From Belnapia moabensis DSM 16746 (GTDB lineage: Bacteria > Pseudomonadota > Alphaproteobacteria > Acetobacterales > Acetobacteraceae), in assembly GCF_000745835.1 (NCBI RefSeq), contig NZ_JQKB01000025.1:1-64000 (forward strand): a stretch of DNA of 64,000 nt, given 5' to 3'. The position numbers and the translations under genes are program-made. Shown one piece after another: positions 1 through 64,000 of this stretch; position 1 is the first letter of the stretch, and each line of letters opens with the position of its first letter. The notes under the pieces were generated by a model that saw only the letters and a list, made by a program, of their open reading frames with translations, was not told the origin of the DNA and did not search any database.

Positions 1-798
1 CGCGTCCCTCGTCGCCGTGCGGCGGCGCTGGGGGACATTGCCACGGGGGTTCGGCGGTGGCGGCTGAGCTTCGCGCTGGCGGCGCTCGACATCCGCAACC
101 GCTACCGCGGCTCGGTGCTCGGGCCGTTCTGGCTGACGCTGTCGAACGCGGTGATGATCGTCGGGCTCGGGCTGCTCTACTCCTCGCTGTTCAAGATGAG
201 CCTGGCCGACTACCTGCCCTTCATCGCCGTCAGCCTGATCACCTGGAACACCATCAACGCCGTCGTCGGCGATGCCTGCACCAGCCTGACCAGCGCCGAG
301 GGCATCATCCGCCAGCTCCCCCTGCCCTACACGGTGCATGTGCTGCGCTGCGTCTGGCGCAACGCCGTCATCGCCGCCCACAGCCTGCCCATCATCCTCG
401 CCGTCTTCGCCGTCACCGGCGTCTGGCCGGGCTGGGAGGCGCTCTGGGCGCTGCCCGGGCTGGCGCTGATCGGCATCAATGCCTGCGCGCTGGCGCTGTT
501 CCTCGGCATGCTCTGTGCCCGCTTCCGCGACATCCCCCCCATCGTCGGCAGCGTCATGCAGCTTGCCTTCTTCCTCTCGCCGGTGCTGTGGAAGCCCGAG
601 CTGCTGGGGCCGGGCAAGGCGGAGTGGCTGGTGCTCAACCCCTTCTACGTGGTGATGGAGACGGTGCGCGGGCCGCTGGTCGAGGGCGGCGCCTCGGCGG
701 CGGTCTGGGTCTCGGCCTGCCTCTTCACCGCCGCCACGGCCGGCCTCGCGCTCGGCTTCTTCATCCGCTTCCGCGGCCGTATCGCCTTCTGGGTTTGA
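1..798 (+). CDS. ABC-2 type polysaccharide/polyol phosphate exporter permease (Wzm-like), 5' truncated
   Basis: Inner-membrane subunit of a polysaccharide exporter, expected to move undecaprenyl-linked glycan to the periplasmic face together with the ATPase encoded next. The reading frame is open from base 1, so the true start lies outside the window; 265 residues are visible. Just before the first membrane segment is the motif LDIRNRYRGSVLGPFW, typical of the amphipathic start of the ABC2_membrane family, followed by about six hydrophobic segments. The gene ends two bases before the ATPase start, so the pair is translationally linked. Family assignment is firm. The exported glycan (capsule, O-antigen or other) cannot be told from this sequence. 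Confidence 0.9.
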   Translation, partial: RVPRRRAAALGDIATGVRRWRLSFALAALDIRNRYRGSVLGPFWLTLSNAVMIVGLGLLYSSLFKMSLADYLPFIAVSLITWNTINAVVGDACTSLTSAEGIIRQLPLPYTVHVLRCVWRNAVIAAHSLPIILAVFAVTGVWPGWEALWALPGLALIGINACALALFLGMLCARFRDIPPIVGSVMQLAFFLSPVLWKPELLGPGKAEWLVLNPFYVVMETVRGPLVEGGASAAVWVSACLFTAATAGLALGFFIRFRGRIAFWV

Positions 799-800
799 TC

Positions 801-1532
801 ATGCCGCACATTCATGCCGAGGCGGTGACCATCGAGTTCCCGCTCTACCATCTGGGCGCGCGCTCGCTGAAGAAGCGCATCCTCGCCAACTCGCCCTTGC
901 GGCTGCGCCAGGACGAGGCCAGCCGCATCGTGGTCTCGGCGCTGCGCGAGCTGAGCTTCCGCATCGCCCCCGGCGAGCGGGTGGCACTCGTCGGGCACAA
1001 CGGGGCGGGGAAGACGACGCTGCTCAGGACGCTGGCCGGGGTCTATGAGCCGGTCGGCGGCAGGCTGGAGGTGGCGGGCTCGGTGGGCGCGCTGATCGAC
1101 CCGGCGGCGGGGATGGACCCGCATGCGACGGGGCGGGAGAACATCGTCCTCCGCGGGCTGTTCCGCGGCCTCGGCGAGGCGGAGAGCGCCAGCCTCGCCG
1201 AGGAGGTGGGGGCCTTCTCGGGCCTCGCCGAGTTCCTCGACGTGCCGGTCAGGACCTACTCGGCGGGAATGTCGGTCCGGCTGTCCTTCGCCATGGCCAC
1301 CGTGATGGACCCCGAGGTGCTGCTGATGGACGAGTGGTTCCTCGCGGGCGACGCGGACTTCATGCAGCGGGCAAGGGCCAAGCTCGAGGCGCTGGTCAGC
1401 AAGGCGGAGATCCTGGTGCTCGCCACCCACGACATGGCCATCGTCCGCGAGTGGTGCACCCGCGTCATCCGGCTCGACGCCGGACGCATCGCACAGGATG
1501 GCGCCGTCACAGAGGTGCTGGGCGAGGTGTGA
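801..1532 (+). CDS. ABC transporter ATP-binding protein for polysaccharide export (Wzt/KpsT-like)
   Basis: ATPase partner of the upstream permease. The 243-residue protein has Walker A GHNGAGKT at residues 65-72, an ABC signature variant YSAGM at 153-157 and Walker B VLLMDE at 173-178, followed by the switch histidine in ATHD. The YSAGM form and the roughly 50-residue N-terminal extension ahead of the nucleotide-binding fold are typical of polysaccharide exporters (Wzt, KpsT, TagH). The length shows that the C-terminal carbohydrate-binding domain found in O-antigen-recognising Wzt proteins is absent, so export is probably independent of a terminal cap. The ATG at 801 lies two bases after the permease stop. 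The gene stops just before the HAD phosphatase start. Confidence 0.92.
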   Translation: MPHIHAEAVTIEFPLYHLGARSLKKRILANSPLRLRQDEASRIVVSALRELSFRIAPGERVALVGHNGAGKTTLLRTLAGVYEPVGGRLEVAGSVGALIDPAAGMDPHATGRENIVLRGLFRGLGEAESASLAEEVGAFSGLAEFLDVPVRTYSAGMSVRLSFAMATVMDPEVLLMDEWFLAGDADFMQRARAKLEALVSKAEILVLATHDMAIVREWCTRVIRLDAGRIAQDGAVTEVLGEV

Positions 1533-1533
1533 G

Positions 1534-2085
1534 ATGCGGCGGGCGCTCTTCCTCGACCGCGACGGCATCATCAATGTCGATCATGGCTATGTGCATCGGC
1601 CGGAGCAGGTGGAGTTCGTGCCCGGCATCTTCGCGCTCGGCCGGCTGGCGGTGGCGCGTGGGATGCTGCTGGTGATCGTCACCAACCAGTCGGGCATCGG
1701 GCGGGGGCTTTATGGCGAGGCGGAATTCCAGGTGCTGATGCAGTGGATGGGCGGGCGCTTCGCCGAGGAGGGCGCGGCGCTGCATGCGGTGGAGTTCTGC
1801 CCGGATCATCCGGAGCATGGCATCGGCCCGTATCGGCGGGAGAACCCAAGGCGCAAGCCGGGGCCGGGGATGCTGCTGGATGCGGCGGCGGCGCATGGGA
1901 TCGGCCTCGGCGCCTCGGTGATGCTGGGGGACAAGGCGAGCGACATGGAGGCGGCGCGGGCGGCGGGCGTCGGCACGCGCATCCTGGCGAGCGGGGATGC
2001 CGCCGAGGCGGCGCGGGCGCCGGAGGGAACGCTGGTGCTGCCCTCGGTGACGGCGGTCGTGGAGTGGCTTGCCGCTCAGCCCTGA
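1534..2085 (+). CDS. HAD-IIIA phosphatase, GmhB/histidinol-phosphatase-like
   Basis: Likely dephosphorylates a sugar bisphosphate or related sugar phosphate. In the GmhB family this is D-glycero-manno-heptose 1,7-bisphosphate in LPS or S-layer heptose synthesis. Visible motifs are the nucleophile loop DRDG (D8 and D10), TNQSG at 50-54, RKPGPGM around 107-113 and GDKASD at 132-137. The length of 184 residues is normal. The zinc site of classical GmhB needs a C-x-H plus C-x-C set. Here only one cysteine, C89 in CPDHP, remains, and the later Cys pair is replaced by residues in NPRRKP, so it probably binds no zinc. The ATG at 1534 sits directly after the ABC ATPase stop, which suggests one operon. 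The substrate is inferred only. Confidence 0.82.
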   Translation: MRRALFLDRDGIINVDHGYVHRPEQVEFVPGIFALGRLAVARGMLLVIVTNQSGIGRGLYGEAEFQVLMQWMGGRFAEEGAALHAVEFCPDHPEHGIGPYRRENPRRKPGPGMLLDAAAAHGIGLGASVMLGDKASDMEAARAAGVGTRILASGDAAEAARAPEGTLVLPSVTAVVEWLAAQP

Positions 2086-3734
2086 GGCGGAGTGTCGGAC
2101 AGCACAGGGACCGGGTGGCTGTAGTCGAGATTGGGGTTGGCGAAGGGGTCGCGCCGCAGCGCATCGCCCCAGCGCCGCTGCATGTGGGTGATCTCGGCGG
2201 CGAAGCGCCGTGCCTTCGCCCCGGTCACGTCGTCGCCGCGCGTCGCCGATTCGTGGTGGTAGAGCTCGGCGAGCGGGGTCCAGAGGATGCGCCAGCCGGC
2301 CTGGCGGAAGCGCAGGCAGAGGTCGATGTCGTTGAAGGCGACGGCCAGTGCCTCGGCATCGAAGCCGCCCACTGCCTCGAAGGCCTCGCGGCGCAGGGCG
2401 AGGCAGGCGGCGGTCGCCGCCGAGACTTCGCGGACCAAAGTGAGGGAGCCGGCATGGCCGGGGGCGCCGGGCGCGGCATGCGGCAGGTAGTGGCCGGCGA
2501 CGCCGCCTTGGCCGATCACCACGCCGCCATGCTGCAGGGTGCCGTCGGGGTAGAGGAGCTTGGCGCCGACCGCGCCGATGCCGGGCCGCATCAGCAGGCC
2601 GACCATCTCGCGCAGCCAGGCGGGGCCGATCACCTCGATGTCGTTGTTCAGCAGCAGAAGCACTTCGCCGCGTGCCTCGGCGGCGGCCTGGTTGTTGAGG
2701 GCGGAGTAGTTGAAGGGGCCGGGCGCGGGGAGGATGCGCACCCGCGGGTCCTGCCGGAGCCGGTCGAAGAGGGCGAAGGTCTCGGGCGCGGTGCTGCCGT
2801 TGTCGACGATCAGCAGCTCGATCGCCGGGTAGTCGGTATGGCGCAGGAGGCCGGTGGTGCAGGTCTCCAGCATGGCGGCGCCGTCGCGCGTCGGGATGAT
2901 GACGGAGACGAGCGGCGCTGGCTCGGGCAGGAGCGCCGAGAGCGGCTGCCAGGAGGGGGCGGGAGCGATCTCCCGCCGGTGGTGGTAAAGCACCTGTGGG
3001 ATGTGGCGGATGCGCTCCGGCGTGCAGGCGGCGGCGATGCGCCCTGCCAGGTCGGGGCCAGGAAGGTCATTCGGCGCCAGCGCATCGCGGCGGATGGCGC
3101 CGAGGCGGCTGACCAGTTCCGGCTGCTGCGCGAGGAGAATGGCGTCGAAGTCCGGCTTGAACCAGGGGCTGTGGCGGTGGCCGGCGGCGTCGATCGCATC
3201 CTCGTCGGAATAGACGAGGGCGGCGCCGGGATGCCCTGCGAATTCCGTGGCCAGGGCGAGGAGCGCGTGCGGCGGCAGGCGGTCGGCGGCGTCGAGCATG
3301 GCAAGGACGGCGCCGCTGCCGAGCGTGGCGGCGGGTGCCGGCGGCAGGAGCCGGATACGGGGATCGGCTTCGGCGAGGGGCGGCGGGGCCTTGGCGGCGA
3401 TGAGGCCGAGTTCCCAATGCGGGTAGGGCTGGGCACGCAGCGCGGTGATCGCCGCTGCGACGGCTTCGGGCGGGGCGTTGTCGACCAGCATCAGCAAGGT
3501 GATGACGGGTCCCTCGGGCGGGGCGGCAAGGGCGGGCGCCGGGGCGAGCCAGGCGCGGTAGGCGACCGGGTCGTTTGGATCGCGCAATTCCCCGTGAGCG
3601 AGCCAGGGCAGGCGGCGCAGCATCCGCCGCGCCAGTCCGCCGAGACGCAACCGGAACGGCAGGGCGGAGGCCGGCAGGCGCGCCCACAGCCAGTGCCAGA
3701 GGCGCCGCAGGGCCTGACGGGGCGTGAGGCGCAT
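2076..3734 (-). CDS. Family 2 glycosyltransferase with a tandem GT-A-like region
   Basis: Cytoplasmic glycosyltransferase, probably acting in assembly of the surface glycan exported by the neighbouring ABC system. The 552-residue protein starts with a basic region. It then has a first GT-A-like segment with YSDEDAID near residues 175-182, the donor-site pattern of GT2 enzymes. A second full GT2 domain starts at VSVIIPTRDG (about 276) and includes the acidic NNDIE motif (about 363) and a WxxxxELYHHES-like C-terminal motif. An ATG at 3782 is in frame, but the ATG at 3734 leaves room for the divergent gene's promoter, so I prefer it. Its last 10 bases overlap the HAD gene tail to tail. Sugar specificity is unknown. 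Confidence 0.87.
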   Translation of the reverse strand: MRLTPRQALRRLWHWLWARLPASALPFRLRLGGLARRMLRRLPWLAHGELRDPNDPVAYRAWLAPAPALAAPPEGPVITLLMLVDNAPPEAVAAAITALRAQPYPHWELGLIAAKAPPPLAEADPRIRLLPPAPAATLGSGAVLAMLDAADRLPPHALLALATEFAGHPGAALVYSDEDAIDAAGHRHSPWFKPDFDAILLAQQPELVSRLGAIRRDALAPNDLPGPDLAGRIAAACTPERIRHIPQVLYHHRREIAPAPSWQPLSALLPEPAPLVSVIIPTRDGAAMLETCTTGLLRHTDYPAIELLIVDNGSTAPETFALFDRLRQDPRVRILPAPGPFNYSALNNQAAAEARGEVLLLLNNDIEVIGPAWLREMVGLLMRPGIGAVGAKLLYPDGTLQHGGVVIGQGGVAGHYLPHAAPGAPGHAGSLTLVREVSAATAACLALRREAFEAVGGFDAEALAVAFNDIDLCLRFRQAGWRILWTPLAELYHHESATRGDDVTGAKARRFAAEITHMQRRWGDALRRDPFANPNLDYSHPVPVLSDTPPQG

Positions 3735-3841
3735 CACATGGTCCTTGGCTGCAATTCGTGCGAGACGGCGCCTTCTTGGCATCCGGACGGAGTCCGACCA
3801 AGACCGGCCTTGCCAACCCGTTGGATCGCATCGTCCCGCCC

Positions 3842-4951
3842 ATGCCCCCCGAGCCCTACCGGCTGACCGCCCTCACCGAGCAGCCGCCCGGATTGCGCCG
3901 CGCCATCCATGGCTACAGCACGGCCGGCACCTGGAGCCGGCTGGCGCGGCGGGTGGCGGAGGTCGGCTTCGAGGTCGGGCGCAGCCTGCCGCGCGATGCC
4001 TGGCGTCGCTTCCGCCCTGGGCCGCCGCCGCTGCTGCGGCTGGAGGAGGGGGAGGATGCGCGGCCGGGGGCGCAGAGCGTCGCGCTTTATGTGCATTACG
4101 CCGCCTCGGGACGCATCTCGGAGATGGTGCGGCGGCAGGTGGCGGAGCTGGCGGCGGAGGGCTTCGCCGTGGTTTTCATCACCATGGCCGAGGCGGTGCC
4201 GGAGGCGGATTGGCAGGCGATGCGGGGCCATGCGGCGCTGCTGGTGCAGCGGCGGAATTTCGGCCTCGATTTCGGGGCCTGGCGGGACTTGGCGCCGGAG
4301 GCGGCGCGGCGCTGGCCGGAGGCCGGGGAGCTGATGCTCGCCAATGACAGCGTGCTGGGGCCGATCAGCCCGATGGGGCCGGTGATCGCGGCGCTGCGCG
4401 ACGGCGGGGATGGGTTGTTCGGCATGACGGAGAGCATCCAGGGCGGGCCGCATCTGCAGAGCTACATGCTGCTGGCGCGTGGCGATGCGGCGGTCGGCGA
4501 CATGCGGCGCTTCCTCGGCGCGATGCGGATCAGCCATTCCAAATGGCTGGTCGTGCAGCGCGGCGAGCTGCGCTTCGCCGGCTGGATGCGGGGGCGCGGG
4601 CACCGGGTGGCGGCGCTGTTCGGCTATGGGCGGCTGGCGGCCGCGGTGCTGGCGGACCATGCGGAGCGGGCGCAGCTCGCCGCCTCGCACCCCTTGCTGC
4701 GGGGGCTGGAGGGGATGGCGCCGGAGGCACGGGCGGCGCTGCTGGCGGAGCAGCCACTCAACCCGACGCATCACTTGTGGGCGGCGCTGATCCGCTGCTT
4801 GGGCTTTCCCTTCCTCAAGACCGAGCTGGTGCGGCGTAACCCGGGCCGGTTGCCGGGGGTGGAGGACTGGGCCGCCCTGGTACCGACGGAGGCGCCCTGC
4901 CCGCCGATGGTGATCCGCGATCATCTGGACGGGCTGAAACGGCCCGGATGA
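3842..4951 (+). CDS. Rhamnan-synthesis F (RgpF)-like protein
   Basis: Predicted cytoplasmic protein of the RgpF family, which accompanies glycosyltransferases in rhamnose-rich or other cell-surface polysaccharide clusters. The conserved core is visible as VALYVHYAASGRISEMV near residue 80, then LVQRRNFGLDFGAWRD and LANDSVLGP, all family hallmarks. A C-terminal region ends with FPFLKTELVRRNP, also typical. The protein has 369 residues from the ATG at 3842. An upstream in-frame ATG at 3758 would add 28 poorly conserved residues and crowd the divergent GT2 gene. The biochemical role of RgpF proteins is not settled; many are annotated as glycosyltransferases. The context with Wzm/Wzt and GT2 supports a glycan role. 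Confidence 0.82.
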   Translation: MPPEPYRLTALTEQPPGLRRAIHGYSTAGTWSRLARRVAEVGFEVGRSLPRDAWRRFRPGPPPLLRLEEGEDARPGAQSVALYVHYAASGRISEMVRRQVAELAAEGFAVVFITMAEAVPEADWQAMRGHAALLVQRRNFGLDFGAWRDLAPEAARRWPEAGELMLANDSVLGPISPMGPVIAALRDGGDGLFGMTESIQGGPHLQSYMLLARGDAAVGDMRRFLGAMRISHSKWLVVQRGELRFAGWMRGRGHRVAALFGYGRLAAAVLADHAERAQLAASHPLLRGLEGMAPEARAALLAEQPLNPTHHLWAALIRCLGFPFLKTELVRRNPGRLPGVEDWAALVPTEAPCPPMVIRDHLDGLKRPG

Positions 4952-4974
4952 GAACCGTATTCGTTACTTTCCTG

Positions 4975-5003
4975 TTGCGATTTCCTGGACATTGCTCGAT
5001 AAT
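4975..5003 (+). promoter_or_regulatory. Predicted sigma70-type promoter of the leucyl aminopeptidase gene
   Basis: TTGCGA (4975-4980) and GATAAT (4998-5003) are separated by exactly 17 bases in an AT-rich pocket of a very GC-rich window, 85 bases before the aminopeptidase ATG at 5089. Each hexamer matches the consensus at four or five of six positions. This is the best-looking housekeeping promoter I found here. The leader carries no obvious riboswitch fold. Confidence 0.65.
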
Positions 5004-5088
5004 CAGCGCAAGCTGAATCGCGCCACACGCATAGGTTGCGGACACTCTCTTCAGACCTGCTGTCGTGCCGCAAGGACCTGAACGCCTC

Positions 5089-6486
5089 ATGCTCGATTGT
5101 CTTGCCGCGCCTGTTGAGAATGCTTCGCCGTTGCATTGCATCGGCCCGGGCGGACTCGACGCGTTGCTCGGGCACTTGCCGGCGGGGGCGAGCGGCTTCC
5201 TCAGGGCCACCGGCTTCGCCGGCCGGGCGCAGGAGCTGGCGCTGCTGCCGGGCGAGGGTGGAATTGCCGGCGCGGTGCTGGGCCTCGGCGAGGGTGCGGT
5301 GACGCCCTGGAGCTTCGGCGCCCTCGCCCAGGCCCTGCCTGCGGGCAGCACCTGGCGACTCGCCGAAGGGTCCGCGGAGCAGGCGGAGGCGGCCGTGCTC
5401 GGCTGGTGCCTTGGCGCTTATCGCTTCAACCGGTTCAAGGCGCCGAAGCGGGCGCCGGCGCGGCTGGTGCCGCCGCCGGGGAGCGAGGCGGCGATCGCCA
5501 CCGCCGAGGCAACCTGCCGGGTGCGGGACCTCATCAACATGCCAGCCAACCTGCTCGGCCCGGCCGAGCTGGCGGCGGAGGTGCAGGCGTTGGCCGAGGC
5601 ACATGGCGCCGCCTGCCGCATCATCGAGGGCGAGGCGCTGGCGGATGGCTTCCCGGCCATCGCCACGGTGGGCCAAGGGGTGGGGCCAGGCAGCCCGCGG
5701 GCGCCGCGGGTCGCCATGCTGGAATGGGGCGAGCCGGGGGCGCCGCTGGTCGCGCTCTGCGGCAAGGGTGTCTGCTTCGATACCGGCGGGCTCGACCTGA
5801 AGCCGCCCTCCGGCATGTTGCGCATGAAAAAGGACATGGGTGGCGCCGCGACCGTGCTCGGCCTCGCCGAACTGGTGATGCGGCTGCGCCTGCCGGTGCG
5901 GCTGCTGGTGCTGGTCGGCGCCGTCGAGAATGCCGTCTCGGGCCATGCCTTCCGGCCGATGGACGTGATCCGCACCCGGGCCGGCATCAGCGTCGAGATC
6001 GGCAACACCGATGCCGAGGGGCGGCTCGTCCTCTGCGACCTGCTGGCCTGTGCGGCGGAACGGGAGCCGGCATTGATCATCGACTGCGCGACGCTGACCG
6101 GCGCGGCCCGGGTTGCACTCGGGCCCGATTTACCCGCGCTCTTCACCCCCGACGATGCGCTCGCGGAAACGCTACTGGCCGCGGGGAGAGCGGAGCATGA
6201 TCCAGTATGGCGCATGCCTTTGCATGACGTTTACGATTCGTGGCTGGATAGTGCGGTAGCGGACATCAACAACGTCTCGTCTCGACCGATGGCTGGAGCG
6301 ATCGTTGCTGCGTTGTTTCTGCGGCGTTTCGTGCCCGAAGGCGTCCGCTGGGCGCATCTGGATCTCTACGCATGGAACGACGCCAGCCGGCCCGGACGGC
6401 CGGAAGGTGGGGAAGCTCAGGCCCTTCGGGCCTTGGCAGAGGGGCTGGCTACTCTGTTCGGCACAGGAAGAGGGCCGGTCCGGTAA
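5089..6486 (+). CDS. Leucyl aminopeptidase family protein (peptidase M17)
   Basis: Di-metal cytosolic exopeptidase that removes N-terminal residues in peptide turnover. In the 465-residue protein the C-terminal catalytic domain has the full ligand set. These are K226 and D231 in GKGVCFDTGG, D249 in MKKDMGGAA, and D308 and E310 plus catalytic R312 in the signature NTDAEGR. The N-terminal macro-like domain is short and divergent, as in the alphaproteobacterial M17 subgroup that lacks the long PepA N-domain. ATG 5089 is chosen because it follows a good promoter. An in-frame ATG at 5065 adds eight unconserved residues. The gene is monocistronic by spacing. Confidence 0.92.
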   Translation: MLDCLAAPVENASPLHCIGPGGLDALLGHLPAGASGFLRATGFAGRAQELALLPGEGGIAGAVLGLGEGAVTPWSFGALAQALPAGSTWRLAEGSAEQAEAAVLGWCLGAYRFNRFKAPKRAPARLVPPPGSEAAIATAEATCRVRDLINMPANLLGPAELAAEVQALAEAHGAACRIIEGEALADGFPAIATVGQGVGPGSPRAPRVAMLEWGEPGAPLVALCGKGVCFDTGGLDLKPPSGMLRMKKDMGGAATVLGLAELVMRLRLPVRLLVLVGAVENAVSGHAFRPMDVIRTRAGISVEIGNTDAEGRLVLCDLLACAAEREPALIIDCATLTGAARVALGPDLPALFTPDDALAETLLAAGRAEHDPVWRMPLHDVYDSWLDSAVADINNVSSRPMAGAIVAALFLRRFVPEGVRWAHLDLYAWNDASRPGRPEGGEAQALRALAEGLATLFGTGRGPVR

Positions 6487-6504
6487 CGAGAACGAGATGG
6501 TGGG

Positions 6505-6546
6505 GAAACTTTTTAGGTCGAGCCGCTCTGATGCATGAGCGGGCAA
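6505..6546 (-). other. Short conserved coding-like segment (RLDLKSFPT motif, copy A)
   Basis: Read on the reverse strand, an ATG at 6546 is followed within seven codons by the nonapeptide RLDLKSFPT. The same nine residues end the OpgH-like protein at about 38938-38964, with every base difference synonymous, including AGT versus TCC for serine. The frame then runs antisense into the aminopeptidase gene and has no gene-like features there. I record the segment as a possible remnant or small conserved peptide, not as a gene. Confidence 0.35.
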
Positions 6547-6671
6547 GCGTTATCCAAGACTGACGTGACTTCGAGTGCCGATGCCGGCCGGCGGGCCAAG
6601 GCCAGTCAAAGGGTTCGAGGCCCGGCGCCGGACATGTTCAAAGGCCCACAAGGGGCGAGGGGATTGAAGCA

Positions 6672-7085
6672 ATGGTGGTACAGAGCAATCCCGACCAGCT
6701 GGTCGGCATTCTGCGGGACACGGTGGTCGCCCTGGTTCGGCGCGACGGTCCCGATCTTTCGGCGCGCCAGCTGGGCGTGTTCCTCACCGTCTACCTGACC
6801 GATGGCCCGCATACGGTGCGCGGCCTGGCGGCGGAGCTGAACGTGTCCAAGCCGGCGATCACCCGGGCGCTCGACCGGCTCGGCGAGCTGGACCTCGCGC
6901 GCCGCAAGGTGGACCCGATGGACCGCCGCAGCGTCATCGTGCAGCGCACGCTGAAGGGCACCGCCTTCCTGCGCGACATGCGCCAGATCATGTCCGAGGC
7001 CGAGACCACGACGCATGAGATGCCGGCTGTCGCCAACGAGGCGGCCAATGCCGAGTCCTCGCGCGAGAACCGCAAGGCCGGCTGA
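6672..7085 (+). CDS. MarR-family transcriptional regulator
   Basis: DNA-binding regulator of 137 residues with a winged helix-turn-helix spanning roughly residues 30-105. The recognition region reads VRGLAAELNVSKPAITRALDRL, followed by the wing with the DPMDRRS turn seen in MarR proteins. The hydrophilic C-terminal tail has no ligand-domain motif. A preceding gap of about 185 bp contains no other gene. Its neighbours, an aminopeptidase upstream and a convergent reductase downstream, do not reveal a regulon. ATG 6672 is preceded by GGGGAT at weak Shine-Dalgarno spacing. Confidence 0.85.
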   Translation: MVVQSNPDQLVGILRDTVVALVRRDGPDLSARQLGVFLTVYLTDGPHTVRGLAAELNVSKPAITRALDRLGELDLARRKVDPMDRRSVIVQRTLKGTAFLRDMRQIMSEAETTTHEMPAVANEAANAESSRENRKAG

Positions 7086-7105
7086 TCTGGCGCCTTTCCG
7101 GAGGC

Positions 7106-7132
7106 CCGCAAGACCGCCAGGCGGCTTTGCGG
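7106..7132. terminator. Hairpin between convergent genes
   Basis: A near-perfect inverted repeat (CCGCAA...TTGCGG outer stem with a GC-rich inner stem) lies between the MarR gene and the convergent reductase gene. It is a plausible bidirectional terminator, but no clear T-run follows on either strand. Confidence 0.4.
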
Positions 7133-7139
7133 GGAGAGG

Positions 7140-8072
7140 TCAGTAGCCTGCGGCGGGGTCGACCAGGTTCAGGGGCGTGAGGCCTGCCCGCGCCCGGTGG
7201 ATGTTCTCCACCACCTGAGGCGCCGCGCTGCGGGGGATGGTGATGCTGGCGGCGTGGGGCGTCAGCACGACCTTTGGATGCGTCCAGAAGGGATGCTCCG
7301 GCGGCAGCGGCTCCGGCTCGAAGACATCGAGCGCGGCACCGGCGAGGCGGCCGGACTCGAGCGCAGCCAGCACGTCGGCCGCGACCATGTGGCCGCCGCG
7401 GGCGGAGTTCAGCAGATAGGCGCCTGCGGGCAGCAGGGCGAGCCGCGAGGCATCGAGCAGGCCGCGCGTCTCCGGGGTCAGCGGCAACAGGCAAACGAGG
7501 ATGTCGCTGCGGGCGAGCATGGCGGCGAGGCCGTCATCGCCGTGAAAGCTCTCGACGCCAGGCAGGGATTTCGGCCGGCGCGACCAGCCCATCACCGGGA
7601 AGCCGAGGGCCAGCAGCGCGCGGGCCGCGTCGCCGCCGAGCGCGCCGAGGCCGAGGATGCCGATGCGGCGCCGCGCGGTGTCGGGGGCGGGCAGCTCGTT
7701 CCAGATCCTCGCCGACTGCTGGGCGCGGTATTCCGGGTCCTGGCGGTGGAAGCGCAGCACGTTGAGCAGCACCCATTCGGTCATGCCCTGGGTGAGGCGC
7801 TCATCGACGAGGCGCGCCACCGGCACGCCGGGCGGGGGGCCGGGCGGGCGCAGCAGGTGATCCACGCCGGCGCCCATGGAGACGAGCAGCTTCAGGTTCG
7901 GGTAGCGGCGGAGTTCCGCCATGTCATGCGCCGTCCAGCAGACGGCGGCCTCGATCTCGGCGGGATCGCCGGCTTCGGGGAAGAGGCGAATCTCGAGGCT
8001 TGGGTCCACTTCGAGCAGAGCGTCGCGCCAATCCTCCATGGTGGAGGCTTTGGTCGAGAGCAGCACGGCCAT
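7140..8072 (-). CDS. ghrA: D-2-hydroxyacid dehydrogenase, glyoxylate/hydroxypyruvate reductase A-like
   Basis: NAD(P)H-dependent reductase expected to convert glyoxylate or hydroxypyruvate (or a similar 2-oxoacid) to the D-2-hydroxyacid. The Rossmann motif GLGALG is at residues 141-146 of 310. Catalytic residues are R225 in SARGG, an acidic residue in DVFEPEPLP (about 252-254) and H273 in TPHAAS. The SMGAGVDHLL segment and the absence of a C-terminal regulatory domain fit the GhrA group. ATG 8072 follows an AGGGAGAT Shine-Dalgarno. The longer in-frame alternative upstream only covers the preceding gene. It is the last gene of the reverse-strand operon with yejEF, starting two bases after the membrane-protein gene. 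Confidence 0.85.
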   Translation of the reverse strand: MAVLLSTKASTMEDWRDALLEVDPSLEIRLFPEAGDPAEIEAAVCWTAHDMAELRRYPNLKLLVSMGAGVDHLLRPPGPPPGVPVARLVDERLTQGMTEWVLLNVLRFHRQDPEYRAQQSARIWNELPAPDTARRRIGILGLGALGGDAARALLALGFPVMGWSRRPKSLPGVESFHGDDGLAAMLARSDILVCLLPLTPETRGLLDASRLALLPAGAYLLNSARGGHMVAADVLAALESGRLAGAALDVFEPEPLPPEHPFWTHPKVVLTPHAASITIPRSAAPQVVENIHRARAGLTPLNLVDPAAGY

Positions 8073-8074
8073 CC

Positions 8075-8514
8075 TTATCTCCCTTTCGGCTCGAGTATTT
8101 GCAGCCCGTCCGGCAGGGCTCGCACCCAGTCCCGCCATTTCTGCCGCGAGGTCGCCGCCCGCTCCTCGCCATCCGCCAGACGGGCGTAGAGGCTGAGCAC
8201 GCCCTGCGACCACCAGAAGTCGAACAGCTTCTCGTCGGAGAGGACGAGGGCTGCGGTGCGGTCGAAGACGTCGTCCTTCACCCGTGGCAGATGCTTCGTC
8301 AGCCACCACCAGCAGCCGAGGGCCAGCACCACGGCGCCGAGGTAGAAATGCACCAGCATGGTGCTGCCGAAGGAGAGGGCGAGGATGGCGGCGGCCGGCG
8401 CGACGTTCTCGCTGGTGCGGTAGACCGGGCTTCCGGGCGAGTTCATCCGGCGGATATGCACGCCGAGCTTCACCTGGTCCGCCGCCAGCAGGGCGCGCAG
8501 CCGCTCCAATTCCG

Positions 8515-8518
<4 letters not shown>
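8075..8518 (-). CDS. Small membrane protein of unknown function
   Basis: I do not recognise the 147-residue product. It has a charged N-terminus and two adjacent hydrophobic segments (about residues 37-72, ending in a WWWL cluster). A soluble C-terminus rich in Trp and charged residues follows. The topology suggests an inner-membrane hairpin with both ends on one side. Its start overlaps the YejF-type ATPase stop (ATGA) and its stop lies two bases before the reductase start, so it is co-translated with the transporter. It could be an accessory of that transporter, but this is context only. Confidence 0.7.
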
Positions 8519-10136
<1,618 letters not shown>

Positions 10137-10140
<4 letters not shown>

Positions 10141-11171
10141 CGGCCGCCGCCCGGGAGCTTGCGCGGGTCGAGCGCGTCACGCACCGCCTCGCCCACGAAG
10201 ATCAGCAGGGTGAGGACGCCGCCGAGGACGATGAAGCCGGTGAAGGCGAGCCAGGGGGCCTGGAGGTTGTTCTTGCCCTGGCTCAGCAGCTCGCCGAGCG
10301 AGGGCGAGCCGGGCGGCAGGCCGAAGCCGAGGAAGTCGAGCGAGGCGAGGATGGTGACGCTGCCCGAGAGGGTGAAGGGCAGGAAGGTGAGCGTCGCCAC
10401 CATCGCGTTCGGCAGGATGTGGCGGGCCATGAGGCGTGTGTCCGACACGCCCAATGCGCGGGCGGCGCGGACGTAGTCGAGGTTGCGGCCGCGCAGGAAT
10501 TCGGCGCGGACCACGCCGGTCAGCGCCATCCAGGAGAAGGCGAGGAGGAAGGCGAGCAGGATCCAGAAGCTCGGCTGAATGATGCTGGCCAGGATGATCA
10601 GCAGGAAGAGCTGCGGCATGCCCGACCAGATCTCGATGAAGCGCTGGAAGAGCAGGTCGGTCAAACCGCCGTAGAAGCCCTGCACCGCGCCGGCGGCGAT
10701 GCCGATGGCGGAGCCGAGGATTGTCAGCGTGAAGCCGAAGAGGACCGAGATGCGGAAGCCGTAGATGACGCGCGCCAACACGTCGCGCGCCTGGTCGTCG
10801 GTGCCGAGCCAGTTGCGGGCGGAGGGCGGCGAGGGCGCCGGGCGGCCGAGGTCGCGCACCACCGTCGCGTAGGAATAGGGGATGGCCGGCCAGAGCATCC
10901 AGCCGCCGCGGCGGGCGATGTCCTCGACCAGGGCCGGGTCGTGCCAGTCGGCCTCGGTGGGGAGACCGTCGGGGAGGATGTCGCTCTCGGCATAGTCGGC
11001 GAGGACGGGGACGAACCATTGGCCGTCGACGCGGGCGACCAGCGGCCGGTCGTTGGCGATGAATTCGGCGAAGAGGGTTACGAAGAAGAGCGCGGCGAAG
11101 ATCCAGAGGGACCACCAGCCGCGCCGGTTCGCGCGGAAATTCGCCAGCCGTCGCGCATTCAGCGGGCTCAT
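10137..11171 (-). CDS. yejE: ABC transporter permease, YejE-like
   Basis: Inner-membrane permease of a peptide or microcin C importer. The 344-residue protein starts with the MSPLNARRLANFRANRRG type of N-terminus seen in YejE. It then has a first membrane segment and a long periplasmic loop (with WFVPVLADY and the NWLGTDDQARDVLARVIYG motif), followed by about five more helices. The cytoplasmic EAA-like loop reads ARALGVSDTRLMARHILPNA. It ends with the DPRK tail common to this family. ATG 11171 is preferred over an in-frame start at 11237, which lies in the terminator-like hairpin. It overlaps yejF by four bases. No yejB lies upstream, which is unusual because YejB and YejE normally form the heterodimer. 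Confidence 0.88.
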
Positions 11172-11197
11172 CGGCTCGTGGGGGGCCTGTCCAGGGT

Positions 11198-11226
11198 CAT
11201 CCCCCCTGCTTAAGCATGGGGGGATG
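11198..11226 (-). terminator. Strong hairpin downstream of the DUF3072 gene
   Basis: The stem CATCCCCCC/GGGGGGATG with an inner TGC/GCA and a TTAA loop lies between the small DUF3072 gene and yejE on the reverse strand. It probably separates the two transcription units. There is no long T-run, so intrinsic termination is likely but not certain. Confidence 0.5.
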
Positions 11227-11246
11227 CCCTGCGACAAGCAGGGTGG

Positions 11247-11465
11247 CTACCTGCCCCGGCCGGTCTTGGACTGAAGCTCGTCGATGCGGCGGGAGGCGTC
11301 GGCCTTGGTCATGTCCGGGTCGAATTCCTCGCCGGCTTCCTCGCTGAGGGTCTTGAGGTAGCTGGCCTGGGCGCCGGTCATCTTCTCGTCGCCGGTGGTC
11401 CAGTCGTCCGGGTCCTTGATGGTGTTGGAGCCGGGCTCGGCGTCGGTCTTCGGGTTGTCGGTCAT
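11247..11465 (-). CDS. DUF3072 domain protein
   Basis: A 72-residue acidic, hydrophilic protein with the core WTTGDEKMTGAQASYLKTL and a downstream EAGEEFDPDMTKADASRRI, the recognisable DUF3072 pattern. Its function is unknown. The second half resembles a small SAP-like or helix-loop-helix fold, which is inference. ATG 11465 has a good GGAGAA Shine-Dalgarno (AGGAGAACCGCCC). Upstream start codons would run through non-conserved sequence. It stands alone and is divergent from the esterase gene. Confidence 0.75.
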   Translation of the reverse strand: MTDNPKTDAEPGSNTIKDPDDWTTGDEKMTGAQASYLKTLSEEAGEEFDPDMTKADASRRIDELQSKTGRGR

Positions 11466-11641
11466 GGGCGGTTCTCCTGCGTATCGTGTTCCCTTAACGT
11501 TCATGACAGTCAGGCGTTGCAGCCTGGAATGCAGGGATGCGGAGGTCCATGTTGCAGTGCAGCGAAACCCGGGCCGTACCGATACGCTAGGGTCGTACGA
11601 GACGCGGGCCATTCCGCACCACCGCCCGAAAGGATCAGCCT

Positions 11642-12790
11642 TTGAACCAGATGCGCAGCCGCCTGTCCGACCTGGTACGCCAGTCACAGGCCAGGATGAG
11701 CGCCGCGGCCGGCGCCGCGACGGATGAAGGCGACCTGGTCGAGCTGGCCGGCTTCGGCTCCGATCCGGGGTCGGTCCGCATGCTGGCCTATTTGCCGGAG
11801 GGGCTGCCGCATGGCGCGCCGCTGGTGGTCGCCCTGCATGGCTGCACCCAGACAGCGGCGGGCTATGCCACGGGCAGCGGCTGGACGGCGCTCGCCGAGG
11901 CCGGGGGCTTCGCCGTGCTGCTGCCGGAGCAGCGGCAGGCGAACAACGCCAATCGCTGCTTCAACTGGTTCGAGCCGGGCGATTCCACGCGCGGCCAGGG
12001 CGAGGTGGCTTCCATCCACTCCGCCATTCAGCACATGGTGGCGACGCGGGGGATCGACCCGAAGCGGGTCTTCGTCACTGGGCTCTCGGCCGGCGGGGCG
12101 ATGGCGGCCAACCTGCTCGCCACCTATCCGGAGGATTTCGCCGCCGGCGCCATCATCGCCGGCCTGCCCTATGGCGCGGCGAGCAGCATGCCGGAGGCTT
12201 TCGAGGCGATGGCCAGCGGCAGGCCGCGCTCGGCGGCCGATTGGGCGGCGCTGGTGCGGGCGGCCTCGCCACATCGGGGGCCCTGGCCGCGTGTCTCCAT
12301 CTGGCAGGGCGATGCGGATACGACCGTGCGGCCGGTGAATGGCGAGCAGTTGGCGCGGCAATGGGCGGCGCTGCATGGCACCACCGGAGCGCCGGTCGAA
12401 TCGGGCAGTGGGGCGCATCGGGCCCAGGCCTGGCGGGATGCCAAGGGGCAGGTGGTGCTGGAGCACCATATCATCGCCGGCATGGCGCATGGCGTGCCGC
12501 TGGATACCAGCGGGATCGGCCAGGCGGGGCCGTATTTCCTCCAGGCGGGGATCGGCTCCACCGCCGCCATCGCCGAGTTCTTCGGCCTGCCGGTGGAGCA
12601 GCCGGTGCGGCAGCCGCAGGGCCAGGCGCGGCCGGCGAAGGGCCATACGGTCATCGACCAGGAGGGGAACCGGGCCGAGGAACCGAAGGCGGAGGAGGAT
12701 TTCACCCTGGGCGGGATCAAGCTCGGCTCGATCGACCCGAGCGGGGTGATCCGCAAGGCGCTGACGACGGCCGGGCTGATGAAGGGCTGA
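11642..12790 (+). CDS. PHB depolymerase family esterase (LpqC-like)
   Basis: Alpha/beta-hydrolase esterase of the polyhydroxybutyrate depolymerase/feruloyl esterase superfamily. In 382 residues I see the oxyanion region VALHGCTQ (about 63-70), the nucleophile S149 in GLSAGG, the acid in QGDADTTV and the histidine in GMAHGVPLD. CFNWF (106-110) is also a family signature. There is no clear signal peptide, so an intracellular role is likely. The start is probably TTG 11642, eight bases after AAAGGA; the ATG at 11651 is the alternative. The C-terminal 70 residues are hydrophilic and outside the catalytic fold. The substrate is not determined. Confidence 0.87.
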   Translation: MNQMRSRLSDLVRQSQARMSAAAGAATDEGDLVELAGFGSDPGSVRMLAYLPEGLPHGAPLVVALHGCTQTAAGYATGSGWTALAEAGGFAVLLPEQRQANNANRCFNWFEPGDSTRGQGEVASIHSAIQHMVATRGIDPKRVFVTGLSAGGAMAANLLATYPEDFAAGAIIAGLPYGAASSMPEAFEAMASGRPRSAADWAALVRAASPHRGPWPRVSIWQGDADTTVRPVNGEQLARQWAALHGTTGAPVESGSGAHRAQAWRDAKGQVVLEHHIIAGMAHGVPLDTSGIGQAGPYFLQAGIGSTAAIAEFFGLPVEQPVRQPQGQARPAKGHTVIDQEGNRAEEPKAEEDFTLGGIKLGSIDPSGVIRKALTTAGLMKG

Positions 12791-12840
12791 CATCGCTGGG
12801 GCGCGACCCCATGCTCCTCCCGCATAAGGGGAGACAGGGC

Positions 12841-13791
12841 ATGGAAGAGCGCAGCCTCGGGCGGTCCGGCATCAAGGTGCCGCCGCTGATGTTCGGCGGC
12901 AATGTCTTCGGCTGGACCATCGACAAGGCCCAGTCGCACCGCATCCTCGACCGGCTGGTGGATGCCGGGCTCTATGCCATCGACACGGCAGATGTCTATT
13001 CCGCCTGGGCGCCAGGCCATCAGGGCGGCGAGAGCGAGACCATCATCGGCGAATGGCTGAAGGCGAGCGGCAAGCGCGGCCAGGTCGTGATCGCCACCAA
13101 GGTCGGCATGAAGATGGGCTCCGGCGAGCAGGGCCTGTCGCGCGGCTGGATCGTGAAGGAGGTGGAGGCGAGCCTTCGCCGGCTGCAGACCGATGTCATC
13201 GATCTTTATCAGGCGCACAAGGATGACGAGACGGTGCCGCTGGAGGAGACGCTCGGCGCCTTCGCCGACCTGATCAAGGCGGGCAAGGTGCGGGCGATCG
13301 GCGCCTCCAACTACAGCGCGCCGAGGCTCAAGGAGGCGCTGGAGGTGAGCGCGAAGCACGGGCTGCCGCGCTACGAGACCTTGCAGCCGCTCTACAACCT
13401 GATGGACCGCAAGGTCTTCGAGGAGGCGCTGGAGCCGCTCTGCCGGGCGGAGGGCATCGGCGTCATCAACTACTATGCGCTGGCCTCGGGCTTCCTCAGC
13501 GGCAAGTACCGGTCGGAGGCGGATTTCGGCAAGAGCAAGCGCGGCGGCAACATGGGCAAGTACCTGACGCCGCGCGGGCTGAAGGTGCTGGCGGCGCTCG
13601 ACGCCGTGGCCGGCGAGGTGGCGGCGACGCCGGCGCAGGTGGCCATCGCCTGGCTGCTGGCGAAGCCTGCGGTGACGGCGCCGATCGCCAGCGCCACCAG
13701 CTCCGACCAGTTGGAGGATCTGCTGGGGGCGACGGCGCTCGGGCTCAGCCCGGCGCAGGTGGCGGCGCTGGACGAGGCGAGCGCGGAGTAG
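12841..13791 (+). CDS. Aldo/keto reductase
   Basis: NADPH-dependent oxidoreductase with a TIM barrel, 316 residues. The catalytic tetrad is visible as D and Y in AIDTADVYS, K in VIATKVGM and H in DLYQAHKDD. GASNYSAPRL and the late IASATSSDQL cofactor motif are also present. The overall pattern matches the YajO/Tas-like subgroup of general aldehyde/ketone reductases. ATG 12841 follows GGGGAGACAGGGC. The intergenic stretch to the esterase is only 50 bp, so co-transcription is possible. The physiological substrate is unknown. Confidence 0.9.
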   Translation: MEERSLGRSGIKVPPLMFGGNVFGWTIDKAQSHRILDRLVDAGLYAIDTADVYSAWAPGHQGGESETIIGEWLKASGKRGQVVIATKVGMKMGSGEQGLSRGWIVKEVEASLRRLQTDVIDLYQAHKDDETVPLEETLGAFADLIKAGKVRAIGASNYSAPRLKEALEVSAKHGLPRYETLQPLYNLMDRKVFEEALEPLCRAEGIGVINYYALASGFLSGKYRSEADFGKSKRGGNMGKYLTPRGLKVLAALDAVAGEVAATPAQVAIAWLLAKPAVTAPIASATSSDQLEDLLGATALGLSPAQVAALDEASAE

Positions 13792-13794
13792 CGC

Positions 13795-14115
13795 CTACCC
13801 TTTCCCTGTCATCTTGGCGAAGACGGCGCGGTCCCGGTTCTCCTGCATCAGCATGCGGAAACCGGGGATCGTGTCGAGGCCGAGGCCGAGGGGGATGCCG
13901 GTCTCCTCGTCCGCGGTGACCTTCGCGTAGCTCTCGCCGGTGAATTTCTCCCATTTGCCGGCGGGCTTCTTCACCTCGATATGGACGACGGTCGCCTTCA
14001 GCACCATCCGCACGATCGCCTCCTTCGGCGAGGAGGGCTTGGTGAGGCTGGGGTTGCCGGCGATCATCACCCAGCCATTGGCCATGGCCCAGGCGGTCAA
14101 CTCATCCTTCGTCAT
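13795..14115 (-). CDS. Conserved-looking hypothetical protein, 106 residues
   Basis: I do not recognise this protein. It is short, soluble and mildly basic, begins MTKDELTAWAMANGW and has a central beta-rich stretch (VVHIEVKKPAGKWEKF). A perfect AAGGAG Shine-Dalgarno eight bases before ATG 14115 and low codon bias toward the shadow frames support it being real. It is convergent with the aldo/keto reductase (3-bp gap) and divergent from the Mn-catalase gene, with 156 bp between the two starts where both promoters must lie. Confidence 0.6.
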   Translation of the reverse strand: MTKDELTAWAMANGWVMIAGNPSLTKPSSPKEAIVRMVLKATVVHIEVKKPAGKWEKFTGESYAKVTADEETGIPLGLGLDTIPGFRMLMQENRDRAVFAKMTGKG

Positions 14116-14271
14116 GGCGGACTCCTTCTGCGCCTGTTGCGATAGGCGCAATTCGCACAAAGCGCATCGGGGCTTCACGGAAGACGGAAGTTCGGGGCTC
14201 GTTGCCCGCTTCGGCACGAACCTCTGCCGGCGCCACCGGTTCGGTCAGGATAACCCGGATCGGAGGTCCAG

Positions 14272-15150
14272 ATGTTCTATACCGATGGCAAGCTGCAATA
14301 CCCTGTTCGCGTCGAGCGCCCCAACCCGATCTTCGCCCGTGCGCTGCAGCAGGCGATCGGCGGCGTCGAAGGCGAGATCCGCGTGATGATGCAGTATCTC
14401 TTCCAGGGCTGGGGCAGCCGCGGACCGGTGAAGTACCGCGACATGCTGATCAACACCGGCACCGAGGAGATCGGCCATATCGAGATGCTCGCGACCGCGG
14501 TAGCGCTCAACCTCGAAGGCGCGCCGCTGTCGATGCAGGAAGACGTGGCGAATGACGGCATCGCCGGCGCGGTGATGGGCGGCATGAACCTCCGCCACAT
14601 CCTGAGCACCGGCCTCGCCGCGACGCCGGAGAACTGCAACGGCGTGCCGTTCAACGCGAGCCATGTCTATGCCAGCGGCAACATCGTCGGCGACATGTAC
14701 GCCAATGTCGCCGCCGAGGCGACGGGCCGCGTGCTGGCGACGCGCCTTTACGGCATGACCGACGACCCGGGGATGAAGGACATGCTCTCCTTCCTCATCG
14801 CCCGCGACACGATGCATCAGCAGCAATGGCTGGCGGTGATCGAGGAGCTGGGCGGCTCGACCGCGAACCTGCCGGTGCCGAACAGCTTCCCGCAATCGCA
14901 GGAGGCGAGCCAGTTCTCCTATGCCTATTTCGGTCATCGCATCGACGGGCAGGTGCCGGCCGGGCGCTGGACCGAGGGCGCCTCGATCGACGGCAAGGGC
15001 CAGTTCGCGCCGATGAAGTCGGAGCCGCTGGGCGGCGAGCCGGTGCTGGCGCCGCCGCGGCCGGACAGCGGCGCGCAGACGGACCAGATCAACGCCTCGC
15101 CCGTCGCCGCCAACGATCCGCTGACCGGCGGCACGCCGAGCGTCGCCTAA
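14272..15150 (+). CDS. Manganese (non-heme) catalase
   Basis: Dismutates hydrogen peroxide with a dinuclear manganese centre in a four-helix bundle. All expected ligands are present in the 292 residues: E35 in VEGEIRV, E66 and H69 in TEEIGHIEM, E149 in AAEATGR and H182 in DTMHQQQW. The C-terminal 70 residues form the Pro/Asp-rich tail common in these enzymes. GGAGGT lies upstream of ATG 14272. It is followed by a double hairpin, so it is probably a monocistronic stress gene. Confidence 0.94.
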   Translation: MFYTDGKLQYPVRVERPNPIFARALQQAIGGVEGEIRVMMQYLFQGWGSRGPVKYRDMLINTGTEEIGHIEMLATAVALNLEGAPLSMQEDVANDGIAGAVMGGMNLRHILSTGLAATPENCNGVPFNASHVYASGNIVGDMYANVAAEATGRVLATRLYGMTDDPGMKDMLSFLIARDTMHQQQWLAVIEELGGSTANLPVPNSFPQSQEASQFSYAYFGHRIDGQVPAGRWTEGASIDGKGQFAPMKSEPLGGEPVLAPPRPDSGAQTDQINASPVAANDPLTGGTPSVA

Positions 15151-15161
15151 CCAGAACCGGT

Positions 15162-15182
15162 CCAGGCCGGGTTCCGGCCTGG
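15162..15182 (+). terminator. First terminator hairpin after Mn-catalase
   Basis: Perfect nine-base stem (CCAGGCCGG / CCGGCCTGG) with a GTT loop, eleven bases after the catalase stop. There is no T-run directly behind it. Together with the next hairpin it probably ends the catalase transcript. Confidence 0.5.
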
Positions 15183-15194
15183 CGGATGGGGTTT

Positions 15195-15226
15195 GGGGAA
15201 GGCGGCGCCTTCCCCAAGTCTTTCTG
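15195..15226 (+). terminator. Second hairpin with short T-rich tail
   Basis: A nine-base perfect stem GGGGAAGGC / GCCTTCCCC with a three-base GGC loop is followed by AAGTCTTTCTG, a modest T-rich tract. This is the most intrinsic-terminator-like structure in the window. It lies 19 bases before the chromate transporter start, so that gene may have its own promoter elsewhere or depend on read-through. Confidence 0.55.
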
Positions 15227-15244
15227 CCCCTGCTACAGCGGGGC

Positions 15245-16561
15245 ATGAGCTTTCCCACCCTCGCCGAAGCGCTCCGCATCTGGTTCCGCATCGGCTGCCT
15301 CTCCTTCGGCGGGCCTGCCGGGCAGATCGCGCTCATGCACCGGGAGGTGGTGGAGGAGCGGCGCTGGATCTCCGATGCGCGCTTCCTGCATGCGCTGAAT
15401 TTCTGCACGCTGCTGCCGGGGCCGGAGGCGCAGCAGCTCGCTACCTATCTCGGCTGGCTGATGCATGGCGTGCGCGGGGGCGTGGCGGCGGGGCTGCTCT
15501 TCATCCTGCCCGGTGCGGCGGTGATGCTGGCGCTCTCGGCGATCTATGCGGCCTTCGGTGAGGTGCCGCTGGTGGCGGCGCTGTTCTTCGGGCTGAAATG
15601 CGCGGTGCTGGTGCTGGTGGTGGAGGCGCTGCTGCGCGTCGCGCGGCGGGCGCTGAAAGGGCCGGTGCCCTGGGCGCTGGCGGGGGCGGCCTTCGCGGCG
15701 CTCTTCCTCTTCGGCCTGCCCTTCCCGGTCGTGGTGCTGGGGGCGGCGCTTGTCGGTCTGGCGATGCCGGGGGTCTTCGCCGGCGGCGGGCATGGCAAGG
15801 CGCAGGACGGACCCCCTGCCCTGCTCGACGCGGTGCTGGCGGCGGAGCCGGGGCGGATCGGCGCCATGGCGGGCGCGGCGCGGCGGGCGGGGCTTGTCGC
15901 GCTGGCGCTCTGGCTCTGGCCGGTCGTGCTGCTGATGCAGGCGGGCGGGCTCTATGGCGACCTCGCCTGGTTCTTCTCGAAGATGGCCGTCGTCACCTTC
16001 GGCGGCGCCTATGCGGTGCTCGCCTATGTCGCGCAGGAGGCCGTCGAGGGGTATCGATGGCTGTCGGCGGGGCAGATGCTGGCGGGGCTCGGCCTCGCCG
16101 AGACGACGCCGGGGCCGCTGATCCTGGTGCTGGAATTCGTCGGCTACATGGCGGGCGGCACGCTCGGGGCGTTGCTGGTGGTGTGGGTGACCTTTGCCCC
16201 GTGCTTCGCCTGGATCTTCCTCGGTGCGCCCTATGTCGAGCGGCTGCACGACGTGCCGCGGCTGAAGGGGGCGCTGGCCGGGGTGACGGCGGCGGTGGTC
16301 GGCGTCATCGCCAACCTGGCGCTGTGGTTCGGGCTCAGGGTGCTGTTCGGGGTGATCCTCGAGGTGCCGCTCGGGCCAATGCGGCTGGAGGTGCCGGTGC
16401 CGGCGAGCCTCGATCCGCTGGCGCTGCTGCTGGCGGTGCTGGCGGGGGTCTGCCTCTTCCGCATGCGGATGGGGGTGGTGCAGACGCTGGGGCTCACGGC
16501 GCTGGCGGGGCTGGTGCTGAAGCCGGCGGCGGATTGGCTGCTGGCGGGGTTCGGTGGGTGA
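15245..16561 (+). CDS. chrA: Chromate transporter, long-chain bidomain ChrA
   Basis: Predicted chromate efflux protein of the CHR family in the inner membrane. The 438 residues contain two homologous CHR halves. The first begins with RIGCLSFGGPAGQIALMH and the second with KMAVVTFGGAYAVLAYV; each holds a conserved FGG motif. About ten to twelve hydrophobic segments are visible. ATG 15245 has only a weak ribosome site. No ChrB or other chromate regulator lies nearby, and many ChrA homologues have no proven chromate role. Confidence 0.88.
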   Translation: MSFPTLAEALRIWFRIGCLSFGGPAGQIALMHREVVEERRWISDARFLHALNFCTLLPGPEAQQLATYLGWLMHGVRGGVAAGLLFILPGAAVMLALSAIYAAFGEVPLVAALFFGLKCAVLVLVVEALLRVARRALKGPVPWALAGAAFAALFLFGLPFPVVVLGAALVGLAMPGVFAGGGHGKAQDGPPALLDAVLAAEPGRIGAMAGAARRAGLVALALWLWPVVLLMQAGGLYGDLAWFFSKMAVVTFGGAYAVLAYVAQEAVEGYRWLSAGQMLAGLGLAETTPGPLILVLEFVGYMAGGTLGALLVVWVTFAPCFAWIFLGAPYVERLHDVPRLKGALAGVTAAVVGVIANLALWFGLRVLFGVILEVPLGPMRLEVPVPASLDPLALLLAVLAGVCLFRMRMGVVQTLGLTALAGLVLKPAADWLLAGFGG

Positions 16562-16610
16562 TGCGGGCGGATGGCGGTGCCGGCCGCTGCCTGGAGGTGA
16601 TCCGAAGCCG

Positions 16611-17255
16611 ATGGCCACTTTCGTCATCCCAACATTGACGACCCGCCGCCTTATACCAAATCCCGTTAATCAGAACCCATACAGTAAAGCGGCCCGGTTA
16701 AGGACGGAGCGTGCTGCTGCGGGGCGCCCCGCCGCCGCCAATAGGTTGGGCTCACTGGGACTTGGTATTACCCTCCGCGCTCCCGTGGAAGGCGACTTCC
16801 CCGCCTACGAACGCCTCATGGCCTCCCCGCGCTCCCGGGGTATGGGTGGGCCATACGACACCAAGGCCGCCTGGGGCATGTTCTGTCACGACCTCGCCTG
16901 CTGGACGCTGTTCGGACATGGAGCGCTGATGATCGACCTCCGGACGTCCGGCGAGTGCCTGGGCCAAGTCGGCATCAGCCATGGCCCGCTGTTCCCGGAG
17001 AAGGAGCTTGGCTGGCTGCTCTACGCGTCAGCCGAAGGCTTCGGCTACGCGACGGAGGCAGCGGAGGCATTGCGGGACTGGTCGGCGCGGGCGCTCGGCC
17101 TCATCGGGCTCGTCAGCTACATCGCCCCGGACAACGGCGCCTCCATCAAGGTGGCCGAGCGTCTTGGCGCCACCCTTGACCCGAAGGCTCCGAGGCACGA
17201 CCCGGACGACCTCGTCTATCGCCACCGCCCTGGCGGTTCAGCTCGCTGCGCATGA
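16611..17255 (+). CDS. GNAT family N-acetyltransferase carrying an in-frame 117-bp insertion
   Basis: Acetyl-CoA-dependent N-acetyltransferase, RimJ/RimL-like group. After the start at 16611 (GGAGGTGA ten bases upstream) the protein reads MATFVIPTLTTRRL. The usual continuation TLRAPVEGDFPAYERLMASPRSR only resumes 39 codons later. The intervening residues 15-53 are encoded by a small inverted-repeat element. The rest, including the acetyl-CoA loop around EGFGYATEAAEALRDW and the FxxKELGWLLY region, is intact. Without the insertion the protein would be about 175 residues, normal for the family. The inserted peptide falls in the loop after the first strand, so activity may survive. A pseudogene cannot be excluded, but there is no frameshift or stop. 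Confidence 0.8.
   Translation: MATFVIPTLTTRRLIPNPVNQNPYSKAARLRTERAAAGRPAAANRLGSLGLGITLRAPVEGDFPAYERLMASPRSRGMGGPYDTKAAWGMFCHDLACWTLFGHGALMIDLRTSGECLGQVGISHGPLFPEKELGWLLYASAEGFGYATEAAEALRDWSARALGLIGLVSYIAPDNGASIKVAERLGATLDPKAPRHDPDDLVYRHRPGGSARCA
16651..16770. mobile_element. Miniature inverted-repeat element (MITE-like) inside the GNAT gene
   Basis: The left end TTATACCAAATCCC (16651-16664) and the right end GGGACTTGGTATTA (16757-16770) are inverted repeats matching at 12 of 14 positions. A direct TTA at 16651-16653 and 16768-16770 is a candidate target duplication, which leaves a 114-bp element at 16654-16767. It encodes no protein of its own. Near its middle is a perfect 14-base palindrome (16719-16732). 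Its left part is distinctly AT-rich compared with the flanking gene. Removing element plus one TTA restores R-L-T-L-R across the junction in frame. The responsible transposase is unknown and none is encoded here. Confidence 0.75.
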
Positions 17256-17304
17256 CCGGCCCGGGTTGAAACCGACCTTCCGCGATCGGCAGGCGCGGCT
17301 GTCA

Positions 17305-18477
17305 TCACACCGCCTCACCGGCGACCCAGCCGCTCGACCAGGCCCATTGGAAGTTATAGCCGCCGAGCCAGCCGGTGACGTCCACCGCCTCGCCCACGAC
17401 GAAGAGGCCGGGGACCGACTTGGCCTCCATGCTTTGGGAGGAGAGGGCGGCGGTGTCGATGCCGCCGAGCGTCACCTCGGCCTTGGCATAGCCCTCGGTG
17501 CCGGCGGGCAGCAGCTCCCACCGCTTCAGCAGCGCGGCGAGGCCGTCGAGGGCGCGGTCGGGCAGCTCGGCCATGGGCTTGGCGGGCAGGTGGGCCTCGG
17601 CGAGGGTGGCGGCGAGGCGGCTGGGGAGCAGCTCGCCGAGCACGGTCTTCGGCTCCGCTTTCGGGCGGGCGCGCTTGCGTTCGCGCAGCAGCGTGGGCGC
17701 GTCGATCTTCGGCAGCAGGTCGAGGGCGATGGGCTCGCCTTCCCGCCAGTAGGAGGAGATCTGCAGGATCGCCGGGCCCGACAGGCCGCGATGGGTGAAG
17801 AGAAGCGCCTCGGGGAAGGCGCGCTTGCCGCAGCGGGCGATGGCCGGCAGGGCGACGCCGGAAAGCGGGCGCATCAGCTCGAGCGGGGCGCCCTGAAAGG
17901 TCAGCGGCACCAGGCCGGGGCGCGGCGGGACGAGCGGCACGCCGAAGCGGCCGGCGATGTCATGGGCGAGGCCGGTCGCGCCCATCTTCGGGATGGAGAG
18001 GCCACCGGTGGCCAGTACCAGGGCGGGCGCGGTGACCTCGCCTTGCTCGGTGGAGATGCGGAAGCCGTGCGGCTTCTCGACACCGGTGATGCGCTGGCCG
18101 AGCCGAAGCTCGACGCCGGCCGCGGCGCATTCCGCCAGCAGCATCGCCACCACGGCTCGGGCCGAGCCGTCGCAGAAGAGCTGGCCGAGCGTTTTCTCGT
18201 GGTAGGCGATGCCGTGCCGGCGCACCAGGGCGATGAAGTCGTGCTGGGTGTAGCGGGCGAGCGCCGAGCGGGCGAAATGCGGGTTGCCGGAGAGGAAGCG
18301 GTCCGGCGCGCAATGCTGGTTGGTGAAGTTGCAGCGCCCGCCGCCGGAGATGAGGATCTTCCGCCCCGCCTCCGGCGCGTGGTCGAGCACCAGCACGCGC
18401 CGCCCGCGGCGGCCGGCGCTGATGGCAGCCATCAGCCCGGCGGCACCGGCGCCGAGGATGATCGCGTCATAAGGCAT
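17305..18477 (-). CDS. NAD(P)/FAD-dependent oxidoreductase, HI0933/BaiN-like flavoprotein
   Basis: Flavoprotein of the HI0933 family, 390 residues. The N-terminal FAD-binding fold shows DAIILGAGAAGLMAA and the family hallmark RKILISGGGRCNFTN. The middle contains a VLATGGLSIPKMGATG motif. The C-terminus has the second FAD contact GLFVVGEAVDVTGWLGGYNFQWA. ATG 18477 gives the expected start right before the dinucleotide-binding strand; the upstream in-frame ATG adds 23 unconserved residues. The physiological reaction of most family members is unknown. It is convergent with the GNAT gene and followed upstream by the kinase gene in the same direction. Confidence 0.9.
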   Translation of the reverse strand: MPYDAIILGAGAAGLMAAISAGRRGRRVLVLDHAPEAGRKILISGGGRCNFTNQHCAPDRFLSGNPHFARSALARYTQHDFIALVRRHGIAYHEKTLGQLFCDGSARAVVAMLLAECAAAGVELRLGQRITGVEKPHGFRISTEQGEVTAPALVLATGGLSIPKMGATGLAHDIAGRFGVPLVPPRPGLVPLTFQGAPLELMRPLSGVALPAIARCGKRAFPEALLFTHRGLSGPAILQISSYWREGEPIALDLLPKIDAPTLLRERKRARPKAEPKTVLGELLPSRLAATLAEAHLPAKPMAELPDRALDGLAALLKRWELLPAGTEGYAKAEVTLGGIDTAALSSQSMEAKSVPGLFVVGEAVDVTGWLGGYNFQWAWSSGWVAGEAV

Positions 18478-18557
18478 CAGGCGAGGTTGGCGGCCAGTAG
18501 ATGGCAGCGATGCATCGGGGCGGCTCCGGCGGGGGGACGTCAGCATAGCCGGGATGC

Positions 18558-19610
18558 TCAGCGGCCGGAATTGCCCTCCGTGCCGGTGGGCGCGAGGGGC
18601 ACGGGCGGGACCTCGGGCGGCGGCGCTCCGCCTTCCGGCCGTTGCACCGGGAAGACCAGGCTGAATTGCGTGCCCCCCACCTCGCCCTGGGCGAAGCTCA
18701 TGCGTCCGCCGAGCTGCGAGGCCAGGGCCTGGATCAGCCTTTGCCCCGTCCCCTGGCGCGCCGGCTCCGCCGCGAGGCCGATGCCGGTATCGGCGACGGC
18801 CAGGCTGTAGGTCCCGTCATCCCGGCCGAAGGCGATGCGGATCACGCCGGGGCGGTTGCCGGGGAAGCCGTGCTTCAGCGCGTTGGTGACGAGCTCGTTC
18901 ACGACGAGGCCGAGATCGGCCGCCATGGCGAGCGGCAGAGCATGGGATTCCAGATTGGCGGTGAGGCCGACCGGCCGGCCCGGCTCGATGCCGCTGCGGA
19001 GATCCTCGATCAGCCCCTCCAGGAAGACCTTGCTGTCCACCACCGCCGTCTCCGCCCGGCGGGAGAGGCGCTGGTGCAGCCGGCCGAGCACCTGCACCCG
19101 CCCTGCGGCGCGCTGAAGGGCCTGCGCCGCCTGCGGCTCGCTGCGCGCCTGGGCCTGGAGCATGCCGATCAGCCGCTGCATGTCGTTGCGGACACGGTGG
19201 GACATCTCGTCCAGCAGGAGCCCCTGCTGCTCGGCTGCCTGTTCCGCCTCGCGTCGCCCCGCCGCCTGGCGCCGGAGCTGGCGGCGCTGCAAGGCGACAA
19301 GGGACGCGGCCAGCTTGGCGACGGCGAACCAGAGGAAGGCATCGATGAAGGCTTCGAGGCCGATGGTGCCCGCCTGCCGCAGCATCTGCCAGAGAATCAG
19401 CGCGAAGCCGAGCGTCGCCGAGGCCAGGCCGACGGCGAGGCCGAAGGCGGCGGAGGCCAGCACGACCGGGATGAGCAGGAGCAGCATCCGCGGCGCCATG
19501 CCGAGGCCAGGCAGGAGCCCCGCGGCCAGGATGATGACAGCCATGGCCAGCGCGGCACCCGGCCGAGCCCAGCCGGGCAGGCCTGGCGATCGGGGGGTGG
19601 GTTCGGACAG
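18558..19610 (-). CDS. Membrane-bound sensor histidine kinase (HisKA_2/HWE type)
   Basis: Autophosphorylating sensor kinase. The N-terminus holds about three hydrophobic helices (roughly residues 20-110), with almost no periplasmic loop. These are followed by a short coiled linker. The phosphorylation motif is DEMSHRVRNDMQRL, the HisKA_2 pattern, and the ATPase has the N-box NELVTNALKHGFP and the G-box DTGIGL. No ATG precedes the membrane domain in a sensible place. The best start is CTG 19610, eight bases after AAGGAG, giving MSEPTPRSPG. An internal ATG at 19544 would cut into the first helix. No response regulator is adjacent. The C-terminal 25 residues are proline-rich. Confidence 0.8.
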   Translation of the reverse strand: MSEPTPRSPGLPGWARPGAALAMAVIILAAGLLPGLGMAPRMLLLLIPVVLASAAFGLAVGLASATLGFALILWQMLRQAGTIGLEAFIDAFLWFAVAKLAASLVALQRRQLRRQAAGRREAEQAAEQQGLLLDEMSHRVRNDMQRLIGMLQAQARSEPQAAQALQRAAGRVQVLGRLHQRLSRRAETAVVDSKVFLEGLIEDLRSGIEPGRPVGLTANLESHALPLAMAADLGLVVNELVTNALKHGFPGNRPGVIRIAFGRDDGTYSLAVADTGIGLAAEPARQGTGQRLIQALASQLGGRMSFAQGEVGGTQFSLVFPVQRPEGGAPPPEVPPVPLAPTGTEGNSGR

Positions 19611-19695
19611 AGAGGACGCTCCTTTTGTGACAGAACACCCGATACGGTGCCGGGACGGCACAGGTTTTGGCGCACTGCACGAGAAATTGAGACGA

Positions 19696-20640
19696 TCAGT
19701 CCCGGCCAGCGAGCGCCAGCGCCACGCGGCGGAAGCCGGCCCATTGCTGGCGGAGCCAGCCGCCGGTGGCCATCGCCTCCTCCGTGCCCGGGGCGCCGGT
19801 GCGGGGATAGGCACCGCGGTTCCAGTCGGCGGTGCCGAAGATCCAGTCCCAGACCGGCAGCAGCACGGCGTAGTTCTTCCCCGTCGCCCCGGCCGAGAGC
19901 TCGCCGTGGTGCAGGCGGTGGAAGCGGGGCGAGACGATCAGCCGCTCGCCGATCCGGCCGTAGCTGAGGCGGACATTGGCGTGGCTCATGCTCTCGGCGA
20001 GGCGCAGCACGAGCAGGATGATGGGGAACTGGCCCGGCGGCACGCCGATCAGCAAGGCGATGCCGCCGAACCAGAGGGCGGCCAGCACATCGTCGAGGAT
20101 GTGGTTGCGGTCGTCGGTCCAGAAGGTCATCTGCCGCTGCGCGTGGTGGATGGCGTGCAGCGCCCACCACCAGCGGAAGCCGTGCTGTGCCCGGTGGCGC
20201 CAGTACTCGCCGAAGTCGAGCACCACGACATAGACGAGGAAGGCGAGGAGCGGCGAGGCGCGGAGCGAGGGGAACAGCTCCTCCAGCGTCGGCGGCAGCA
20301 GGCCGGCCTCGGTCAGCCAGCCTTCCCAACGCGATTGCAGCGAGGCGAGCAGGACGAAGGCGACGAGCGGCAGCACGCCGAGCCGGGCGAGGAAGGTGTA
20401 GACCATGTCGGTGCGGATGGCGCGGCGGTCGGCAACCGGCTCGACCGGCCGCCAGGCCTCGAGCGGGCGGCAGACGAGGTAGACGACGGCGATGGTCAGC
20501 AGGCCATAGAGGCCGAAATCCAGCCAGTCATAGGCATCCTCCGCCCAGTCCATCAGGCCGAGGGCATAGAAGGCGGGCTGCACGAGCGTCTCGAAGAGCC
20601 AGCCGGTGACGGCGGCCCAGGCTGTGGTGAAGGCGTCCAT
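19696..20640 (-). CDS. Sterol desaturase / fatty acid hydroxylase family protein
   Basis: Integral membrane di-iron oxygenase. The 314 residues show the family's three histidine clusters: HRAQH at 149-153, HAIHH at 162-166 and HRLHH near 244-248. They are embedded among about five hydrophobic segments. Such enzymes hydroxylate or desaturate lipids, carotenoids or hopanoid-type molecules; the substrate here is unknown. It lies four bases after the deacetylase stop in a reverse-strand run, suggesting one operon with the deacetylase and the YVTN protein. Confidence 0.86.
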   Translation of the reverse strand: MDAFTTAWAAVTGWLFETLVQPAFYALGLMDWAEDAYDWLDFGLYGLLTIAVVYLVCRPLEAWRPVEPVADRRAIRTDMVYTFLARLGVLPLVAFVLLASLQSRWEGWLTEAGLLPPTLEELFPSLRASPLLAFLVYVVVLDFGEYWRHRAQHGFRWWWALHAIHHAQRQMTFWTDDRNHILDDVLAALWFGGIALLIGVPPGQFPIILLVLRLAESMSHANVRLSYGRIGERLIVSPRFHRLHHGELSAGATGKNYAVLLPVWDWIFGTADWNRGAYPRTGAPGTEEAMATGGWLRQQWAGFRRVALALAGRD

Positions 20641-20644
20641 GGTC

Positions 20645-21391
20645 TCAGGCCTTGCCTTGCGGCGGCAGGGTGGCGAAGCAGAGGCCGCGCGCCTGGAGGC
20701 CGGCGATCACCTCCTCCAGCACATGGGCGAAGGGGTCCTGGCGGCTGCGGATGCCCCAGTGCATCACCACCACCTCGCCGTCGCGGGTGGACTCGATGGC
20801 GCGGCGAGCCAGGGTGGCGTTGGGGTGGGCCGTGCTGTCCAGCTCGTCGCCCCAGAAGCCGCGGGCGGTCCAGCCCTGGTGGCGGAGGCCGCAGGCGGCG
20901 GCGAGGGCGATGGCGTTGGGCGTCGTCCGGCCGCCAGGGGCACGCCAGAGAGGGAGGATGCGGGCCTCGGGCGCCATCTGGCGGAGGCGGGCGATAGGGC
21001 GTTCTAGCTCGGCGCAGAGGGCGCGCTGGTCCAGCACCTCGCTGCCCGGGCCGGTGCGGTTGGCATAGCGGACCTGGCCCGGCGCCGGGTCGCCGCGGAA
21101 ATACCAGTGGCGCCAGGTATGGCTGGCGAAGGCATGGCCCTCCGCCGCGCGGGCGCGCCAGAAGGGGGCCCAGCTGTCGTCGAGGGTGCGGTCGCCGCGG
21201 AAGGTCGGCTCGTCGGCGAGGAAGAGCGTGGCGCGGATGTCGCGGCGCTTCAGGATGGCGGCGATCTCCTCCGCCTCGCGGCTCCAGCCGGTGTCGATGG
21301 TGAGGTAGACGGTGCCGCGACAGGCCGGTTGCTGGGCAGCGGCGGCGGCCGGCAGCCCGGCGAGGCCGCCGAGCAGCGCGCGGCGCCTCAT
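20645..21391 (-). CDS. Exported polysaccharide deacetylase (NodB domain)
   Basis: Predicted periplasmic carbohydrate esterase family 4 protein. The N-terminus MRRRALLGGLAGLPAAAAAQ is a signal peptide with a Tat-like Arg cluster. The metal site is readable as D33 in YLTIDTGWS and H91/H95 in SHTWRH. The usual second aspartate of the first motif is replaced by threonine (IDTG instead of DDG), so activity may be altered. ATG 21391 overlaps the propeller gene's TGA as ATGA; an ATG at 21403 is the alternative. 248 residues. Confidence 0.82.
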   Translation of the reverse strand: MRRRALLGGLAGLPAAAAAQQPACRGTVYLTIDTGWSREAEEIAAILKRRDIRATLFLADEPTFRGDRTLDDSWAPFWRARAAEGHAFASHTWRHWYFRGDPAPGQVRYANRTGPGSEVLDQRALCAELERPIARLRQMAPEARILPLWRAPGGRTTPNAIALAAACGLRHQGWTARGFWGDELDSTAHPNATLARRAIESTRDGEVVVMHWGIRSRQDPFAHVLEEVIAGLQARGLCFATLPPQGKA

Positions 21392-22524
21392 CGACGCATC
21401 CATTGCCGCCACCAGGGCGAGGCCTCGGGCGCGGCGGGCGATGGCGTGACGGCGGCGGGGACGGGGACGGCCGGTGCGCCCGGCATCGCGCGCACCGGCT
21501 GGACCGCGCCTTCGGCCTGGAGGTCTTCCGGCTCGCTCGCGGCGGTGGTGGGGCGGGGGCTGGGCAGGCCGGCGCTCGGCACGGGGGCCATCGGCTCGCG
21601 GCGCGGCTGGACGAAGATGCCGTGCGGCGAGCGGCCGACCGGGATGGTCTCGGCCTGGCCGGTCACCGTGTCCACCACAGCGATCTTGGCGATCCAGCGG
21701 AGGGTCACCCACATTTTGCCTTCGGGGTCGAAGGCGATGCAGTCGGGCCCGCCGGGGATGTCCCAGCGCGCCTTCGGCTCCAGCGTCTGAGGGTCGAGCA
21801 CAGTGATGCGGCTGTCGACGCGGCTGGTCACATAGAGGGCGCGGCCGTCGGGCGCGGGGAAGACGGTGTGGGCGCCGCGGCCGATGAAGACGGTGCGCTC
21901 GAGCTTGGCCTCGGCCGGGTTGACCACGGCCATGTAGTCGGAACCCATGATGCCGACCAGCAGCCGGCCGTTGTTCCAGATGACGCCGGCGGGCTGCGAG
22001 CCGACCTCGGCGGACCAGGCGGGCTTGCGCTCGGCGAGGTCGATCGCCATCAGCCGGCGCGCGCCCTGGAGGGTGACGTAGACGAAGCGGCTGTCGGGCG
22101 AGAAGGCGAGGTGGCTGGGCTTGTCCGGCACCTTCAGCCGGGCGAGCAGGGTGCGCGTCGCGGCCTCGTAGATGTCCACCTGGTCGCGGCGGAGGCTGGT
22201 GACGACCAGGTACTTGCCGTCCGGGCTGTGCTCCATGTGGTAGGGGTTGCTGAAGCGCTCGCGCCGCGTCACCTCGGCCGTCGCCGGGTCGAGGAAGAGC
22301 AGCTCGTTGCCGCCCGAATCGCCGATCATCAGCTCGCGCCGGTCGGGGGTGAGGATGAGGTGGTGCACCTCGCGCAGCACGGGGATGCGGCGCACCTCTT
22401 CCCGGCTGATGCTGTCCACCACGCTGATGGAGGCATCGGCCGAGTTGAGGACGTAGACCAGGTTCGCACGGGCGAGGCCTGGCAGGGCGAGGGCGACGGC
22501 GAGGATCGCGGGCAAGAGCCGCAT
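21388..22524 (-). CDS. Exported YVTN beta-propeller repeat protein
   Basis: Periplasmic protein of 378 residues with a clear signal peptide (MRLLPAILAVALALPGLARA). It has about six to seven propeller blades of the form ...VYVLNSADASISVVD...; later repeats read FVYVTLQGARRLMAID and ALYVTSRVDSRITVLD. The last 75 residues are a Pro/Ala-rich linker ending in WWRQWMRR. YVTN proteins are usually binding scaffolds or parts of quinoprotein systems. No PQQ or cytochrome partner is visible. Its stop overlaps the deacetylase start, which implies coupled expression and perhaps joint action at the envelope. Confidence 0.85.
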   Translation of the reverse strand: MRLLPAILAVALALPGLARANLVYVLNSADASISVVDSISREEVRRIPVLREVHHLILTPDRRELMIGDSGGNELLFLDPATAEVTRRERFSNPYHMEHSPDGKYLVVTSLRRDQVDIYEAATRTLLARLKVPDKPSHLAFSPDSRFVYVTLQGARRLMAIDLAERKPAWSAEVGSQPAGVIWNNGRLLVGIMGSDYMAVVNPAEAKLERTVFIGRGAHTVFPAPDGRALYVTSRVDSRITVLDPQTLEPKARWDIPGGPDCIAFDPEGKMWVTLRWIAKIAVVDTVTGQAETIPVGRSPHGIFVQPRREPMAPVPSAGLPSPRPTTAASEPEDLQAEGAVQPVRAMPGAPAVPVPAAVTPSPAAPEASPWWRQWMRR

Positions 22525-22594
22525 TCTGGGATGCCTTAGGACTGGGTCGCCCAGGAATTCAGCGCGGCTGGGTAAATGGCAAGTTGATAGTCGT

Positions 22595-23032
22595 TCAACC
22601 TTCCGCCGGAATGGGTTCGAAGCGGAGCGAGACGCCGTTCATGCAGTAGCGGAGGCCCGTCGGCGGCGGGCCGTCGGGGAAGACATGGCCGAGATGGCCG
22701 CCGCAATTGGCGCAATGCACCTCCGTCCGCGTCATGAAGAAGCTGCGGTCGGTGGTGGTGCCGACATTGCCCTCGATGGGGGCGAAGAAGCTCGGCCAGC
22801 CGGTGCCGCTCTCGAACTTCGTGCCCGATTCGAAGAGCGGCGTGCCGCAGCCGGCGCAGGCGAAGGTGCCGGGGCGCTTCTCGGCGTTCAGCGGGCTGGT
22901 GCCGGGGCGCTCGGTGCCGTGCTCGCGCAGGACGCGGTAAGCCTCGGGCGAGAGGGCGGCGCGCCACTCGGCGGCGGTCTTCTGCACCGGGTAGTCGGCC
23001 TCGGGGGCGGTTTCCTTGCGGAAGAGGGACAT
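22595..23032 (-). CDS. msrB: Peptide-methionine (R)-S-oxide reductase
   Basis: Repairs methionine-R-sulfoxide in proteins. The 145 residues carry both zinc CxxC pairs (C59/C62 and C107/C110), the conserved GTGWPSF loop and the catalytic Cys130 in RYCMNG. A recycling cysteine at the usual position is not obvious. It lies twelve bases downstream of msrA on the same strand, forming a repair operon. It is probably cytoplasmic since there is no signal peptide. Confidence 0.95.
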
Positions 23033-23044
23033 GATGCGTGCTCC

Positions 23045-23593
23045 TTACGCGGCGGGGCGCTTCAGCCGGTCGGCATAGGCCTTGCGGAATTTGGCGACCT
23101 TCGGCGCGATGACGACGCGGCAATAGCCGCTCCAGGGGGTGCGGGCGAAGTAGTCCTGATGCTCCGCCTCGCCGGGCCAGAAATGGTCGAGCGGCTGCAC
23201 CTCGGTCACCAGCGGGGCGTCCCAGATGTTGCTCGCGGCGATCTCGGCCATCACCTCGGCGGCCACCTGCGCCTGCTCCGGCGAGTGGGTCAGGATGATG
23301 GAGCGGTATTGCGGGCCGACATCGGCGCCCTGGCGGTCCTTGGTGGTCGGGTCGTGGATGGTGAAGAAGACCCGGAGCAGGTCGGCATAGGAGATCACCG
23401 CCGGGTCGAAGGCGATCTGCACCACCTCGGCATGGCCGGTCTTCTTGCCGCAGACCTCTTCATAGGTCGGGTTCTGCGTGTGGCCGCCGGCATAGCCGGA
23501 GACGACCGAGGCGACGCCGCGCAGGTCGCGATAGACCGCGTCGAGGCACCAGAAGCAGCCGCCGCCCAAGGTTGCGAGTTCCGTCCCGCTCAT
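23045..23593 (-). CDS. msrA: Peptide-methionine (S)-S-oxide reductase
   Basis: Reduces methionine-S-sulfoxide. The active site GGCFWC is at residues 11-16 with catalytic Cys13 and Cys16 close by. The family motifs GYAGGHTQNPTYEEVC and GHAEVVQI follow. The 182-residue length is normal for the short cytoplasmic form. ATG 23593 follows AGGAGATGCGCA. First gene of the msrA-msrB pair. Confidence 0.95.
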   Translation of the reverse strand: MSGTELATLGGGCFWCLDAVYRDLRGVASVVSGYAGGHTQNPTYEEVCGKKTGHAEVVQIAFDPAVISYADLLRVFFTIHDPTTKDRQGADVGPQYRSIILTHSPEQAQVAAEVMAEIAASNIWDAPLVTEVQPLDHFWPGEAEHQDYFARTPWSGYCRVVIAPKVAKFRKAYADRLKRPAA

Positions 23594-23770
23594 TGCGCAT
23601 CTCCTGATGGTTGGCTCCCAAGATAGGGAGGCGGGTGCCCGCTTGCAGCGGGGCGGGCGGATTTGCCCTTTCGGCGGCGGGGGATTAAGCGGCGCCTCCC
23701 CTGCCCCGCCCTGGTCGCAATTCGCCAATAGTCTTGGGGCAGGATGCCTGTTTTCTACCTGGGGTAGCCG

Positions 23771-24607
23771 ATGACCACCGCCGCCGATGCCTGTGATTGG
23801 AGCATCGTCCTCTTCACCCGGGGCGAGCCTGCGCGCCTGACCCGGTGCCTTGCCGCCATCCGCCAGGCTGCCGAGGGCCGCGATGCGCGGGTGACCGTGC
23901 TGCTGCGCGGCGACGAGCGGGAGGCGGCGGCGCTGGTCGGGCGGCTGGGCGGGGCGGCTCCGGGCCTTCGGCTCTACGCCCTGCCGCAGGGCGACCGGGC
24001 GAATGCCTGGAACCAGTATGTCCATGCGCTGCGGCCGCTTGCGGCGATGCATGTCTTCGTCGAGGACCATGCGGCGATCGGGCCGAAGGCGCTGCGGTCG
24101 CTGGCTGCCGCGCTGGCGGTGGAACCGATGGCGGAGGCGGCGACCGCCCTTCCCTCCGGAGGGCGGCAGGTGGCGGCGCGGCGGGCCCGGCTGCGGCAGG
24201 GTGGGCGGCTGCACGGCACGCTGCACGCCCTGCGCGGCAGCTTCGTCGAGCGGCTGGCGGCGGAGGGGGTGCGGCTGCCGGTGGGGCTGGAGCGCATCGC
24301 CCCCGTGCTTGCCCGGTGGCTCGGCGACGGCATCAGCGTGGCGGAGGAGGCGAGCTGGCAGGCCATGCCGCAGGGTTTCGGCGAGGGCTGGCGGCGCCGG
24401 CTGCAGGCCGCGCGGGCGCGGATCGAGGAGGGCGCCTTGGCCGGGCGGGAGAGCCTGCCGGAATTCGCCCTGCCCGCGATGCGCGACTGGCTGGCGCGCC
24501 AGGCGGGGTCGGGGGATGGGTTCTTCGACTGGCTGGCCAGGCGGCGGCTGGCGCTGGAGGCCATTCCGGCGCCCGAGGCGCTGCGGCCGCGGCCGGTGCC
24601 GGTATGA
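23771..24607 (+). CDS. GT2-fold glycosyltransferase-like protein
   Basis: A 278-residue protein resembling the N-terminal half of GT-A glycosyltransferases. It has DWSIVLFTRGEPARLTRCLAAI at the start, a variable middle and VFVEDHAAIGPKAL where GT2 enzymes carry the acidic donor motif. The canonical DxD is replaced by EDH, so catalytic competence is uncertain. The C-terminal 140 residues are Arg/Ala-rich without known motifs. ATG 23771 follows GGGGTAGCCG. It is 16 bases upstream of the methyltransferase gene. Acceptor and role are unknown. Confidence 0.6.
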   Translation: MTTAADACDWSIVLFTRGEPARLTRCLAAIRQAAEGRDARVTVLLRGDEREAAALVGRLGGAAPGLRLYALPQGDRANAWNQYVHALRPLAAMHVFVEDHAAIGPKALRSLAAALAVEPMAEAATALPSGGRQVAARRARLRQGGRLHGTLHALRGSFVERLAAEGVRLPVGLERIAPVLARWLGDGISVAEEASWQAMPQGFGEGWRRRLQAARARIEEGALAGRESLPEFALPAMRDWLARQAGSGDGFFDWLARRRLALEAIPAPEALRPRPVPV

Positions 24608-24623
24608 CCGCCATGCGCCCGCG

Positions 24624-25745
24624 ATGACGGCGGAGAGCGGGTTCGAGATCTTCCTCGCCACCGTGCCGGGGCTGGAGGAGGTGCTCTGCGCGGAGGTGCG
24701 GGGCAAGGGGTTCCGGCAGCCGAGGGCGGTGCCGGGCGGCGTCGTCCTCCGCGGCGGCTGGCCGGAAGTGTGGCGGGCCAATCTCTGGGTCCGCGGCGCG
24801 GGGCGGGTGCTGGCGCGGCTCGATGCCTTCCACGTCACGCATCTCGCCCAGCTCGACGCGCGGGCGCGCCGCGTCGCCTGGGGCAGCGTGCTGCGGCCGG
24901 ATGTGCCGGTGCGGGTCGAGGCCAGTTGCAGCGGGTCGCGCATCTACCACAGCGGCGCGGCGGCCGAGCGGGTTGCGAAGGCCATCCATGCGACACTCGG
25001 CGCGCCGGTCGTGGAGGAGGGCGGCGTGCTCGTCCGGGTCAGGATCGAGCGGGACCTCTGCACCATCAGCATCGACACCTCCGGCGAGCCGCTGCACAAG
25101 CGCGGCTACAAGGAGGCGATCAACCCGGCGCCGATGCGGGAGACGATGGCCTCGCTCTTCCTGCAGCAATGCGGCTTTGACGGGACGGAGCCCTTGCTGG
25201 ACCCGATGTGCGGCTCCGGCACCTTCGTCATCGAGGCGGCGGAGATAGCGGCGAGGCTCAACCCGGGACGTGCGCGGCATTTCGCCTTCGAGCGGCTCGC
25301 CACCTTCGATGCGGAGGCCTGGGCGCGCATGCGGGCGGTGAAGAGCGGGCGGGAGCCGGTGGCGCAATGCCACGGCAGCGACCGCGATGCGGGGGCGGTC
25401 GAGATGAGCCGGGCGAATGCAGAGCGCGCCGGCGTCACCGGCTTCACCGAGTTCCGTCAGGCGACGATCAGCGAGATCGAACCCTTCGGTGGGTCATCGG
25501 GGCTGGTGGTCATCAACCCGCCCTATGGCAGCCGGATCGGCGAACGACAGGCGCTGCTGCCGCTCTACCGCGCGATGGGGCAGGTGCTGCGGAGCCGCTT
25601 CGTCGGATGGCGGGTCGGGCTGGTCGCCACCGAGCCGAAGCTGGCGCATGCGACCGGCCTGCCCTTCCTGCCGCCCGGCCCGCCGGTACCGCATGGCGGG
25701 CTGCGCGTCACGCTGTACCGGACGGCGGCGCTGCCGCCCGAGTAG
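24624..25745 (+). CDS. THUMP-domain class I RNA methyltransferase (RlmL N-domain-like, COG0116)
   Basis: Predicted SAM-dependent N2-guanine methyltransferase of 23S rRNA or tRNA. The N-terminal ferredoxin-like/THUMP module (residues 1-165) ends with HKRGYKEAINPAPMRE, a strong family signature. The SAM site is PLLDPMCGSGTFVIEAA and the catalytic motif is INPPYGSRIGE. The length of 373 residues lacks the second RlmK-like domain of E. coli RlmL. ATG 24624 is in GCG-ATG-ACG; the weak ribosome site suggests coupling to the preceding gene. Confidence 0.9.
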   Translation: MTAESGFEIFLATVPGLEEVLCAEVRGKGFRQPRAVPGGVVLRGGWPEVWRANLWVRGAGRVLARLDAFHVTHLAQLDARARRVAWGSVLRPDVPVRVEASCSGSRIYHSGAAAERVAKAIHATLGAPVVEEGGVLVRVRIERDLCTISIDTSGEPLHKRGYKEAINPAPMRETMASLFLQQCGFDGTEPLLDPMCGSGTFVIEAAEIAARLNPGRARHFAFERLATFDAEAWARMRAVKSGREPVAQCHGSDRDAGAVEMSRANAERAGVTGFTEFRQATISEIEPFGGSSGLVVINPPYGSRIGERQALLPLYRAMGQVLRSRFVGWRVGLVATEPKLAHATGLPFLPPGPPVPHGGLRVTLYRTAALPPE

Positions 25746-25747
25746 CG

Positions 25748-27229
25748 TCAGGCCTCGTCCTGCCGCGCCAGCTGCCGCAGCGCCTCGAGCTGGACCTTGC
25801 CGAGCGCGGTGCGCGGCAGCGCCTCGACCGTCACCACGGCGCGCGGGTGCTTGAAGCGGGCGAGCCTGTCCTCGCAATGGGCCAGCACCCGCGCCGCGTC
25901 GAAATCCGGGCCGGGGACGACGATGGCGATGGGCACCTCGCCCCAGCGCGGGTCGGGCCGGCCGCAGACGGCGCATTCCGCGACACCCGGCGCGTCGCGC
26001 AGCACGCGCTCGACTTCCGCCGGGTAGATGTTCTCGCCGCCCGAGATGATGAGATGCTTGCGCCGGTCGGTGAACCAGAAGCGTCCATCCGCGTCGCGCC
26101 AGCCGAGGTCGCCGGTGGCGAACCAGCCGCCGCGCCAGGCCCCCTCGGTCTCGTGCGGCGCGTTCCAGTAGCCGCGCGCGACATGCAGGCCCTTCACCTC
26201 GATCTCGCCGACCTCGCCGGTGGGCAGCGGCTCGCCTTCCGCATCGACGATGCGCGCCGCGCCGTGCAGCGCCTGGAAGCCGATGGAGCCGGGCTTCGCC
26301 AGCGCCTCGGCTCGCGTCTGGTAGATGGCGACCGGCCCGGTCTCCGTCGCACCATAGACCTGCTGCACCGGGATGCCGCGCGCATGGAAGGCCTGGATCA
26401 GCGGGACCGGCACTTCGGAGGAGCCGGCGCCGATGGCGCGCAGGCTGGAGAGGTCGGCCGTCTTCCAGAGGGGATGCTCGATCAGCGCCCGCATCACCGC
26501 CGGCACCAGGAGGCTGAGCGTTGGCCGCAGGCGGGCGCATGCCTCGAAGAAGGCCTCCGGCTCGAAGCGCGGCAGCAGCACCACCTCGGCGCCGAAGATC
26601 AGCGCCGGCAGGGTCTGGATGTTGAGGCCGCCGAGATGGAACATCGGCAGCACCGTCAGCACGCGGTCCGCCTCGGTCAGCGTAAGCATGTGCTGGCTGT
26701 TGACGGCATTGACCATGACCGCGCGGTGGTCGAGGGCGACGCCCTTCGGATGGCCGGTCGTGCCGCTGGTATAGGCCAGCAGCATCGGGTCCTCCATCTC
26801 GGTCTGCGGCGTGATGCCGAGGCCTTCCGGCCCGGCCGCCTCCGGCCAGGCTTCCGCGGCGTCATAGACGGGGCAGCCCTTCGGCGCGGCGCGGCGGGCG
26901 AGGACCTTCATCTCCGGCAGGGCGAAGAGCGCGGCGGCGCCGGAATCGTCGAGGATGTGGCGCAGCTCGGGCGGGGCCAGGCGCCAGTTCAGCGGCAGCA
27001 GCACGCAGCCGAGCCCGGCGCAGGCGAGGAGCAGGACGAGCTGGCTCGGATGGTTGTGGCCGAGGAAGGCGATGCAGTCGCCATGGCCGAAGCCGCGGTC
27101 CTCCAGCATCGCCGCCGCGGCGCGGATGCGGCGGGCCAGATCGGCATAGGCGATCCGCTCTTCACCGAAGGTCAGTGCGATGGCTTGGGGCTGGTGCTCG
27201 GCATGGCGCAGGATGATGCTGCAGATCAA
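25748..27229 (-). CDS. Class I adenylate-forming acyl-CoA synthetase
   Basis: Activates a carboxylic acid to its acyl-CoA via an acyl-adenylate. The 493 residues hold the P-loop YTSGTTGHPKG, the A5 motif YGATETG, the A7 motif GDLGWRD, the hinge RRKHLIISGGENI and the C-terminal lysine in LPRTALGKVQ. All are intact. The start is TTG 27229, overlapping the acyl-CoA dehydrogenase stop as TTGA and preceded by AAAAGGG. Sequence upstream of it is not conserved. As the last gene of the nicX-like operon it may activate a ring-cleavage product or an unrelated acid. Confidence 0.9.
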   Translation of the reverse strand: MICSIILRHAEHQPQAIALTFGEERIAYADLARRIRAAAAMLEDRGFGHGDCIAFLGHNHPSQLVLLLACAGLGCVLLPLNWRLAPPELRHILDDSGAAALFALPEMKVLARRAAPKGCPVYDAAEAWPEAAGPEGLGITPQTEMEDPMLLAYTSGTTGHPKGVALDHRAVMVNAVNSQHMLTLTEADRVLTVLPMFHLGGLNIQTLPALIFGAEVVLLPRFEPEAFFEACARLRPTLSLLVPAVMRALIEHPLWKTADLSSLRAIGAGSSEVPVPLIQAFHARGIPVQQVYGATETGPVAIYQTRAEALAKPGSIGFQALHGAARIVDAEGEPLPTGEVGEIEVKGLHVARGYWNAPHETEGAWRGGWFATGDLGWRDADGRFWFTDRRKHLIISGGENIYPAEVERVLRDAPGVAECAVCGRPDPRWGEVPIAIVVPGPDFDAARVLAHCEDRLARFKHPRAVVTVEALPRTALGKVQLEALRQLARQDEA

Positions 27230-28467
27230 TCGGTCTCGCCCTTTTCGTAGAGGCAGTCGCGGCCGAGGCGGTCGACGCAGAGCTCCGCCGTCCAGGGCAG
27301 CATAAGGGAGCCGCAACGTGCGTCGCGGTAGAGGCGTTCGAGCGGGAGCGACTTCAGCATCGCCTGGCCTCCGCAGGTGCGGACGGCCTTCGATGCAATG
27401 GCGGCGGCATTCTCCATGACGCTGTACTGTGCGGCCCAGGCGCGCTGCACCTGGTCCGGCGAGGGATCGGGGCCGGCCTCGGTGATCGCCTGGAACCAGA
27501 GCGCCTTGGCCTGTTCGAGGGCTATACGCATCTCGGCGACGGCAATCTGTTTGGTAGCGTACATCCGCCGCTTCACCGGCGGCATCCCCGGCACCTCGCC
27601 GCGCAGATAGGCGATGGTGAAGTCATAGGCGGCCTGGGCGATGCCCATATAGGTTGGGCTCAGCGTCAGGAACATGTGCGGCCAGCGGCCAGCGGCCTGC
27701 ATGTAGAGGCCGGGCGGCATCAGCGCCGCATCCTCGCCGACCGGGACATCGTCGAAGACCAGCGTGCGCGAGACGGTGCCGCGCATGCCGAGCGGGTCCC
27801 ACTCGCCGATCACCGAGACGCCGGGCGCGTCGCGCGGGATGGCGAGGTAGAGCGTGTCGCGGCGGGAGAGCGGCGCCTCGCCCTCGCGCTGCTCGGTGCA
27901 GAGGATGCCGTAATAGTCGGCATGGCCGGCGAGGCTGGCGAAGATCTTCCGCCCGGTGACGCGCCAGCCCCCGGGGACGGGGCGGGCCACGGTGCCGAAG
28001 GCCGCCGAGCCGGCCGCCGCCGCGCCGCCTTCGGAGAAGGGCTGCGAATAGACCGCGCCGTCGCGCAGGATACGCTGGTAGTGCAGGCGGCGGCGGGCGT
28101 GGTGCGCGTCGCGCCGAGCGGCGTCCACATCCAGGTCGTCGCTCAACGGGCCGGTCCAGAGCGTGGAGCAGACATGCATGTTCCAGGTGAGCGCGGTGGC
28201 GCCGCAGAAGCGGCCGAGCTCGGCGGCGGCGAGGCAATAGCCGCGGAAGCCGGCGCCCATGCCGCCCTCGGCGCGGGGAATGCAGAGGCCGAGCAAGCCG
28301 TTGGCGGCCATGTCGCGGTAGTTCTCGGTCGGAAAGCGCGCCTCACGGTCCCAGCGCGCGGCGCGGGGGGCAAGCACGCTCTCGCCGAAGTCGCGGGCCA
28401 TGGCGGTGAGGGCGGCCTCCTCCGGTGTCAGGCGGAAGGCCGTGGGATCGAAGAGCGGCGCGGCCAT
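27226..28467 (-). CDS. Acyl-CoA dehydrogenase family protein
   Basis: FAD-dependent dehydrogenase or related flavin monooxygenase, 413 residues. It shows the N-terminal helical domain (LTPEEAALTAMARDFGE), the middle beta domain with GWRVTGRKIFAS, and the DPLGMRGTVSRTLVFDDVPV segment typical of acyl-CoA dehydrogenases. A C-terminal bundle with RTCGGQAMLKSLPLERLYRD follows. The usual glutamate base could not be placed with confidence. It starts three bases after the hydrolase stop and overlaps the ligase start, so it belongs to the same operon. Confidence 0.87.
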   Translation of the reverse strand: MAAPLFDPTAFRLTPEEAALTAMARDFGESVLAPRAARWDREARFPTENYRDMAANGLLGLCIPRAEGGMGAGFRGYCLAAAELGRFCGATALTWNMHVCSTLWTGPLSDDLDVDAARRDAHHARRRLHYQRILRDGAVYSQPFSEGGAAAAGSAAFGTVARPVPGGWRVTGRKIFASLAGHADYYGILCTEQREGEAPLSRRDTLYLAIPRDAPGVSVIGEWDPLGMRGTVSRTLVFDDVPVGEDAALMPPGLYMQAAGRWPHMFLTLSPTYMGIAQAAYDFTIAYLRGEVPGMPPVKRRMYATKQIAVAEMRIALEQAKALWFQAITEAGPDPSPDQVQRAWAAQYSVMENAAAIASKAVRTCGGQAMLKSLPLERLYRDARCGSLMLPWTAELCVDRLGRDCLYEKGETD

Positions 28468-28470
28468 GCG

Positions 28471-29253
28471 TCAGCCGTCTCCCGCGCGGTCGAGGAAGCT
28501 GGTGAGCATGGTGTTGAAATCCGATGGCCGCTCGAGATGGGCGAGGTGCCCGGCATCGGCGATGATCGCCATGCGCGCGCCGGGGATGGCGTTCGCCGTC
28601 CAGTGCATGACGTGGAAGGGGGCGAGCGGATCGGCCTCTCCGACCAGCACGAGGCAGGGCATGTCGAGCCGGCCGAGATCGTCGCGGCGGTCGAAGGTGA
28701 CCAGGGTGGCGAGGGCGGCGCGGTAGCCGGCCTCGGGCACCGCGGCCATGCTGGCGATGGCGGCCGGCGCCGCTGCCGGGTCGGGATTGTCGCCGAGCAT
28801 GCGGCCCACGACCTGCGGCGCGATCTCGGCGAGGCTCTGGCCAGCTTCGAGCGGCGCCAGGCGATCGGCGAGGAAGCGCTCGCGGAAGGCGGGGTCGCGG
28901 CCGCCGAAGGCGGGTGGGCTGGCATAGAGCGTCAGGCTGCGTACGCGCTCCGGCCAGGTGAGCGCGAATTCCAGCGCCACCATGCCGCCGATCGAATGGC
29001 CGACGAGGTCGGCGCGCTCCAGCTCGGCCGCGTCCATCAGGCGGGCGAGCGCGGCGGCTAGCGCCGGGAAACCGGGCTCCACCGGCGGCGAGGCGCCGTA
29101 GCCGGGCATGTCCCAGGCGAGCACGCGATCGTCGGCAAGGGCCGGCAGGGTCGGCTCCCAGAGGCTGGCATTCCCGCCGAGCCCGTGCAGGAGGAGGATG
29201 GCGCGGCGGCCTTCGCCATGCTCGCGCCAGGCGGGGACCGGGGCCTCGGTCAT
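28471..29253 (-). CDS. Alpha/beta hydrolase, NicD-like by context
   Basis: Serine hydrolase of 260 residues with an HGLGGNASLW oxyanion region (23-32), nucleophile S87 in GHSIGG, and the histidine in DAGHLAHLERP near residue 238. It overlaps the NicX-like dioxygenase by four bases. In the nicotinate pathway of Pseudomonas, NicD is an alpha/beta hydrolase that deformylates N-formylmaleamate, the product of NicX. The same pairing here makes that role the leading hypothesis. Sequence alone only supports a general carboxylester or C-N hydrolase. Confidence 0.8.
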   Translation of the reverse strand: MTEAPVPAWREHGEGRRAILLLHGLGGNASLWEPTLPALADDRVLAWDMPGYGASPPVEPGFPALAAALARLMDAAELERADLVGHSIGGMVALEFALTWPERVRSLTLYASPPAFGGRDPAFRERFLADRLAPLEAGQSLAEIAPQVVGRMLGDNPDPAAAPAAIASMAAVPEAGYRAALATLVTFDRRDDLGRLDMPCLVLVGEADPLAPFHVMHWTANAIPGARMAIIADAGHLAHLERPSDFNTMLTSFLDRAGDG

Positions 29254-30287
29254 GGCAGCAGCCTTCCTTCCTCGACCACCCGCTCCCCGTCGAGGGCGAT
29301 GGTGCAGTTGCGGACGGGGATGTCGAAATGCCCCTCGGTGAAGCGGCCGGCGAATTCGTTGGCGCCGGTGGAGAAGAGGAAATTGCCGGCGAAGGCGCGC
29401 AGCTCGGTGCCGTTGGTGTCGCGCCGGTCGTAGAAGGCGAGCGCCTCGTAGCGGGCGCGCGGATTGAGGCCCCAGCCGACATGCGAGACGGCATAGGCGG
29501 CGCGGTCGCCCCAGGCGGCGAGATAGCGGCGCATCATCTCGGCATCGGCCCCCTCCCCTTCGATGTTGACGATATGGTCGTCGGCCAGCGTCAGGCGGAT
29601 CGGGCCTTCGAGGTAGCGCTTGAAGGTCAGGTTCACGTCGCCTGCATCCAGCACCAGAGTGCCGGCGACGCTGCCGGCGCGCGGGAAGGCAACGAGGATG
29701 CCGCCCGGCCAGTGCGCGACGGTGCCCGGCCGGTCTGTCCAGCCCCAGACGCCGGCGACCGCGGCGCCTTCCATCGTGACATGCAGGTCGGTGCCGGCGG
29801 CGGAGGTGACGTGCATGTGCCGGGCGGCGCGGGCGCGCTTCACCGCGGCTTTCACCGGCGCCTCGTCCTCGGGGCGGGGGACGAGGCGGGCGAGGATCTC
29901 CGGGTGCTCGTTCGAGACCATCAGGACGCGGCTGCCAGCCTTGAGGATGGCGGGGAGTTCGGGCGCGTGCAGCAGCCCTTCCACCGTCAGGTCGAGGATG
30001 AGCGGTGCGGCGGCAAGCGCCGCCATCACCCCGGGATGGTTGCCGATGGCGCGTGAGGCGCCGGTGGAGCGCACCGGCACCGGGGCGGCGGAGGGCGGTG
30101 TCGGCAGGATGCAGCGAAAGGGCCGGCAGCCGAGGCGGAGGGCGGCGAGTTCGGCGAGGTCGAGGTTCAGGGCGCGGGACTGGCTTTCGCCAAGCAGGCA
30201 GATGGGCAGCCCGTCATTCGCGCCGCAGCGGCGCAGCACGGATTCGAAGGCATCGAGCCAGGGGGATTCGATCCGGTCGGCAAGCAT
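29250..30287 (-). CDS. 2,5-dihydroxypyridine 5,6-dioxygenase-like protein (NicX/M29 family)
   Basis: Predicted iron-dependent extradiol-type dioxygenase opening a dihydroxypyridine ring. The 345 residues match the NicX family in the region SHVGWGLNPRARYEA and in GNFLFSTG, then HFDIPVRN. The three iron ligands known for P. putida NicX correspond to H269, H320 and D322 here. The same fold is shared with M29 aminopeptidases. ATG 30287 has a perfect AGGAGG; an upstream in-frame ATG at 30338 would place it inside the promoter. It is the first gene of the operon and divergent from the MarR gene. Confidence 0.82.
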   Translation of the reverse strand: MLADRIESPWLDAFESVLRRCGANDGLPICLLGESQSRALNLDLAELAALRLGCRPFRCILPTPPSAAPVPVRSTGASRAIGNHPGVMAALAAAPLILDLTVEGLLHAPELPAILKAGSRVLMVSNEHPEILARLVPRPEDEAPVKAAVKRARAARHMHVTSAAGTDLHVTMEGAAVAGVWGWTDRPGTVAHWPGGILVAFPRAGSVAGTLVLDAGDVNLTFKRYLEGPIRLTLADDHIVNIEGEGADAEMMRRYLAAWGDRAAYAVSHVGWGLNPRARYEALAFYDRRDTNGTELRAFAGNFLFSTGANEFAGRFTEGHFDIPVRNCTIALDGERVVEEGRLLP

Positions 30288-30299
30288 GTTTCCTCCTAG

Positions 30300-30390
30300 C
30301 GATAACGTGGTCGCCGGGCAATTTATATGAAATTGCACTTATGGCTGCGTCGTATTATTTCGAAGATTTTCCTCATCGAGTTTGTTATCG
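30300..30390. promoter_or_regulatory. AT-rich divergent promoter region with inverted CGATAAC/GTTATCG sites
   Basis: The 138-bp gap between the NicX-like and MarR starts is AT-rich compared with the window. It contains CGATAAC at 30300-30306 and its exact inverse GTTATCG at 30384-30390, next to the two transcription units. Such placement suits binding by the adjacent MarR protein. Exact -35/-10 boxes could not be fixed. Confidence 0.45.
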
Positions 30391-30425
30391 TATCGAAAGC
30401 CCCAGGACGATGCCGCGAAACCGAC

Positions 30426-30890
30426 ATGGAAATCCCCTCCCCGCCCTCCGGGGTCCGCTTCATCGACGACTACCTCGTGTATCTGCTGGCCCGCGCAGCG
30501 CACCAGGTTTCCAGCGAATTCCACGAGCAATTGCGGCGCCGTGGCATTTCGGTCGCGGTCTGGCGTGTCCTGAGCGCCCTGCTGGGCAGCGAGGGCGAGA
30601 CGGTCACCGGCCTCGCCGAAACCTGCCTGCTGCAGCAGCCGACCATGACCAAGCTGCTCGACCGCATGACCCGGTCCGGCCTCGTCGCCCGCAGCCCGGA
30701 TCAGCGGGACCGCCGGGTGGTCCGCATCGCCCTCACCGGGACCGGCCGCGCCCTGGCCGAGGACCTGGCGGTGGCCGCCAAGGCGCATGAGGCGGAGCTG
30801 CTGGCCCGCCACCCGCCGGCCGAGGCGGAGGCGATCAAGAACCTGCTCCGCGCCATCCTCGCCCGGCACGACAGGCCGCGGCGCGGGTGA
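30426..30890 (+). CDS. MarR-family regulator divergent from the NicX-like operon
   Basis: A 154-residue winged-helix regulator. The helices leading to the recognition element read VAWRVLSALLGSEGETVTGLA, then LLQQPTMTKLLDRMTRSGLVARSP and the wing DQRDRRVVRIAL, a textbook MarR pattern. Its divergent position to the ring-cleavage operon mirrors NicR, the MarR-type repressor of the Pseudomonas nic genes. Control of that operon is therefore likely. ATG 30426 is chosen because residues upstream are not conserved, although its ribosome site is weak. Confidence 0.85.
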   Translation: MEIPSPPSGVRFIDDYLVYLLARAAHQVSSEFHEQLRRRGISVAVWRVLSALLGSEGETVTGLAETCLLQQPTMTKLLDRMTRSGLVARSPDQRDRRVVRIALTGTGRALAEDLAVAAKAHEAELLARHPPAEAEAIKNLLRAILARHDRPRRG

Positions 30891-30893
30891 TGC

Positions 30894-31934
30894 CTACTGG
30901 GCGGGGATGGTGACCACCGGCGTCGGCTGGCCCCGCCCGCTCTCGGCCAGCACCTGCAGGATATAGGCGAAGGTGAAGCTGGCCTTCGAGCGGTAGTCGC
31001 CCTGCTCGACCCAGAACCAGCGCTGGCGGTAGGGCACCGCGGCATAGGCGTCGGCCGGTGCGCGCGTGCCCTGGCGGACGCGGATCAGCCGCTCGCCGAA
31101 GCCGTCCTCCGTCGCTCGCGTGTCGCCGCGGGCGACATCCGCCTCCGCCACCTCGATCTGCGCGCCGAGCTCGTAGAGCACCTGGAGGACGGAGCGCGTC
31201 AGGATCGCCACCTGGCCGCGCCCGGCCCGCGTCCGGCCGTAGACCACCTCCGCCTCACGCTCCGCATGGCCGAGGCCGAGCAGGCTGCGGGCCTGGCGCA
31301 CGGCCGGCGTGTCGCCATCGAGCAGCAGGAAGACCCGGCCGGCCCCGCCATGCCGCTCGAAGCGCAGCCCGACCGCGCCCGCCGCCTGGGCCTGGCGCAG
31401 CGCCCCGATCAGGGCGAGGAAGCCGCCCGAGGCCTCCTGCGCCTCGCCGCCCCGCGTCGCCCCGTTCGGCATGCCGTTCACCGACTGCACGCCGAGGCGG
31501 AAGAGCAGGTCGACCGGCGCGCCGCTCTGGGCGAGCGACAGCAGCTCGGCCGCCGCCAGCGGCCGCAGGTAGGACTGGGCGAACTGCTCGCCGGTCATCG
31601 GCGTGAAGGTGAAGGTCGGACGCGTCGTGTATTGCATGGTGCCGGAGCCGGTGGCGTAATTCCCCGGATTGGCCGTCGGGTAGGCGTTCAGCCCGACCTG
31701 CCCCGTCGTCTGCAGCGTATAGCCGGTGATGACCTGGCTGACCGAGAGAAAGGTCGGTACGTCGGCATAGCGCAGCCGCACCATGTTCAGCAGCATCTGC
31801 CGCTTCAGCCCGTCGCCGAGCGCCTGGGCATAGCCGACCTGGTCGGTGTCGAGCTGCTGCGGCCCGTTGCCGGTGCAGCCGGCGAGCAGCAGGAGGGCCA
31901 GCCAGGCGCGGCGAAAGGGGGCGGGGCGGGTCAT
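30894..31934 (-). CDS. Predicted lipoprotein of unknown function
   Basis: A 346-residue protein with a lipobox LLLLAGC placing the lipidated cysteine at residue 20. The mature part starts with a region (DGLKRQMLLNMVRLRYADVPTFLSVSQVITGY) that recurs in large alphaproteobacterial lipoproteins of unknown function. It continues with Gly/Ala-rich and basic stretches and ends near FAYILQVLAES. I know no assigned role; anchoring in the outer or inner membrane is expected. It is tail to tail with the MarR gene (3-bp gap) and divergent from a Bug-type binding protein. Confidence 0.75.
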   Translation of the reverse strand: MTRPAPFRRAWLALLLLAGCTGNGPQQLDTDQVGYAQALGDGLKRQMLLNMVRLRYADVPTFLSVSQVITGYTLQTTGQVGLNAYPTANPGNYATGSGTMQYTTRPTFTFTPMTGEQFAQSYLRPLAAAELLSLAQSGAPVDLLFRLGVQSVNGMPNGATRGGEAQEASGGFLALIGALRQAQAAGAVGLRFERHGGAGRVFLLLDGDTPAVRQARSLLGLGHAEREAEVVYGRTRAGRGQVAILTRSVLQVLYELGAQIEVAEADVARGDTRATEDGFGERLIRVRQGTRAPADAYAAVPYRQRWFWVEQGDYRSKASFTFAYILQVLAESGRGQPTPVVTIPAQ

Positions 31935-32022
31935 GGGTGGGTGGCAAGGCAGCATCCGCGTGGGGCTGCGTCAACCGGCGCCGCGGATGCTATGCTCGCC
32001 CGCAAAACGGGGAGGAGGCATC

Positions 32023-32988
32023 ATGCATCTCGGAAAGCGGGCGCTGCTCGGGCTGCTGGCGGCGCCGGCCATCGCGCGGGCGCAAACGGCGTGGCCTGAC
32101 CGGCCGCTGCGCTTCGTCATCGGCGGGGCGGCGGGCGGCGTCTCGGACATCTTCGTCAGGCTGATGGAAAGCCGGCTGCGCGAGCGGCTCGGCCAGCCCT
32201 CGGTGATCGACCCGCGGCCGGGCGCAGGCGGGATGCTCGGGGCCGAGGTCGCGGCGCGCAGCGCGCCGGATGGCTATACCTTCTTCGTCAACCACATCGC
32301 CTCGCACGGCATCGGGCCGACGCTCTACCGGCGCCTCTCCTTCGACCCGCTGCGCGACCTGCCGGGCGTCTGCCGCATGGCGCGGATGCCGAACGTGCTG
32401 ATCGTCAAGGGCGACAGCCCGCATCGCGACGTCGCCTCGCTGCTCGCCTTCATGCGGGCCAATCCGCAGGCGGCGACCTTCGCCTCGGCCGGCACCGGGA
32501 CATCCTCGCATCTCTCGGGCGTGCTGCTCGGGCTCAGGACGGGGATCGAGACCGTCCATGTGCCCTATCGCGGCACGGCGCCGAGCATGGCCGCGGTGAT
32601 GAATGGCGAGGTGCTCTTCGCCATCGACAATGCGCCGGCCAGTCGGCAGCAGGTGCTCGGCGGGCTGCTGCGGGCGCTCGCCGTCTCCACCGCCGACCGC
32701 GCGACGACCATGCCGGAGCTGCCGAGCCTGCAGGAGAGCGGCATCGCCGATTTCGACGTCGCCTCCTGGTACGGGATCGCGGCGCCGGCGGGCGTGCCGC
32801 GGCCGATCGTGGAGCGGCTGGGCGGCGAGATCCTCGATGCGCTGGCCGACCCTGGCATTGCCGCGCGCATCCGCGAGTTCGGGGCGGAGCCGGCACCGCT
32901 GCCGGCGGCCGCCTATGACGACTACATGCGCCAGCAGGTCGCGGCCTGGGCGCCGGTGGTCAGGGCCTCGGGCGCCTCGGTCGACTAG
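32023..32988 (+). CDS. Bug/TctC-family periplasmic substrate-binding protein (orphan 1)
   Basis: Tripartite tricarboxylate transporter receptor. The 321 residues begin with a signal peptide (MHLGKRALLGLLAAPAIARA), followed by WPDRPLRFVIGGAAGG, the conserved first strand-loop. The PDGYT and VPYRGTAPS motifs that line the ligand pocket come next. GGAGGAGG precedes ATG 32023. No TctA or TctB gene is adjacent. Bug proteins of this kind bind carboxylates or related small molecules; the ligand is unknown. Confidence 0.9.
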   Translation: MHLGKRALLGLLAAPAIARAQTAWPDRPLRFVIGGAAGGVSDIFVRLMESRLRERLGQPSVIDPRPGAGGMLGAEVAARSAPDGYTFFVNHIASHGIGPTLYRRLSFDPLRDLPGVCRMARMPNVLIVKGDSPHRDVASLLAFMRANPQAATFASAGTGTSSHLSGVLLGLRTGIETVHVPYRGTAPSMAAVMNGEVLFAIDNAPASRQQVLGGLLRALAVSTADRATTMPELPSLQESGIADFDVASWYGIAAPAGVPRPIVERLGGEILDALADPGIAARIREFGAEPAPLPAAAYDDYMRQQVAAWAPVVRASGASVD

Positions 32989-33000
32989 TGATGAAGATGA

Positions 33001-33010
33001 CTTCGTATAC
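33001..33010. promoter_or_regulatory. CTTCGTATAC half-site
   Basis: This ten-base AT-rich sequence occurs here between the Bug gene and the small exported protein, and again at 53801 within a perfect palindrome upstream of the EAL gene. It may be a regulator half-site, but two occurrences are weak evidence. Confidence 0.2.
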
Positions 33011-33080
33011 ATCAGGGATCGCGGTGCGATGAGCCCATGGTGGCCAGCGGGGGGCATCGGCCTCTCGCACGGAGGCCATC

Positions 33081-33308
33081 ATGACCGACTTCGTCATCGT
33101 CGTCGCTGCCGCCGCCAGCCTTGCCGCCTCGCCTCATCTGCCGCCGCAGGCCGTGGTGCCGCAGAATGCGCCGACCGTCGGCTTCCAGCTCTACCGGAGC
33201 CTCGCCACCTGTGAGCAGGCCACCACCCAGCTCACGCCCCGTGCCGGCAAGCGCTATGTCTGCGTCCCCGTCGAGGGAAACGACCGGGAGCTCACCGCCG
33301 CCTACTGA
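33081..33308 (+). CDS. Small exported protein of unknown function
   Basis: A 75-residue protein with a hydrophobic N-terminus (DFVIVVAAAASLAAS) acting as a likely signal. The short mature part contains two cysteines that could form a disulfide (C44 and C61) and the ending YVCVPVEGNDRELTAAY. I do not recognise it. ATG 33081 follows GGAGGCC. The MFS gene appears to start within its last 53 bases in another frame, so the two are probably linked. Confidence 0.55.
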   Translation: MTDFVIVVAAAASLAASPHLPPQAVVPQNAPTVGFQLYRSLATCEQATTQLTPRAGKRYVCVPVEGNDRELTAAY

Positions 33309-34503
33309 GCGGGGCGGCAAGGCTGCCAACCTTGCCCTCATCACCGTCGCACAGGTCCTCGCCCTGTCGCTCTGGTTCTCCGGCACCGCGGCCGGGCCGG
33401 GGATGGCGCGGGAGGCGGCGCTGCCGCCCGGCTTCCTCGCCTGGCTGACGGGCGGGGTGCAGCTCGGCTTCGTGCTGGGGACGCTGGCGAGCGCGGCGCT
33501 TGCCCTGCCGGACCGGGTGGATCCGCGGCGGCTGGTGGCGGGGGCCTGCCTGTTCGGCGCGGTGGCCAATGCGGCGATCCTGCTGCTGCCGCCGGGCGAC
33601 CCGCTGGTGATCCTGGCGCGGGGCGCGACCGGGCTGGCGCTGGCCTGCGTCTATCCGGTCGGGATGAAGCTGGCCGCGGGCTGGGCGGGGCCGAGGGATG
33701 CGGGGCTTGTAGTCGGGCTGCTGGTGGGCGGGCTGACGCTCGGTTCGGCCTCGCCGCATCTGGCCAATGCGCTGGGCGGGCTCGGCTGGCGGAGTGCGGT
33801 GGGGCTTGCTTCGCTGGCCGCGCTGGCGGGGGCGGGGCTGATCCTGCTCGCCAGGCCCGGGCCGCGCCATGCCGCCGCGCCGCCCTTCCGGCCGGGGCTG
33901 GCGCTGGAGCTGTTCCGGCATCGCGGCACCAGGCTCGCGACCCTCGGCTATCTCGGGCATATGTGGGAGCTCTATGCGATGTGGGCGTGGATCGGCGCCT
34001 ATCTCGCGGCGAGCTTCGCCGCTGCGGGCAGCGCCGCGAGCCCGGCGCTGGCCAGCTTCGCGGTGATGGCGGCCGGCGCGCTCGCCTGCATCGCCGGCGG
34101 GTGGATGGCCGACCGGATCGGACGGGCACGCTTCACCATCGGGGCGATGGCGATGAGCGGGGCCTGCTGCCTGCTGGCGGGCCCGGCCTTCGGTGCGGCG
34201 CCCGTGGTGGTGATGGCGCTCTGCCTGGCCTGGGGTGCCAGCGTCGTCGCCGATTCGGCGCAATTCTCGGCGGCCGTGGCCGAGGCCTCGCCGCCCGGCC
34301 TCGCGGGGACGATGCTGACGGTGCAGACCTCGCTCGGCTTCGCCCTCACCCTGCCGGCGATCCATCTGATGCCGGTCGCCGAGGCCTGGCTCGGCTGGGG
34401 CGGTGGGGCCTTCGCCCTGCTCGCCCCGGGGCCGGTGCTGGGGTGCCTGGCGATGGCGAGGCTGGTGCGCGATCGCCGGAGGCCGGAACGGCCGGAGACG
34501 TGA
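33256..34503 (+). CDS. MFS transporter
   Basis: Major facilitator superfamily carrier of about 415 residues with twelve hydrophobic segments. Signature features are the N-terminal AQVLALSLWFSGTAAGPGM helix, RGATGLALACVYPVGMKLAAGW in the first half and GGWMADRIGRARF as the loop motif of the second half. The start is uncertain. ATG 33256 overlaps the small upstream gene and has a weak ribosome site; no ATG, GTG or TTG lies between it and the first helix. The substrate is unknown. It is convergent with the GMC oxidoreductase. Confidence 0.82.
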   Translation: MSASPSRETTGSSPPPTERGGKAANLALITVAQVLALSLWFSGTAAGPGMAREAALPPGFLAWLTGGVQLGFVLGTLASAALALPDRVDPRRLVAGACLFGAVANAAILLLPPGDPLVILARGATGLALACVYPVGMKLAAGWAGPRDAGLVVGLLVGGLTLGSASPHLANALGGLGWRSAVGLASLAALAGAGLILLARPGPRHAAAPPFRPGLALELFRHRGTRLATLGYLGHMWELYAMWAWIGAYLAASFAAAGSAASPALASFAVMAAGALACIAGGWMADRIGRARFTIGAMAMSGACCLLAGPAFGAAPVVVMALCLAWGASVVADSAQFSAAVAEASPPGLAGTMLTVQTSLGFALTLPAIHLMPVAEAWLGWGGGAFALLAPGPVLGCLAMARLVRDRRRPERPET

Positions 34504-34530
34504 ATCGCCCACCCGGACAACAGGCCGGAC

Positions 34531-34554
34531 CCTGCTCCGCAGCTGCGGAGCAGG
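34531..34554. terminator. Perfect 24-base palindrome between convergent genes
   Basis: A perfect two-fold symmetric sequence with GCAGCTGC at its centre lies between the MFS stop (34503) and the GMC oxidoreductase stop (34561). It is well placed as a bidirectional terminator or transcript end, though without a T-run. Confidence 0.5.
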
Positions 34555-34560
34555 CTTCGG

Positions 34561-36168
34561 TCAGGCGGCGCGCTTGATCGCGTCCGCCGCCTTCTCGGCC
34601 GTCATCAGCACGGCCGGGTGGATGTTGGAGGAGGGAACCAGCGGGAAGACGGAGGCATCGACGACGCGGAGGCCCTGGACGCCACGGACGCGAAGCTCAG
34701 TATCGACGACGCTGCGCTCGTCGGCGCCCATGCGGTTGGTGCCGCAGGGGTGGTACACGGTCGTCCCCGCTGCGCGGATGTAGTCGAGCATCGCCTCGTC
34801 GCCACCGGTCTCGGGGCCGGGCGCCTCCTCCTCCTCGATCAGGCCGGCGAAGGGCTGGGTGGAGGAGATGCGGCGGGCGAGCTTCGCCGCTTCCAGCATG
34901 ACATGCACGTCGGAGGGTGCGGTGAGGTAGCGCGCTTCGATGCGCGGCTTGTCCTCGACGCGGGGCGAGCGGAGCGCCAGCTCCCCGCGGCTGTCCGGGC
35001 GGCACTGGCAGAAGTTGAAGGTGAAGCCGGGGTGCTTCGCCAGCGCCGCCGCCGAGGCGGCCTGGTTGCTGAGGCTGTAATTGACGAACTGGTACTGCAC
35101 TTCGGCCTCCTCCGAGCCGGGAAGGACGCGGGCGAAGAGGCTCGCCTCCGAGGCGCCGATCGCCATCTGGCCGCGGCGGCGGATCGCCCAGTCGAGGCCG
35201 AGCTGCGCCGTCTTGAGGGGGTTCGCCATGAACTCGTTCAGCGTGCCGCAGGGCTTGGTGCGGAAGGCGAAGCGGATCATGAAGTGGTCCTGGAGGTTCT
35301 TGCCGACCTCCGGCGCGTGGACACGGGTCTCGATGCCGAGCGCCTGCAGGGCGGCGCCGTCGCCGATGCCGGAGAGCATCAGCATCTTCGGGCTTTCGAT
35401 GGCGCCGGCGGAGAGGATGACCTCGCGCTTCGCGCGGTGGATGCGCTCGGCGCCGTCCGGCCCGCGCACGGCGACGCCGACGGCGCGGTTGCCCTCGAGG
35501 ATGATGCGCTGGCCGACCTGCTCGGTATGCACCTTGAGGTTCGGCCGCTTCAGCGCCGGGCGCAGATAGGCGACGGCCGGGCTCCAGCGCCGGCCGCGAT
35601 AGACATTGAGCTGGTTGGGCGCGACGCCCTCGAACCAGGCGCCGTTGTTGTCGGCGTTGCGCGGGAAGCCGAGCGCCTCGCAGGCGGCGACGAAAGCGCG
35701 GCAGCCGGGCGACGGGTCGGGCACCTCGCCGACGCGGACGGGGCCTTCCTTGCCGCGGTATTCGCTGTCGGGGCCGGCGAAGGTCTCAAGCTTGCGGAAA
35801 TAGGGCAGGCAGTCGTCATGCGACCAGCCGCGGGCGCCGGACTGCGCCCAGCGGTCGTAGTCGCGGGGCGAGCCGCGCAGGAAGACGAGGCCGTTGACGC
35901 TGCCCGAGCCGCCGATCACGCGGCCGCGCGGCCAGTAGACGCTGCGGCCCTTCAGCTCCGGCTCGGCCTCGGTCTGGTAGTTCCAGTCGTATTTGCGGGT
36001 GACGTAGAGGCGGGCGAAGCCCATCGGGATGTGAATCCAGGGGTTGCGGTCCCAGGGGCCGGCTTCCAGCAGCACGACCTTCACCGACGGATCCTCCGAG
36101 AGCCGTGCCGCCAGCACGCAGCCGGCCGAGCCGCCGCCCAGGATCACGTAATCCGCTGCTTCATCCAT
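34561..36168 (-). CDS. GMC-family oxidoreductase (choline dehydrogenase-like)
   Basis: FAD-dependent alcohol dehydrogenase of 535 residues. The ADP-binding motif ILGGGSAGCVLAARLSE is at the N-terminus. The GMC signature region GRVIGGSGSVNGLVFLRG follows at about residue 80, then REVILSAGAIESPKMLMLSG. The C-terminal catalytic part has the histidine in TTVYHPCGTNRMG. Residues match choline/alcohol dehydrogenases, but no betaine genes accompany it. The substrate is therefore unknown. Divergent from a Bug-type receptor gene. Confidence 0.93.
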   Translation of the reverse strand: MDEAADYVILGGGSAGCVLAARLSEDPSVKVVLLEAGPWDRNPWIHIPMGFARLYVTRKYDWNYQTEAEPELKGRSVYWPRGRVIGGSGSVNGLVFLRGSPRDYDRWAQSGARGWSHDDCLPYFRKLETFAGPDSEYRGKEGPVRVGEVPDPSPGCRAFVAACEALGFPRNADNNGAWFEGVAPNQLNVYRGRRWSPAVAYLRPALKRPNLKVHTEQVGQRIILEGNRAVGVAVRGPDGAERIHRAKREVILSAGAIESPKMLMLSGIGDGAALQALGIETRVHAPEVGKNLQDHFMIRFAFRTKPCGTLNEFMANPLKTAQLGLDWAIRRRGQMAIGASEASLFARVLPGSEEAEVQYQFVNYSLSNQAASAAALAKHPGFTFNFCQCRPDSRGELALRSPRVEDKPRIEARYLTAPSDVHVMLEAAKLARRISSTQPFAGLIEEEEAPGPETGGDEAMLDYIRAAGTTVYHPCGTNRMGADERSVVDTELRVRGVQGLRVVDASVFPLVPSSNIHPAVLMTAEKAADAIKRAA

Positions 36169-36273
36169 GCCGCATTTCCCCCGTTCTTGCCGCCATCAGG
36201 CCATGCGGCGGCGAGGGCGGCAAGGCGGCACGGCGCTTGCGAGGTGTTCCGGCATCAGACCGGGAGACCATCC

Positions 36274-37242
36274 ATGCAACGCCGCCCCCTGCTGCTGGCC
36301 GCCGCCGGCCTCGCCCTGCCCCGTCTCTCCAGGGCCGAAGCGACCTGGCCGAGCCGGCCCGTCACCATCCTGGTGCCCTATGTTGCCGGCGGACCTTCCG
36401 ATACCCTGGCCCGTGCCACCGCCGCGGCCATGCAGGGAGCGATCGGCCAGCCCGTTGTCGTCGAGAACCGGCCGGGGGCCAATGGCGCGGTCGCCGCGGG
36501 GCTCACGGCGCGGGCGGCGCCGGATGGGCATACGCTCTTCGTCGCGGCGAGCGGCATCCTCACCATCAACCCGCATCTGATGCCGAACCTGCCCTATGAC
36601 CCGGTGCGGGATTTCGCGCCGCTGACGGTCGCCATCAGCGCGCCGAACCTGCTGGTCGCCAACCCGCGCTTCCCGCCGCGCGACGTGGCGGGGCTGGTCG
36701 CCTGGCTGAAGGCCAACCCGAACAAGGCGAGCTACGGGACGAGCGGCATCGGCTCCTCCGAGCACTTGACGATGGAGCTTTTCGCCCAACGGACGGGCAC
36801 GCGGCTCACCCATGTGCCCTATGGCGGCGGCGCGGCGGCGGTGACGGACCTGATCGCCGGGACGACGGAGCTTTCCTTCCTCAAAATCTCGACCGTGGCG
36901 CCGCATGTGCAGTCCGGCGCGCTCCGGGCGCTGGCGGTCGGCAGCCTGGCGCGGCACCCGCTCTTCCCCGAGGTGCCGACGTTGGACGAGAGCGGCGTCC
37001 CCGGCTTCGAGGGCGGCAGCTGGCACAGCTTCGTCGCGCCGCGCGCCACGCCGGAGCCGGTGCTGGAGGCGGTATATGCCGCCCTCGTCGCCGCCCTCCG
37101 TCAGAAGGAGACGGAGGCGCGGCTGACCCGCATCGGCTTCAGCGTCGTCGCCGGCAGCCGGGCGGAGTTCGCCGCGCGGGTCGAGCGGGAGCTCGGCGAG
37201 TGGCGGGAGGTGATCCGCAAGGCGGGGATCGCCGCGGGGTAG
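36274..37242 (+). CDS. Bug/TctC-family periplasmic substrate-binding protein (orphan 2)
   Basis: Receptor of the tripartite tricarboxylate transporter type, 322 residues. It has a signal peptide (MQRRPLLLAAAGLALPRLSRAE), WPSRPVTILVPYVAGGPSDT, the pocket motif PDGHTLF and VPYGGGAAAVTDLIAG. No membrane subunits are next to it. It is divergent from the GMC oxidoreductase, so the ligand could be that enzyme's substrate. This is a plausible but unproven link. Confidence 0.9.
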   Translation: MQRRPLLLAAAGLALPRLSRAEATWPSRPVTILVPYVAGGPSDTLARATAAAMQGAIGQPVVVENRPGANGAVAAGLTARAAPDGHTLFVAASGILTINPHLMPNLPYDPVRDFAPLTVAISAPNLLVANPRFPPRDVAGLVAWLKANPNKASYGTSGIGSSEHLTMELFAQRTGTRLTHVPYGGGAAAVTDLIAGTTELSFLKISTVAPHVQSGALRALAVGSLARHPLFPEVPTLDESGVPGFEGGSWHSFVAPRATPEPVLEAVYAALVAALRQKETEARLTRIGFSVVAGSRAEFAARVERELGEWREVIRKAGIAAG

Positions 37243-37285
37243 GCGATCCGCAATTCCGCCACGCTGGCGCAATAGCCTGGATGGA

Positions 37286-39010
37286 ATGGTCCTGCGCCGT
37301 CTCGCCTTCGCCCTGCTCTGCCTGGCCCTGACCGGGGCGCAGCTCTGGCTCGCCGCCCGGGTGATGGCGCCGGGGGGCTGGACGATGTGGGAAGGGCTCG
37401 CCCTGCTCTGCTTCGCCGGGACGGCGCCATGGACGGCGCTCTGTGCCGGCAATGCGCTGGTCGGGCTGCTGATCCTGCTGCGGGCGCCGCATCCGCCGGC
37501 CGCCGTGCTGCCGGCGCTCAGGCGCATCCGGCCGGGCGGGGGGCGGATGCGCACCGCCATCGCCGTCTGCATCCGCAACGAGGCGATGGAGCAGGTGCTG
37601 CCGCCGCTCGCCCGGCTGCTGGACGGGCTGGCGGAGGCGGGGGCGGCGGAGCGCTTCACCCTCTGGTTCCTCTCCGACACGCAAGAGCCGGCGCTGGCCG
37701 CGGCGGAGGCGGCGGCGATCGAGGCCTTCCGCAGCCGCTATCCGGGCGTGCGGTACCGGCGGCGGGAAGGCAATGCCGGGTTCAAGGCCGGCAATGTCAT
37801 GGATTTCCTCGACAACCATGCGCAGGGGGCCGAGCTGATGCTCTGCCTCGATGCCGATAGCGAGATGTCGGCCGCGGCCGTGCTGAGCCTTGTCGCCTGC
37901 ATGGAGGCGGACCCGCAGATCGCCATCCTCCAGCAACTCATCGTCGGGCGGCCGGCGGCGGCGGCCTTCCCGCGCCTGTTCCAGTTCGGCATGCGGGCGG
38001 GGATGCGGGCCTGGGCGACGGGGCAGGCCTGGTGGCAGGGGCCGGAGGGCCCCTATTGGGGACACAATGCCATCATCCGCATCGAGCCCTTCCGCCGTCA
38101 TTGCCGGCTGGAGGCGCTGCCGGATGGCAGCCCCATCCTCAGCCATGACCAGGTCGAGGCGGTGAGGCTGCATGCGGCCGGCTGGAAGGTCTGTTGCCTG
38201 CCGGATGAGGCGGGGAGCCTGGAGGGCAATCCGCCGGCGCTGCCGGAATTCATGGCGCGCGACCTACGCTGGGCGGCGGGGAACATGCAGTACTTCGCCC
38301 TGCTCCGCCTGCCGGGGATGACCTGGATGGGGCGGTGGCAGTTGCTGCAGGCGATCCTGCTCTTCCTCGGGGCGCCGCTCTGGACCGGCGTGCTGGTCTT
38401 CGCCGCGCTCAACGCCGCGACCGGCGGGGCGGCGGAGACGCCGGGTGGCTGGCTGCTGGCGCTGATGGCTGTGACCTGGGCGATGCTGCATGCGCCGAAG
38501 CTCTGCGGCTATGCCGAGGTGCTGGCGAAGCCCGGCCTCGCCGCGGGGTATGGTGGAAGGCCAGCTTTCCTGCGCGGCGCGGCGGCGGAGCTTGCCTTCA
38601 CCACGCTGCTCGACCCAGTGAGCATCTTCAACAAGGCGATGTTCCTGGCGTGGCTGCCTTTCGGCGCGCGGCAGGGCTGGGCGCCGCAGAACCGGGCGGC
38701 GCGCGGTATCGGCTGGGTGGATGCGGCGCGGCTGCTCTGGCCGCATACGCTGTTCGGCACGCTCGTCTTCGGGCTGCTGCTGGTGGCGGTGCCCGGTGCG
38801 GTGGGATGGGCGCTGCCCTGGGCGGGCGGGCTGCTGCTGGCCATCCCCTTCTGCGTGGCGACGGCGGCACCCGGCTTCTCCGAGCGTCTCCGCCGCCGCG
38901 GACTGGCGGCGACGCCCGAGGAACTGGTGATGACGGGACGGCTCGATCTGAAATCCTTTCCGACATCGCCCGCGCCGGCCTCCTCGGCTGAGCCGCTCGC
39001 GCCAAGCTGA
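37286..39010 (+). CDS. Glucan biosynthesis glucosyltransferase H-like (OpgH/MdoH), short form
   Basis: Inner-membrane processive glucosyltransferase for periplasmic glucans. The GT2 core is readable as AVCIRNE, the D-containing LSDTQEP, the DxD in LMLCLDADSEMS and the terminal motif RDLRWAAGNMQYF, comparable to QRSRW of MdoH. About six membrane segments flank it. With 574 residues it is much shorter than E. coli MdoH (847), mainly in the N-terminal region. No OpgG partner is adjacent. The tail carries RLDLKSFPT, a motif also found at 6505-6546. It is preceded by only 43 bp after the Bug gene. Confidence 0.83.
   Translation: MVLRRLAFALLCLALTGAQLWLAARVMAPGGWTMWEGLALLCFAGTAPWTALCAGNALVGLLILLRAPHPPAAVLPALRRIRPGGGRMRTAIAVCIRNEAMEQVLPPLARLLDGLAEAGAAERFTLWFLSDTQEPALAAAEAAAIEAFRSRYPGVRYRRREGNAGFKAGNVMDFLDNHAQGAELMLCLDADSEMSAAAVLSLVACMEADPQIAILQQLIVGRPAAAAFPRLFQFGMRAGMRAWATGQAWWQGPEGPYWGHNAIIRIEPFRRHCRLEALPDGSPILSHDQVEAVRLHAAGWKVCCLPDEAGSLEGNPPALPEFMARDLRWAAGNMQYFALLRLPGMTWMGRWQLLQAILLFLGAPLWTGVLVFAALNAATGGAAETPGGWLLALMAVTWAMLHAPKLCGYAEVLAKPGLAAGYGGRPAFLRGAAAELAFTTLLDPVSIFNKAMFLAWLPFGARQGWAPQNRAARGIGWVDAARLLWPHTLFGTLVFGLLLVAVPGAVGWALPWAGGLLLAIPFCVATAAPGFSERLRRRGLAATPEELVMTGRLDLKSFPTSPAPASSAEPLAPS
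38938..38964 (+). repeat. RLDLKSFPT motif, copy B
   Basis: The nine codons encoding RLDLKSFPT near the C-terminus of the OpgH-like protein. Compared with copy A at 6505-6546, six of nine codons differ and all differences are synonymous. Confidence 0.4.
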
Positions 39011-39057
39011 TCCGGGTCGGCGCGGAGCCGGAACTGGCCGGATGCGTTACGTCCGGC

Positions 39058-40341
39058 ATGGAGCATATGCGTACCGGACGGCGCGACCTTGGGCTGCTAG
39101 CGGCGGCGGGGCTTTCAGGCTGCGCGGCGATCCCGGTGCTGCCCGATGGGCCCTCGGACCCCATGGAACGTCAGTTGCTGCTCGCCGAGGCGCTGGATGG
39201 CGCCCCGCTGCTCGGCGGCAACCGGGTGGAGGTGCTGGATGGCGGCGTCGCCATGTTCCAGGCCACCTTCCGGGCCATCGCGGCGGCACGGGACCATGTG
39301 AACATCGAATTCTACATCTTCCAGGATGTCCGCATCCCCGGCGTCGAGGGGCCTTCGCTCTTCGAGCTGCTGCAGGTGAAGATGGCCCAGGGCGTCGCCG
39401 TCACCATCATCCATGACGGCTATGGCTCGCTCGGGACGGACCTGTCGCCGCTGCGGGCGGCGGGGGCGCGGACGCTGGAATTCCATCCGCTCGACCCGAC
39501 AGCCGCGAAGCGCGGGTGGAGGCCGAATGACCGGGACCACCGCAAGATGCTGGTGGTGGATGGCCGCATCGGCATCATGGGTGGCGTCAACCTCGACCGT
39601 GTCTACCAGAACCCCTGCGGCACCGGCACCATGCCGGCCGACACGGAGGCTGCCTGCTGGCACGACACCTCAATCCGCATCGAGGGTCCGGCCGTCGGCG
39701 CCATGCAGCGCCTGTTCTTCGAGACCTGGGATAAGCAGCATGGGGAGAGGCTGGCGCCCCGCCCCTGGTTCCCGCGCCTCGCCGAGGTCGGGCCGGCGCG
39801 CATCCGCATCCTCGGCAGCGAGCCGGGCGAGCGGAAGCCGCGCTACTACATCGCCCTGGTGACGGCGCTGGAGGCGGCGCGCGAGCGGATCTGGCTCTGC
39901 ACCGGCTATTTCGTGCCGACCTGGCAGCAGCGCCGCGTGCTGCGCGCCGCCGCCCGTCGCGGCGTCGATGTGCGGCTGCTGCTGCCGAGCGTCAGCGACA
40001 GCCAGGAGGCGCTGAACGCCCAGCATGCCGCCTATGACGACATGCTGGAGGCCGGGGTGAAGATTTACGAGGTCACTGACGGCGTGCTGCACGGCAAGCT
40101 GACGGTGGTGGACGGTGTGTGGTCGGCGGTCGGCTCCTCCAACTTCGACCGGCGCAGCGTCGCCTGGAACAACGAGGTAGATGCGATCATCCTCGGCCGC
40201 GACACCGCCACGACGTTGGAGCGCCTGCTCGCGCGCGAGTTCGGCCGCGCCCGTCCCGTCAGCCTGAAGGAGTGGGAGCGGCGCGGCATCGGGGCGCGCA
40301 TTCGCGAGCAGTCCTCGCGGCTGTTCATCGACCTGCTATGA
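39058..40341 (+). CDS. Phospholipase D family protein, cardiolipin synthase-like, lipidated
   Basis: Two-HKD-motif enzyme of 427 residues likely acting on phospholipids, probably as a cardiolipin synthase or phosphodiesterase. The motifs are HRKMLVVDGRIGIMGGVN (first) and HGKLTVVDGVWSAVGSSN (second), both complete. The start has a twin Arg and a lipobox LSGC, so the enzyme may be anchored on the periplasmic side, unusual for Cls. ATG 39058 precedes another in-frame ATG at 39067. It is convergent with the third orphan Bug gene, overlapping by 6 bp. Confidence 0.87.
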   Translation: MEHMRTGRRDLGLLAAAGLSGCAAIPVLPDGPSDPMERQLLLAEALDGAPLLGGNRVEVLDGGVAMFQATFRAIAAARDHVNIEFYIFQDVRIPGVEGPSLFELLQVKMAQGVAVTIIHDGYGSLGTDLSPLRAAGARTLEFHPLDPTAAKRGWRPNDRDHRKMLVVDGRIGIMGGVNLDRVYQNPCGTGTMPADTEAACWHDTSIRIEGPAVGAMQRLFFETWDKQHGERLAPRPWFPRLAEVGPARIRILGSEPGERKPRYYIALVTALEAARERIWLCTGYFVPTWQQRRVLRAAARRGVDVRLLLPSVSDSQEALNAQHAAYDDMLEAGVKIYEVTDGVLHGKLTVVDGVWSAVGSSNFDRRSVAWNNEVDAIILGRDTATTLERLLAREFGRARPVSLKEWERRGIGARIREQSSRLFIDLL

Positions 40342-41304
40342 GGCGCGGGCGAGGCCGAGTTCGCGCAGCAGCACGCCGGAGGTTTCGGCAAACTGCACAG
40401 CGAAGCGGGTGAAGGCCTCGGGTCCGTCCCAGACGGGGACGATGCCGCGGCCCTGCATCATCTCCCGCACCTCCGGCCGGGCATGGGCGCGTTCGGCGGC
40501 CGCCAGCAGCGCGGTGCGCACCGGCGCCGGGATGCCGCGCGGCGCGACCAAAGCGAACCAGTTGGCATAGGCCCAGTCGAGGCCGCTTTCCTTCAGCGTC
40601 GGCACGTCGGGCAGGATGGTCATGCGCTGCTCGCCCATCACCGCGAGAATGCGAACGCGCCCGGCCGAGGCCAGGGATTGCGCCTCGACCGGGGAGCCGG
40701 TGAAGACGCCGATGCCGCCCGCGACGAGGTCCTGCAGGGCGGGGGCGCCGCCGGTGCTCGGGATCCAGCGGATGCGGTCCGCTTCCAGACCGAGCTTGCG
40801 CGCCATTCCGGCTGCCGCCAGGTGCCAGGAGCCGCCGGCGCCGACGCCGGAACCGGTGATGCTGCCCTTCCGCCCGTCTTTCAATGCCGCGGCAAAGGTC
40901 TTGAAGTCGTGCCACGGCGCTTCCGTCCGCACCGTCACGCCGGCCGGGATGGTGGCGAGCCGCGAGAGCAGATCGAGATTCTCCGGTCCGAATTCGGCGA
41001 GGCCGAGGGCACGGAAATTGGCGAATTCGGATGTGCCGGTGCCGACCGTGTAGCCATCCGGCGCGGCGTTTGCGATGGCGGCATGGCCGGTGACGCCGTT
41101 GCCGCCGGTGCGGTTGACGACGTTGACGGGCTGGTTCAGCTCCCGCTCCAGGCCCTGGACGAAAATGCGGGTGACGGTGTCCGCCCCGCCGCCCGCGGCC
41201 CAGGGCACGATGACGGTGACCGGCCGGGCCGGCCAGGCCTGGGCCCGCGCGAGGCCGGGCGCGGCGAGCAGTGGCAGTGCCGCCAGGTGGCGTCTCGTCG
41301 GCAT
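40336..41304 (-). CDS. Bug/TctC-family periplasmic substrate-binding protein (orphan 3)
   Basis: Receptor of 322 residues with a signal peptide (MPTRRHLAALPLLAAPGLARAQ), WPARPVTVIVPWAAGGGADT and the PDGYTVGTG pocket loop. ATG 41304 lies seven bases after GGAGGAG; a nearby ATG at 41310 would overlap the ribosome site. It is the third gene of a run with the enolase-superfamily and isomerase-like enzymes, so it probably captures their substrate, perhaps a sugar acid. No TctAB is adjacent; it may borrow the operon at 47.3 kb. Confidence 0.9.
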   Translation of the reverse strand: MPTRRHLAALPLLAAPGLARAQAWPARPVTVIVPWAAGGGADTVTRIFVQGLERELNQPVNVVNRTGGNGVTGHAAIANAAPDGYTVGTGTSEFANFRALGLAEFGPENLDLLSRLATIPAGVTVRTEAPWHDFKTFAAALKDGRKGSITGSGVGAGGSWHLAAAGMARKLGLEADRIRWIPSTGGAPALQDLVAGGIGVFTGSPVEAQSLASAGRVRILAVMGEQRMTILPDVPTLKESGLDWAYANWFALVAPRGIPAPVRTALLAAAERAHARPEVREMMQGRGIVPVWDGPEAFTRFAVQFAETSGVLLRELGLARAS

Positions 41305-41318
41305 GGTCATCTCCTCCG

Positions 41319-42722
41319 TCAGTCGGGCCATGCGGCCTTTGGCATGGGCTGCATGGCGGCGTAATCCGGCTCCACCGTCGCGCCGAGGCCCGGCACGTCG
41401 AGCGAGCCGAGGTCCAGCGCGCCTTCGCGGATGGCGAGGCGGGGGCCGCGCGGGGTATCGGCGTAGAGGTCCGGGTGCGCCTCCATGAAGCGCACGGCCT
41501 CGGCCTTCGGGCGGCCGTTGAAGCCGTCGACGAAGTGGTGGCCGTTGCGCTCCACATGCGTGAGGCCGAGCAGCGCCACCAGCGCGAGGTCCTGCTGCAC
41601 GCAGACCCCGGCGAGCGTCGTCAGGTCCTCGCCGGTCATGAAGTATCCGTCTCCCCATTGGCGGCAGCGGGCGAGGTTGACGAGCGAGCGCCAGATGCCC
41701 TTGCAGGCCTTCGACGAGACGCCGGCATAGCCGAGGCCGCGTGCCTGGACGAAGGCGCCGAGCGCGCCGTCGCTCTCGTCGATGATAACGGGGCGCGGGG
41801 CCTCCATCCGCGTCTCCAGCGCGCGGGCGCGTTTCACCGGCTGCTCGATATAGGCGACGGCGGCGCAGAGGCGGTTCAGGCGGGGCTCGGCTACCATCGC
41901 CTGCCAGAGCGCGGCGACGCCCTCGGCATCGGCATACTGCTCGTTGCCGTCGAGCGAGACGTGGTAGCCGGGCCGCCGGTCGAGCACAGCGGCGATGCGG
42001 CAGAGGCGGTCGACATCGGCCGCGATGTCGCCGGCGACCTTCAGCTTCCACCAGGCATGGCGGTAGGTGGCGGCGACTTCCTCCAGCGTCTCCGGCAGGC
42101 CGTCATCGACGCGCGTGGACTGGTCGGCGGCGGTGATGGGATCGACCAGGCCGACCGTGTGCCGGGCCTGGATGCGGCGTGCGGGTGTGAGGCCCGACAG
42201 CATCGCGGCGAAATCGAAGCCGCCGAGGTCGGGTGCCACGGCATGCGGGGCCATGCCGCCGATATTCGTGCGCATGCCGGCGAAGAAGGAGGTGCCGTGC
42301 AGCTTCAGCAGCGCATCCAGGGCGGCGCGGTCGACGAGCGAGCGGCCGTAGCTGGCGACCAGGGGGTTCAGCGCCTCGCGGCCGCAGGCATCGACATGAG
42401 CCGCATAAGTGTTGGCGAAATGGCCGAAGGCGGTGGCCTCGCCGACGGCCAGCGAGGCCTCGCCGGCGAGTTCGAGGGAGCGGCGGAGCTGGTGCTCGTT
42501 CTGCGCGTCGCTGAGCGCGGGGTCCTTGTCGAACCACTTGGCGGCGAGGGATTCGGCGGCGACGCCCCAACCCTCGCGGCCGGACTCGTCGCGGATGCGG
42601 GCGCGGACCACCGTCTGCCGGCCTTCGGTGACGGTGATGACGCCGAAGCGGAAGGGCAGGCGGAGGCGGAAGGGCCATTCCCGCCGCTCGACCTCGATGA
42701 TGCGGAAGCGGGGGGCGGTCAT
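41319..42722 (-). CDS. Enolase superfamily (mandelate racemase/muconate lactonizing) enzyme
   Basis: Predicted dehydratase, racemase or cycloisomerase of a carboxylate, 467 residues, larger than the usual 370-400. The barrel has the KxK base motif (WKLKVAG), then DGNEQY, EQP and DESD, which hold the metal and acid/base residues. The N-terminal capping domain carries an insertion of about 60 residues. ATG 42722 overlaps the upstream isomerase gene stop (ATGA). It lies with a TIM-barrel isomerase and a Bug receptor, which suggests catabolism of a sugar acid or cyclic acid. Confidence 0.82.
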   Translation of the reverse strand: MTAPRFRIIEVERREWPFRLRLPFRFGVITVTEGRQTVVRARIRDESGREGWGVAAESLAAKWFDKDPALSDAQNEHQLRRSLELAGEASLAVGEATAFGHFANTYAAHVDACGREALNPLVASYGRSLVDRAALDALLKLHGTSFFAGMRTNIGGMAPHAVAPDLGGFDFAAMLSGLTPARRIQARHTVGLVDPITAADQSTRVDDGLPETLEEVAATYRHAWWKLKVAGDIAADVDRLCRIAAVLDRRPGYHVSLDGNEQYADAEGVAALWQAMVAEPRLNRLCAAVAYIEQPVKRARALETRMEAPRPVIIDESDGALGAFVQARGLGYAGVSSKACKGIWRSLVNLARCRQWGDGYFMTGEDLTTLAGVCVQQDLALVALLGLTHVERNGHHFVDGFNGRPKAEAVRFMEAHPDLYADTPRGPRLAIREGALDLGSLDVPGLGATVEPDYAAMQPMPKAAWPD

Positions 42723-43540
42723 GCCAATCCTTCCAGCACGCCCTGGAGATAGCCGGCGGCGAAGGCGGCGGCGCCGGGCCCGTCCGGCACGTAATCGAAG
42801 GGCTCGACGCCGCACCAGCCGGCATAGCCTTGCCGGCGGAGCACGGCGAGGATCGGGGCGAAGCTGTCCCTCCCCTGCCCCGGCGCGCGGCGGTTGCGGT
42901 CGTTCAGGTGGATATGGGCGAGGAGGCCGGTCGGCAGCCAGCGCTCCAGCAGGGCATCGGCGGGCTCGGCCTCGCCATTCCCGGGGGCCGAGACGTCGAG
43001 CATGGTGCGCAGCGCCGGGCTGCCGATGCGCTCGACGATGGCGGCGGCCTCGGCGACGGTCACTGCCCAATTGGCCTCGCGCGCGGCCAAGGGTTCCAGG
43101 CAGTAGGTGAGGTTCGAGGCGGCGGCCCAAGCGGCGATGCGGGCCATGGCGTCCTCGGCCCGGGCCGCGTCGCCCTCGGCCTCGACCCGGCGCTGGGCCG
43201 GGGAACCGTGGACGAGATAGGCGCAGCCGAGATCGGCGGCGAGGGCGATCAGCCGCTCGATGACGTCGAGGGTGCGGGCGCGGGTCGCCGGGTCGGCGGT
43301 GGTGATGGACAGGCCCGCCGGCGCCACCAGCAGCCAGTGGAGGCCACTGAGGGCGATGCCGGCCTCGGCCGCGGCGCGGCGCAGCTCCGTGCGGCGCGGG
43401 GCGGGCAGGAGGTGCGGTGCCTCGGCATCAAGGGTGAAGGGAGCCACTTCCAGACCGGCATAGCCGAGCGCCGCCGCCCGCGCGCATTGCGCGGCGAAAG
43501 GCAGCTCGCGCAGCACCTCGTTGCACAGGGCCAATCGCAT
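42719..43540 (-). CDS. Sugar phosphate isomerase/epimerase-like TIM-barrel protein
   Basis: Xylose-isomerase-like TIM-barrel protein (AP endonuclease 2 family), 273 residues. Metal-ligand-like acidic residues occur in YCLEPLA, MLDVSAPG and HIHLNDRN, and CGVEPFDY supplies the last glutamate, as expected. ATG 43540 follows GGGGAG at nine bases; a second ATG at 43549 abuts the ribosome site. It is the first gene of the operon feeding into the enolase-family gene. Ligand and reaction are unknown (isomerase, epimerase or dehydratase). Confidence 0.82.
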   Translation of the reverse strand: MRLALCNEVLRELPFAAQCARAAALGYAGLEVAPFTLDAEAPHLLPAPRRTELRRAAAEAGIALSGLHWLLVAPAGLSITTADPATRARTLDVIERLIALAADLGCAYLVHGSPAQRRVEAEGDAARAEDAMARIAAWAAASNLTYCLEPLAAREANWAVTVAEAAAIVERIGSPALRTMLDVSAPGNGEAEPADALLERWLPTGLLAHIHLNDRNRRAPGQGRDSFAPILAVLRRQGYAGWCGVEPFDYVPDGPGAAAFAAGYLQGVLEGLA

Positions 43541-43649
43541 GCCGGACATCTCCCCGGATGGGATGCTAGCACCCTCTCCCGCTGCCGCCAGCATTGACCG
43601 CGGCCCGCCCGGGGGCGAGGCTTCCCGTCAACACGGAGGGGAACGGGCC

Positions 43650-45008
43650 ATGCGTCAGATGCATCTTGTCGGCTTTCTGCAGGCGCAGAACTGCACCAAC
43701 CTCGCCTCGTCCTGGCGGCATCCGGAGAGCCGGACGGATTTCCTCTCCGCCGACTACTACCAGGAGATCGGGCGCATCCTGGAGGCAGGGAAATTCGACC
43801 TCGCCTTCTTCGACGACCGGCTCTCCATGCCGGACCGCTACGGCTCCGACCATCATCACACGATCGAGCACGGCATCCGCTGCGTGAAGCTAGACCCGGT
43901 GGTGGTGCTGACGATGATGGCGGCGGCGACGCAACGCCTTGGCCTCGGCTCCACCGCATCGACCACCTATTTCGAGCCCTATCACGTCGCCCGCACATTC
44001 CAGACGCTCGACCTGATGAGCAATGGCCGCGCCGCCTGGAATGTCGTCACCTCGTTGAATGACGGGGAGGCGGCCAATATGGGCCATGCGGAGATGATGG
44101 CGCATGACGCGCGTTACGACCGCGCCGATGAGTTCGTCGAGGTGGTGCTCGGGCATTGGGATGCCTGGGAGGACGACGCGTTGATCGTCGACAAGGCGAG
44201 CGGGCGCTTCGGCGACGGCAACAAGGTGCACCGGCTGGATTACAAGGGGAGGTTCCTCAACTCGCGCGGGCCCTTCACCGTGCCGCGCTCGCCGCAGGGG
44301 CGGCCGGTGCTGATCCAGGCGGGCAGCAGCGGGCGGGGCAAGAAATTCTCGGCGCGCTGGGCAGAGCTGGTTTTCGTCGCCTATCACGACATCGCCTCCG
44401 GCAAGCGCGACTACGATGCGTTCAAGGCGATGGTCGCTGCCACGGGGCGCGACCCCGCCTCGGTGAAGGTGGCCACGCTCTGCAACCCGATCTGCGCCGC
44501 CACGAAGGCCGAGGCGGAGGATCGCGCGGCACTGATCGAGAAGCTCCCCCTGGAGATCGACGCGCTTTCGCTGCTTTCCGAAGCGCTCAACTTCGACTTC
44601 GCCAGCAAGGGCATGGACGAGCCCTTCACCGACGAGGAGATGGCCGGCATCCAGGGCTTGCAGGCGATCCGCGACCGCGTCGTCGAGGCGACGGGGAAGA
44701 AGAACCCGACGGTGCGCGACTTCATCACCGGCAGCGGCCGCGGCCGGCCGAAAATGGACATGGTCGGCGGGCCGAAGGAAGTGGCGGACAAGCTGGAGGC
44801 CTGGTTCGCGGGCGGCGCCTGCGACGGCTTCGTCATCTCCGCGACGCACGTTCCCGGCACCTATGCCGAGTTCGTTCAATTTGTCGTCCCGGAGTTGCAA
44901 CGCCGGGGCTTGTTCCGCAAAGACTATTCCGGCCCGACGCTGCGCGACCATCTTGGCCTGTCGCGTGCGGCGCATGGCGACTGGAAGATGGCGCAGGCCG
45001 CGGAGTAG
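43650..45008 (+). CDS. LLM-class flavin-dependent monooxygenase (NtaA/SnaA/DszA-like)
   Basis: FMN-dependent oxygenase of the bacterial luciferase-like family, 452 residues. Features are MHLVGFLQAQNCTNLASSWRHP at the start, FDLAFFDDRLSMPDRYG, and RPVLIQAGSSGRGKKFSARWAELVF, a hallmark of the NtaA group. These enzymes attack amines, sulfonates or polycyclic sulfur compounds using reduced flavin supplied by a reductase; none is adjacent. ATG 43650 follows ACGGAGGGG. It is divergent from the isomerase operon and only two bases upstream of the lipid cassette. Confidence 0.88.
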   Translation: MRQMHLVGFLQAQNCTNLASSWRHPESRTDFLSADYYQEIGRILEAGKFDLAFFDDRLSMPDRYGSDHHHTIEHGIRCVKLDPVVVLTMMAAATQRLGLGSTASTTYFEPYHVARTFQTLDLMSNGRAAWNVVTSLNDGEAANMGHAEMMAHDARYDRADEFVEVVLGHWDAWEDDALIVDKASGRFGDGNKVHRLDYKGRFLNSRGPFTVPRSPQGRPVLIQAGSSGRGKKFSARWAELVFVAYHDIASGKRDYDAFKAMVAATGRDPASVKVATLCNPICAATKAEAEDRAALIEKLPLEIDALSLLSEALNFDFASKGMDEPFTDEEMAGIQGLQAIRDRVVEATGKKNPTVRDFITGSGRGRPKMDMVGGPKEVADKLEAWFAGGACDGFVISATHVPGTYAEFVQFVVPELQRRGLFRKDYSGPTLRDHLGLSRAAHGDWKMAQAAE

Positions 45009-45010
45009 CG

Positions 45011-45655
45011 ATGCAGAGTGGCGACCGGAGGCCGATCGCGGCACGGGAGACGGCGCCGGCCGCGCGCGTCGCGGGCTGGCTGATCCGGCGTGGGGCTTCG
45101 CCCAACGGCATCTCGATAGCGGGCATGGCGGCGGGGATCGGCGCCGGGCTGGCGCTGGCGGGCATCGCCTGGTGGCCGGAGGCAGCGCGGCCGCTCTGGT
45201 TGCTGGCGGCGCTGCTGGTGCAGGCGAGACTCGCCGCCAACCTGCTGGACGGCATGGTCGCCATCGGCCGCGGTGTCGCCTCGCCGGTGGGCGAGCTTTA
45301 CAACGAGGTGCCGGACCGGGTTTCCGACACGGCCGTGCTGGTGGGGCTCGGCATCGCCGCTGATGGGGCCGTGGCGCTCGGCCTCGCCGCGGCGCTGGCG
45401 GCGATGGCGACGGCTTACGTGCGCGTCACCGTCCGCAGCGCCGGGGCGCCGAGCGATTTCGGCGGGCCGATGGCGAAGCAGCACCGCATGGCGGTGGTGA
45501 CGGGGCTCGCCATCTTCTGTGCCGTCACGCCGGTTGGATGGCAGCGGATCGGCGAGACACATCTGGCGGTCGTCGTCCTTGCCGCCATCGCGCTGCTCTC
45601 GGCGCTGACCGCCTGGCTCCGCCTCCGCCGTGCCGCGCTTCGGCTCGCCGCATGA
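45011..45655 (+). CDS. CDP-alcohol phosphatidyltransferase family protein, YnbA-like
   Basis: Integral membrane enzyme that should transfer a phosphatidyl (or CDP-linked) group to an alcohol. The family motif D-xx-DG-xx-AR-x8-G-xxx-D-xxx-D is modified: the first aspartate is N77, DG is 80-81, the AR arginine is I85, G is 94, the third aspartate is N98 and the fourth is D102, followed by D106. The NxxDG...N pattern resembles E. coli YnbA from memory. 214 residues with about five helices. It starts two bases after the monooxygenase stop and overlaps the cdsA-like start. Confidence 0.78.
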   Translation: MQSGDRRPIAARETAPAARVAGWLIRRGASPNGISIAGMAAGIGAGLALAGIAWWPEAARPLWLLAALLVQARLAANLLDGMVAIGRGVASPVGELYNEVPDRVSDTAVLVGLGIAADGAVALGLAAALAAMATAYVRVTVRSAGAPSDFGGPMAKQHRMAVVTGLAIFCAVTPVGWQRIGETHLAVVVLAAIALLSALTAWLRLRRAALRLAA

Positions 45656-46626
45656 GCACGGCCTTCGCCCATCCCGTCACGGTCTGGATCGTCGGCGCGA
45701 CGCTCGGCCTGCTGCTGCTGGCGGCGGCGGTGATCGGGCTGCTGTCGGTCACCGGCCGCGCCTCGCTGGCGCTGCGGCGGGAGCTGTGGTTGCGCCTCGG
45801 CTCCTGGTGCATCCTGCTGCCGCTGATGCTGGGGCCGGTGCTGCTCGGCCGGGTCTGGACCATCGGCGCCGTCACCCTGCTCGGCCTCGCCTGCCTGCGC
45901 GAATACGACCGGGCGACGGGGCTGTTCCGCGAATACCTGATCGTCGGCGTCGTGGTGCTCGGCATTCTGCTGGTGAACTTCGCGGCGCTCGACCACTGGT
46001 ACGGCTTCTTCGTGGCGCTCTGGCCGCTGACGGTGGGCGTCATCGCCATCGCCTCGCTGCCGCTCGACCGGCCGGCGGGCTATGTGCAGCGGACGGCGCT
46101 CGGCATCTTCGCCTTCATGCTGTTCGGCGCCGGGCTCGCGCATCTCGGCTACATGGCGAATGATCCGGGCTATCGGCCCATCGTGCTGCTGCTGCTGACG
46201 GCGGTCGCGCTGAACGACGTCGCCGCCTTCACTTTCGGCAAGCTGATCGGCGGGCGGAAGCTGCTGCCGGCGACCAGCCCGAACAAGACGCTCTCCGGCG
46301 CGCTCGGGGCGCTGCTCACCACCTCGGTCGTGGTCGCGCTGCTGGCGGGGGCGATCTTCGCCGGGACGCCGATGGAGCATCCGGCGCTGCTGCTGCTCTT
46401 CGGCGCTATCGTCAGCATCGCCGGGCAGTGCGGCGACCTGATGCTCTCTTCCATCAAGCGCGACCTCGGTATCAAGGACATGGGCGTGCTGCTGCCGGGC
46501 CATGGCGGGGTGCTGGACCGGTTCAACAGCCTGCTGCTGGTGGCGCCGGCGGCCTTCCACTTCATCCACTACAGCGTCGGCATCGGCCTCGAGGCGCCGG
46601 CGCGGCTCATCACCGGGGGCGGGTGA
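45652..46626 (+). CDS. CdsA-like phosphatidate cytidylyltransferase, YnbB-like
   Basis: Polytopic membrane enzyme expected to make CDP-diacylglycerol or an analogue. The CDS signature SIKRDLGIKDMGVLLPGHGG..DRFNS is nearly complete near residue 275, with the last aspartate replaced by asparagine. The middle has NDVAAFTFGKLIGGRKLLP and SPNKTLSGALG, which are also typical. 324 residues, about eight helices. The ATGA overlap upstream and the TGATG overlap downstream show tight coupling. Confidence 0.83.
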   Translation: MSTAFAHPVTVWIVGATLGLLLLAAAVIGLLSVTGRASLALRRELWLRLGSWCILLPLMLGPVLLGRVWTIGAVTLLGLACLREYDRATGLFREYLIVGVVVLGILLVNFAALDHWYGFFVALWPLTVGVIAIASLPLDRPAGYVQRTALGIFAFMLFGAGLAHLGYMANDPGYRPIVLLLLTAVALNDVAAFTFGKLIGGRKLLPATSPNKTLSGALGALLTTSVVVALLAGAIFAGTPMEHPALLLLFGAIVSIAGQCGDLMLSSIKRDLGIKDMGVLLPGHGGVLDRFNSLLLVAPAAFHFIHYSVGIGLEAPARLITGGG

Positions 46627-47333
46627 TGGAGTTCCGGCTGCGCCCGGCCCGCGATCTCGGCCTCGCCCCTGGTGAGCGGCTGCGGAGCCATGCGCGCGAG
46701 GCCGGGCTCGGCAGCCAGGTGCTGCGCTCGCTCTGGCGCGGCGGGGTCGGCGCCTATCTGCGGCTGGCGCATCGGCTTGAGGTGACGGGGCGGGAGAACC
46801 TGCCGGCCACCCCGCCCTTCGTCCTCATCGCCAATCATTGCAGCCATCTGGATACGCTGGCGCTCGGCAGCATCCTCCAGGGCGAGGCGGGGCGGCGGGC
46901 GCATGCGCTGGCGGCGGGGGATGTATTCTTCCGCACCGGGGCCACGGCCCTGTTCGCCGCCTACGCGGTGAATGCGCTGCCGGTCTGGCGGAAGCGGACG
47001 CGCGCCGGGGAGATCGCCACGCTGCGCGAGCGGCTGGTGGAAGACCGGCTGGTCTACATCCTCTTCCCCGAGGGGACGCGCAGCCGCGATGGGACGATGG
47101 CGCCCTTCCAGCCCGGCATCGGCACGCTGGTGGCGGGGCTGCCGGTGCCGGTGGTGCCCTGCCGGCTGGAGGGGTGCCATGCCGCCTGGCCGGCCGACCG
47201 CCGGCTGCCAAGGCCGGGGAAGGTCAGGCTCACGATTGGGCGGCCGCTCGACTTCTCCGGCCTGCCGAATGCGCGGGCGGGCTGGGTGGAGGCGGCAGCC
47301 GCCTGCGAGGCGGCGGTCAAGGCGCTCGGTTGA
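46626..47333 (+). CDS. 1-acyl-sn-glycerol-3-phosphate acyltransferase-like (PlsC family)
   Basis: Lysophospholipid acyltransferase of 235 residues. Motif I H71-x4-D76 (NHCSHLD), motif II region GRR...RTG, motif [15 protein letters not shown] and motif [12 protein letters not shown] are all visible. Its start overlaps the CdsA-like stop as TGATG. With the two preceding genes it completes a lipid-synthesis cassette. Its last 17 bases overlap the TctA gene tail to tail. Lipid product unknown. Confidence 0.87.
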
Positions 47334-48819
47334 CCAGGCGCCCGTAGAGCCGCGGCCCCACCAGCGCGACCAGGGCGAGGATCAGGATCGCCAGCGAGAC
47401 CGGCCGGGTGAGGAAGGTGGTCCAGTCGCCCTCGCTGATGGTCAGGGCCTGGCGCATTGCCTGCTCCGCCATCGGGCCGAGGATCATGCCGATGACCACC
47501 GGCGCGGTCGGGAAGTCGAAGCGCCGCATGAACATGCCGATGATGCCGATGACGTAGAGCAGCACCAGGTCGGTCACGCTGTTGCTGATGCCGTAGGTCC
47601 CGATGGTCGCGAAGACCAGGATGCCGGCATAGAGCTGCGGCTGGGGAATCTTCAGGATGCGCGCCCAGAGCCCGACCAGCGGCAGGTTCAGCACCACTAG
47701 CATGATGTTGGCGATGTAGAGGCTGGCGATCAGCGTCCAAACCAGCGCGCCCTGCTGCTCGAAAAGCAGGGGGCCGGGATTGATCCCGTAGCTCTGGAAG
47801 GCGCTCAGCATGATCGCCGCCGTCGCCGAGGTCGGCAGGCCTAGGGTGAGCATGGGGACGAGGATGCCTGCCGCCGCCGCGTTGTTGGCTGCCTCCGGCC
47901 CCGCCACGCCCTCGATGGCGCCCGTCGTGCCGAACTCCTTCGCGTGCTCCGGCTTCACCAGCTTCCGCTCGGCATAGTAGCTGAGCATGGTCGGCATCTC
48001 GGTGCCGCCCGCCGGCATCACGCCGAAGGGGAAGCCGAGCAGCGAGCCGCGGAACCAGGGGCCGATGCTGCGCTTCCAGTCCTGGCGCGTCATCATGATG
48101 CTGCCGACCTGGCGCACCGAGGGCGCCGCATTGGTATGCCGCCAGGCCATGTAGAGCGTCTCGCCGACGGCGAAGAGCGCGACGGCGACGAGCACCACGT
48201 TCACCCCGTCCAGCAGCTCCGGCACGCCGAGCGTCATGCGCGGCTGGCCGGTCTGCAGGTCGATGCCGACGAGGCCCAGGAGCAGGCCGAAGAAGAGGCT
48301 GGTGAGGCCACGCAGCGCCGAGCCGCCGAGCACCGCCGAGACGGTGACGAAGCAGAGCAGCATCAGCGAGAAATACTCGGCCGGGCCGAGCTTCAGCGCG
48401 AGGTCGACGACGACGGGGCCGAGGAAGCTGATGCCGAGCGTACCGATGGTGCCGGCGACGAAGCTGCCGATGGCGGCCGTGGCCAGCGCCGGGCCGGCGC
48501 GGCCGTTGCGCGCCATCTTCGCGCCTTCGAGCGCGGTGATGATGGAGCCGCTCTCGCCCGGCGTGTTCAGCAGGATCGAGGTGGTGGAGCCACCATACAT
48601 CGCGCCGTAGAAGACGCCGCAGAACAGGATGAAGGCGCCCGTCGCCTCGACCTTGAAGGTGATCGGCAGCAGCAGTGCGATGGTCAGCGCCGGGCCGATG
48701 CCGGGCAGCACGCCGATCGCCGTGCCGAGGAAGCAGCCGAGCAGCGCCCAGCCGAGATTGCCGAGGGTCAGCGCGTTGGCGAAGCCGAGCTGGAGGCCGG
48801 CGATGCTGTCCATCATCAC
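47317..48819 (-). CDS. tctA: Tripartite tricarboxylate transporter large permease
   Basis: Large membrane subunit of the TTT system, about 500 residues and twelve helices. It shows the repeat motif [10 protein letters not shown]-like [18 protein letters not shown] and the highly conserved [42 protein letters not shown], the second-half counterpart, is also present. Three consecutive ATGs (48819, 48816, 48813) compete as starts. It forms an operon with tctB and tctC. Together with its receptor it imports a carboxylate by a sodium or proton gradient. Confidence 0.93.
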
Positions 48820-49325
48820 ATCACCTCTTGCCCGAGGGCGCGCAGCACGAGGCCTTCCAGCACGCCCGCGCCGATATTGACGCCGAGCAGTTCGACGAAG
48901 AGGAACCAGACCAGCAGGGTCAGCACCAGCGCCAGCACCAGGTCGCGCAGCAGGTGGCGGGAGCCGAAGGCGGCGGCCACCAGCACGAATTGTGCGCTTG
49001 CCGCGACGGAGAATCCGAGCGGGCCGATCAGCACGAGATTGGCCGCGAGCCCCGCCAGAAGCAGACCGAGCGAGCGCCAGTTGGTCGGCGGCGCTTCCTG
49101 CACCTCCTCCAATGTGTGCGACCAGCCGCCGCGGAGCGCGCTCGCCACCAGCCCCGCGCCGAGCACGAAGAGCCCGGCTGAGACCCCATAGGGCACGGCC
49201 TTCGGGCCGACCTGGGCGTAGATCGGCGAGGCCGGGATCACGCTCGTCTGCCAGAGCGCGAGCGCGCCGAGCAGCAGGACGAAGGCGCCGACTGCCAGGT
49301 CGGGCCCGGTGCCGCGTCGGGTCAC
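48816..49325 (-). CDS. tctB: Tripartite tricarboxylate transporter small subunit
   Basis: Poorly conserved four-helix membrane subunit, 169 residues. The hydrophobic segments start with [22 protein letters not shown] and continue to [18 protein letters not shown]. The C-terminal half is the DUF1468 pattern. The start is GTG 49325, overlapping the tctC stop as GTGA. Tail and head both overlap neighbouring genes, so the three are translated together. Confidence 0.85.
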
Positions 49326-50278
49326 GCGAGCCCGATCTCCTTCAGCACCGCCTCGGTCTGCGTCACGTCCTGGGCGAGGAAGGCGCTGAAGGCGTCGCCG
49401 GTGAGGAAGGCATCCGCCCATTCCCGCGTCTTCAGCATTTCCGTCCAGGCCGGCAGCGCGTGGATTTCCGTCATCAGCGCGACCAGCTTGTCGCGCGCGT
49501 CGGGGCGGATACCGGGCGGGGCGAAGACGCCGCGCCAATTGGTCATCACAACATCGACGCCGCTTTCCTTCAGCGTCGGGATGGACGGGTCGAGGCGCTG
49601 CTCGCCGGTGGTGGCGAGGGCGCGCATGCGGCCGGACTTGATCTGCTCGGCGAACTCCGAATAGCCGGAGATGCCGGCCTTCACCTGTGCGCCGAGGATC
49701 GCCGCCTGGGCCGGGCCGCCGCCGGCGAAGGCGACGTAGGAGCCCTCCTTCGCCGAGCGGCCGAGCGCTTTCAGGATGAGGCCGAGGGTGATGTGGTCCG
49801 TCCCGCCCGCCGAGCCGCCGGCGATGGAGGTGCCGCCGGGATTGGCCTTCAGCGCCTCGAACAGGCCCTTGATGTCCTTGATGTCGGAACTCGCGGGCAC
49901 GACGACGACGCCGGCCTCCTCCGTCATCCGCGCGACCGGCGTGAGGTCCTTCATGCCGACCGGCGTCTTGTTGGTCAGCGTCGCGCCGACCATGATCGAG
50001 CCGGTGACCATCAGCGCATCCGGCCGTCCGCGCCGCTGACTGACGAAGCGCGGCAGCCCGACCGAGCCGCCGGCGCCGCCGACATTCTCGAACTGGAAGC
50101 TGCCGACGAGGCCCGCCTGCCGCGCGACCTGCTCGATGGCCCGGCCGAGCCCGTCCCAGCCCCCGCCCGGCCCGGCGGGGATGAACATGTAGAGGCTGGG
50201 GAGGCGCGGCTGCGCCTGGGTCTGGCCGGTGACGGCAAGGAGGCCGGCGGCGGCCAGCAGGTGACGGCGGCGGGTCAT
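49322..50278 (-). CDS. tctC: TTT periplasmic substrate-binding protein (TctC/Bug)
   Basis: Dedicated receptor of this TctABC system, 318 residues. The signal peptide [23 protein letters not shown] is followed by the ligand-binding domains. It diverges from the classical Bug start: [23 protein letters not shown] replaces the WPxRPV motif. VGGAGGSVG and [11 protein letters not shown] are present. The other three receptors in the window are of the standard type, so this one may serve a different ligand class. Confidence 0.88.
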
Positions 50279-50336
50279 GGTTCCTCCCGATGGAGACCTT
50301 GACCGGTTGTTAGCCCCCTCGCCGCCCGTCGTCCAT

Positions 50337-51176
50337 CTAGGCGCTAATGTCGCGCGCCAGGTCGGGGATGCCGCCGATCGAGAGGAGATGGGCGTAGATC
50401 ACCTCGAGCCAGCCGTTGTCGCGCAGCTCGGCCAGCTGCTCGGGCGGCAGGGCGGCGAGCGTCGGCCGGTCGACCGCGAAGAAGCCGTCGATGCGCACCG
50501 GCTTGCCGTGCTGCTCGGGCGGCAGGGCGGCGAGCGTCGGCCGGTCGACCGCGAAGAAGCCGTCGATGCGCACCGGCTTGCCGTGCTGCTCGAACTGCAC
50601 GACGGAGGATTTCAGCAGGCCGAATTCCGCCAGCCGCTGCGTCATGGTGCGGGTGCGCAGCATCGCCTCCTCCACCGACTTGGTGAAGGCGAAGGCGCGC
50701 TCGAGCTGCGGCGCCGGCTTGCCATCGGCAGTGAAGAGCGGCTCGCCCGCGCTGTCGCTCACCTGCGGCGCGCCCGGGTCGATGCAGAGGGCGAGCTCGT
50801 CGGAGTCCTGCGCGACGCGCAGCAGGAAGAACGGGTAGCGGCGAAGATAGGCCGGCACATAGGCGCCGATCTTCCAGGCCCCGCCGGCATCGACGAAGAG
50901 GTTGGTCCCCGAGGTCAGCCCGGTGAGCGCGACCGGCATGTGCGGCGCCTGCGCGGCGAAGACAATGGCGAGGCTGCGCGCTGCGATGGTGAATTCCTCG
51001 GCGGCGAGCGGCACGGCGCTGGCGGCGGCGGCGAAGCCGTAGCCGGCATCGCGCAGGCGGAGCGCCCGGTGGCGCTCCGCGGTCAGCCCTTCGAGCTGGC
51101 GGTAGAGCGGCGGCAGGGTCGGCGCAGCGTCGGCAACGCCGTTCACCGCGGCGGGGGCAGTCGCACTCTCAGACAT
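50337..51176 (-). CDS. SapC family protein with an internal 25-residue tandem duplication
   Basis: A 279-residue protein of the SapC family, whose function is not established. The body has an N-terminal LPPLYRQLEGLTAERHRAL motif and IGAYVPAYLRRYPFFL with ALCIDPGAPQV, both typical. Near the C-terminus the peptide EQHGKPVRIDGFFAVDRPTL plus five residues appears twice in direct tandem, from a perfect 75-bp duplication. Removing one copy gives about 254 residues, normal for the family. ATG 51176 is preferred over 51218. No partner genes are adjacent. Confidence 0.82.
   Translation of the reverse strand: MSESATAPAAVNGVADAAPTLPPLYRQLEGLTAERHRALRLRDAGYGFAAAASAVPLAAEEFTIAARSLAIVFAAQAPHMPVALTGLTSGTNLFVDAGGAWKIGAYVPAYLRRYPFFLLRVAQDSDELALCIDPGAPQVSDSAGEPLFTADGKPAPQLERAFAFTKSVEEAMLRTRTMTQRLAEFGLLKSSVVQFEQHGKPVRIDGFFAVDRPTLAALPPEQHGKPVRIDGFFAVDRPTLAALPPEQLAELRDNGWLEVIYAHLLSIGGIPDLARDISA
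50436..50585. repeat. Perfect tandem duplication, two 75-bp units
   Basis: Units 50436-50510 and 50511-50585 are identical at every base. A further seven matching bases follow at 50586-50592. The period is a multiple of three, so the SapC frame is kept and 25 residues are repeated. Confidence 0.93.
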
Positions 51177-51266
51177 GTGATGCACTCCTTCGGGCGGGGT
51201 TGTGCCCCGGCCGGTCACGCTTCCGCAAGCGATGAAGCTCAGTTCGGACTGCCCGAGGCGCCTGCC

Positions 51267-52442
51267 TCAGGCCGCTGCTTCGGAGCGCTCGCCGAAGAAC
51301 TCGGCGAAGTCCTGCTGCTGCCGCCGCAGCTCCCGCGCCAGCGGGGCATGGACCGGGCGGCGCCCATGCTTCGGCTCCATCTCCAGGAGGCCGTTCGGGC
51401 AGTAGCGGTCATTGTCCCAGCCCGGATGGCTGAGCACGGGGTAGAGGCAGATGCCCTCCACCGGCACGCCGGCGCGGATGGCCTCGCGCACCTCCTCCGC
51501 GACGTAGCGCAGCCAGAGGGCGCGGCGGTCGCCCTCGATGCTGGTCTCGGCGACGAAGATGGGCCGCTTGAAATGGTTATGCACCTTGGCCAGCAGCTCG
51601 CGCAGCGGCACCCAGCGCTCGTCGAAGACGGAGAGTGGGGCGGCGTCGCGGCCCTCATGCAGCCACCACTGGTTGTTCCAGTAGAAATTCACGCCGATGG
51701 CGTCGAGCACGTCCTCGCTGCCGCCGAGTTCCGGCTCCTGCCGGCCGAGCAGCATGTCCCAGGCCTCCCACATGCCGGCGTTGCGCGCTTCGGAGGGGGC
51801 GATGTCCTCCACCACATTGGGGCGCCCGACGGTGTTGATCAGCGGCTCGACCGCGAAGACCCGGGTGCCGGGCACGGCCTGGCGCATGGCGCGCGTGGCG
51901 GCCAGCGTCGCGGCGACGGCCTGGCGCTTCACCTCCGGCCCGCGACCGCGGCTGCAGGGGTTGAAGTGGCCGGTCTCGCCGCCGGCCCAGGCGAGGAAGG
52001 AGATCTCGTTCAGCGGGCAGAGGGTCGGCGCCTGGCCGGTCTCGGCGCGGGCCAGCTCGGCGAAGCGCACCGCGTATTCGGCGAAGCGCGGGGCGAAGTC
52101 GTCCGAGTAGAAGTCGAGCCAGTCCGGCCAGCCATAATGGCAAAGGTCCCAGACAACCTGGGTGCCGGTGCGGCTCGCAGCCTGGAGCAGCGGCTGCACG
52201 GGCGACCAGTCATACTGGCCGGGGCCGGCGGCCTGGACGAGGTGCCAGCGTACGCCATCGCGCACCGCGCGGATGCCGTGCTCGGCGACCTGGCGGTAAT
52301 CCTCCTCGGCCAGCAGGTCGTGCCGGGTGGCGGCGATGAGGTCGAGCCGGCGTCCGTCGTTGCGGCGATGCGTCGAGCATTCGAAGCCGCCGAGGAAGAA
52401 GCTGCGGAACAGGCTGGGTCGGAAGGTCACGATGCGGTCCAT
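51267..52442 (-). CDS. Glycoside hydrolase-like TIM-barrel protein (GH1/clan GH-A type)
   Basis: Clan GH-A-like glycosidase of 391 residues. A YRQVAEHGIRAVRDGVRWHLV start is followed by VVWDLCHYGWPDW. The acid/base candidate is the glutamate in CPLNEISF, and the nucleophile candidate is in PIFVAETSIEG. The order and spacing fit beta-glucosidase-like enzymes, though overall similarity to canonical GH1 is low. ATG 52442 gives a start just before the barrel. No signal peptide is seen. The substrate could be a cell-surface or storage glycan. Confidence 0.72.
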   Translation of the reverse strand: MDRIVTFRPSLFRSFFLGGFECSTHRRNDGRRLDLIAATRHDLLAEEDYRQVAEHGIRAVRDGVRWHLVQAAGPGQYDWSPVQPLLQAASRTGTQVVWDLCHYGWPDWLDFYSDDFAPRFAEYAVRFAELARAETGQAPTLCPLNEISFLAWAGGETGHFNPCSRGRGPEVKRQAVAATLAATRAMRQAVPGTRVFAVEPLINTVGRPNVVEDIAPSEARNAGMWEAWDMLLGRQEPELGGSEDVLDAIGVNFYWNNQWWLHEGRDAAPLSVFDERWVPLRELLAKVHNHFKRPIFVAETSIEGDRRALWLRYVAEEVREAIRAGVPVEGICLYPVLSHPGWDNDRYCPNGLLEMEPKHGRRPVHAPLARELRRQQQDFAEFFGERSEAAA

Positions 52443-52566
52443 CCGTAGTGGCGGGGTGGGTTCCCGCCGGGATGGGTGAGGTGTCGCATGGACGCCTTGC
52501 CCACTCCTTGACGGCGGAACCGAGGCCACAAAGCCAGAGGGACGGATGCGTTCCCCGTTCCCTGGG

Positions 52567-53640
52567 TCAGCCCAGCAGCCGACCGATCACGCGCGCGGTG
52601 TAATCGACCACGGGTATGACCCGACCGTAATTGATGCGCGTCGGGCCGATGACGCCGATGGCGCCGACGATCTTCTCCTGGCCGTTGCGGAAGGGAGCGA
52701 CCACCATCGAGAGGCCGGCGCTGTCGAAGAGGCCGCTCTCGGCGCCGATGAAGATCTGCACGCCCTGGCCGCGCTGAGCGAGGTCGAGCAGGCGCAGCAC
52801 CGTCTCCTGCGCCTCCAGCCGCTCGAACAGCGCCTGGATCTCGGCGAGGCGGGCGGCCTGGTCGAGATTCTGCAGAAGCTTGGCCTGGCCGCGGATGATG
52901 AGGCTGCCGCCGCCGCCGCCGGCCCAGGTGGCGAGGCCGGATTCCACCACTTGGTTGGTCAGCGCGTCGAGCGCGGTGCGGTTGGCGGAGATTTCCTCGC
53001 TGACATGCAGCCGCGCCTCGTCGAGGGAGCGGCCGGCGAGGCGGGCGTTCAGGTAGTTGCTCGCCTGCACCAGGGCGGAAGGCGGCAGGCCGGGGGGCAC
53101 GTCGATGACGCGGTTCTCGACCCGGCCATCGGCGGTGACGAGCACCACCAGGGCGCGGCCGGGGCCGAGGCCGACGAATTCGATGTGGCGGACGGTGCCT
53201 TCCGACTTCGGCGCGACAACGAGACCGGCGGCGCCGGCGAGGCCGGAGAGCATCTGCCCTGCCTCACCCAGCGTCTCCTGCATGGAGCGGCCGGAGGCGG
53301 CGCAGCGAGCGGCGATCTCGCCCCGCTCCTCCTCGCTGAGGTCGCCGAATTCAAGCAGGCCGTCGACGAAGAGGCGGAGGCCACGCTCGGTCGGCAGGCG
53401 GCCGGCGGAGGTGTGCGGGGCGTAGAGCAGCCCGGCCTCCTCCAGGTCGGCCATGACGTTGCGGATGGAGGCAGGAGAGAGGCCGAGGGGCAGGCGGCGC
53501 GAGAGGGTGCGCGAGCCAACCGGCTCCCCGGTCGTGACATAGATCTCGACCAGTTCGCGCAGGATGGTGGCGGCGCGGTTGTCGAGCCCGGCCAGGGACG
53601 TGCCGACGGCCGCCCCGAGCGGCATCTTCGGCGGGTACAT
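52567..53640 (-). CDS. hrcA: Heat-inducible transcriptional repressor HrcA
   Basis: Repressor of class I heat-shock genes that binds CIRCE elements and is kept folded by GroEL. The 357 residues have the winged-helix part (RAATILRELVEIYVTTGEPVGSRTLSRR and SPASIRNVMADLEEAGLL), then PHTSAGRLPTERGLR, a strong HrcA signature. The GAF-like core and a C-terminal INYGRVIPVVDYTARVI follow. No grpE gene follows it and no CIRCE inverted repeat is visible upstream, so it is separated from the usual operon. Confidence 0.93.
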   Translation of the reverse strand: MYPPKMPLGAAVGTSLAGLDNRAATILRELVEIYVTTGEPVGSRTLSRRLPLGLSPASIRNVMADLEEAGLLYAPHTSAGRLPTERGLRLFVDGLLEFGDLSEEERGEIAARCAASGRSMQETLGEAGQMLSGLAGAAGLVVAPKSEGTVRHIEFVGLGPGRALVVLVTADGRVENRVIDVPPGLPPSALVQASNYLNARLAGRSLDEARLHVSEEISANRTALDALTNQVVESGLATWAGGGGGSLIIRGQAKLLQNLDQAARLAEIQALFERLEAQETVLRLLDLAQRGQGVQIFIGAESGLFDSAGLSMVVAPFRNGQEKIVGAIGVIGPTRINYGRVIPVVDYTARVIGRLLG

Positions 53641-53673
53641 CAATGGTTTGAACCCTCGTACATCCGGTGAACA

Positions 53674-53702
53674 AGGTAAGGATCGAGGGCCCGCCGCGTC
53701 AA
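53674..53702 (-). promoter_or_regulatory. Candidate hrcA promoter
   Basis: On the reverse strand, TTGACG (53702-53697) and TTACCT (53679-53674) are 17 bases apart, 34 bases before the hrcA start. The -35 box is strong and the -10 box is weak. Confidence 0.4.
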
Positions 53703-53801
53703 TGCGCGGAGCAGCATGCCAGTGCCCCCGATTGGCCTGCGTAACCTTGCTGCGATAACCTGCCGTAAATCTTGTCGTGATGATTATGGCTGTTGGAATA
53801 C

Positions 53802-53813
53802 TTCGTATACGAA
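53802..53813. promoter_or_regulatory. Perfect 12-base palindrome TTCGTATACGAA
   Basis: A two-fold symmetric AT-containing site lies 28 bases before the EAL protein start. Its shape resembles operators of GntR-type regulators. It overlaps the likely core promoter, so a repressor bound here would block transcription. Confidence 0.4.
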
Positions 53814-53840
53814 AAAGCCGGACGGCAGCGAGGAACTTGT

Positions 53841-55613
53841 ATGCCAGGGACCACCGAGGCCGCACGCCTCGACGCGTTGCGGCAGCTCGATCTGCTTGAC
53901 ACCCCGTCGAGCGAGGCCTTCGACCGCATCACACGCATGGCGGCGCAACTCTTCCGATTGCCGATCGCAGCGGTCTCCCTCACCGATCTCGACCGTCAGT
54001 GGTTCAAGTCCCGCATCGGGGTCGAACACTGGTCCATCCCGCGTGAGCGGGCACCCTGCGCCGAGGTCGCCGAAACCAGTGCGCCGCTGCTAATCAAGGA
54101 CCTGCAGGGCGATCCCTGCTACCGGGACAGCCTCCTGGCCCGCTCCGGCATCCGCTTCTATGCCGGCGCGCCGCTGGTGACGCGCGAGGGCCACGGGCTC
54201 GGCGCCATGTGCGTCCTCGGGACCGAGCCGCGCGAGACCAGCGCCGCCGAGATGCAGGCGCTCGGCGATCTCGCCGCCATGGTGATGGCACAGATCGAGT
54301 TGCAGCATGCCTTCGGCCGCATCGATCCATTGAGCGGCCTGCCCAACAGGCTGCAATTCATCGAGGATCTCGGGGACATGGCGCGCGACCGGCCGGAGCC
54401 GGAGCCGCGCCTCGCCGTGCTGGTCGACCTGGCGAGTCCGGAGCAGATCAACCAGGCAGTGCGCGTGCTCGGCTCGGACTTCCTCGACGCGCGGGTGCGG
54501 GACGTGGCCGGCCGGCTACGGCAGGCGATGGGGTCCGGGCGCAAGGCCTACCACGTCGCCGCCACGCAATTCGCCTTCCTCGCCCGGCCGGGGACAGAGG
54601 CGAGGGGCTATGCGGCGCGCCTCGCCGAGGCGCTGGAAGGCATCCGGGACGGCTCGGACGGGCGCTTCCTCATCGGCGTCAGCGCCGGCATCGCGCCCTT
54701 CCTGCTCGGCGAGACGGAGCCGCAGGACGTGTTGCGGACGGCGCACAGCGCGGCACAGGATGCTCGGCTGGTGGGGCAGGTCGTCAACATCTATTGCTCG
54801 ACGGAGGATGCGGCGCATCGCCGGCGCTTCACCCTGCTCGCCGCCTTTGCCGAGGCGCTGGAGCAGCCGGAGCAGCTCCGCCTCGTTTTTCAGCCACGGG
54901 TGGAGCTGTCGAGCGGCCGCGGCGTCGGGGCGGAGGCGCTGCTGCGCTGGCGGCATCCGGTGCTGGGCGAGGTTTCGCCGGGCGAGTTCATGCCGCTGGT
55001 CGAGCAGACCTCCATGGCCCGGGCGGCGACGGCCCGGGTGCTGGAACAGGCCATGGCGCAGCTTGCCGCCTGGCGTCGGGCCGGGATCGGGCTGCGGCTC
55101 TCGGTCAACATCTCGGCGACCAACCTCGCCGAGCTGGATTTCGCCGAGCGGGTGAGCCAGGGCCTGCTGCAGCACGGCCTTGAGGCGGACGCGCTGGAAC
55201 TCGAGCTGACCGAGAGCGCGGTCATGGCCGACGCCGGCCAGGCGCTCACGGCGCTGGAGGCGCTGGCCGGCCTCGGCATCAGCTTGGCGATCGACGATTT
55301 CGGCACGGGCTACAGCAGCCTCGCCTATCTGCAGCGCCTGCCGGCGAAGGTGGTGAAGATCGACCGCAGCTTCATCCAGGACATGGCGGAGGATGCGCGG
55401 CGGCGGTCCCTGGTCGCGGCGATGATCGGGATGTTGCGGGGGCTCGGCTACCGGGTGGTGGCCGAGGGGGTGGAGAGCGCGGCGGTGCTCGACCTCCTGG
55501 CCGGGCTGGGCTGCGAGGAGGCGCAGGGCTTCTTCATCGGGCGGCCGATGTCGGCGGAGGCGTTGGATGAATGGCTGCGCGCAGTGCCGGAGCGGGTGGC
55601 GCTGCCGGCCTGA
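53841..55613 (+). CDS. GAF / degenerate GGDEF / EAL cyclic-di-GMP phosphodiesterase
   Basis: Predicted c-di-GMP-degrading regulator of 590 residues. An N-terminal GAF domain (about 20-160) starts with the LDALRQLDLLDTPSSEAFDRI pattern. The GGDEF domain is unable to catalyse: the active motif is replaced by AATQF near residue 240. The EAL domain is complete, with EALLRW at about 365, NISATNL, ELTES, DDFGTGYSS, KIDRSFI, AEGVES and QGFFIGRP. It should therefore act only as a phosphodiesterase, sensing a ligand through GAF. GAGGAAC precedes ATG 53841. Cytoplasmic; no membrane segments. Confidence 0.9.
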   Translation: MPGTTEAARLDALRQLDLLDTPSSEAFDRITRMAAQLFRLPIAAVSLTDLDRQWFKSRIGVEHWSIPRERAPCAEVAETSAPLLIKDLQGDPCYRDSLLARSGIRFYAGAPLVTREGHGLGAMCVLGTEPRETSAAEMQALGDLAAMVMAQIELQHAFGRIDPLSGLPNRLQFIEDLGDMARDRPEPEPRLAVLVDLASPEQINQAVRVLGSDFLDARVRDVAGRLRQAMGSGRKAYHVAATQFAFLARPGTEARGYAARLAEALEGIRDGSDGRFLIGVSAGIAPFLLGETEPQDVLRTAHSAAQDARLVGQVVNIYCSTEDAAHRRRFTLLAAFAEALEQPEQLRLVFQPRVELSSGRGVGAEALLRWRHPVLGEVSPGEFMPLVEQTSMARAATARVLEQAMAQLAAWRRAGIGLRLSVNISATNLAELDFAERVSQGLLQHGLEADALELELTESAVMADAGQALTALEALAGLGISLAIDDFGTGYSSLAYLQRLPAKVVKIDRSFIQDMAEDARRRSLVAAMIGMLRGLGYRVVAEGVESAAVLDLLAGLGCEEAQGFFIGRPMSAEALDEWLRAVPERVALPA

Positions 55614-55617
55614 GCGT

Positions 55618-55690
55618 TAGAGCGAACTCCGATCGGATGGAATCAGCTGGTCGGAGACAATTGCTGGACAAAACAACAAGCTAGAGCGGT
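55618..55690. repeat. Extragenic palindromic element
   Basis: Between the EAL and cyclotransferase genes, two direct TAGAGCG heptamers (55618-55624 and 55682-55688) flank a hairpin. Its stem is CTCCGATC/GGTCGGAG (55627-55634 and 55649-55656). The region is AT-richer than its surroundings and codes for nothing visible. From memory, TAGAGCG-bounded dispersed palindromes occur in many alphaproteobacteria. It may also serve as a transcript end. Confidence 0.5.
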
Positions 55691-55720
55691 CTTCGTGAGC
55701 CAGCCCGAACGGAGCCCGCT

Positions 55721-56044
55721 TTAGCCGGCCCGCCAGCGCGGGGCGATCCAGGCATGGGCGTGGACCGGGCCGCGGGGCGTCAGCGGGCGGACGGGGGTGA
55801 GGCGGTATTCGGCGCCCTCATAGGCGGCGAGACGGTGGAGGGCGGCGGGGCTGGGGCGCAGCAAGGCGCCCGCGGTGACGGCGCCGGGCTGGCGGATCAG
55901 GGTCGGGTAGGGCGTGCCGCGGAGAGGGCGGCGGGCATGGTCCGCCAGCACTGCCGGGCGGAGGCGACGGGCGAGACGGCGCTCACCCGATTGCCGGGCG
56001 AGCACCTTGGGGTCGAGCAGGCTGCCGTAGAGGAAGAGCAGCAC
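55721..56044 (-). CDS. Gamma-glutamylcyclotransferase-like (AIG2/GGCT) protein
   Basis: Small protein of 107 residues with the GGCT-fold start MLLFLYGSLLDPKVL, which forms the substrate loop. A catalytic-acid candidate lies in AYEGAEYRLTPV. It is shorter than typical GGCT proteins (120-150). Its role could be in gamma-glutamyl amine turnover or toxin-like cleavage; nothing further is visible. It sits 8 bp downstream of the phosphomutase stop, so it may be the operon's last gene. Confidence 0.75.
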   Translation of the reverse strand: MLLFLYGSLLDPKVLARQSGERRLARRLRPAVLADHARRPLRGTPYPTLIRQPGAVTAGALLRPSPAALHRLAAYEGAEYRLTPVRPLTPRGPVHAHAWIAPRWRAG

Positions 56045-56052
56045 GCCCGGCC

Positions 56053-57468
56053 TTAGTGGCCGGCGTTCTCGGCGGAGAAGTCGGGAACGGGCAGGCCGCT
56101 GGCCGTCAGCTGCTCGGCGAGCAGGGCCTTCAGCCGGTCAAGGCCGGCCTCGCTCGAGGCCTCGCAGCGGGCGACCAGAACCGCCTGGGTGTTGGAGGCG
56201 CGCAGCAGCCACCAGCCGTCATCCGTCAGCACGCGGACGCCGTCCACATCCTGCACCTTGGCGCCGGAGGCGGCGAGGCGCTGCTTCACCTCCTGCACCA
56301 CCTGGAATTTGCGGTCCTCGGCGCAGTCGAAGCGCAGCTCCGGCGTGTTGATGACCTGCGGCAGGGCGGCGCGGACCTCGCTCAGCCTGCCCTGCATCCG
56401 GGCGACGATGCCGAGCAGGCGGATGGCCGAGTAAGGCGCGTCGTCGAAGCCGTACCACTTGTCGGCGAAGAAGATGTGGCCGGACATCTCGCCGGCGAGC
56501 GGGCTGCCGGTCTCGGCCATCTTGGTCTTGATGAGCGAGTGGCCGGTCTTCCACATCAACGGCGTGCCGCCGGCCTTCGCCACCTCGTCGAACAGCACCT
56601 GGCTGGCCTTGACGTCGGCGATGATGGTGCCGCCGGGCTTCGACTTGAGGACGTCGCGGGCCAGGATGATGAGGAGCTGGTCGCCGAAGAGGATGTGGCC
56701 CTCATTGTCCACCACGCCGATGCGGTCGGCGTCGCCGTCGAAGGCGATGCCGAGATCGGCCTTGGTACGGGCAACCTCGGCGATGAGCTGCTCAAGGTTC
56801 TTGGCGACGGTCGGGTCGGGGTGGTGGTTGGGGAATGTGCCGTCCACGTCGCCGTTGATGACGGTGTGCTCGCCGGGCAGCTTGCCGGCCAGCACCTTCG
56901 TCACCTCGCAGCCGGAGCCGTTGCCCGGGTCCCACACTACCTTGAGGGGGCGGGTGCCGCCATCGTAGTCCTGCATCACGCGGGCGACGTAGTCGGCCAT
57001 GATCTCGACCGGGCGGTCGGTGCCCTCGGTGGCGACGGGGACGACATCGCCGTCCCGCGCCATGCGGCCGATCTCCTGGATCTGCGGGCCGTAGAAGGGC
57101 TTCTGGCCCAGCATCATCTTGAAACCGTTGTAGTTCGGCGGGTTGTGGCTGCCCGTCACCATCACCGCGCCGTCGGCGGCCAGCGCATGGCTGGCGAAGT
57201 AGAGCATCGGCGTGGCGACGAGGCCGATGCGCAGCACCTCGAGCCCGCAGGCGCGGAGGCCGGCGACGAGCTGCGGCTCGAGATCGGGGGAAGAGAGGCG
57301 GCCGTCATAGCCCACCGCGACCTTGGTGCCGCCCTTGCGCACGACGATCGAGCCGAAGCAGCGGCCGATGGCGAAGGCGTCCTCGGGTTGCAGCGTCTCG
57401 CCGATGATGCCGCGGATGTCGTATTCGCGGAGGACGGTGCCGTGAAATTCGTGATGGAAGACGGACAT
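56053..57468 (-). CDS. Phosphomannomutase/phosphoglucomutase
   Basis: Alpha-D-phosphohexomutase interconverting hexose 1- and 6-phosphates, needed for GDP-mannose and UDP-glucose synthesis. 471 residues. The phosphoserine is S107 in TGSHNP. The metal loop is FDGDADRIG near 245, the sugar loop is GEMSGHIFF and the phosphate-binding loop is [15 protein letters not shown]. All four domains are present. It is located ten bases downstream of galU, and the pair would supply nucleotide sugars for the polysaccharide and OpgH-like enzymes. Confidence 0.93.
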
Positions 57469-57478
57469 CGCGTGACCC

Positions 57479-58354
57479 TTAGGCGTAGCGCTGGAGGATG
57501 CCGCGCATGGCGGGTGCCATGTCCGGCCGGGCGAGGGCGAAGGCGATTTGCGCCTCGAGGTAGCCGGCCTTGTCGCCGCAGTCGAAGCGCTTGCCCTCGT
57601 AGAGCACGCCGTGGAAGGGCTGGGTGCCGATCAGCTTCGCCATGCTGTCGGTGAGCTGGATCTCGTTGCCGGCGCCGCGCTCCATCTTGGACAGATGGCC
57701 GATGACCTCGGGCATCAGCACGTAGCGGCCGATGACGGTGAGGTTGGAGGGCGCCTGCTCGACGGGGGGTTTTTCGACCAGGCCCTTGACCTCGACGAGC
57801 TTGCCGGTGGTGGTGCCGGGGTCGATGACGCCGTAGCGGTTGACGATCTCGCGCGGCACTTCCTCGACGGCGACGACGTTGCCGCCGGTCTCGTTATAGG
57901 CGTCCGCCAGCTGCTTCGTGCAGGAGACCTCGCACTGCATCAGGTCGTCGGGCAGAAGGATGGCGAAGGGGTCGTCGCCGATGAAGGCGCGGGCGCACCA
58001 GATCGCGTGGCCGAGGCCGAGTGGGACCTGCTGGCGGGTGGTGATGATCGAGCCGGGCTGCACCGCCTGGGCGTGGAGCATGTCGAGCTCCTTCTGCTTG
58101 CCGCGCTCGGTCAGCGTGCGCTCCAGCTCGACGGCGACGTCGAACTGGTCGACCAGCATCACCTTGCCGCGGCCGGTGACGAAGCAGAATTCCTCGATGC
58201 CGGCGGCGCGGGCCTCCTCAACGGCATATTGGATGAGGGGCTTGTCCACGACCGGGAGCATTTCCTTCGCCATCACCTTGGTGGCAGGGAGGAAACGGGT
58301 GCCGAGGCCGGCGACGGGCAGGACGGCCTTCTTCAGCGGCTTCTTGGCGGGCAC
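57479..58354 (-). CDS. galU: UTP-glucose-1-phosphate uridylyltransferase
   Basis: Makes UDP-glucose from UTP and glucose 1-phosphate. The 291 residues contain the nucleotidyltransferase signature [25 protein letters not shown], the sugar-binding segment NRYGVIDPG and [21 protein letters not shown]. The GGC-type loop is in [16 protein letters not shown] 58354 is chosen because it follows GAGGGAG and starts right before the core; an ATG at 58420 adds 22 non-conserved residues. First gene of galU-phosphomutase. Confidence 0.93.
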
Positions 58355-58473
58355 GGGAGTCTCCCTCTCGGGTGGCGTCAGGCGCACCGCGGTTGCGGCG
58401 CTCGGGCGGAGGGATGCCATGCGGGATGGGGGCGGGGCAAGTTATGCCCGCCCCACGATGCCGCGCGTGCGGA

Positions 58474-58686
58474 TCAATCGCCCTTCGGGGTGGTGTCCAC
58501 GGCCCAGGGGCCGCGGGCGGCATCGCCGGGGACCGGGGCCTCGTCCTCTTCCTGGAGCAGGGTCTTGTCGCGGGTGAGGCCGCGGGCGTCCTTCTCGCCG
58601 GTCGCGGGCTGGCCACGGTTGCCCTGGCGGAATTCGGTCTCGCCGAGCTGGCCGTTGCGGTCGTCGCTGCCTTTGGGCTTGGTCAT
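58474..58686 (-). CDS. Small hydrophilic protein of unknown function
   Basis: A 70-residue charged, disordered-looking protein (MTKPKGSDDRNGQLGETEFR...) with no recognisable domain. It has a GGGAG ribosome site seven bases before ATG 58686 and stands alone between galU and the J-domain gene. The sequence is low in hydrophobics, which suits a stress or nucleoid-associated small protein; this is speculation. Confidence 0.5.
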   Translation of the reverse strand: MTKPKGSDDRNGQLGETEFRQGNRGQPATGEKDARGLTRDKTLLQEEDEAPVPGDAARGPWAVDTTPKGD

Positions 58687-58744
58687 CGGGCTGCTCCCTT
58701 CGGTGGGTGAAGGGAGGCCAACGCCGGCCGGGCACCGATGTTCG

Positions 58745-59422
58745 TTAGCCGAGCAGGATGTCGCGGGCCTGGTTGACGCGGGCGGCCAGCCAGTCGCTGC
58801 CGCCGCGGTCGGGATGGGCGCTCTGCATCAGGCGGCGATGGGCGGCGCGGATCGCTTCCGCATCGGCGCCTTCGGCGAGGCCGAGGATGGCAAGGGCTTC
58901 GGCGCGGGTCATCGGGCCGCTCTCCATGGGCTCGGAGGCGGCGTCGCGCCAGCCGGGATGGGTGCGGTCGAGCCAGGTCTCGAGCAGGGGGATGCTCTCC
59001 GGGTCCGCGGTGCGGCACTCCGCCACGAGGGCAAGGATGGCGGGGAGGTCGAGGCTCGCCAGGTCGCGCCCGGCCTGGGCGCCACGGAGGATGCGGCCGG
59101 AGAGGGTGCCGGTGACATGGTCGAGATGCATCGCCAGCGTCGCCGTCTCGACGGTGCTGGCGTCATCGGCCGGCCGGGCGAAGCGGCGGGCGGCGATCCA
59201 GCCGCCGATGCGGCGCCAGAGCACCGGGCCGAAGAAGACCAGTGCCCAGAGCGCCTGGGCGCCGCGTCCGCTGAGCAGGAGGAGGGCGACGAGGCCGCCG
59301 CCGAGCAGGGCGAGCAGCCAGAGTCCCGCCTTGCGGATGGCGGCAGGGGAGGCCTCGGCGAAGGCGCGCAGCAGCCAGAGGCCAAGGAGCAGCGCCAGCG
59401 CGCCGAGGGCGAGCCAAGCCAT
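58745..59422 (-). CDS. Membrane-anchored J-domain protein
   Basis: Co-chaperone-like protein of 225 residues. The N-terminus has two to three membrane helices (WLALGALALLLGLWLLRAF and following). A soluble middle region comes next, and the C-terminal J domain (about 165-225) contains the HPD motif in SAHPDRGG and the LGLAEGADAEAIRAAHRRLM helix. The C-terminal placement is unusual for DnaJ but as in Tim14/DjlC-type proteins. ATG 59422 overlaps the VWA gene stop. Confidence 0.85.
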   Translation of the reverse strand: MAWLALGALALLLGLWLLRAFAEASPAAIRKAGLWLLALLGGGLVALLLLSGRGAQALWALVFFGPVLWRRIGGWIAARRFARPADDASTVETATLAMHLDHVTGTLSGRILRGAQAGRDLASLDLPAILALVAECRTADPESIPLLETWLDRTHPGWRDAASEPMESGPMTRAEALAILGLAEGADAEAIRAAHRRLMQSAHPDRGGSDWLAARVNQARDILLG

Positions 59423-60117
59423 CAGCCGGGCGCGGGGAGCTGGCCGGCGATGCGACGGGCGGCCTGGCCTGGCAGTTGGGCCAGGGCGGCGCGGCCGCCG
59501 GCGGCATAGACGGCGACGGCACGCAGCAGTTCGGCCAGCGTCGCGGCGCTGGCGGAATCGAAGGGGGCGTAGGCGCCGCCGGAGAGTTTGGCGAATTGGC
59601 GGAAGGCGTCGCGGGCGCGCGGGTCGCCACCCTCGTGGAAGGCGAAGATCGGCGTGCCGTGCAGGCCGAGCTGGCCGGCCTGGTGGCATAGCGGGTCCAG
59701 CGGCTCCTCCACCGCATCGCCGATGAGGATGAGGGCGTGGACGCGGTCGCGCTTCGTCTCGGCCAGCGCGTGCTGGAAAACACGGCCGATCTGGGTCTGG
59801 CCGCCGAGGCAGGCGATGCCGGTCATGCGGCGGGTCAGCTCGCCGGCATCGGCGAGGAAGGGGGTGGCGGCGAATTCCTCGAAGCCGCGGAAATAGGCGA
59901 GGCGGATGAGGAGGCCGCCAAGGGCGCGCGTCGCCGCGAACATCTCGCCCTGGAGCTGGCAGGCGCGGTCCCAGGTGGGCTGGCGGGAGGCGGTGGCGTC
60001 GATTGCCATGACGAGCCGGCCCGGCCGGTGGCTGGCCGGGCGGGCGGGGAGGCTCGCCACCTGCTGGAGGAAGGCGGCGACGGCGGTGGAGCCCGGGGCG
60101 GTGGGCAGCTTGCTCAT
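59422..60117 (-). CDS. VWA domain-containing protein
   Basis: von Willebrand factor A-like protein of 231 residues. The metal-dependent adhesion motif DxSxS appears as D40-A-T42-A-S44 (MAIDATASRQ), with threonine for the first serine. Later motifs are GGQTQIG and LILIGDAVEE, and AFHEGGD is the last metal-site aspartate. Such proteins act in metal-chelatase or tellurium-type stress systems, often with AAA partners, which are absent here. It overlaps the J-domain gene by one base, hinting that the two work together. Confidence 0.75.
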   Translation of the reverse strand: MSKLPTAPGSTAVAAFLQQVASLPARPASHRPGRLVMAIDATASRQPTWDRACQLQGEMFAATRALGGLLIRLAYFRGFEEFAATPFLADAGELTRRMTGIACLGGQTQIGRVFQHALAETKRDRVHALILIGDAVEEPLDPLCHQAGQLGLHGTPIFAFHEGGDPRARDAFRQFAKLSGGAYAPFDSASAATLAELLRAVAVYAAGGRAALAQLPGQAARRIAGQLPAPG

Positions 60118-60246
60118 ACGGCGGGAGATGGGCGCGGTACCGGGCGGGCGGTAGGGGATGGGCAGTCGTCGCGGTGGCGCAAAATTGCAGGCGATGCAGG
60201 CGCGGGCGTGCGACACTCCGGCCCAATGATCTGGACGGAGGCAGGA

Positions 60247-61839
60247 ATGCGCGGCTTGCGGGGCGTTGGGGTGCTGGGCGGGATGGTGGCGATGCTGGGG
60301 GGTGGCTTCGCCCTCGCCCAGGGCAAGCCGCCGGCGCTGGGGGCACCGCAGCCGCAGCAGGAGCCGGGCGGGAAGTTCGGGCCCGCGCCCGCGCCCGTTC
60401 CGCCGCCAGCAGCGCCGCAAGTGGATAAATTCGCCAATCCGCCGCCGATGGTGACGCCGCGGGCCGAGACCCCTCCCCCGGCGCCGCCCGCACCGCGCGC
60501 CGATAAATTCGGCAATGGCGGGGCGCCGGCCGCGCCCTCCCCTGCCCCAACGCCGCCGGCCGCCGCCCCCGCGCCGGTGCCGCCGAACGAGCCGGCGGCG
60601 CTCGGCCAGCTGCGCGCCATGCTCGGGCCGGGGACGAGCCTATCCTACCGCAGCGCGGCCGAGGCCGGGCCGGGTGCGGCGCGGATGCGGGAAGCCGAAA
60701 TCCGCACGCGCGAGGGCGAGCGGATCACCGCGCAGGAGATGGTGGTGGAACGGCCGGGGGCGGATGCGATCGGCGCCCTCACCGCGCAGACCCTCACCTT
60801 CACCACCAAGGAAGGCCAAGTCACCGCCATCGGGCGGATGGAGCTGCGCGATTTCAGTGTGCAGCGGCCGGCGCCGGGCGCGACGATGCGGCCGGACCAG
60901 ATGAGCCTCGGCCTGCTGCGGCTGGAGGCGTTGGCGGTGCAGGGCGAACGGCCGGTCGGCATCGCCGAGATCCTGGTGCAGGACTACCGCGCCGGGCGGG
61001 CGGGGCGGGCGACCGTCACCGGGCTCGACATGCTGGTGCCGGAGGGCGGCGGCGTCGCCGACCGGGTGAAGGTGGCGCGCATGGCGCTGGAGGGGATCGA
61101 CCTCGCCGGGACGCTCGCGGCGCTGGCCGACAAGCAGACGCCGCCGCGGCCGCCGGGGGCCTATACCGCCGCCATCGAGGGGGTGACGGTGACGCAGGGC
61201 GATGCCGCGATCGGCTCGCTCGGCGCCATGCGGATGACGGGGGCGCTCGGCCAGGGCGGGCCGGATACCGGGCGGGTCACGCTGGAGGGGCTCAGGGTCG
61301 AGCCCTTCCCAATGATCGCGCCCTGGCTGCAACGGCTGGGCTACCAGGCGCTGACCGGGGATTTCTCGGTGGAGAGCCGGGTCGACCAAGCGGCGGGGCG
61401 GCTGGAGCTGGTCGGGATGCTGCTCGGCGTGCGGGATGCGGGGGCCTTCGGCCTGTCGCTGACCATGGACGGGATCGCGCCGGAGGGTTCGACGCAGGAG
61501 AAATTCGCCGCCGCCCGGCTGGTCTCGCTCACCATGCGCTATCTCGACCAGTCGCTGCTGCAAAGGCTGGCGGCGGCCGAGGCGCGGGAGCGGCGGCAGC
61601 CGGAGCGGCAGATCCGTGAGGCCTGGGCCAATCAGGCGACGGGGGCGATGCAGGGCGGCACGGGGGCCGTGGCGCCGGTGCTGGCGGCGGTGCAGCGGCT
61701 GCTGCGCGGGCAGGCGCAGGAGGTGACGATCAACATGCAGCCGCCGAAGCCGGTGCCGGTGAGCGAGCTGTCGGGCGCAGCGGCGGGCGGGCCGGCCGAG
61801 GTGCAGCGGATGCTCGGGATCACCGCGACCTCGCGCTGA
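60247..61839 (+). CDS. Exported proline-rich protein of unknown function
   Basis: A 530-residue protein with a signal peptide (MRGLRGVGVLGGMVAMLGGGFALAQ). A Pro/Ala-rich linker of about 95 residues follows, in which the motif KFG or KFA recurs at regular spacing (GGKFGPAP, VDKFANPP, ADKFGNGG). The folded part contains repeated beta-strand motifs such as VRVMALEGIDLAG-type and RVTLEGLRVEPFP, reminiscent of AsmA-like or lipid-transport proteins, but I cannot name the family. ATG 60247 follows GGAGGCAGGA; an upstream ATG at 60226 is less likely. Divergent from the VWA gene. Confidence 0.65.
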   Translation: MRGLRGVGVLGGMVAMLGGGFALAQGKPPALGAPQPQQEPGGKFGPAPAPVPPPAAPQVDKFANPPPMVTPRAETPPPAPPAPRADKFGNGGAPAAPSPAPTPPAAAPAPVPPNEPAALGQLRAMLGPGTSLSYRSAAEAGPGAARMREAEIRTREGERITAQEMVVERPGADAIGALTAQTLTFTTKEGQVTAIGRMELRDFSVQRPAPGATMRPDQMSLGLLRLEALAVQGERPVGIAEILVQDYRAGRAGRATVTGLDMLVPEGGGVADRVKVARMALEGIDLAGTLAALADKQTPPRPPGAYTAAIEGVTVTQGDAAIGSLGAMRMTGALGQGGPDTGRVTLEGLRVEPFPMIAPWLQRLGYQALTGDFSVESRVDQAAGRLELVGMLLGVRDAGAFGLSLTMDGIAPEGSTQEKFAAARLVSLTMRYLDQSLLQRLAAAEARERRQPERQIREAWANQATGAMQGGTGAVAPVLAAVQRLLRGQAQEVTINMQPPKPVPVSELSGAAAGGPAEVQRMLGITATSR

Positions 61840-61840
61840 G

Positions 61841-61863
61841 GACGGGCGGGGTTGCCGCCCGTC
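61841..61863. terminator. Hairpin between convergent genes
   Basis: A perfect nine-base stem GACGGGCGG/CCGCCCGTC with a five-base loop lies between the exported-protein stop and the malic enzyme stop, likely a bidirectional terminator. Confidence 0.5.
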
Positions 61864-61875
61864 CGGTGATCGGCC

Positions 61876-64000
61876 TCAGACCGCCTCCGCCCTGAGGCCG
61901 TTCGCCTGGTGCACCGCGAGCGCCGTCATGTTGACGATGCCGCGGGCGGTGACGCTGGCGACCAGCACATGCACCGGCTGCTTCATCCCGAGCAGCATCG
62001 GGCCGAGCTGAAGGCCGTCGGCGGCGGCCTTCACCAGGTTGAAGCTGATATTGGCGGAATCGAGGTTGGGGAAGACCAGCAGGTTCGCCGTGTCGGTGAG
62101 CGGCGAATCCGGCACGGCACGGGCGCGGATGGCCGGCACCAGTGCGGCATCGGCATGCATCTCGCCATCCACCTCGAGGCCGGGGGCGCGGACGCGGATG
62201 AGGGAGAGCGCCTGGCGCATGGTGCGCGCGGTCGGCGCGTTGGAGGCGCCGAAGGAGGAATGGCTGAGCAGCGCCACCTTCGGGGTGATGCCGAAGGCCT
62301 CGACCTGCTCGGAGGCGAGCAGCGTCATCTCGGCGACCTGCTCGGGCGTCGGCTCGACCAGCAGGTGGGTATCGACGAAGAAGAGCGTGACGCCGGAGAC
62401 GATGACGGCGGAGAGGGCGTAGACGCGCGCCACGTCGAAGCGCTTGCCGATGATCGAATAGGCGTCGTGCCACTGGTCCATCCAGTTGCCGCTGCCGCCG
62501 ATGAGGGCGGCATCGACCGCGCCGGCCTCGAGCAGCATGGCGGCGGCGACGTTCGGGTCGGTGCGGAGGCAGCGGGCGGCGGCCTCGGGGGGTACGCCGC
62601 GGCGGCCGACCTTGGCCTGGTAGCGGGCGAGCAGCGGGGCGAAGGCCTCCTCGTCGGCGCCGGGGTCGAGGACACGGACGGATTCGGAGAGGTCCATCCG
62701 TAGGCCCATGCTACGGGCCTTCTCCTCGATAACGGCGCGGCGGCCGATCAGCACCGGCTCGGCGATGCCGTCGTCGAGCACGGTCTGCACGGCGCGGAGC
62801 ACGCGCTCATCCTCGCCCTCGGCATAGGCGACGCGGCGGGGGCTGCCCTTCGCAGCCTCGAACATCGGGCGCATGAGGTTGCCGGAGCGGAAGACGAAGC
62901 GCTCCAGCTCGCGCCGGTAATGCGCGAAGTCGGCGATGGGGCGGCGGGCGACGCCGCTCTCCATCGCGGCGCGGGCGACGGCGGGGGCGACTTCCAAGAT
63001 CAGCCGGGGGTCGAAGGGCTTCGGGATGATGTAGTCGGGGCCGAAGACGGGGGCCTGGCCGCCATAGGCGGCGGCCACGACCTCGGAGGCTTCGACGCGG
63101 GCCAATGCTGCGATGGCATCCGCCGCGGCGACCTTCATCGCCTCGTTGATCGTCGTCGCGCCGACATCGAGGGCGCCGCGGAAGATGAAGGGGAAGCAGA
63201 GAACGTTGTTGACCTGGTTCGGGTAATCGGTGCGGCCGGTCGCCACGATGGCGTCGGGGCGCGCGGCGCGGACGGCCTCGGGCAGGATCTCGGGCTCAGG
63301 GTTCGCCAAGGCCAGGACAAGGGGCCTGGGGCCGAGCTTCGACAGCCACTCGGCCTTCAGCACGCGGGGGGCGGAGAGGCCGAGGAAGACATCGGCGCCC
63401 TCCAGTACCTCTTCCAGCCTGCGGGCATCGGTCTGGCGGGCGTAGCGGGCCTTGAAAGGGTCCATCTGCTCGGTGCGGCCGGCATAGACCACGCCGGCGA
63501 TGTCGCAGACGGTGACGTTCTCGCGCCTGAGGCCCATCGCCACCAGCAGATCGAGGCAGGCGAGGGCCGCGGCGCCGCCGCCGGTGTTGACGAGCTTCAC
63601 CTCCTCGAGCCGCTTGCCCTGGAGGAGGAGGCCATTGCGGACGGCGGCGGCGACGATGATGGCGGTGCCGTGCTGGTCGTCATGGAAGACGGGGATGCGC
63701 ATGCGCTCGCGCAGCCGGCTTTCCACCTCGAAGCATTCGGGGGCTTTGATGTCCTCGAGATTGATGGCGCCGAAGGAGGGTTCGAGGGCGGCGATGACCT
63801 CGATCAGTTTTTTCGGATCGCGCTCCTCGACCTCGATGTCGATGGAGTCGATGCCGGCGAATTTCTTGAAGAGGACGGCCTTGCCTTCCATCACCGGCTT
63901 CGAGGCGAGGGCACCGATGGCGCCGAGGCCGAGCACGGCGGTGCCGTTCGAGATGACGGCGACCATGTTGCCGCGCGTCGTGTAGTCCCAGGCGGCGTCG
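61876..64000 (-). CDS. maeB: NADP-dependent malic enzyme with phosphotransacetylase-like domain, 5' truncated
   Basis: Decarboxylates malate to pyruvate, supplying NADPH. The visible 708 residues begin inside the enzyme ([21 protein letters not shown]). The malic domain has GFGSINLED-like [18 protein letters not shown] and the FHDDQHGTA metal motif. The NAD-binding fold contains [11 protein letters not shown], and the second half has the phosphotransacetylase-like region ending in [14 protein letters not shown]. The start codon lies past the right edge. The PTA-like domain is usually inactive and regulatory in these fusions. Confidence 0.93.

Follow-up and report, generated by a model that had tools for sequence, protein, structure and literature searches.

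The question raised by this locus is how a gene for an acetyltransferase came to carry 39 additional codons, and whether these codons have been put to use by the protein. The window, that is, the whole stretch of 64,000 nucleotides that was analysed, holds at 16611 to 17255 on the forward strand a gene for a GNAT acetyltransferase (Acetyltransf_3) of 214 residues, the 39-residue insert included. The start at ATG 16611 is our choice, the open reading frame as listed beginning at GTG 16554, and from this ATG the frame stays open to 17255, straight through the insert. Membership of the GNAT group is indicated both by profile and by fold: PF13302 matches residues 53 to 187 with an E value of 1e-21 and 78.5 bits (cut-off 25.4), and the best match among solved folds is 2FSR, with 66% identity and an rmsd of 1.2. 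The closest homologue among the matches listed, at 75%, comes from Roseomonas harenae. The surroundings of the gene (window positions 16562 to 17304) place it between convergent genes for a chromate transporter and an HI0933-like protein.

The insert itself is delimited by repeats and by comparison with other copies in the genome. A MITE of 114 bp with imperfect terminal inverted repeats occupies 16654 to 16767 on the forward strand, its left end being TACCAAATCCC and its right end TTGGTA, and it is flanked by a target-site duplication of the triplet TTA, at 16651 to 16653 on the left and at 16768 to 16770 on the right. Altogether 117 bases have been added, equal to 39 codons, which correspond to 16653 to 16769 on the forward strand and, counted from ATG 16611, to residues 15 to 53, as placed by homologue comparison and by the structure model. 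The first-pass annotation of this DNA, which had located an inserted element with TTA repeats at 16651 to 16770 and had assigned to it 117 bases and residues 15 to 53, was right in these coordinates and numbers; the inverted repeats that it described are present as well, but they match at 11 of 14 bases (from TACCAA inwards) rather than at 12 of 14, and at 17 of 24. An inverted-repeat search of the insert returned arms of 28 nt at 71%. The element is short and multicopy, has no transposase gene, and possesses terminal inverted repeats and a target-site duplication, as is characteristic of a MITE; the triplet at which it lies is the sole TTA or TAA of the GNAT gene when the insert is left out. 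A function as RNA was considered and dropped: the window contains no Rfam match at gathering scores, and the MITE hairpin is not unusually stable (z of -1.37, with 19 of 200 shuffles equally good).

As had been predicted, the same genome contains other copies with these termini, 13 matches in total with that of the window, which range from 113 to 117 bp and of which one is cut by a contig end. Three copies, the window's included, are 100% identical over 114 bp, the remaining close ones being one at 100% over 113 bp, one at 98% and one at 99% that is cut by the contig end, and seven copies at 78 to 82% comprise six members of a 117-bp subfamily and one of 113 bp. The uninterrupted state of the gene was sought by scanning genome contigs with the part of the GNAT that follows the insert, and the best 80 of 175 relatives were kept. 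In 78 of these 80 homologous loci an RLxLR-like junction is uninterrupted, in keeping with the R-L-T-L-R junction foretold for homologues, the exceptions being L121, in which a stop lies directly before the match, and L138, which has no recognisable junction in that frame. The 39 insert residues, whose presence in homologues had been named as an argument against an insertion, were seen in none of the 80 loci (at L121 and L138, within the stretch compared), and among 60 genomes searched no GNAT besides that of the window bears the insert. Joining the two flanks gives a gene that continues across the junction as the homologues do. Thus, the TTA repeats, the 13 copies and the uninterrupted homologues support the presence of an in-frame MITE within the GNAT gene. 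Two contigs, C1 and C121, break off at copies of the MITE, which might evoke an assembly artefact at a repeat; such an artefact is extremely improbable at this locus, however, where the two flanks are parts of the same gene, joined at a single TTA in precisely the manner of the 78 homologous loci.

Concerning the distribution of the element, six of eight genomes of the genus match it at an E value of 0.001, one of them (G007) over 26 bp only, and at 1e-6 it is matched by 6 of the 299 genomes of the host family, five from the genus and one other, a count in which two candidates were scored per genome and copy numbers are lower bounds. In total, 25 near-full or contig-cut copies were found, of which 20 were tallied for target repeats: a matching TNA triplet (TTA, TAA, TCA or TGA) stands on both sides in 17 and the triplets are unequal in 3. 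The five copies outside this tally comprise two truncated at contig ends, C1 and C121, and three of genome G006 with unclear ends, two of which also look unequal. A blastn search of PLSDB gave no match to the MITE on plasmids. The family is apparently undescribed, though of a known kind: no paper on it was found in the open-access literature searched. The earlier remark that no description was known therefore holds within that literature, the phenomenon itself having already been described.

A candidate for the source of mobility is an IS of 1158 bp on contig C175 (L021:2464-3621), which has TACCAA termini and TTA on both sides. Its frames match HTH_33, HTH_32, HTH_29 and DDE_3, among others, and 3 of 10 plasmid records with DNA similar to it are annotated as IS630 family transposase. 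This IS contains two separate transposase frames and may need frameshifting. It resembles the window MITE in its left end, its TACCAA termini and its flanking TTA, its left 28 bases matching the window MITE at 24 positions and the 117-bp subfamily at 26, but differs in its length, in its transposase frames and in its right end, where only 11 of the 14 terminal bases agree. When up to 3 mismatches were allowed, a 22-mer of the left end matched at 15 places, MITE and IS ends together, versus 0 for the reversed control, and the right-end pattern of the MITE (up to 3 mismatches) matched only the 13 MITE copies, no IS with this right end being found in the genome. Right ends of the IS occur in 17 places; in the 12 of these that are listed as loci (with C175 among them), the next triplet is TTA or TAA in 10 cases and ATA in 2. 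IS630 elements duplicate TA. The TNA repeats at the MITE copies differ from this, and the IS630-type IS of C175 likewise lies between TTA repeats; no paper on an IS630 with a TNA target site was found in the open-access literature. Since the left end of the MITE resembles that of an IS630-type IS that also lies between TTA repeats, an IS630-type transposase is probably what moves the MITE.

The locus is thus very probably explained by a young MITE, most likely mobilised by an IS630-type transposase, that entered an accessory GNAT gene, duplicated TTA and left the frame open by chance. Being non-autonomous, this miniature element would probably have been moved in trans; it would have entered the only TTA/TAA triplet of the gene and duplicated it, and the gene would have stayed open on receiving 117 bp with one stop-free element frame. 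The insertion is identical at 114 of 114 positions to two other copies in the genome and hence appears to be recent. In-frame insertion follows simply when the length of the element and that of the target duplication are both multiples of three, and here 114 + 3 and 117 + 3 are multiples of three, one of six frames being open in the 114-bp sequence of the window and four of six in the 117-bp subfamily. Because the in-frame state follows from these lengths, an open frame alone is not to be read as domestication; it is a chance result and not evidence of use.

In this regard, the first-pass annotation had called the element domesticated, which would mean that selection retains the 39 residues for a new property that they confer on the enzyme. 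The open frame and the retention of the invariant core residues would fit such a role, but it is very unlikely for an insert that is identical to copies elsewhere in the genome, that occurs in one genome only of those searched, that is disordered in the model, and whose family displays no consistent third-position excess, and the word domesticated finds no support. Differences from the window copy are distributed nearly equally among the three codon positions (e.g. 8/6/8 and 9/6/8), some other pairs of copies being uneven either way (5/5/1, 5/3/7), and the lack of a consistent excess in the frame used here comes from few independent copies, which makes it a weak test. On this ground, coding selection on the MITE family was rejected. 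It is even less credible, although two copies lie in frame in proteins, that the family as a whole codes for a selected peptide in the manner of the Rickettsia elements, with that frame being the one used here: 18 of the 21 translated copies have this frame open, yet the copies share ancestry, the codon-position changes lack a consistent third-position excess, and lengths of 113 and 115 bp exist in the family.

What the insert does to the enzyme was approached with an AlphaFold model (45 sequences), a kind of prediction that does not report destabilisation, whose mean pLDDT is 81.3 and in which the core is confident and residues 14 to 49 and 211 to 214 fall below 50. Strand beta-1, at residues 53 to 56, corresponds to residues 17 to 20 in the model of the uninterrupted homologue L074 (mean pLDDT of 93.0). 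The GNAT core is accordingly predicted to be kept, with the insert as a disordered loop near the N-terminus and outside the confident core. The product would be a GNAT whose first 14 residues are parted from beta-1 by a largely unstructured stretch of 39 residues, with I53 taking the place of the leucine that begins this strand; the loop may be tolerated, and some enzyme activity may remain. By model equivalence, I53, the last insert residue, replaces the leucine opening beta-1 and G52 stands for an arginine; as neither this arginine nor this leucine varies among 44 aligned homologues, the change may cost activity.

An inactivation of the enzyme or of its expression, with the frame still open merely for want of time to decay, is a real possibility to which we give somewhat less than an even chance, and it is compatible with the recent-MITE explanation. 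It would suit the youth of the insert, identical as it is to other copies, and the parting of T-x-R-L (T11, R13, L14) from L55-R56, residues that in the aligned homologues adjoin one another and never vary. It would also suit the accessory nature of the gene: in the other seven genomes of the genus the GNAT-part matches listed reach at most 39% identity, and the four of these seven relatives that hold both flanking genes on the fetched stretch show no GNAT match in the interval, where the flanking-protein alignments stop about 30 to 45 bp from each other in three and about 590 bp in one. A single-gene, horizontal gain of the GNAT gene is probable. Against inactivation stand the core fold, predicted with high confidence, the position of the insert near the N-terminus outside this core, and the conservation of the protein, which retains all 36 columns found invariant when 44 of the 80 homologues were aligned, those ahead of the insert being displaced from the remaining ones. 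It is quite improbable that the MITE swapped the lead-in to beta-1, with insert residues forming the strand edge, the old N-terminus turned into a free extension and the enzyme active with altered properties after a very fast change.

The preferred reading, a recent MITE whose frame is open by chance, can also be set against the other copies in the genome: of the 13, two are shown to be in frame, one terminates a reading frame, three are found beside or between genes, C121 was judged to be out of frame and six are unplaced. The second in-frame case is the 117-bp copy C115b, within a DUF772 transposase which we take to be IS1182-like, and it is as expected from an element of 114 or 117 bp with a 3-bp duplication. 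The C115 protein reads VQF, 40 extra residues and SRLDC, whereas its relatives L165 and L164, the only two besides itself found among 40 genomes, pass uninterrupted from KVKF and KIKF to SATDC and SVADC. C121, in a frame of 383 aa, was tried as a third in-frame case and discarded, as the match to its three closest relatives begins only at about residues 55 to 61 and stops interrupt that frame in the nearest two; the frame may be the antisense of another gene.

In-frame MITE fusion is known in bacteria (Rickettsia, Neisseria, enterobacteria and Coxiella), and the window is a clear new example of it, as well as a clean illustration of how a peptide is added to a protein by a mobile element, with exact ends, a target duplication, identical copies and 78 uninterrupted loci. 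Passages in PMC10969869 and PMC2229807 describe the Rickettsia palindromic elements as in-frame insertions in protein genes, and the window MITE is like them in being a short palindromic element in frame in such genes; they differ in that the Rickettsia elements are in frame at high frequency, against 2 of 13 own copies shown to be so and no coding signal here. Correia/NEMIS elements of 107 bp and ERIC/RU appear in PMC2229807 as MITEs ending in TA whose open frames have become fused to other reading frames, those of transposase genes among them in the case of the 107-bp Correia type; these fusions resemble ours and the hosts differ. The 107-bp RUP of Streptococcus pneumoniae, which the same review (PMC2229807) presents as occurring in IS elements and as probably owing its movement to an IS630 transposase, is similar in both respects, but is given there with TA targets and as intergenic repeats, in contrast to the TNA targets and in-frame cases here. 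QMITE1 and QMITE2 of Coxiella burnetii, at times in frame within reading frames according to PMC5896051, are longer (150 to 400 bp) and have other direct repeats.

Six own copies were placed through family matches, including the three between or beside genes and two in one transposase gene. For the six unplaced, scans of some of the frames touching C40, C46 and C187 (against Pfam and NCBIfam) and C1 (against NCBIfam only) produced no placing match, that of C40 having an AsnC-type match below the cut-off and a weak PHROG match, and no frame longer than 71 aa exists at the element in C77 and C166. The transposase gene of C115 (L068:1068-2540) holds two MITEs of different subfamilies 55 bp apart, the second, of the 114-bp type and lying beyond C115b, ending the transposase frame. 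Family matches on adjoining stop-to-stop frames place the copies of C59, C42 and C54: the first lies between frames with TctC and MarR matches, the third where a WcbI-like frame starts or immediately ahead of it, and that of C42 (L062:979-1500) between a deaminase frame and a DUF3237 frame, where the left TAA repeat of the MITE is the stop codon of the deaminase reading frame.
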